In this document: in pieces, positions 1 to 22,500 of the stretch
Position numbering within the stretch: the stretch's first letter is position 1
Layout of the letters: every line of letters begins with the position of its first letter
The notes under the pieces: model-generated
Databases searched by the model: none
Seen by the model: the letters and a program-made list of their open reading frames with translations, nothing else
Told to the model about the DNA's origin: nothing
Made by a program: the position numbers and the translations under genes
DNA from: a virus
IMG/VR virus record: IMGVR_UViG_3300011113_000369
Location: 1-22,500 of that record
Strand: one strand, 5' to 3'
Length of the DNA stretch: 22,500 nt

Positions 1-144
1 GCCCAAGGCATCCAAGGCATCCAAGGAAACACTGGTGCCACTGGTGCCCAAGGCATCCAAGGCATCCAAGGAAACACTGGTGCAACTGGTGCCACTGGTG
101 CCCAAGGCCCTCAAGGAAACACTGGTGCAACTGGACCAGTTGGC
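1..144 (+). repeat. Tandem coding repeat (collagen Gly-X-Y)
   Basis: A 45-nt unit starting at base 1 is repeated almost exactly from base 46, extended there by 9 nt, and a third degenerate copy starts at base 100. Each unit encodes Ala-Gln-Gly, then Ile/Pro-Gln-Gly, Asn-Thr-Gly and Ala-Thr-Gly triplets. The near-identity at the DNA level, with synonymous changes only at the edges, suggests recent expansion or recombination within the stem of the fibre. Confidence 0.85.
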
Positions 145-726
145 GATTATGTAATTTCAGTAAGAGGACTTACAGGCGCAGTTGGATTAACAAATGGAAA
201 CGGTATAAACATAAGTGTTTCTGGGAATACTCTTACAATTTCAAATAGTGGTGTTTTGTCTGTAAATGGAAGTACCGGGGCCATTACTGCCGTTGCAAAA
301 ACGAATGTAGATAATTTCTTTAGTGTTGGTCAATCGATTAGCAATGTCGGAGGATATTGGGCAGTAAATGATGGACTTTATTTTACTGAAATAACGCCCG
401 GTTATATTCAATTTTATGATGATTTTGGTACATATAACCAAAAATTATATCCAAACCCTACCGGGAACGGAAATGTATATCTTCCAATATCCGGTGGAAC
501 TTTAGCCCTAGCAAATAGCGTTGTAACATCATTTAATGGCTTAACTGGAGCCATCACCGGAGTTTCATCTATAAATGGAAAAACTGGAGCAATAAATCTT
601 GCTGCAGGAACAAATGTCACAATAACAACTTCTGGAAATACTTTTACAATTTCTGCTGCTGGTGGTACTGGTGGTGGAGGTGGTGGAAATACAGCATTTA
701 TTATAGCTATGGCTACAGTATTATAA
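1..726 (+). CDS. Collagen-like tail fibre protein, 3' part
   Basis: The frame is open from base 1, so the start lies outside the window; 241 codons are visible. About 48 residues of Gly-X-Y repeats (units such as [12 protein letters not shown]) are followed by the linker GPVGDYVIS. After that come short beta-type repeats of the form NGxTGAI (for example [11 protein letters not shown] and INGKTGAIN) and a glycine-rich end. Collagen-like Gly-X-Y stems and NG-TGA repeats are common in trimeric phage tail fibres and adhesins, so a host-contact fibre is likely. The linker and the following motif recur in the collagen-like gene at 4573-6219, which makes the two genes paralogues or sources of swapped domains. 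TTG codons inside the frame, such as the one at 256, are not starts because the repeat region continues upstream in frame. The TAA stop at 724-726 lies inside a late-promoter octamer. Confidence 0.85.
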
Positions 727-729
727 ATA
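722..729 (+). promoter_or_regulatory. Late promoter TATAAATA
   Basis: This is an exact match to the T4 late-promoter octamer. It overlaps the TAA stop (724-726) of the fibre gene and points to the gene at 762. The predicted start of transcription is near 735, leaving a leader of about 27 nt that carries the AGGAG ribosome binding site at 750-754. Confidence 0.7.
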
Positions 730-761
730 TAGATGAAAATGTTAATTTTAGGAGTTAAAAA

Positions 762-1352
762 TTGAAAAGACTTCTTGGAACTGATATATCTGGTTCTTAT
801 ACTTTTAATCCAGCAGCAAAAACTGTAACATTTTCTGGATTACAATATTCATTGACTTTGGCAAATATTTTGCTCATAACAAATGTTACTGCAAATACTA
901 TAATTTATAATTTTGCAGATCCAGCAACAGGGGAAACAAGTTTTAACAATAACGTTTTAACTCTGACCTATAATACAGCATCCATGAATTCTACGGATGT
1001 TTTACAAATTTATCTGGATCTTGAAAGTTATGAAGAAAGTTTGGCAACACTCTTAAGAAGAATGAATAAACTTCTTGAAAGTAATGCTGTTGTAGATAAT
1101 AAATTAAGACAAAGAGTAGTATTGGAAGCAGTAGGCAATAGCAACTCAGCGACATCTACAGAATGTGCTGCAGCAGTTCCTGTAACTGGTACAGTTGCTC
1201 TTCAGACTGTTACCGTAACAGCACTCCCCGGAACAAGCATAACGTCTGCAACCCCAGTTTTTGAAACTCCTGTAGACCAAAGATGGCGTATTATAGATGA
1301 TGCAAGAAATTGTTATGCCAATCTGATCAGATCTAACTTGATATTCTCGTAA
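762..1352 (+). CDS. Virion-associated protein, 196 aa
   Basis: I do not recognise a named family. The start is TTG at 762, supported by AGGAG at 750-754 with 7 nt spacing; no ATG has an equally good site. Residues 1-90 look beta-rich (SGSYTFNPAAKTVTFSGLQY, then short hydrophobic strands). A charged, probably helical stretch at about 92-125 (LATLLRRMNKLLESN, DNKLRQRV) could be a coiled-coil trimerisation helix, and the C-terminus returns to Thr/Val-rich strands. It has a late promoter in front and virion genes on both sides, so a fibre-associated or baseplate-associated structural protein is likely. It lies 13 nt before the next gene, so both are probably on one late transcript. Confidence 0.7.
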   Translation: MKRLLGTDISGSYTFNPAAKTVTFSGLQYSLTLANILLITNVTANTIIYNFADPATGETSFNNNVLTLTYNTASMNSTDVLQIYLDLESYEESLATLLRRMNKLLESNAVVDNKLRQRVVLEAVGNSNSATSTECAAAVPVTGTVALQTVTVTALPGTSITSATPVFETPVDQRWRIIDDARNCYANLIRSNLIFS

Positions 1353-1365
1353 TAGGAAAAGAAAT

Positions 1366-4245
1366 ATGCCTGTAACAAATCTTTTAAAGAAACAAATAGA
1401 CCAACCAGTATTTGAATGGATGAGATTTTCTCCAATTACAACTTCTTCAGTAAATGGTTTGGCAGGACTTAATGGACAAACTGGTGAACGATATTTTTAT
1501 ATGGTTGATACTACAAACGTAAATTATCGTTATGATACTTGGAGTGATTCTTGGGAGCAAATTTCACCATTGCCAGTTTCTACTCTTTCTACATTTGTTA
1601 AAATGAGAGCTACCAAATCATATGGTCACAGAGGACATGTGATAAATGCTACATCTACAACTCTACAAATAGGTGGATGTGGATATGCAACAAAAGCGGC
1701 TGTTGGAATGAAAATTAGAATAGTTGCTGGAAAAGGTGCTGGACAAGAAAGAACAATAACTGCTGTAGCAGATCCAGTAATAGAAGATTTTGGTTACACA
1801 TCAGCTGGTCAAAGCAATCTTATTACTGATAGCACCAAAAAGTGGAGATTTAATCAATATGATGGTTATACCTGCAGATTAATTAATGCAGGTTCTTCTG
1901 CTCAATTGCAAACAAGAAGAATACAATATAATAGCCAGACTGCAATAGTATTCAATGATACCAATTTTCAGCCTATCGATTGGTTTAACAATATGTCGTT
2001 TAATACGACTGCACCATATCCAACATCTGTAAGTACCTTGCATTATGTTATTGAATCAGTAAATTTGACTGTAGATACATCATGGTCAGTCACACCAGAT
2101 GGATCTTCTATTTTTATGATAATGAGTGGTGGAGTTTGGTTGACAGAAGCCACAAATAGAAATACTCTATATTTTTATGACATATTGAGTGATACATGGA
2201 TTCAAAAAACAGGAGTAGGTCTTGGAAGCGATACTTTTGGTGCATCTACCACAGATTTCGTAATGTGTTTGATAGATGAGGCTGGTGGACCACTTCTTGC
2301 TGGAGCAACTGCAACATCTGCAACATCCAAAACTCTTGTGAATACAGGAGCGACCATGGAGGTTGACCGTTATGCAAATCACCAAATTAGAATTACTTCT
2401 GGTACTGGTATAGGTCAGCAAAGAAGAATAGTTGCACATGGTGCAACTTTTATGAACGTAGAAAAAAATTGGGATATTACCCCAGATAGCACATCTCAAT
2501 ATCAAATTTGGCCTGATACAGATAAACTGTATTTTTTCCCAGCAAACGGTTATACAAATATAATGCAGCATTCGATTGATTCTGATTTGTGGTCATTTGG
2601 GCAGACCACTGATTATGGCGTTGCAAGAAGTATTAGTGCTTCTCCATATGCAGGAACATCATACGGTGCTCCTCACCAAGGGTATGCAGTTTCTTCAATC
2701 GTCAGAACTACCTCAGGTATTCTTTCTGGTTCAGTAAATGCTGGTGGAACAAACTATGTTGTTGGTGATCTTGTTACTTGTTCTACTACAGGAACAAACG
2801 GAACATTCTTTGTAACTTCAGTAAGTTCTACTGGTGCAGTTACAGGACTACAATTGGCAGCAAGCGGTTCTGGTTATTCTGCCGGTTCTTCTAATACTAC
2901 TGGTGGTGCAGGGTCTGGCCTTACCATAACACTAACTGTTGGAACAACAGCGTTGGTTACAACTGCAACTAGCCATGATTTTAGAGATTGGGGAGGAGAA
3001 CAAGTAAAAATTGCTGGCTGTGCAACCGACACGTCATTTAATGCAGTATTTTCAATTCTTGGTGTTGGATCTAGCAGCACATTTTCGATAGCGGCTCCGG
3101 CATCCTCTGCATCCCCTACAGCAGCAACATCACAGTCTACAACAGTTTTAGTTGATGCTGAGAAAACTTGGGCAGTAAATGAGCATGTAGGAAAAACGCT
3201 TAGAGTGTATACAAGTACTGGCGTAAACCCAACAAATATTCCTGCTTATAGAATTACTTCTAATACTGCAAATACTATTACTATATCTACAGCAATAACT
3301 ACACCGACAAACGGACAGACACGATACGTAATTCATGAACCAAGTGGTATTGGTCCGATGGTCACTAGTAGAATAAAAAATAGAGAACCATATGGTTTTG
3401 CAACTTCTGGAACTGCTACAACTCTAGTAGACACAACAAAAAGTTGGACTAATAACCAATGGCAAAATTTTAGAGTTCGTATAACAGCAGGGACAGGTCT
3501 TGGTAATGAATCTGCAATTTCCTCAAATACATCAAATACTTTGACTGTGGCATCTTGGGGAGTAGCCACACCAGATTCTACTTCAAAATATGAAATAATG
3601 GATTCATTTGGAATAGCGACCAGCGGTTCATTTGGTGTAGTGAACGATACTTCAAAAAACTGGGGTACGAATCAATTAGTAGGAAAAAGAGCGTTAATTA
3701 CAGGCGGTACAGCTAGAGGAAATATTCTTACAATAACTTCAAATACAGCAACTTCATTTTCTGGTGGTTCACAAACTGTAGACAGCACATCGACATATGT
3801 AATTTATGACCAACTTCCACGACAAACACAAATTTTTGAATGGTTATATGGAATGTCGGATTCAACAAAAAAAGGTAGATATATTGTTTCGCCTTTCAAT
3901 GAAGCCACGACCACTCCATTTTTAATGGACTTTTATGATATACCTTTGAATAGATGGATATTATCATATAATTTCTCACCACTTGGTGTTGCAACAGGAA
4001 CAGGCACCATGTATGCATATGATGGTGGGGACATTCTGTTTGTGACCATAGCGGCCACGGGTAGAATACATGAAATAAATTTAAGTACTTTACAAATGAA
4101 TTCAGCTGGTCAGACGCCATATGCGCATGGTACGGCTCTTTTTAGACAAGGTATGCAAGTTTTAACTACGGACGATGGTCTAAAATATTTGTATATTCAA
4201 CGTCACTCAGGAAATGAAATGTGGAGAACATTGAAATTCTGGTAA
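1366..4245 (+). CDS. Large repeat-rich virion protein, 959 aa
   Basis: The ATG has AGGA upstream with about 8 nt spacing. The protein is Thr/Ser/Gly-rich and built of repeated beta-type units of about 55-70 residues. Each unit runs roughly TTLVDTTKSW, then RVRITAGTGxGxxxxI, then TSNT, then TPDSTSxYxI. Six copies are seen near residues 95-137, 150-206, 318-384, 591-657, 681-747 and 751-815. Between them are kelch-like strands with aromatic ends (RYDTWSDSWEQ, FYDILSDTWIQ, FYDIPLNRWIL) and one GGTNYVVGD segment at 460-468. Units of this kind occur in large phage virion proteins and suit a long fibre or baseplate-attached adhesin; the exact role is unknown. There is no signal peptide or membrane segment. 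Codons are strongly A/T-ending, as in the other tail genes. Confidence 0.8.
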   Translation: MPVTNLLKKQIDQPVFEWMRFSPITTSSVNGLAGLNGQTGERYFYMVDTTNVNYRYDTWSDSWEQISPLPVSTLSTFVKMRATKSYGHRGHVINATSTTLQIGGCGYATKAAVGMKIRIVAGKGAGQERTITAVADPVIEDFGYTSAGQSNLITDSTKKWRFNQYDGYTCRLINAGSSAQLQTRRIQYNSQTAIVFNDTNFQPIDWFNNMSFNTTAPYPTSVSTLHYVIESVNLTVDTSWSVTPDGSSIFMIMSGGVWLTEATNRNTLYFYDILSDTWIQKTGVGLGSDTFGASTTDFVMCLIDEAGGPLLAGATATSATSKTLVNTGATMEVDRYANHQIRITSGTGIGQQRRIVAHGATFMNVEKNWDITPDSTSQYQIWPDTDKLYFFPANGYTNIMQHSIDSDLWSFGQTTDYGVARSISASPYAGTSYGAPHQGYAVSSIVRTTSGILSGSVNAGGTNYVVGDLVTCSTTGTNGTFFVTSVSSTGAVTGLQLAASGSGYSAGSSNTTGGAGSGLTITLTVGTTALVTTATSHDFRDWGGEQVKIAGCATDTSFNAVFSILGVGSSSTFSIAAPASSASPTAATSQSTTVLVDAEKTWAVNEHVGKTLRVYTSTGVNPTNIPAYRITSNTANTITISTAITTPTNGQTRYVIHEPSGIGPMVTSRIKNREPYGFATSGTATTLVDTTKSWTNNQWQNFRVRITAGTGLGNESAISSNTSNTLTVASWGVATPDSTSKYEIMDSFGIATSGSFGVVNDTSKNWGTNQLVGKRALITGGTARGNILTITSNTATSFSGGSQTVDSTSTYVIYDQLPRQTQIFEWLYGMSDSTKKGRYIVSPFNEATTTPFLMDFYDIPLNRWILSYNFSPLGVATGTGTMYAYDGGDILFVTIAATGRIHEINLSTLQMNSAGQTPYAHGTALFRQGMQVLTTDDGLKYLYIQRHSGNEMWRTLKFW
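1648..3810 (+). repeat. Six-copy protein repeat region
   Basis: These are the approximate outer limits of six diverged copies of a unit of about 55-70 residues within the 959-aa protein. The conserved core is R-[IV]-x-[SAG]-G-x-G-x-G-x-x-R/E-x-I, followed by a Thr/Asn-rich strand and D-S-T-S-x-Y. Copies 5 and 6 are almost adjacent. The DNA has diverged, so this is an old duplication visible only at protein level. Confidence 0.7.
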
Positions 4246-4254
4246 AGGATAATT

Positions 4255-4560
4255 ATGGCACTTCAAAAAAAAATATATACAACAGAAAATACTGGAGCGT
4301 TTGCAGAATATTGGAAAGTTTCTGAAATTTCTGGAAATTGGTTAAACAAAAATATAACCATAAAAATTTCAGGATTCATATCAGAAGAAACAAGATTAAA
4401 TCAAAAACTTCCATTGATTGAAAAAAGTTATGTTGTTGAAACAAACATGTTTGAGTTATATTTCAATCCGACCCAGATGGAAAATACAGATATAATAAAA
4501 AAGTCTTATGAATTTTTGAAATCAAATACTTATGAATTCATTGATGCTATTGATGTGTGA
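4255..4560 (+). CDS. Hypothetical protein in tail fibre cluster, 101 aa
   Basis: No family is recognised. The ATG at 4255 has AAGGA just upstream, about 6 nt away, and lies 9 nt after the stop of the 959-aa gene. The protein is soluble, Lys/Glu/Asn-rich, with no signal peptide or membrane segment. It contains aromatic strands (GAFAEYWKVSEISGNW) and an acidic helical end. Its place between two large fibre genes suggests a small structural partner or a fibre chaperone; this is inference from position alone. The TGA stop at 4558-4560 lies within the late-promoter-like octamer of the next gene. Confidence 0.65.
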   Translation: MALQKKIYTTENTGAFAEYWKVSEISGNWLNKNITIKISGFISEETRLNQKLPLIEKSYVVETNMFELYFNPTQMENTDIIKKSYEFLKSNTYEFIDAIDV

Positions 4561-4566
4561 TAAATA
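4559..4566 (+). promoter_or_regulatory. Late promoter variant GATAAATA
   Basis: It matches the NATAAATA late motif and overlaps the TGA stop at 4558-4560. Only 6 bp separate it from the ATG at 4573, which has no ribosome binding site, so transcription would begin at or next to the start codon. Confidence 0.5.
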
Positions 4567-4572
4567 TTCATA

Positions 4573-6219
4573 ATGGCAATTGATTTTCCAACAAATCCTT
4601 CTTCTGGACAAACCTATGCTTACAGTGGCAGTGTTTGGACATATAACGGATATGGTTGGGACCGTACAACATCTGGAGGATCTGGTACGGCAGGGGCAAC
4701 TGGTGCAACTGGACCACAAGGAAACACAGGAGCCACTGGAGCCACAGGTGCAACTGGACCACAAGGAAATACGGGATCTACGGGTGCTACTGGTGCCACT
4801 GGCCCTCAAGGAAATACTGGAGCCACTGGACCTGTTGGTGATTATGTTATATCATTCAATGGTCTTACTGGAACAGTAACTGGTGTAACCACAGGAACTG
4901 CAAATACATTTGGACCTCTTCAAAGTTTTACAAACGGTATAAGTGCATCTGGTGGAACATTTACAGATTTAAGAGCATCTGTTGCTTACATAGATTCAAT
5001 TGAGCCAAAAACTCTGTTAGGAGATTTGAATCTTAGCTCGCCAGCAAATATCAACATTGATAATTTTGGTGGACTTATAACCATTGGTGATGTCAATGGA
5101 AATGTAAATGGAACAACCCTAATTGTCCGTGATGGAACAAATACAATAACAGCAAACGGACAACTTGTTTCTAGTGGAGCCTTTACTGCAAGCAGCACAA
5201 TAACCTCTACAGGTACAATAAGAGCAAACGCGGGAATATCTGCCGCTGGTGGAACTTTCAGTAGTTTAACAAGATTTACTGCAGGAATTTCTTCTGCAGG
5301 GGCAACATTTAGTGGAAACGTAATTTTTGTAAATGGTCTTACAAGTAGCTCAAATATTAATTTACAAAATACTGAAATAATACAAAACACAACAAATGGT
5401 AGAGTAGATATAATGCCAAGGCCCACTGGGAGCACAGCATACGGAATCTACTTTGACACAACATCATGGGGCTTTGGTGTTATCATGGGAACTGTAAGAT
5501 CCTCGGATAATGCCATTAACACGGGTGGTAATTTTAGATTTGATGTGCCGATAACAATATTACAAGATACAAGATTCCAGTTAGGATCCGATGGACATTA
5601 TGGTTTATATAGAACCGATACTGGAAATAATACTGCACAACTTTATGCACTTTCAAACAATGCAAACAATAGCGGTGCATTTGCTTTAGTCGGATATTTT
5701 GATGTAGGTGCTGCAAATAGAAGTCCTGCTACTTCTCATACACACCCAAATCTTTACATTTATGCAAATGGAACAACAAGTGCAAATGATTTTATAAGAT
5801 TTGAACATAATAACACTCAAGGAAATATGGTTTCAGGTGGAACCACAGGAATTTTGATACAACCTGGGTCTGGTATTGTTGGAATATCCGGTGGACTTAG
5901 TGCTGGTGCCTATCAATTAAACTCAAATGGAATAATTACATTAACCGGAGCAACATACACGTTCCAAGCCTCAGATAATGGTGAAGTACTAGTTCACAAC
6001 AGAGGTTCCGGTGCAACATTTACAGTTCCAACAGGACTTCCAGTAGGATTCAGTTGCACTATAATTCATATAGGTACGGGTGGTCTTGGATTTACTGCAG
6101 CATCTGGTGTAACTCTTAACAGTTGGACGAATAAATATTCAAGCGTCGGACAACATGCAACTATTGGTTTGATATCTTATGCTACCAATGTATTCAATTT
6201 ATCAGGTGGATTGACATAA
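4573..6219 (+). CDS. Collagen-like tail fibre protein, 548 aa
   Basis: Residues 1-35 form a compact aromatic module ([22 protein letters not shown]), a type often found at the start of phage fibre proteins and probably the virion-attachment end. Residues 38-91 are a Gly-X-Y collagen-like stem (GAT, GPQ, GNT). Next come the GPVGDYVIS linker and [11 protein letters not shown] motif shared with the fibre gene at 1-726. Several [GS]ISAxGGTFxxL segments follow (near residues 122, 223 and 239), a pattern common in fibres of marine and freshwater T4-like phages. The C-terminal part ([20 protein letters not shown]) is a likely tip domain. There is no Shine-Dalgarno sequence; the start is set by the N-terminal module and the late-type promoter directly upstream. 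The stop overlaps the next start (TAATG). Confidence 0.85.
4684..4845 (+). repeat. Gly-X-Y collagen-like coding repeat
   Basis: About 18 consecutive Gly-X-Y triplets, dominated by GAT, GPQ and GNT. The DNA uses mixed synonymous codons, so it is more diverged than the repeat at 1-144. This low-complexity stretch also creates spurious open frames in the other five frames. Confidence 0.8.
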
Positions 6220-7061
6220 TGTTTTTACCATATCCTCGTGCAGCAAGTGTTGGAAGTTTTAGAAGACCTGTTGCTGGGGGAGCTGCGGCTCCAGTAAATG
6301 AAATAAATTTTACAACCACACTTAGTGGTGGAACTTTTGGATTTGTTACAAGTAATCGCACCATCACAATGAATACTAGCACTGGTTATTTGAAAGCAGA
6401 GTGGTGGGATGGGACTAGTACCATATATGGAAGCGGGGCCACTGGAACAGCCATGGATATACAAAAAAGTGTTGTTTCACCTTACAATAATACTTCTCCC
6501 AAATCAGTAAAAGTTTATTCATCAAATGTGTCTGGTACGAGAACGGGTGGTATTGAACGTATAGCCGTGACAAGTGTAGGACAAGACACAAATAAAATTA
6601 CTTCTATCGATTTGGCTGGGTGTACTACTTTGGGAACGTATAATTTCAATGAAGATACAATAGAGAACACAGGTATCACCTCATTAACTTTTCCGTCAGC
6701 ACCACTAACAACTCAAAACGGTCCTATTAGAGTAACTGGAAATACTTCTTTAACTACATTAGATATTAGTGGACGTACAGGTTCATTATATTATGTGATT
6801 AGCGGCAATACTGCTATGACTTCTTTAACTGCTACCGATTGTGGTAGAAATATAGAAAGTTATGGAAAAAATTATCCATTCTATAATGTTTTTGATATTA
6901 GAAATAATAATTTGGGTGCAACTGCACTAAATAATTTTTATACGGGTATAGCAACATCCCCCTTTGGTCTTGGATCAATTTTGGTTGGAGGAAATCCCGG
7001 AACTGGAACCGACAATCCTTCTATAGCAACTGCAAAAAATTGGACAGTCTACGGATCATAA
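6219..7061 (+). CDS. Leucine-rich-repeat-like virion protein, 280 aa
   Basis: The start overlaps the stop of the preceding fibre gene by one base (TAATG), which indicates translational coupling. After a short basic, Ala-rich N-terminus the middle of the protein shows short repeats of the form ITSIDLAGC, ITSLTFPS, LTTLDISGR, MTSLTATDC and NVFDIRNNNLG. This resembles the irregular leucine-rich repeats found in some phage surface proteins. It ends with NNFYTGI and NPGTGTDNPSIATAKNWTVYG, which looks like a final repeat cap. No signal peptide is present. It is likely part of the fibre or another virion-surface structure that binds a ligand; the exact role is not known. Confidence 0.7.
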   Translation: MFLPYPRAASVGSFRRPVAGGAAAPVNEINFTTTLSGGTFGFVTSNRTITMNTSTGYLKAEWWDGTSTIYGSGATGTAMDIQKSVVSPYNNTSPKSVKVYSSNVSGTRTGGIERIAVTSVGQDTNKITSIDLAGCTTLGTYNFNEDTIENTGITSLTFPSAPLTTQNGPIRVTGNTSLTTLDISGRTGSLYYVISGNTAMTSLTATDCGRNIESYGKNYPFYNVFDIRNNNLGATALNNFYTGIATSPFGLGSILVGGNPGTGTDNPSIATAKNWTVYGS

Positions 7062-7063
7062 AA

Positions 7064-7696
7064 ATGCCATTATATTTTATCACACCAAATTATAGTCTCG
7101 CATTAATACCAAAATCTGGTTGTTCTACCTTTGCTAGATCCGTTGTAAAATATTTTCAACCACAAGATGATCATATGGTTTTAAATGCTGCCTATCCCGA
7201 GGGGAAAAATGCAAACAATACACAAATTCAATGGTTGGCAAACAGAGAATCAGCTCCATCAAAACAAATTTTAGCATTTATAAGAGATCCTTATGAAAGA
7301 TTTTTATCAGCAATGGTACAAACTAATTTAACAAACATAGATGATCTTTTGTATTCATTAGAAAATAATTTGGTTGTTGAAAGGATTAATAGATCAAATC
7401 AAGGAAGAAGACCAATAACAAACAACGCTCACTTTAAACACCAATATACTTGGTTAAATTCAACTGCAAAATTATATAAGTTTCCAGATCATATTAATGA
7501 AGGTGCTTTAGAAGTCGGGTTTTCTTTACCATTGCCAGTTGTAAATCCTGCTGTAGCAGAAAAACCACAACCAACGCAAGCCCAAAAAGATAGAATTCTT
7601 GCATACTACGCAAAAGATAAAGAACTTTTTGATAAGATATCATCGCCCGGAATATTGTTTAGTGATATTTTAGATCCTTCTTGGTTGACTAATTAA
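7064..7696 (+). CDS. Probable sulfotransferase, 210 aa
   Basis: Two motifs of PAPS-dependent sulfotransferases (the carbohydrate sulfotransferase type with a P-loop-like fold) are present at the expected spacing. IPKSGCSTF at residues 15-23 matches the 5'-phosphosulfate loop, and FIRDPYERFLSAM at 72-84 matches the 3'-phosphate-binding R-DP-x-R-x-x-S motif. The family moves sulfate from PAPS to sugars or tyrosines. The ATG at 7064 is chosen because it lies 2 nt after the previous stop and gives a normal N-terminal strand; a TTG at 7040 in the same frame would overlap the LRR-like gene. There is no clear ribosome binding site, so coupling is likely. The substrate is unknown: fibre residues or a host surface glycan are possible. 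Confidence 0.7.
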   Translation: MPLYFITPNYSLALIPKSGCSTFARSVVKYFQPQDDHMVLNAAYPEGKNANNTQIQWLANRESAPSKQILAFIRDPYERFLSAMVQTNLTNIDDLLYSLENNLVVERINRSNQGRRPITNNAHFKHQYTWLNSTAKLYKFPDHINEGALEVGFSLPLPVVNPAVAEKPQPTQAQKDRILAYYAKDKELFDKISSPGILFSDILDPSWLTN

Positions 7697-7712
7697 AATA
7701 CTGTGACATAAT
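7685..7712 (+). promoter_or_regulatory. Sigma70-like promoter for dUTPase, leaderless geometry
   Basis: TTGACT (7685-7690), 16 bp, CATAAT (7707-7712), with TGA directly before the -10 box (extended -10). The ATG of dUTPase starts after 6 more bases, so the predicted first transcribed base is at or beside the A of the ATG. No Shine-Dalgarno sequence precedes the gene. The -35 box lies in the last codons of the sulfotransferase gene. Confidence 0.7.
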
Positions 7713-7718
7713 CTCTAT

Positions 7719-8234
7719 ATGTTTCTAGAATACACAAAAGAACACCCAACTGTCGTAGATCCAAATTTTCAAACCAAGATGGCAGCATGCTTTGATCTTG
7801 GAGCATATATTCCAGGAGGCGAAGAAGTAAAAATTTACTCTGGTAAGACCCCTATGTCTACCAAGCCCCTGCACTGTGGAGATCGGAATGAGGACTATAT
7901 CGTCCTAATGCCCATGGAACGAGCTTTAATCCGCACAGGGCTGACCTTTAAGATCCCCGATGGATACTCTATCCGCCTTCACCCACGCTCTGGAATGGCT
8001 TTAAAGTACGGTCTGACGCTTGCTAATTGCGAGGGTGTAGTCGATGAAGATTATACCTTTGAGACCAAAATTATCATGCTGAATACCAGTAATGATCATA
8101 TCAAAATTTACAATAGAGATCGTATTGCTCAGGCAGAACTTGTTAAGTACGAACAACCACGGTTCCTAGAGATCTTTGAAACGATCACCAAAGAATCAAA
8201 TAGAAACGGTGGTTTTGGTTCGACTGGCGTGTAA
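7719..8234 (+). CDS. dut: dUTP diphosphatase (trimeric type), 171 aa
   Basis: It hydrolyses dUTP to dUMP and pyrophosphate, keeping uracil out of DNA and supplying dUMP to thymidylate synthase (ThyX, encoded at 18614). All five motifs of the trimeric family are visible in order: AACFDLGAYI (motif I), HPRSGMA (II), GVVDEDYTFE (III, in the position of GxIDxxY), RIAQ (IV) and the flexible C-terminal arm NGGFGSTG (V). The length suits the family. The start is fixed by the promoter directly upstream; there is no ribosome binding site. It sits between late genes but has its own host-type promoter, so it is probably expressed early. It ends 4 bp from the convergent gene at 8239, with no terminator between them. 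Confidence 0.95.
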   Translation: MFLEYTKEHPTVVDPNFQTKMAACFDLGAYIPGGEEVKIYSGKTPMSTKPLHCGDRNEDYIVLMPMERALIRTGLTFKIPDGYSIRLHPRSGMALKYGLTLANCEGVVDEDYTFETKIIMLNTSNDHIKIYNRDRIAQAELVKYEQPRFLEIFETITKESNRNGGFGSTGV

Positions 8235-8238
8235 ATTA

Positions 8239-8862
8239 TTATGCATTTATGACAATAGTCAGAGATAGTGTATTGCTGCAAGCAGCATTTGAATCCGTGA
8301 CATTAAAAAGTCTAAAAGTCGCACTTGACGCATTGGTTTCTGCAGTTGCGTCTCCAAAAATTTGTAGTGTATCACCAGATGCAAATGTAACTGCTCCCGT
8401 TGATGTATTTTGTGCCCATGTGGTCAAAACACCGCCATTTTTCTTATATTTGATTACAGTTACACCAATACTTCCAGTAAGAATGTTCCATTTCAAAGCA
8501 ACTGGTGTGGTATTACCAGAAATTGTGAAAGTTGGTGTCAGAGCATTGTCACCGATGGCGTTATCAATATTTTGAGATGTTGGAGAAAATGTTAATGTAT
8601 TAATGGTTGGTATTGAAGCGGAAGTTGCTACTGTTGGCTCTGCGCCATCAGAAACTCCATAATCCATCATGGCATACATGTCTTGGAATGCAATGTTGTT
8701 CATTTGCATGCCATTATTGGTATTCACCCAAGATTGTGTATTATCATTCCAACTAAATGGACCCATAGGTGTTGATACAATTTTTGGACCATAACCGCGT
8801 GTTGGAGCAACTTGCTCGTTCATTGCGGCAAAAAACGTTTTCATTGTATCTTTAGCACCCAT
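8239..8862 (-). CDS. Probable virion protein with Ig-like C-terminal half, 207 aa
   Basis: No named family is recognised. Residues 1-70 contain the segment GPFSWNDNTQSWVNTNNGM followed by a Met-rich stretch (MNNIAFQDMYAMMDYG). Residues 80-207 are Thr/Ser/Asn-rich and look like an immunoglobulin-like beta sandwich (PTFTISGNTTPVALKW, TFASGDTLQI, TFRLFNVTDSNAACS), a type often displayed on phage tails and heads. The start ATG at 8862 lies 16 nt downstream of a CATAAATA late motif and has only a weak purine-rich site (TAGAG). Tandem stops (TAATAA) end the gene 4 bp from the dUTPase stop. It is the last gene of the leftward late cluster. Confidence 0.65.
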   Translation of the reverse strand: MGAKDTMKTFFAAMNEQVAPTRGYGPKIVSTPMGPFSWNDNTQSWVNTNNGMQMNNIAFQDMYAMMDYGVSDGAEPTVATSASIPTINTLTFSPTSQNIDNAIGDNALTPTFTISGNTTPVALKWNILTGSIGVTVIKYKKNGGVLTTWAQNTSTGAVTFASGDTLQIFGDATAETNASSATFRLFNVTDSNAACSNTLSLTIVINA

Positions 8863-8878
8863 TATTCTATCTCTACCA

Positions 8879-8886
8879 TATTTATG
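8879..8886 (-). promoter_or_regulatory. Late promoter variant CATAAATA
   Basis: It lies in the 38-bp gap between the PEP-CTERM-like gene and the gene starting at 8862, reading leftward. The predicted transcript start is near 8873, about 11 nt before the ATG. It matches the NATAAATA motif described for T4-like cyanophages. Confidence 0.55.
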
Positions 8887-8900
8887 CTTATTTGTTTAAA

Positions 8901-9590
8901 TTATCGTTTTCTGCTTTTTGCTGTAATTATACCTAAAGCCGTAAAAGTAAGAACTTCAGGACCGGGTGGTTCTGGTACAACTAGACCGGGATTCAAAGAT
9001 CCCATACCATAATATTCACCAAATCCGTAGTTGATTCCTAGACCAAGGGTTGTACTATATACATCAAATGGTAACGTACTTGGTGTAAGGAATGCAGAGC
9101 GTGTATCTGTAATATTGAATAAATTAGCATTTATTGGTGTTTCTATTGATAAATTTTGATTGCTTAATGAAGCAATATTTTGAATTGTTTTTTGTGGAAT
9201 TGAAGGAACAGTTATGTCTGCTTGTTTTTCTTGTTGTTCCAATTTTTTATTTTCTACAGCAACAAGATCTTCTTTATCAAATTTGCCTTGTTCTTCTTTT
9301 GCAATCGGTGGTTTTGGAGACCATGGAGTTATTTCAATAGGATCACGGAATGATGTTTTTACTGGATCTTTTTTATCTTGAACTGGCTTACCTTCAGCAG
9401 AAGCCATAGCATCATTCATAGCATTTAAAGTAGATAATACTGCTTTTGTTCCCTGCTCTCCTAAAAGGGTCAAAGCACAAGTGCATACAATAGTTAAAAC
9501 ATAAAACTTCTTTTGAAGTTTTTTTAGACTTTCTTTTGCTTCAATACAAGTTTTGGCGCAAGTTTCACAACCGTGAGAGTGATTGCTCAT
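8901..9590 (-). CDS. Membrane protein with Cys-rich N-terminus and PEP-CTERM-like C-terminus, 229 aa
   Basis: Three parts are visible. Residues 1-29 hold a His/Cys cluster (H4, H6, C8, C11, C15) that could bind a metal, then a Lys-rich helix. Residues 30-44 are a membrane segment (FYVLTIVCTCALTLL). Residues 65-200 are a long, Pro/Gln/Lys-rich, probably periplasmic region. The end is VVPEPPGPEVL, then a short hydrophobic stretch and KSRKR at 225-229. A VPEP motif, hydrophobic segment and final basic cluster define the PEP-CTERM sorting signal, which exosortase handles in many environmental Gram-negative bacteria. The hydrophobic part (about 13 residues) is shorter than typical, so processing is uncertain. 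AAGGA precedes the ATG, and a CATAAATA motif lies upstream. The role is unknown; late membrane or surface function is inferred. Confidence 0.7.
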   Translation of the reverse strand: MSNHSHGCETCAKTCIEAKESLKKLQKKFYVLTIVCTCALTLLGEQGTKAVLSTLNAMNDAMASAEGKPVQDKKDPVKTSFRDPIEITPWSPKPPIAKEEQGKFDKEDLVAVENKKLEQQEKQADITVPSIPQKTIQNIASLSNQNLSIETPINANLFNITDTRSAFLTPSTLPFDVYSTTLGLGINYGFGEYYGMGSLNPGLVVPEPPGPEVLTFTALGIITAKSRKR

Positions 9591-9650
9591 GTTAGTCCTT
9601 TCTTATAGACTGACAGACTAATCTAAATTCTCAACGGGTATAATCTTAAC

Positions 9651-9658
9651 TATTTATG
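9651..9658 (-). promoter_or_regulatory. Late promoter variant CATAAATA
   Basis: It directly follows the stop of the small lipoprotein gene (9660-9662) and reads toward the PEP-CTERM-like gene at 9590. The predicted start near 9645 leaves a leader of about 55 nt containing the AAGGA site. Confidence 0.55.
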
Positions 9659-9659
9659 C

Positions 9660-9956
9660 TTATGGCTTATCTTCTGGAACTATAGGAACCTGTTTTGCTT
9701 TAGTACCTGGTTCGGCTTCTATACAGTTGACTGGTTTAAGAACAAATGTTCTTACACCCCACATTAGAGCAATTATGGCAACTGGGCCGTACCAGAACAA
9801 CCAACCATAAGATTCGGTTTGTGCACCTGGTTCTGCAATTTTATCCTTTAGAGCCATCATTACAACGTTGTCAGAAGTATGATCTGGGATGATGACAGGA
9901 TCAGAGCTGCAGCCAGCAAGAAGAATCATTGAAATTAGAAATAGAAATAGTCTCAT
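9660..9956 (-). CDS. Small lipoprotein with one membrane segment, spanin candidate, 98 aa
   Basis: The N-terminus is a lipoprotein signal: MRLFLFLISMILLAGCSS, with lipobox LLAGC and the modified Cys at residue 16. The mature part has about 35 polar residues, a membrane segment at about 51-72 (YGWLFWYGPVAIIALMWGV) and a 26-residue Pro/Lys-rich tail. A lipoprotein anchored in the outer membrane with a second membrane segment is the plan of a unimolecular spanin, which joins inner and outer membranes in the last step of lysis; here the linker is shorter than in known u-spanins. The preceding gene looks like a holin, which supports a lysis role. AAGGAG lies 6 nt before the ATG. It could instead be an unrelated lipoprotein. 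Confidence 0.65.
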   Translation of the reverse strand: MRLFLFLISMILLAGCSSDPVIIPDHTSDNVVMMALKDKIAEPGAQTESYGWLFWYGPVAIIALMWGVRTFVLKPVNCIEAEPGTKAKQVPIVPEDKP

Positions 9957-9966
9957 GGTTCACTCC

Positions 9967-10404
9967 TTATGACTTGTTGTTGGCTGCTGCAGAGCCAAAG
10001 TAGAATCCTACGATACTGAGAAGAACTTCACGGTTTTCTGATGTCCAGAAGAAACCATTAATTTCTACGAAAGCCTTCTTGGCCGTTGCTGGGATCAAAC
10101 CAAACAAAGCCTCTGGATTCTTGACATCAACTTCTACGAAAGTAGGGACGCCAAAGAACGGAAGAATGAAAGGTGCTGCAAAGGCACCAAATAGAACGAC
10201 AAGTACAATGATTTGGCGAACGACACGGCCTGCGTCAAGGGGAACTCTTTGAGCTGCCTTATCTTGATTTTCAGTTGTTTGTTTGTTGGCTGTAATAAGC
10301 CTTTCGAATATTTCCTTTTGATCTTGGCTCTTTTGTGCCATATAACGAAAAAGAAATCCCGTAACTCCGCCACCTACCATGCTAATCAATTCTGGTGAAA
10401 ACAT
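9967..10404 (-). CDS. Holin-like membrane protein, 145 aa
   Basis: Hydrophobic segments lie at about residues 5-20, 63-86 (RQIIVLVVLFGAFAAPFILPF) and 127-139 (VLLSIVGFYFGSAAA), with a charged stretch in between. The final GFYFGSAA segment resembles the end of three-membrane-segment holins of the gene-transfer-agent type. Holins form holes in the inner membrane and time lysis. The gene is followed by a lipoprotein gene (spanin candidate) and preceded by another membrane-anchored gene, as in a lysis cassette. No endolysin is recognisable in the window. The start has GAGG about 10 nt upstream, and the gene lies 10 nt downstream of the previous stop. The family call rests on topology and the C-terminal motif only. 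Confidence 0.6.
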   Translation of the reverse strand: MFSPELISMVGGGVTGFLFRYMAQKSQDQKEIFERLITANKQTTENQDKAAQRVPLDAGRVVRQIIVLVVLFGAFAAPFILPFFGVPTFVEVDVKNPEALFGLIPATAKKAFVEINGFFWTSENREVLLSIVGFYFGSAAANNKS

Positions 10405-10414
10405 AATCTATACC

Positions 10415-11020
10415 TCAATTCTTTTGATATGAAAGTTGTACCTCAATCGAATCACGAATAGATGCAAAGTGTGTCATAAACTTCTCTTCCTGAGCCAAGT
10501 CTGGGGCATAATCCTTGTGCCACTGAACTAATACGAACCCTACGTTGACATGTTTATTTTTTACTGGAAGACACGCAACATGTGAAATATTTTCATCTTC
10601 AAAGAAATGTTTGGTGTAACTATTTGCAGGCATTGCTGCAACACAGTAGATCATCGGTTTGTTTTCTAAAATTCTTGTCAATAATGGAATAAAGAGAGAG
10701 CAGAGTGTGTTCTTGAACTTCAAAATTTGGGATGTATATCCTTTGTGTGAAGATTCATGGGTTATGGAGAATTTACGCATGGAGATACCATCCATAAAAT
10801 ATTCTCCGTTGTGAAATTGCAACACACTGGCTCTCATCGAATTGCTGGTTAGGCGAAGTTCTGTTAGGAGTTCATTTATTTCACTGTGGATTATTATAAA
10901 ATTATCTGTCTTTTTTCTAGACTTCCAAAATTTTTTAACTCCCAAAGTTAGACCTAATAAGCCTGCAACTCCTATGGCAATATTTTCTACAGTTTTTGGA
11001 AATTCTAGAAATGACGACAT
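10415..11020 (-). CDS. Membrane-anchored QFHNG-motif protein, possibly GAF-like, 201 aa
   Basis: The N-terminal membrane segment is at about residues 11-28 (VENIAIGVAGLLGLTLGV), followed by a basic patch (KKFWKSRKK) that places the rest in the cytoplasm by the positive-inside rule. The soluble part begins with a helix (HSEINELLTELRL) and the motif RASVLQFHNGEYFMDGIS. It then has alternating strands and helices (IYCVAAMPANSYTK, ISHVACLPVKN, VGFVLVQWHKD) that look like a GAF/PAS-type sensor fold. The motif resembles phage proteins of unknown function that I recall; no biochemical role is known to me. It is the first gene after a TATAAATA late promoter, with GGAG 6 nt before the ATG, and heads the holin-like and lipoprotein genes. 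A regulatory role in lysis is a guess from position. Confidence 0.6.
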   Translation of the reverse strand: MSSFLEFPKTVENIAIGVAGLLGLTLGVKKFWKSRKKTDNFIIIHSEINELLTELRLTSNSMRASVLQFHNGEYFMDGISMRKFSITHESSHKGYTSQILKFKNTLCSLFIPLLTRILENKPMIYCVAAMPANSYTKHFFEDENISHVACLPVKNKHVNVGFVLVQWHKDYAPDLAQEEKFMTHFASIRDSIEVQLSYQKN

Positions 11021-11039
11021 TAAAAACTCCGTGTCTTAA

Positions 11040-11047
11040 TATTTATA
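11040..11047 (-). promoter_or_regulatory. Late promoter TATAAATA (leftward)
   Basis: An exact T4-type late octamer on the minus strand. The predicted start near 11034 is about 14 nt before the ATG at 11020. Its upstream edge lies 2 bp from the -35 box of the rightward early promoter. Confidence 0.7.
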
Positions 11048-11049
11048 AG

Positions 11050-11077
11050 TTGACAATCCCCTATTATGGTGTACACT
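11050..11077 (+). promoter_or_regulatory. Sigma70-like promoter for replication block
   Basis: TTGACA (11050-11055), 16 bp, TACACT (11072-11077). The ATG at 11086 follows after 8 bp, so the transcript would have almost no leader. It probably drives the MazG-like and polymerase genes early in infection. Confidence 0.6.
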
Positions 11078-11085
11078 AGGAGCCT

Positions 11086-11409
11086 ATGATGAAACGAGAG
11101 CAACTATTCGAATTACACCAAAATATGTGCATGGAAGCCCTTGAATTGATGCGTAAGAAGAACAATGATTACGCAAACGGGACTGACCCATTTCTAAATT
11201 TTAGACGGGCAGAATATTTGGGTTTTGCCACGGCAGAACTTGGCGTTCTTATTCGCATGACGGATAAAATGTCAAGAATTTCTACCTTTCTGAACAAGGG
11301 CGAACTTTCTCTGGAAAATGAGAGTGTTCAGGATGCGATTGTTGACATAATTAACTATAGTGTTATACTTGCAGGTCTGCTCAAGGACAGAGAAAACAAG
11401 GCTCAATGA
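11086..11409 (+). CDS. MazG-like / DUF1599-type protein, 107 aa
   Basis: The protein is all-helical. It has the pattern KKNNDYANGTDPFLNF (residues 24-39), then LIRMTDKMSRI (55-65) and ESVQDAIVDIINY (79-91). This order matches small phage and bacterial proteins of the DUF1599 type, which resemble all-alpha nucleotide pyrophosphohydrolases (MazG-like) with acidic metal-binding residues (E79, D83, D87). The inferred job is nucleotide-pool or modified-nucleotide metabolism, fitting its place before DNA polymerase. Two ATGs are adjacent at 11086 and 11089. AGGAG at 11078-11082 is only 3 nt from the first and 6 nt from the second, so 11089 is a possible start. The stop overlaps the polymerase start by 4 nt (ATGA). 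Confidence 0.65.
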   Translation: MMKREQLFELHQNMCMEALELMRKKNNDYANGTDPFLNFRRAEYLGFATAELGVLIRMTDKMSRISTFLNKGELSLENESVQDAIVDIINYSVILAGLLKDRENKAQ

Positions 11410-13916
11410 AATTTTATACTGGTTGTGCAATTAAGGGGAACAAGATTCTTGTTCGTGGCTATGGCAATGGCAAGCGGTTTACCGATAGCGTTGCTTTTAA
11501 GCCATCACTATTCATCAGGACCGATGATTCCAGCCAGTATAAGACTATGACAGGAATCAACGTCAAGCGCATGAAGTTTGACAAGATTTATGACTGTCGT
11601 GAGTTTCTAGACCAATACCGAGAGTTGGAGGATTGCCCGATTTATGGGAACACAGATTTCATTACTCAGTATCTATTGGAGACTTATCAAGGTGAGGTGG
11701 AGTATGATCTTTCCACCATCAAGATAGCCTACTTCGACATTGAGTGTGAATCTGAGGGTGGCTTTCCGGATCTAGAGAATCCGAATGAACGGATCAATCT
11801 TATCACGGTGAGAATTTCTGGTTTGAATTATGTGATCGCCATGAAGCCACTCAATCTTCCGACTGGCTGCAAGTTCATTCTTGCGGCCTCTGAAAAAGAC
11901 CTGATTGAGAAGTTTTTCAAAGTTCTCAAGAAGGAAGACCCTGATATTCTCACGGGATGGAATATCAAGTTGTTCGATATCCCCTATATAATTGGTAGGG
12001 CTAGGCTTTTCTTTGATGACAAAGAAATCCAGAGTTGGCTTCCATTTGAGTTGTTGAAAGAGCGGATTACGAACATCGGTGGCAAGGATTTCAAGATCTT
12101 TGAAATGCCGGGTTACACCATTTTGGATTACATGGATCTGTACAAGAAGTTCTCTGGTACGAGTCAGGAAAGTTACGCTCTGAACTTCATTGCAAAGGCG
12201 GAACTAGATGAACAGAAACTGGACTACAGCGAGTATGGCTCTCTTCGGGAGTTTTATACTAAAGACTTTCAAAGATTTGCGGAATATAACATCCAAGATA
12301 CTGAACTGGTTGAAAGACTTGACAATAAGCTCAAGTTGATTGACTTGGCAGTTTCTATTGCATACGAGGCAAAGATCACATTCGATACTGTGTTCTTTGC
12401 TACCCGTATCTGGGAAACCATCTGCTGCGACTATTTGTTGCAGAGAAAGATTGTTCCGCCCCTGAAGACCAAGTATGCAAAGGATGACCAGTTTGTCGGT
12501 GCATACGTCAAAGAGGTTACTCCCGGACTGTATAAGAATGTCGTAAGTTTCGACGCAACCAGTCTGTATCCCAGCATCATCATGGGCTGGAATATCTCAC
12601 CGGAAACCTGTATTGTCAAGAACTCATCTTTGAATGCAGATGACTTCCTGAAAAGCCAGAGACAAGACATCCCAAACATGATTGCGGACGCTAAGAGCCA
12701 AACTGCATGCTTGGCGTGTAATGGGTCTTTCTTCACTAATAAAGTTCGTGGCTTCATTCCAACTCTTATTGAGATTACTTTCAATCAACGCCAAGAGGCC
12801 AAGAAAAAGATGATTGCTTTGGAGAAGCAGTATGAGGAATCCAAGAACAAGGACCTTATTCCTCGGATTGCTGCCCTGAAGATTCGTCAGTCAGTCAAGA
12901 AGATTTTGGCTAACAGCCTTTACGGTTGCTTGGGAAATCCTGCGTTTACATATTCATCACCGGAACTTGCAACCGCAGTTACAGTTACAGGCCAGGTTAT
13001 TATTCGCACCGCCGAAGGCGAGATGAATAACTACATCAACAAGGTGATGAAGAATGGCCAACCAAAAGATTATGTAATCGCTGTCGATACCGATTCTGTG
13101 TATTTAAACCTTGACGATATTATTACCAAGGTTTCTAGCAATACCAAGGTCAAGGATGTTACATCATTCGTTAACGAGATCTGTGAGAAGAACATTCAGC
13201 CACAATTGACCAAGGCAATGACAGATCTTTGCTCTAGATTGAACTGCAACGAAAACAAGATTTCTTTCAAACGTGAGGCAATTGCTTCTGCCGGAATGTT
13301 CATCGCCAAGAAGCGGTATGCTCTACTAGTTTATGATCTTGAAGGTGTTAGATTCACCGATCCCAAACTTAAGATCATGGGCCTTGAAACTGCCCGCAGC
13401 AGCACTCCTGCAATCGTTCGTAACAAACTAAAAGATTGCATCAAGATTATCCTTACGAAAACTCCCGAGGAGTTGCGACAGTTTGTGAATACATTCTATG
13501 ATGATTTTATGAAATTACCTTTGGAAGATGTCGCAGCTCCTCGGGGTGTTAAGGGTATTGGTAAATATAAGGACAATACAAATATCTACAAGTCAGGTAC
13601 TCCAATTGCTACAAAAGCTGCGTTGCTGCACAATTCGTATATAAAGAAGATTGGCATCGACAAGGAAGTTGCACCTATTGGAGAAAATGATAAGATGAAG
13701 TTTGTATTTGTCAAGATCCCAAATCCTTATGGAACTGGTGGTCGTGATGGAGTCATTGGCTTTATCAACAAGCCCCCTGCAAAGTTTGGTCTTGAAAAAT
13801 ACATTGATCGTAAGAAGCAATTTGAGAAAACATTTGGTGAACCTCTCGACAATATTCTTGAGGCTATCAACTGGTCAATAAAAGAAGAAGTCACACTTGA
13901 ATCCTTCTTTGGATGA
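11406..13916 (+). CDS. 43: Family B DNA polymerase, gp43-like, 836 aa
   Basis: This is the replicative polymerase with 3'-5' proofreading. Exonuclease motifs: YFDIECE (D111, E113), GWNIKLFDIP (N186, D191) and YNIQDTE (Y294, D298). Polymerase motifs: SFDATSLYPS (motif A, D383), KKILANSLYG (motif B, near 499-507) and VDTDSVY (motif C, D561 and D563). All catalytic residues are present. The last residues, TLESFFG, resemble the sliding-clamp-binding tail at the gp43 C-terminus, which predicts use of a gp45-type clamp encoded elsewhere. Length is slightly below T4 gp43 (898 aa). The start overlaps the MazG-like stop (ATGA), so the two are translationally coupled. Codon choice is rich in AAG and GAG, unlike the fibre genes. 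Confidence 0.97.
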   Translation: MKFYTGCAIKGNKILVRGYGNGKRFTDSVAFKPSLFIRTDDSSQYKTMTGINVKRMKFDKIYDCREFLDQYRELEDCPIYGNTDFITQYLLETYQGEVEYDLSTIKIAYFDIECESEGGFPDLENPNERINLITVRISGLNYVIAMKPLNLPTGCKFILAASEKDLIEKFFKVLKKEDPDILTGWNIKLFDIPYIIGRARLFFDDKEIQSWLPFELLKERITNIGGKDFKIFEMPGYTILDYMDLYKKFSGTSQESYALNFIAKAELDEQKLDYSEYGSLREFYTKDFQRFAEYNIQDTELVERLDNKLKLIDLAVSIAYEAKITFDTVFFATRIWETICCDYLLQRKIVPPLKTKYAKDDQFVGAYVKEVTPGLYKNVVSFDATSLYPSIIMGWNISPETCIVKNSSLNADDFLKSQRQDIPNMIADAKSQTACLACNGSFFTNKVRGFIPTLIEITFNQRQEAKKKMIALEKQYEESKNKDLIPRIAALKIRQSVKKILANSLYGCLGNPAFTYSSPELATAVTVTGQVIIRTAEGEMNNYINKVMKNGQPKDYVIAVDTDSVYLNLDDIITKVSSNTKVKDVTSFVNEICEKNIQPQLTKAMTDLCSRLNCNENKISFKREAIASAGMFIAKKRYALLVYDLEGVRFTDPKLKIMGLETARSSTPAIVRNKLKDCIKIILTKTPEELRQFVNTFYDDFMKLPLEDVAAPRGVKGIGKYKDNTNIYKSGTPIATKAALLHNSYIKKIGIDKEVAPIGENDKMKFVFVKIPNPYGTGGRDGVIGFINKPPAKFGLEKYIDRKKQFEKTFGEPLDNILEAINWSIKEEVTLESFFG

Positions 13917-13924
13917 GGTATAAT
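13897..13924 (+). promoter_or_regulatory. Sigma70-like promoter in polymerase 3' end, leaderless geometry
   Basis: TTGAAT (13897-13902), 16 bp, consensus TATAAT (13919-13924), then 6 bp to an ATG at 13931. It overlaps the last codons and stop of the polymerase gene and likely starts a transcript for the coiled-coil genes and uvsX. Confidence 0.65.
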
Positions 13925-13930
13925 GTTGGT

Positions 13931-14419
13931 ATGGGATATTCGACTTCAAGAAATTACAACTCCACTACACTTTCTTGGTCCGCTTTTGATGGTGGCAGAA
14001 CTACACCAGTTTATCATGATGGACTAGAATTTAAATCCATAGAACTTGATTACAATCATGCAACTAGAAATGTATATGTTAAAGCTATTGCATTTGCATA
14101 CAGTGCGGGCACAAGAACAGAACTCAATCTTCCAATATTTGCTATAAGTGAAGCATTTTTGGAAAATTTTGGATTTGATGTGAAGCATATCGTGAATCCA
14201 CAGAATTCCACGATAACGGACTTTGTTGACGTTGTTGGAAAGATTGGTATGTGGCAAGAGGGCGTGCAAAGATTGTATAAAAGTTTGCCCGACAATAATA
14301 GAAATCAGTTGAAAAAAGAATTGGAAGAAAAAGATAGACGAATCCAAGAACTGGAAGAAATTATTCATGATCTCAAGGAAGATCTTGAAATGGCAAGAGC
14401 ACTTGCTGTAGAGATTTAA
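13931..14419 (+). CDS. Hypothetical protein with C-terminal coiled coil, 162 aa
   Basis: No family is recognised. The N-terminal two thirds are soluble and beta-rich (TTLSWSAFDGGRTTPVYHDG, YVKAIAFAYSAGTRTELNLP). The last 50 residues form a strongly charged coiled coil with heptads (LKKELEEKDRRIQELEEII). The ATG at 13931 is chosen over the in-frame ATG at 13913 because a near-perfect promoter lies exactly 6 bp upstream of it. The 13913 codon overlaps the polymerase stop (ATGA) and would add MRYNVG; read-through transcripts could use that start. It lies between polymerase and uvsX, so a replication or recombination accessory role is possible but unproven. Confidence 0.7.
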   Translation: MGYSTSRNYNSTTLSWSAFDGGRTTPVYHDGLEFKSIELDYNHATRNVYVKAIAFAYSAGTRTELNLPIFAISEAFLENFGFDVKHIVNPQNSTITDFVDVVGKIGMWQEGVQRLYKSLPDNNRNQLKKELEEKDRRIQELEEIIHDLKEDLEMARALAVEI

Positions 14420-14423
14420 TAAT

Positions 14424-14663
14424 ATGAAAAATTATGTTGATTGTCACAAATTGAATAGATACTGCACTGATGAAGTTACCAACATCATTAGTGAACAATT
14501 TAAAGATGTCCCATTGATTGAAAGAATTGATGCTGTATCATATTCACAAATGTTTTCTTTTTGGAAATATATCCAAGAAACTTTATTCTTGGCATCCGAA
14601 GAGATAAAGAGATTGAATGCTAGAATAAAGGAATTAGAGGAAAAGAATGTCAAAATATCTTAA
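14424..14663 (+). CDS. Small protein with C-terminal coiled coil, 79 aa
   Basis: No family is recognised. It begins MKNYVDCHKLNRYCTDEV and ends in a short coiled coil (EEIKRLNARIKELEEKN). That end is similar in style to the end of the gene just upstream, so the two proteins could pair. The ATG lies 4 nt after the preceding stop and has no clear ribosome binding site. The 3' end overlaps uvsX by 17 nt, and its last codons (GAGG at 14637-14640) supply the uvsX ribosome binding site. Such nesting suggests coupled translation. Confidence 0.65.
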   Translation: MKNYVDCHKLNRYCTDEVTNIISEQFKDVPLIERIDAVSYSQMFSFWKYIQETLFLASEEIKRLNARIKELEEKNVKIS

Positions 14664-15669
14664 AAACTTAATTAGCAAGATTGATAACCCAGACGCAACC
14701 CTAGTATCTGAAGGTATTGATGGTGCCGATGTTTCAGGCTTCATCGATACAGGTTCATATGCTCTGAATGCTCTGCTGTCGGGATCAATCTTTGGTGGAT
14801 TACCTAACAACAAGATCTCTTGCTTGGCAGGAGATCCGGCAACAGGAAAGACCTTCTATGCCATTGGCATCGCAGGCCAGTTCCTAAAGGATCACAAAGA
14901 TGGTGTTGTGATTTATTTTGATACCGAACAGGCAGTTACCTCCGATATGTTCACTGCCCGTGGAGTTGATCCTGAGCGCATAGCGGTCATTCCTGTTGCC
15001 ACAATCGAAGAGTTCAAGACTCAATCCCTCAAGATTGTCAATGACATTCTTGAGCAGCCAGAGGACGAGCGAAAGCCAGTCTTCATGATTCTTGACTCAC
15101 TTGGAATGTTGTCTACCCGCAAGGAGATGACTGACTCTGCTGAAGGCAAAGATGTCCGTGACATGACCAAGGCCCAGCAGACCAAGGCAACCTTCCGTGT
15201 TCTTACCCTTAAGCTTGGAAAGGCAAAGATTCCCATGCTTCTCACCAATCACACATATCAAGTAATTGGTGCGTATGTACCGACCAAGGAGTTGGGTGGT
15301 GGTATTGGTCTGAAGTATGCAGCCAGCAATATTCTTACTCTCTCAAAGAGCAAGGATAAGACTGATGAAGGTGTAGTTGGTAACTTTATCAAGTGCACTA
15401 ATTATAAGAATCGTTTTGTCAAGGAGAACATGAATGTTGAGACTCGTTTGAATTATTCATCCGGTCTCAGCAGATATTATGGTTTGACTGACCTAGCCTT
15501 GAAGTATAATATATTCAAGAAGGTATCGACTCGCGTTGAGTTGCCAGACGGTACTAAGGTATTTGAGAAGAATATTGATGATGAACCTGAGAAGTATTTT
15601 ACAAAAGAAATATTGGAAAAACTTGACAAAGAAATTCAAAAGGATTTTAAGTATGGGCAAAGCAGTTGA
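14647..15669 (+). CDS. uvsX: RecA/UvsX-type recombinase, 340 aa
   Basis: An ATP-dependent strand-exchange protein for recombination-dependent replication and repair. Walker A is GDPATGKT at residues 62-69, a DTEQA segment near 92-96 holds the likely catalytic Glu, and Walker B ends in FMILDS (D150). The LTNHTYQ segment corresponds to the RecA region that senses ATP. The adjacent GGGIGLKYAASNIL stretch is typical of UvsX-like proteins. Length is close to RecA (about 350 aa) and T4 UvsX (about 390 aa). GAGG lies 6 nt before the ATG. It sits in the T4-like position between polymerase and helicase. The last 60 codons shift to A/T-ending codons, unlike the core. Confidence 0.9.
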   Translation: MSKYLKNLISKIDNPDATLVSEGIDGADVSGFIDTGSYALNALLSGSIFGGLPNNKISCLAGDPATGKTFYAIGIAGQFLKDHKDGVVIYFDTEQAVTSDMFTARGVDPERIAVIPVATIEEFKTQSLKIVNDILEQPEDERKPVFMILDSLGMLSTRKEMTDSAEGKDVRDMTKAQQTKATFRVLTLKLGKAKIPMLLTNHTYQVIGAYVPTKELGGGIGLKYAASNILTLSKSKDKTDEGVVGNFIKCTNYKNRFVKENMNVETRLNYSSGLSRYYGLTDLALKYNIFKKVSTRVELPDGTKVFEKNIDDEPEKYFTKEILEKLDKEIQKDFKYGQSS

Positions 15670-15979
15670 TTTTGATCTACTTCCCGATGAGACTACAGAC
15701 CTGACAAACACTTGTCCTATTCTCATCAAAAGTGGAAAGTTTAAAGATATTGTATATCGTTATGGAAAGATTTCTTTCCAAGAACTAGAAGATGGTGCAT
15801 TGAATGTGAACATGGAGGTAGAAATGATTAAGGCACCTGAAGGATTTAATCAACAAGATCCTGAGTTTACTCAGACTGTTGGCGATATCTTTACTAAAAT
15901 TGTAGAAGATCAAGTTACAACAGTTGATGAAAAAGATCTTGAGGCAGATGTTCACGAAGACCAAGTGGACAAACCCTAA
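15653..15979 (+). CDS. Acidic hypothetical protein between uvsX and helicase, 108 aa
   Basis: The start at 15653 has AAGGA (15640-15644) 8 nt upstream and overlaps the uvsX end by 17 nt. An upstream in-frame ATG at 15536 would add 39 residues wholly inside uvsX and is rejected. The protein is acidic (GKAVDFDLLPDETTDLTN, EDQVTTVDEKDLEADVHEDQ), has no signal or membrane segment, and carries a central FKDIVYRYGKISFQELEDG segment. It occupies the same slot as T4 gene 40, but no sequence likeness is claimed. A conserved accessory to recombination or helicase loading is a fair guess. Confidence 0.7.
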   Translation: MGKAVDFDLLPDETTDLTNTCPILIKSGKFKDIVYRYGKISFQELEDGALNVNMEVEMIKAPEGFNQQDPEFTQTVGDIFTKIVEDQVTTVDEKDLEADVHEDQVDKP

Positions 15980-15993
15980 TTAGGTGATATACT
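15966..15993 (+). promoter_or_regulatory. Sigma70-like promoter for helicase, leaderless geometry
   Basis: TGGACA (15966-15971), 16 bp, TATACT (15988-15993) with TGA directly before it (extended -10). Six bases then precede the ATG at 16000. There is no Shine-Dalgarno sequence between the promoter and the gene. Confidence 0.65.
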
Positions 15994-15999
15994 AACAAC

Positions 16000-17415
16000 A
16001 TGGAAACAGTTATTCTAAAGAACCTAGTTCTCAATGAGGACTATGCTCGCAAAGTCGTCCCATTTCTTCAGGAAGAGTACTTTCATGACAAGGCCGAGAA
16101 AACGGTCTTTAATATTGTTAGTAAGTTCATTCTGAAATATAACAATATTCCGACCAAGGATGCAGTACACATCTCTCTTGAGAATGATACTGCTCTTTCC
16201 GAAGTTGAGTTCAAGAAGTGTGTTTCCATTTCTGATGAAATGTACAAACAGGGTGAGATGTCAGACACCATCTGGCTTGTGGAGAACACTGAGAAGTTCT
16301 GCAAAGAGAAGGCCATATACAATGGTATCATGGAATCAATCGGTATCATTGAAGGCAAGGACAAGGAGAAGACACAGAATGCCATTCCTGAAATCATGTC
16401 AAAAGCTCTTTCTGTTTCGTTTGATACTCGTGTCGGCCATGATTTTCTAGAAGATGTAGATGAGAGATATGAATATTATCATAGAGTCGAAGAAAAAGTT
16501 CCTTTCGATCTTGAAATGTTTAATGTCATTACTCGTGGGGGTGTTCGTAAAAAGACCCTTAATGTAGTCATGGCAGCTTCAGGTGTTGGTAAGAGCGCAT
16601 TCTTATGCCATCATGCAGCAGCGTGCTTGGCACAAAATTTGAATGTTCTTTACATCACTCTTGAAATGGCTGAAGAGGAAATTGCAAAGCGCATTGATGC
16701 AAACTTGCTCAACAGCGATATGCATGATCTTGAACGTATGCCTTTGACCCAATATGAGAGCAAGGTTGACAACTTGAGAAAGACTTGCCGAGGTAAGTTG
16801 ATTATCAAGGAATATCCTACTGCTGCTGCAAACGTAACTCACTTCCGAAATCTTATGGAAGAATTAAAGATTAAGAAGAAGTTTGCACCCGATGTAATCT
16901 TTGTAGACTACTTGAACATCTGCTCCTGTGCTCGTTTCAAGTTGGGCAATGGTATGAACAGTTATACCTACGTCAAGGGCATTGCAGAGGAATTGCGTGG
17001 CCTTGCCAAGCAGTTTAATGTACCCCTCTGGACAGCCACTCAGGTTAACCGTGAAGGTGCTAAGAGCAGCGACATGGAGATGACAGATACTTCTGAAAGT
17101 TTTGGTCTACCACAGACTGCAGACTTGTTCTTTGCTCTGATTGAAACAGAGGAACTTGCAGAGGCTGGCCAGTTGATGGTCAAGCAACTTAAAAATCGTG
17201 GTAATGATACCACAAAGAATAGAAAATTCCTTGTTGGTGTAAATAAATCTAAGATGAAATTTTACGATGTTGATAATGCAAATAATAATTTGGTAAATTC
17301 AAATAACACAGGTGAAGAAGGCTTTGGTTCTGGCTTTGATGGATCAACTTTTGATACACAATTTGGCAAGAAGAAGAACAAAGTTGTCAGTTGGACATTT
17401 GAAGAGACCAAGTGA
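16000..17415 (+). CDS. 41: Replicative DNA helicase, DnaB/gp41-like, 471 aa
   Basis: A hexameric 5'-3' helicase that unwinds DNA ahead of the fork and works with the primase encoded next. Residues 1-140 are a helical N-terminal domain. The RecA-like motor has Walker A ASGVGKSA at about 193-200, a VLYITLEMAEEEI segment with the catalytic Glu, Walker B DVIFVDYLN (D303), and the DnaB motif WTATQVNR followed by a TSESFGLPQTADLFFAL region. Length matches T4 gp41 (475 aa). A host-type promoter lies directly before the ATG. The stop TGA overlaps the primase ATG. The Asn-rich end (near residues 425-440) uses A/T-ending codons. Confidence 0.93.
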   Translation: METVILKNLVLNEDYARKVVPFLQEEYFHDKAEKTVFNIVSKFILKYNNIPTKDAVHISLENDTALSEVEFKKCVSISDEMYKQGEMSDTIWLVENTEKFCKEKAIYNGIMESIGIIEGKDKEKTQNAIPEIMSKALSVSFDTRVGHDFLEDVDERYEYYHRVEEKVPFDLEMFNVITRGGVRKKTLNVVMAASGVGKSAFLCHHAAACLAQNLNVLYITLEMAEEEIAKRIDANLLNSDMHDLERMPLTQYESKVDNLRKTCRGKLIIKEYPTAAANVTHFRNLMEELKIKKKFAPDVIFVDYLNICSCARFKLGNGMNSYTYVKGIAEELRGLAKQFNVPLWTATQVNREGAKSSDMEMTDTSESFGLPQTADLFFALIETEELAEAGQLMVKQLKNRGNDTTKNRKFLVGVNKSKMKFYDVDNANNNLVNSNNTGEEGFGSGFDGSTFDTQFGKKKNKVVSWTFEETK

Positions 17416-18404
17416 TGAGTATATATATCGATAAGAAGTATGTGAATCTTGTTTCTGGTTCCCTTGAGAAGTTTAAGTGGAAGAAGGAGAACCTTGCTAC
17501 TTGCCGATGCTTCAAGTGCGGGGACTCAGAAAAGAACAGGACGAAGACAAGAGGTTACTTCTTCGAACACAAAGGAAAATATGTTTACAAGTGTCATAAT
17601 TGCGGATTTGCTTGTGGCGTATATGGTGTTCTTGAAAGTGTCAGCCCGAATCTCTGCAAAGAGTACGCGTTTGAAAACTTTAGAGAAAAAGAACCAGAAC
17701 GACCAATCGAACAACCAAAACCTAAAGTTGAAAGTCTATTTACCGATCTCGGAATTAGGCTTGACAGGCTAAACCCAGATCACAAGGCAGTTAAATATGT
17801 GGAATCTCGTGAAATTCCGAAAGAAAAGTATTGTAACTTTTATTACTGTAATGATTTTAGTAAGATCCTGCGAACTTTTGGCAAAGACGGCAGACAGGAA
17901 GCTAGATTGGTTATTCCTTTCTATGATGAAGCCGGAGAGTTATTGGGTGTCCAAGGGAGATCGCTGGAAGATCAGTGCAAAGATTCTATCCGCTATATCA
18001 CGCTCAAACGACAGGGTTGCGAGAACCTTTGGTATAATCTAGACAAGATAGACCCCAGAGAAACTGTGTATGTTACTGAAGGTCCTATCGATTCTATGTT
18101 TATCCCAAATGCTGTTGCTATGCAAGGTGCAAAGTGGATGGACGAACTTCCCGAGAAAATCAAGAAGTCAAAGGTTGTGTTCGTCTTCGACAATGAACCA
18201 CGCAACGAAGAGATCGTGAATATCCTTGGAAAGTATATTGACTCTGGAAGAAACGTTGTGGTTTGGCCAGAGGAGATAAATAAGAAAGATATCAACGATT
18301 TAGTTTTGGCATATGGCATCTCCAGAACTGTTAGTCTAGTAATCAACAATGTTTATTCTGGACTAAAGGCAAAGATGCGTTATACTTATTGGAAGAGAGT
18401 TTAA
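17415..18404 (+). CDS. 61: DNA primase, gp61-like, 329 aa
   Basis: It makes RNA primers for the lagging strand. A zinc-binding domain has C32-x2-C35 and C60-x2-C63 (CFKC, CHNC). The TOPRIM domain follows, with YVTEGPIDSMF (catalytic Glu at 222) and VFVFDNE (acidic pair from D259). A segment with RLVIPFYDEAGELLGVQGR lies in front, as in phage primases. Length is close to T4 gp61 (342 aa). The ATG at 17415 shares bases with the helicase stop (TGATG), so translation is coupled; a GTG at 17412 in the same frame is less likely. Gene order polymerase, uvsX, helicase, primase is as in T4. Confidence 0.9.
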   Translation: MSIYIDKKYVNLVSGSLEKFKWKKENLATCRCFKCGDSEKNRTKTRGYFFEHKGKYVYKCHNCGFACGVYGVLESVSPNLCKEYAFENFREKEPERPIEQPKPKVESLFTDLGIRLDRLNPDHKAVKYVESREIPKEKYCNFYYCNDFSKILRTFGKDGRQEARLVIPFYDEAGELLGVQGRSLEDQCKDSIRYITLKRQGCENLWYNLDKIDPRETVYVTEGPIDSMFIPNAVAMQGAKWMDELPEKIKKSKVVFVFDNEPRNEEIVNILGKYIDSGRNVVVWPEEINKKDINDLVLAYGISRTVSLVINNVYSGLKAKMRYTYWKRV

Positions 18405-18405
18405 T

Positions 18406-18651
18406 ATGGAAAATAATGAAGAATTACCGGAAGACATGTCTGAAGAAATGTTAGACATGATCAGCAAGGCTTACATAAATTTTACAGGAAGATTCAGCGA
18501 CTACATCAAGGAGATGGATCCTGAACTGTGGCAGCGTGCAAGAGCATATGCTGCTGACTACGTTGATGTTCCTGGTGTTACTCTTGAAATTATTGATGAT
18601 AAGGATGATGTGAATGACGACGGAAATTCCAACGCCTCCGGCGCAGACTGA
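18406..18651 (+). CDS. Small acidic hypothetical protein, 81 aa
   Basis: No family is recognised. The ATG lies one base after the primase stop, with GAGAG about 8 nt upstream. The protein is very acidic at both ends (EELPEDMSEEMLDMI and EIIDDKDDVNDDG), with a helical middle containing YIKEMDPELWQRARAYAADY. Its last 38 nt overlap the start of thyX, whose ribosome binding site AAGGA (18601-18605) lies inside this gene. It may be a small regulator or a partner of the primase-helicase; nothing in the sequence decides this. Confidence 0.65.
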   Translation: MENNEELPEDMSEEMLDMISKAYINFTGRFSDYIKEMDPELWQRARAYAADYVDVPGVTLEIIDDKDDVNDDGNSNASGAD

Positions 18652-19348
18652 TATTAAAGTTCTTGATCACGGCCATGTTCAATTGATTGATTACATGGGC
18701 AGCGATCTTTCTGTTGTGAATGCAGCAAGAGTTTCTTTTAACAAAGAGAGTTCTTGGGATACCGATCCTACTTGGACTGGAGCGCAAAAGAAAGTTCTAT
18801 CTGAAAAGGATCAAAAACTTATTTCCTATCTTGCAAAGCATAATCACTTCACACCATTCTGTCATCCACAGATAAGTCTCCGCATCAAGTGCCCAATCTT
18901 TGTTCGGGCTCAACTTGGTAAGCATCAGGTTGGTCTTGTGATGAACGAGGTGAGTCGTAGATATGTTACCTACGAGCCAGAGATCTATACACCAATGTGG
19001 AGATCTGCCCCGACTAATGGAGCCAAGCAAGGAAGCAGCGGTCCTATGGAAGACATGGACAGATGTATTTCAATGCGTAATGAGTATATCACCGTCGCAA
19101 ATGAATGTTTAAAACTTTATAATGATTTGATAGGAGACGGCGTTGCACCAGAACAAGCAAGATCAATTTTACCACAAGGCACATACACGGAGTTTGTATG
19201 GACGGGCTCTCTGTATGCCTTTGCACGCGTTTATAATCTTCGAATTGATGCACACGCTCAGTGGGAGATTCAAAAATTTGCTCAGGCAATTGACAAAATT
19301 TTGTCTCCAATTTTTCCAGTATCTTGGCAAACTTTAACACAAAAATAA
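18614..19348 (+). CDS. thyX: Flavin-dependent thymidylate synthase, 244 aa
   Basis: It methylates dUMP to dTMP with FAD, NADPH and methylenetetrahydrofolate. Family features seen: HNHFTPFCH at 76-84 (the H-x3-PF-x-H motif), the signature region KHQVGLVMNEVSRRY at 103-117, and the C-terminal ARSILPQGTYTEFVWTGSLY and AHAQWEIQKFA segments. The usual RHR of the signature is KHQ here, while Ser114 and the following RRY are kept. AAGGA lies 8 nt before the ATG, inside the preceding gene. With dUTPase (7719) and the ribonucleotide reductase downstream, it completes a dTTP supply route independent of the host ThyA. Length is normal for the family. Confidence 0.92.
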   Translation: MTTEIPTPPAQTDIKVLDHGHVQLIDYMGSDLSVVNAARVSFNKESSWDTDPTWTGAQKKVLSEKDQKLISYLAKHNHFTPFCHPQISLRIKCPIFVRAQLGKHQVGLVMNEVSRRYVTYEPEIYTPMWRSAPTNGAKQGSSGPMEDMDRCISMRNEYITVANECLKLYNDLIGDGVAPEQARSILPQGTYTEFVWTGSLYAFARVYNLRIDAHAQWEIQKFAQAIDKILSPIFPVSWQTLTQK

Positions 19349-19361
19349 ATTAGGAATTATT

Positions 19362-19475
19362 ATGATATATTACAACAATTACACCTTTATTTCACGCTTT
19401 TCTCCATATCTTCCTATGTGGGATGCATATGAATGTACTCTTTCTAGTTTTGGCAGAGTTCCAGAGACTAAATAA
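19362..19475 (+). CDS. 37-codon ORF resembling the N-terminus of the reductase
   Basis: ATG with AGGA (19352-19355) 6 nt upstream, ending in TAA 26 nt before the nrdJ start. The segment FISRFSPYLP (residues 9-18) matches FISRYSRWLP near residues 13-22 of the ribonucleotide reductase encoded just downstream, and both continue with WD and a Cys-containing helix. It could be a relic of a duplicated or split nrdJ 5' end, or a small peptide translated to control nrdJ. No other function can be read from it. Confidence 0.5.
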   Translation: MIYYNNYTFISRFSPYLPMWDAYECTLSSFGRVPETK

Positions 19476-19501
19476 AGTCACCAACCAAGGAGTTACATAA
19501 T

Positions 19502-21391
19502 ATGGCAGAAAATTTATCACCATTCCAATCGTTCATTTTTATCTCGCGGTATTCACGCTGGCTTCCAGAGAAGAACCGTCGTGAAACGTGGGATGAATGT
19601 GTACAACGCTGGTGGGATTACTTTACATCAAAGGTTCCTCAACTTGCTGAACGACCAGACGTGAAGGAAGCAATTCTAAATCTAGAAGTTCTTCCTTCTA
19701 TGAGAAGTCTCATGACTGCTGGCCCAGCACTTGATCATGATAATACTTGTTTGTACAATTGTTCATATCTACCAATCGATTCTCTTGATTCGTTTGCAGA
19801 ATTGTTTGTTGTTCTGATGAATGGCACTGGTGTTGGTTATTCTGTTGAACACCAATATACAGATAAACTTCCATCAGTTGCAAACAAGATTGAGAAAAAC
19901 TTTGACAATGTTATTGTCGTAGAAGATTCAAAGGAGGGATGGGGAAATGCTATCAAGACTCTATTGGCGAATCTATACGAAGGTCGTCACCCTAAATGGG
20001 ACCTATCTAAAATTAGACCCGCTGGAGCTAGACTACGCACTTTTGGTGGCCGTGCTAGCGGGCCTGCTCCTCTTGACAACTTGTTCAAGTTTGCAGTGAA
20101 GTTGTTCTACAACGCCCAAGGTCGTAGACTTACTGCTCTTGAGTGCCACGATCTCTGCTGTGCCATTGCCAATGCAGTCATCGTCGGTGGTGTTCGTCGT
20201 TCTGCCATGATCTCGTTGAGCGATCTATCTGATCGTGAGATGGCTCTGTGCAAGAGCGGTGCATGGTGGGAGCAAGCAGGCTTCCGTTCATACGCCAACA
20301 ACTCAGCCATTTACCGTGGTCGTCCACCAATGGGCCAGTTCCTAGAGGAATGGACATCGCTTTACAATAGCCACAGCGGTGAGCGTGGTATGATCAATCG
20401 TAAGGCTCTACAAACACAGGCTGCTATGTGGGGCCGTGATGAGAACTGCGAGTATGGAACCAATCCATGTGCAGAGATTATTCTCAAGCCGTTTGAATTC
20501 TGCAATCTTTCAACTGTTGTTGTTCGTCCAGATGACACTTCAGCAACATTGAAGAGGAAGATTGAAATTGCTACAATCATTGGTACGGTTCAATCAACAT
20601 TTGTAAACTTCCCATATCTTCGTCCAGATTGGAAGAAGAACTGTGAAGATGAAAGATTGCTTGGTGTTAGCATGACAGGCATCTTTGACAACAAACTTAC
20701 AAGCGGGCTTGAAGGCAAGCCAAAGCTTGTCAGACTTCTTGAGAATCTTCGTGATCATGCCACGGCAACAAATCTCAAGTGGGCAGAGAAGTTGGGTATC
20801 AATCCTAGTAAGTCCATTACTTGCGTTAAGCCAGAGGGAACTACTTCGTGCTTGGTTGATTCCGCTTCGGGATTACATCCTCGCTATGCGGATTATTATT
20901 ACCGCAGAATTCGTCTGGACAAGAAAGATCCTTTGTATCAACTAATGAAGGATCAAGGAGTCCCCTGTGAGGACGATGTAATCAATCCAACATCTACTGC
21001 TGTGTTTACTTTCGCAATGAAGGCTCCCAAAGGTACAGTTACCACTGAGCAACTTCGTGCACTAGACCACTTGGATCTTTGGAAGATTTATCAAGAGCAT
21101 TATTGCCACCACAAGCCATCTATTACCGTAAACTACAAGGACAGCGAGTTCCTTGAAGTAGGTAACTGGCTATGGGACAACTTCGATGTCGCAACAGGCA
21201 TCTCGTTCCTCCCTGGTGGCGATAGTCACACTTATGCTCAAGCACCCTTTGAGCAGATTGATTCAGCAACCTATTCGACACATCCCAAGGTTAAAGTTAA
21301 CTTTGGTAATCTGTCGAAATACGAGGCTGAAGACAATACTGAATCAGCAAGAGAGTATGCTTGTAGCGCTGGCGGTTGCCAGATAGTGTGA
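19502..21391 (+). CDS. nrdJ: Adenosylcobalamin-dependent (class II) ribonucleotide reductase, 629 aa
   Basis: It reduces ribonucleotides to deoxyribonucleotides with a thiyl radical made from coenzyme B12. The catalytic set of the monomeric class II type is visible: YNCSYLP (C87) and NPCAEI (C323, E325) with the second active-site Cys 11 residues later (C334). The C-terminal redox pair is C621-x4-C626 (ACSAGGC). The spacing of the NPC-E and second Cys is the same as in the Lactobacillus enzyme, but the protein is about 110 residues shorter. AAGGAG lies 9 nt before the ATG. It depends on B12 in the host. T4 itself uses class I, so this is a notable change of enzyme class in a T4-like setting. 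Confidence 0.92.
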   Translation: MAENLSPFQSFIFISRYSRWLPEKNRRETWDECVQRWWDYFTSKVPQLAERPDVKEAILNLEVLPSMRSLMTAGPALDHDNTCLYNCSYLPIDSLDSFAELFVVLMNGTGVGYSVEHQYTDKLPSVANKIEKNFDNVIVVEDSKEGWGNAIKTLLANLYEGRHPKWDLSKIRPAGARLRTFGGRASGPAPLDNLFKFAVKLFYNAQGRRLTALECHDLCCAIANAVIVGGVRRSAMISLSDLSDREMALCKSGAWWEQAGFRSYANNSAIYRGRPPMGQFLEEWTSLYNSHSGERGMINRKALQTQAAMWGRDENCEYGTNPCAEIILKPFEFCNLSTVVVRPDDTSATLKRKIEIATIIGTVQSTFVNFPYLRPDWKKNCEDERLLGVSMTGIFDNKLTSGLEGKPKLVRLLENLRDHATATNLKWAEKLGINPSKSITCVKPEGTTSCLVDSASGLHPRYADYYYRRIRLDKKDPLYQLMKDQGVPCEDDVINPTSTAVFTFAMKAPKGTVTTEQLRALDHLDLWKIYQEHYCHHKPSITVNYKDSEFLEVGNWLWDNFDVATGISFLPGGDSHTYAQAPFEQIDSATYSTHPKVKVNFGNLSKYEAEDNTESAREYACSAGGCQIV

Positions 21392-21398
21392 GTTAAGA

Positions 21399-21437
21399 AA
21401 AAATCTAAAGATTTTTACCCCCGCAAGGGGGTTTTTT
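21399..21437 (+). terminator. Double hairpin, intrinsic terminator after nrdJ
   Basis: The main hairpin is ACCCCC (21417-21422), loop GCAA, GGGGGT (21427-21432), followed by five more T (21433-21437). A second, A/T-rich hairpin just upstream (21399-21406 pairs with 21409-21416) precedes it. Read on the minus strand, that A/T-rich hairpin is followed by T residues, so the pair may stop transcription from both sides. It closes the replication and nucleotide block. Confidence 0.85.
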
Positions 21438-21439
21438 CA

Positions 21440-21447
21440 TATAAATA
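21440..21447 (+). promoter_or_regulatory. Late promoter TATAAATA for serine protease
   Basis: An exact T4-type octamer just after the terminator. The ATG at 21456 follows after 8 bp with no Shine-Dalgarno sequence, so the transcript would have a leader of only a few bases. Confidence 0.7.
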
Positions 21448-21455
21448 TTAATGCC

Positions 21456-22247
21456 ATGAGTTTGAGGGCTCTAATCCTCGCTCTGATGTTGGCGACAAGC
21501 ACGGCTTGCAATTCGCTATCGTCTCCTCAAAATAAAGTTGAAGAACCGGAAAAAACACAAGGAGTAGCGGAAGTCCCCGCCTTTCTTTTGGATTCATCGA
21601 AGTACGATTCCATAGACAAGTCTGAGGACGACCGCTACTCCTGTGTAGGTGCTTTGGTAACTCCCAGTTCAAAAATAATTGGTTCTGCTGTACTTATTCA
21701 CCCAAGAGCAATACTTACAGCACAACATTGTTTTGCATTATCACAAGAAAAACCAGCATACTATTTAAGTCAATCCGGTCAACTGATAAGAATAGTTAAA
21801 GTATTTTTGAAGCAACCATACAACGAATTTATTGCTTGGAATGATATTGCTCTTTGCATACTTGAAGAGGATTGTTACGACCCACCATCGGAGATTATGC
21901 AAGATGGGTTTGATCTTACTCCAGGCGAAAACTTAACAACTGTTGGCTGGAGTCTTGGATATAAAAAAGTAAGTGAACTAGGAGTTATGAAATATTATGG
22001 TTCTTTGATAGAGGACCGTGGATACATCATGAGAATGCTTGCACAGAAGGGATCTGTTTATTATGGGGATTCTGGTGGTGGAGTATTTGAAGACACCGGA
22101 AAACTTTGTGGCATAATAAATTTCTTTAGACTAGACGGCGACTCAAATGAAATTTTAGACAACGGGGCTGCTAGAGTCGATGTCCAATATAATTGGATAA
22201 ATCAAATATTGAGCAAAGAAGTTTGTGGCTGGCCATGGTTTGAATAA
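21456..22247 (+). CDS. Secreted trypsin-like serine protease, 263 aa
   Basis: Residues 1-18 look like a signal peptide (MSLRALILALMLATSTAC); the Cys at 18 could make it a lipoprotein, though the box STAC lacks the usual Leu at -3. The S1 catalytic triad is complete: LTAQHC (H91), NDIAL (D130) and GDSGG (S206). Seven Cys residues, including C92 next to the His, suit disulfides outside the cytoplasm. Residues 19-55 are a polar linker. The family cleaves peptide bonds; the target is unknown and could be host envelope proteins or a virion protein. It has its own late promoter, so it acts late. I know of few phage proteins of this kind. It might have come from a host, but codon use is like its neighbours. 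Confidence 0.85.
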   Translation: MSLRALILALMLATSTACNSLSSPQNKVEEPEKTQGVAEVPAFLLDSSKYDSIDKSEDDRYSCVGALVTPSSKIIGSAVLIHPRAILTAQHCFALSQEKPAYYLSQSGQLIRIVKVFLKQPYNEFIAWNDIALCILEEDCYDPPSEIMQDGFDLTPGENLTTVGWSLGYKKVSELGVMKYYGSLIEDRGYIMRMLAQKGSVYYGDSGGGVFEDTGKLCGIINFFRLDGDSNEILDNGAARVDVQYNWINQILSKEVCGWPWFE

Positions 22248-22250
22248 ATA
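22243..22250 (+). promoter_or_regulatory. Late promoter variant AATAAATA
   Basis: It contains the TAA stop (22245-22247) of the protease gene and reads toward the partial gene at 22262. The predicted start of transcription is near 22256. Confidence 0.45.
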
Positions 22251-22261
22251 CATTAGAGGCC

Positions 22262-22500
22262 ATGTTTACTATGATGATCGGTATTGACTACTCTATATCC
22301 TGCCCGTGTTTATGCCTTTATGATGAACGTAAAGAGTTTAAATTTGATAACTGCTTTTTTTATTATTTGACTAATACTAAAAAATATGCAGATAAAATTG
22401 CTCCAAATATTACTGGAGAATCTTTTCAGGAATATGTGGCCGATGTAGATCGGTTTGACACAATTTCTGAGTGGGCATCAAATTTGTGTGTGGGTGCTGC
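22262..22500 (+). CDS. Partial gene, RNase H/RuvC-like start
   Basis: The frame is open from 22262 to the window end (79 codons). The beginning MIGIDYSISCPCLCLYD resembles the first strand of RNase H-fold nucleases such as RuvC-like phage proteins, where GIDYS carries the first catalytic Asp. It then continues with an aromatic strand (FFYYLTNTKKYA) and acidic helices. ATGs at 22262, 22271 and 22274 are all possible starts; GAGG at 22256-22259 is too near the first and rather far from the others. Without the rest of the domain the function stays tentative. Junction resolution or a DNA processing step would suit a late gene. Confidence 0.55.
   Translation, partial: MFTMMIGIDYSISCPCLCLYDERKEFKFDNCFFYYLTNTKKYADKIAPNITGESFQEYVADVDRFDTISEWASNLCVGA

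Follow-up and report, generated by a model that had tools for sequence, protein, structure and literature searches.

Genomic context

The window, that is the whole 22.5-kb stretch of DNA analysed here (IMG/VR virus record IMGVR_UViG_3300011113_000369, positions 1 to 22,500), belongs to a T4-like phage marked by DNA polymerase, UvsX, helicase and primase-like genes. Its genes were named partly by reading the sequences and partly with Pfam, which confirms the ThyX, class II RNR, trypsin-like and sulfotransferase-like genes. The PolB of the window shares at most 42.6% identity with isolate phages, the nearest being cyanomyophages, and the phage group carrying the gene studied here is known only from metagenomes.

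This gene, hereafter A (8901..9590, minus strand), starts with an ATG directly preceded by the Shine-Dalgarno-like GAAAGGA and encodes a bitopic protein of 229 aa with a PEP-CTERM-like tail. Directly upstream on the same strand, a lipoprotein-like gene (9660..9956, 98 aa) displays the lipobox LLAGC and one membrane segment; its position is conserved and it has a weak Rz-spanin-like PHROG match (E 0.036). Next to it stands a gene for a membrane protein of 145 aa (9967..10404, minus; phrog_38283), possibly holin-like and a conserved marker of the phage group. Relatives of this protein are encoded in 364 viral stretches; of 50,697 phage records, that of Verrucomicrobia phage P8625 alone gave a match. 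Downstream of A in the window lies a gene whose product begins MGAKDTMKTFF (8239..8862, minus), which in the closest relatives comes after a second gene, B, described below. The stretch that separates A from its downstream neighbour showed no RNA structure, and a search for an anti-defence role gave no PADLOC match.

Elsewhere in the window, a sulfotransferase-like gene (7040-7696, plus; PF03567, E 2e-6), flanked by tail-fibre-type and dUTPase-like genes, could modify surface glycans. Fibre-type proteins with the collagen-like repeats GATGATG and GIQGxTG are encoded at 1-726 and 4573-6219 (plus), and a trypsin-like protease with a lipoprotein-type N-terminus at 21456-22247 (plus; PF00089, E 1e-11), its gene preceded by a TATAAATA element.

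The first-pass annotation had suggested that A may enter the exopolysaccharide sorting route of the host late in infection, or may compete for it. The late promoter of T4 is TATAAATA, which the motif ATAAATA resembles. The late-promoter-like CATAAATA (9651..9658, minus) lies 61 bp upstream of A and occurs again 20 bp 5' of 10415-11020, 17 bp 5' of 8239-8862 and also before structural genes; it is present in about 1.6% of random 120-bp stretches. ATAAATA has nine sites in the window (722-22250), a count near the shuffled expectation, and seven of the nine stand at most 82 bp upstream of the start of a gene on the same strand, among them the minus-strand operon, A itself and the gene that follows it. 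The polymerase, UvsX and helicase genes of the window have no such site before them. Conservation of the motif before every A gene was considered and rejected: the exact form precedes 6 of 34, and several others have CTAAATA by eye. ATAAATA is likely a late-promoter element of this phage group, and with so few exact copies before A genes the support that it lends to late timing is modest.

Protein A and its homologues

Both ends of protein A are as the first-pass annotation had described them. The N-terminus carries a predicted cytoplasmic His/Cys cluster (H4, H6, C8, C11 and C15; 9546..9590, minus), followed by a membrane segment at about residues 29-45 (9456..9506, minus) with a Lys-rich N side and a predicted N-in orientation. 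This is the single strong segment at the N-terminus (Kyte-Doolittle mean 2.29 over 15 residues). The AF2 model shows one long helix at residues 9-65; its confidence is low (pLDDT 56.5), so that it was used for the N-terminal helix only. Judged from sequence, A has no cleavable signal peptide: the charged 28 residues before the membrane helix, with their Cys and His, lack a signal-peptide layout and are conserved in homologues. At the other end, the last 25 residues (205-229; 8904..8978, minus) hold VPEP at 205-208, a hydrophobic stretch at about 211-224 and KSRKR at 225-229. Between the two ends, residues 169-195 (9006..9086, minus) form a conserved linear motif, TPSTLPFDVYSTTLxLGxNYGFGEYYG, for which no known match was found.

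The whole protein matched nothing in Pfam, PHROG or the NCBIfam PEP-CTERM models, and no spanin, holin or endolysin family of Pfam, PHROG or NCBIfam matched it either. A search of viral contigs and isolate phages with the window sequence alone returned no homologue, and relatives were therefore reached through the neighbouring genes: contigs were fetched by PolB and the 145-aa membrane protein, A was located by the gene order (lipoprotein-like gene, then A), and profiles were then applied. The A profile gathers 34 distinct A-type proteins in related viral contigs, that of the window included. Eight of these are short forms of 91-118 aa with the N-terminal module only, which shows that some A proteins can do without a tail. 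Two extra full-length proteins (on contigs L181 and L197) were recognised by their tails.

The alignment comprises 28 full-length proteins sharing 18-60% identity with the window protein. In all 28, some of them only 18-25% identical, the tail retains its proline, its hydrophobic stretch and its basic end, and P206 is one of just three invariant residues, together with C11 and G44; C8, T41, R227 and R229 are nearly invariant. The central motif is nearly invariant in the closer homologues and disappears from the most divergent, whose tail persists. The expectation that homologues would keep VPEP and the basic tail was thus borne out for the proline and the basic end of full-length proteins, while strict VPEP is found in a minority of them.

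The tail of A on its own

Taken alone, the tail of the window protein has the three parts of a PEP-CTERM signal: Pro-x-Pro, about 14 hydrophobic residues and, at the very end of the chain, a basic cluster. None of the NCBIfam or Pfam PEP-CTERM profiles matches the isolated tail, and neither the full protein nor the tail reaches the curated cut-offs of TIGR02595 and PF07589. On a tail HMM built from 30 planctomycete PEP-CTERM tails (TIGR02595 hits), it scores 2.1 bits, a value reached by 0.8% of 1254 other phage C-termini and by 1.3% of shuffles. The window tail by itself exceeds chance only marginally. PEP-CTERM-like scores on this HMM are almost absent among the other phage ORFs (n=1254), and four of the five top-scoring apparent negatives are PEP-CTERM-like proteins, two being overlooked A homologues.

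The 12-residue hydropathy of the window tail (2.06) falls between the extremes recorded for real PEP-CTERM tails (1.62 and 2.76). As a set, the tails of A stay below the reference tails in hydropathy (median 1.63 vs 2.18, p=8e-6). In phages without B the tails are more hydrophobic (2.06 in the window, 2.33, 2.31, 2.21 and 1.74 in the others) than in those with B (median 1.52, n=22; p=0.007), a post hoc comparison of non-independent sequences, some from fragment records. One homologue tail, VPDAGTMSVLTLGTLINTRKRN, weakly resembles VPDSG-CTERM (TIGR03778, PF18205) with 14-15 bits; this is below the curated cut-offs of 22 and 25 bits, and the other A tails are unmatched.

A partner gene with a near-canonical tail

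In most relatives, A is directly followed by a second gene, B. It is absent from the window, where neither tblastn nor a profile found it and where a gap of 38 bp (8863..8900, minus) stands at the place that B occupies in the closest relatives. Full-length A-B pairs are spaced by -4 to +18 nt, with overlaps of 4 or 1 nt, and by this arrangement the two genes are translationally coupled in most relatives. B was invisible to the first-pass annotation, made on the window, and provides the strongest evidence for its sorting-signal reading.

B combines a signal peptide, as judged from sequence, with a tripartite tail, on either side of a conserved domain (66% mean column identity in 24 sequences). 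AF2 predicts for B a jelly roll flanked by one helix at either end (pLDDT 82.8), and the best PDB matches of this model by Foldseek are CBM4, CBM16, CBM22, CBM61 and a porphyran-binding CBM, with E down to 1.5e-6. The likeness to these carbohydrate-binding modules lies in the predicted fold only, at 10-19% identity and with no sequence-family match for B.

The tails of B follow the consensus [VI]PxPGAxALL...RRRR (for example VIPSPGAIALLGVGGLMVSRRRRIV), with a median hydropathy of 2.36. On the tail HMM their highest score is 23 bits, while a few remain at background. Against TIGR02595 (cut-off 16), one B scores 16.1 bits, another 15.7 and the rest 8-13 or nothing; against PF07589 the best score is 16.2 for a cut-off of 20.7. 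The match to PEP-CTERM profiles anticipated by the first-pass annotation thus failed for every A tested and was obtained for a single B. Planctomycete PxPGA tails likewise straddle the cut-offs of both models. Between proline motif and basic run, most B tails and ten planctomycete tails of the PxPGA form have a spacing of 17-18 residues, against mostly 20-21 in 29 reference tails, mainly VPEP. The tails of B therefore correspond to one planctomycete type (PxPGA, spacing mostly 17-18) and not to the VPEP type with its spacing of 20-21; all reference tails were sampled from Planctomycetota. Planctomycete PxPGA tails such as LVPAPGALALLGVAGLVGSRRRR nearly share the consensus and spacing of the phage tails; they differ in being cellular and in belonging to a variety of proteins whose likeness to B lies mostly in the tail.

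Two long related phage records (G001 and G010), read from one end to the other, showed no convincing tails besides those of A and B. A third record, G006, holds two more PEP-CTERM-like tails near its A-B pair (L314:15072-15572 and 15533-16213, minus; also in L189), IPSPSAIPILALGLAAFSRKRKGN and VVPSPGTFALALCSCALGSNRRRK, so that this phage carries four. Since the layout of the A tail is kept in 28 of 28 aligned proteins and recurs in the adjacent B, comparison of the sequences indicates that it is clearly not due to chance across the family.

Cellular relatives, exosortase and the host

B is homologous to cellular PEP-CTERM proteins. A genome scan with B recovered homologues of 37-39% identity in Schlesneria MAGs (Planctomycetota). 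Two of the three have PEP-CTERM ends, VPEPSSFALMGLGALGLAMAAYRRRKMLV and VPEPSSFALLGLGVLSLVVGVYRRRTQMA, and adjoin other PEP-CTERM genes; the third is out of frame or different at its end. In the tails of these homologues (VPEPSSFALMGLGALGLAMAAYRRRK), VPEPSS...YRRR occupies the position that the tail has in phage B. One Schlesneria locus (L162:2919-5684, plus) aligns three PEP-CTERM genes in tandem, the third being the B homologue, a possible donor context.

An exosortase is encoded in each of the three Schlesneria genomes with a B homologue, one per genome. In one class of Planctomycetota, suspected to be Phycisphaerae, 59 of 61 genomes have PEP-CTERM tails, several of them with PxPGA tails near-identical to those of phage B, and exosortase was found in all ten genomes checked. 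Altogether, 13 planctomycete genomes with a B-like protein or a tail of similar type were checked, and all 13 encode exosortase (PF09721). In 19 related phage records the enzyme was not found, and these phages probably use that of their host.

On these sequence likenesses, a host among the Planctomycetota or the wider PVC group is favoured. The one isolate-phage relative of the 145-aa protein, in Verrucomicrobia phage P8625, is weak (29% identity); Verrucomicrobia belong to the same PVC superphylum as Planctomycetota. No relative of the 145-aa gene was found in 392 planctomycete genomes, and the link to a planctomycete host therefore stays indirect. Caution also comes from a permuted tmRNA (RF04321, 64.4 bits) adjoining tRNA-Pro in G010 (L316:16831-17111, minus), which of the long related records is nearest to the window phage, as permuted tmRNA is associated with phyla other than Planctomycetota. 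The 157-kb related phage G001 has a one-piece tmRNA amid tRNA genes (L308:14357-14752, plus; RF00023, 134.9 bits). A cyanobacterial host, hinted at by the 42% identity of PolB to cyanophages, is not favoured, as no psbA-type gene was found in 20 related records. Unannotated wastewater contigs labelled 'Listeria phage' hold a B homologue with 34% identity (OR846807.1; L329:1691-2191); they were dropped as a host clue, being probably mislabelled environmental DNA.

A sorting signal probably borrowed from the host

The PEP-CTERM tag sends proteins to the surface or slime layer in some bacteria, and exosortase sorting has been known since 2006; Nostoc punctiforme crtB and the floc-forming Zoogloea resiniphila are among the bacteria with a described system. 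The original description comprises a PEP motif, a hydrophobic stretch of 14 residues, a five-residue basic end and a very low Cys content, with a signal peptide in 97% of the proteins (PMC1569441). In a cyanobacterial model, PEP-CTERM proteins exported by Sec remain attached to the inner membrane at first; once exosortase has cut off the tail, they move outward and associate with polysaccharide (PMC12188702). The phage proteins share with this system (EpsH; TIGR02595, PF07589, PF09721) the proline motif, the approximately 14 hydrophobic residues and the terminal basic cluster, to which B adds a signal peptide, a host-like surface domain and PEP-CTERM homologues in exosortase-bearing genomes. 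They differ in being encoded by phages without an exosortase of their own, in tails that are mostly PxP or PxS with strict PEP less common, and in the N-terminal anchor and His/Cys tip that A has in place of a signal peptide. Among the titles and abstracts listed by full-text searches of 5.39 million open papers, none reports a virus using exosortase or PEP-CTERM proteins encoded by a phage; a Microcystis virus paper was rejected as a precedent, as it concerns host genes.

What sequences and models show directly is a conserved A tail, a coupled B with a CBM-like fold and a near-canonical signal, exosortase together with matching tails in planctomycetes, and no exosortase in the phage records. 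On this evidence B is very probably, and A probably, directed to the host exosortase pathway. The reading that we prefer, and hold to be somewhat better than even, makes A a late-type envelope protein, encoded by T4-like phages, with a C-terminal end that mimics the signals used by the host for exosortase (PEP-CTERM) sorting. The first-pass idea of a PEP-CTERM-type signal on a protein held at both ends is in its core strengthened by the homologues and the co-encoded B, and as a whole partly supported. The absence of a profile match and of a cleavable signal peptide, the several Cys and the less hydrophobic tail all count against A as a substrate.

In another reading, to which we give roughly one chance in five, A would be an envelope or lysis protein anchored at two points, in the manner of a spanin or an antiholin, its tail serving only as a second anchor with the proline at the start of the helix and exosortase uninvolved. 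Its place directly after lipoprotein-like and possibly holin-like genes, its N-in topology with a periplasmic middle, the short tail-less forms and the B-paired tails, weaker than real PEP-CTERM tails, all fit such a protein. A nevertheless has no significant match to holin, endolysin or spanin families, and a PEP-CTERM-like tail is not, to our knowledge, a feature of spanin or holin-antiholin families. A plain anchor moreover leaves unexplained a proline and a basic end retained at 18-25% identity, as well as the near-canonical tail of the neighbouring B with its signal peptide and CBM-like domain.

It is improbable that A acts as an exosortase decoy or inhibitor, holding a substrate-like tail that cannot be released near the enzyme by means of its N-terminal helix and so blocking host sorting. 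An uncleavable anchor joined to a substrate-like tail would suit that role, as would the more canonical A tails of phages that have lost B, but the coupled B resembles cargo of the same route, which makes blocking unlikely in most phages. That VPEP and KSRKR merely reflect the composition of a short hydrophobic C-terminus, as a 2.1-bit score equalled by about 1% of other tails or shuffles and the missing profile match could suggest, is very improbable and, from the sequences, largely refuted by conservation across the 28-protein alignment and by independent tails on B and on two further proteins in one phage.

For a sorting signal imitated by the phage, the route that we infer, from host and timing to recognition and processing by exosortase, surface placement and purpose, would run as follows. 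The Lys-flanked N-terminal helix would insert A in the inner membrane so that the His/Cys tip lies in the cytoplasm and the central part of the protein in the periplasm. The tail would be embedded in that membrane too and would expose its proline motif on the outer side, so that a host exosortase could recognise and process the tail there. Having no exosortase in their records, the phages would depend on that of the host. B, secreted, carbohydrate-binding-like in its predicted fold, near-canonical in its tail and coupled to A in most relatives, would be the likely main cargo. It would fit the published tether-then-release model directly, whereas A would stay tethered by its N-terminus even after its tail was cut. 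The most likely outcome would be the placement of phage proteins in or on the envelope or exopolysaccharide of the infected cell, for example for receptor masking or the loosening of slime before lysis. Receptor masking, slime modification, an exosortase decoy and lysis are all conceivable surface roles of A and B. The fuller scenario, in which T4-like phages hijack the host exosortase so that a late-expressed pair, the CBM-like secreted B and the membrane-tethered A, is sorted to the surface or exopolysaccharide and alters receptor access or slime, is a tentative one that we place a little short of an even chance.

If it is true, phages would exploit the exosortase route of surface display, and the type of tail would help to infer, from sequence, which hosts are infected by a phage group known only from metagenomes; such tails could mark the hosts of uncultured planctomycete phages. 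Two questions of PEP-CTERM biology would also become testable with these proteins: the destination that PEP-CTERM proteins reach, and whether exosortase accepts a substrate anchored by its N-terminus.
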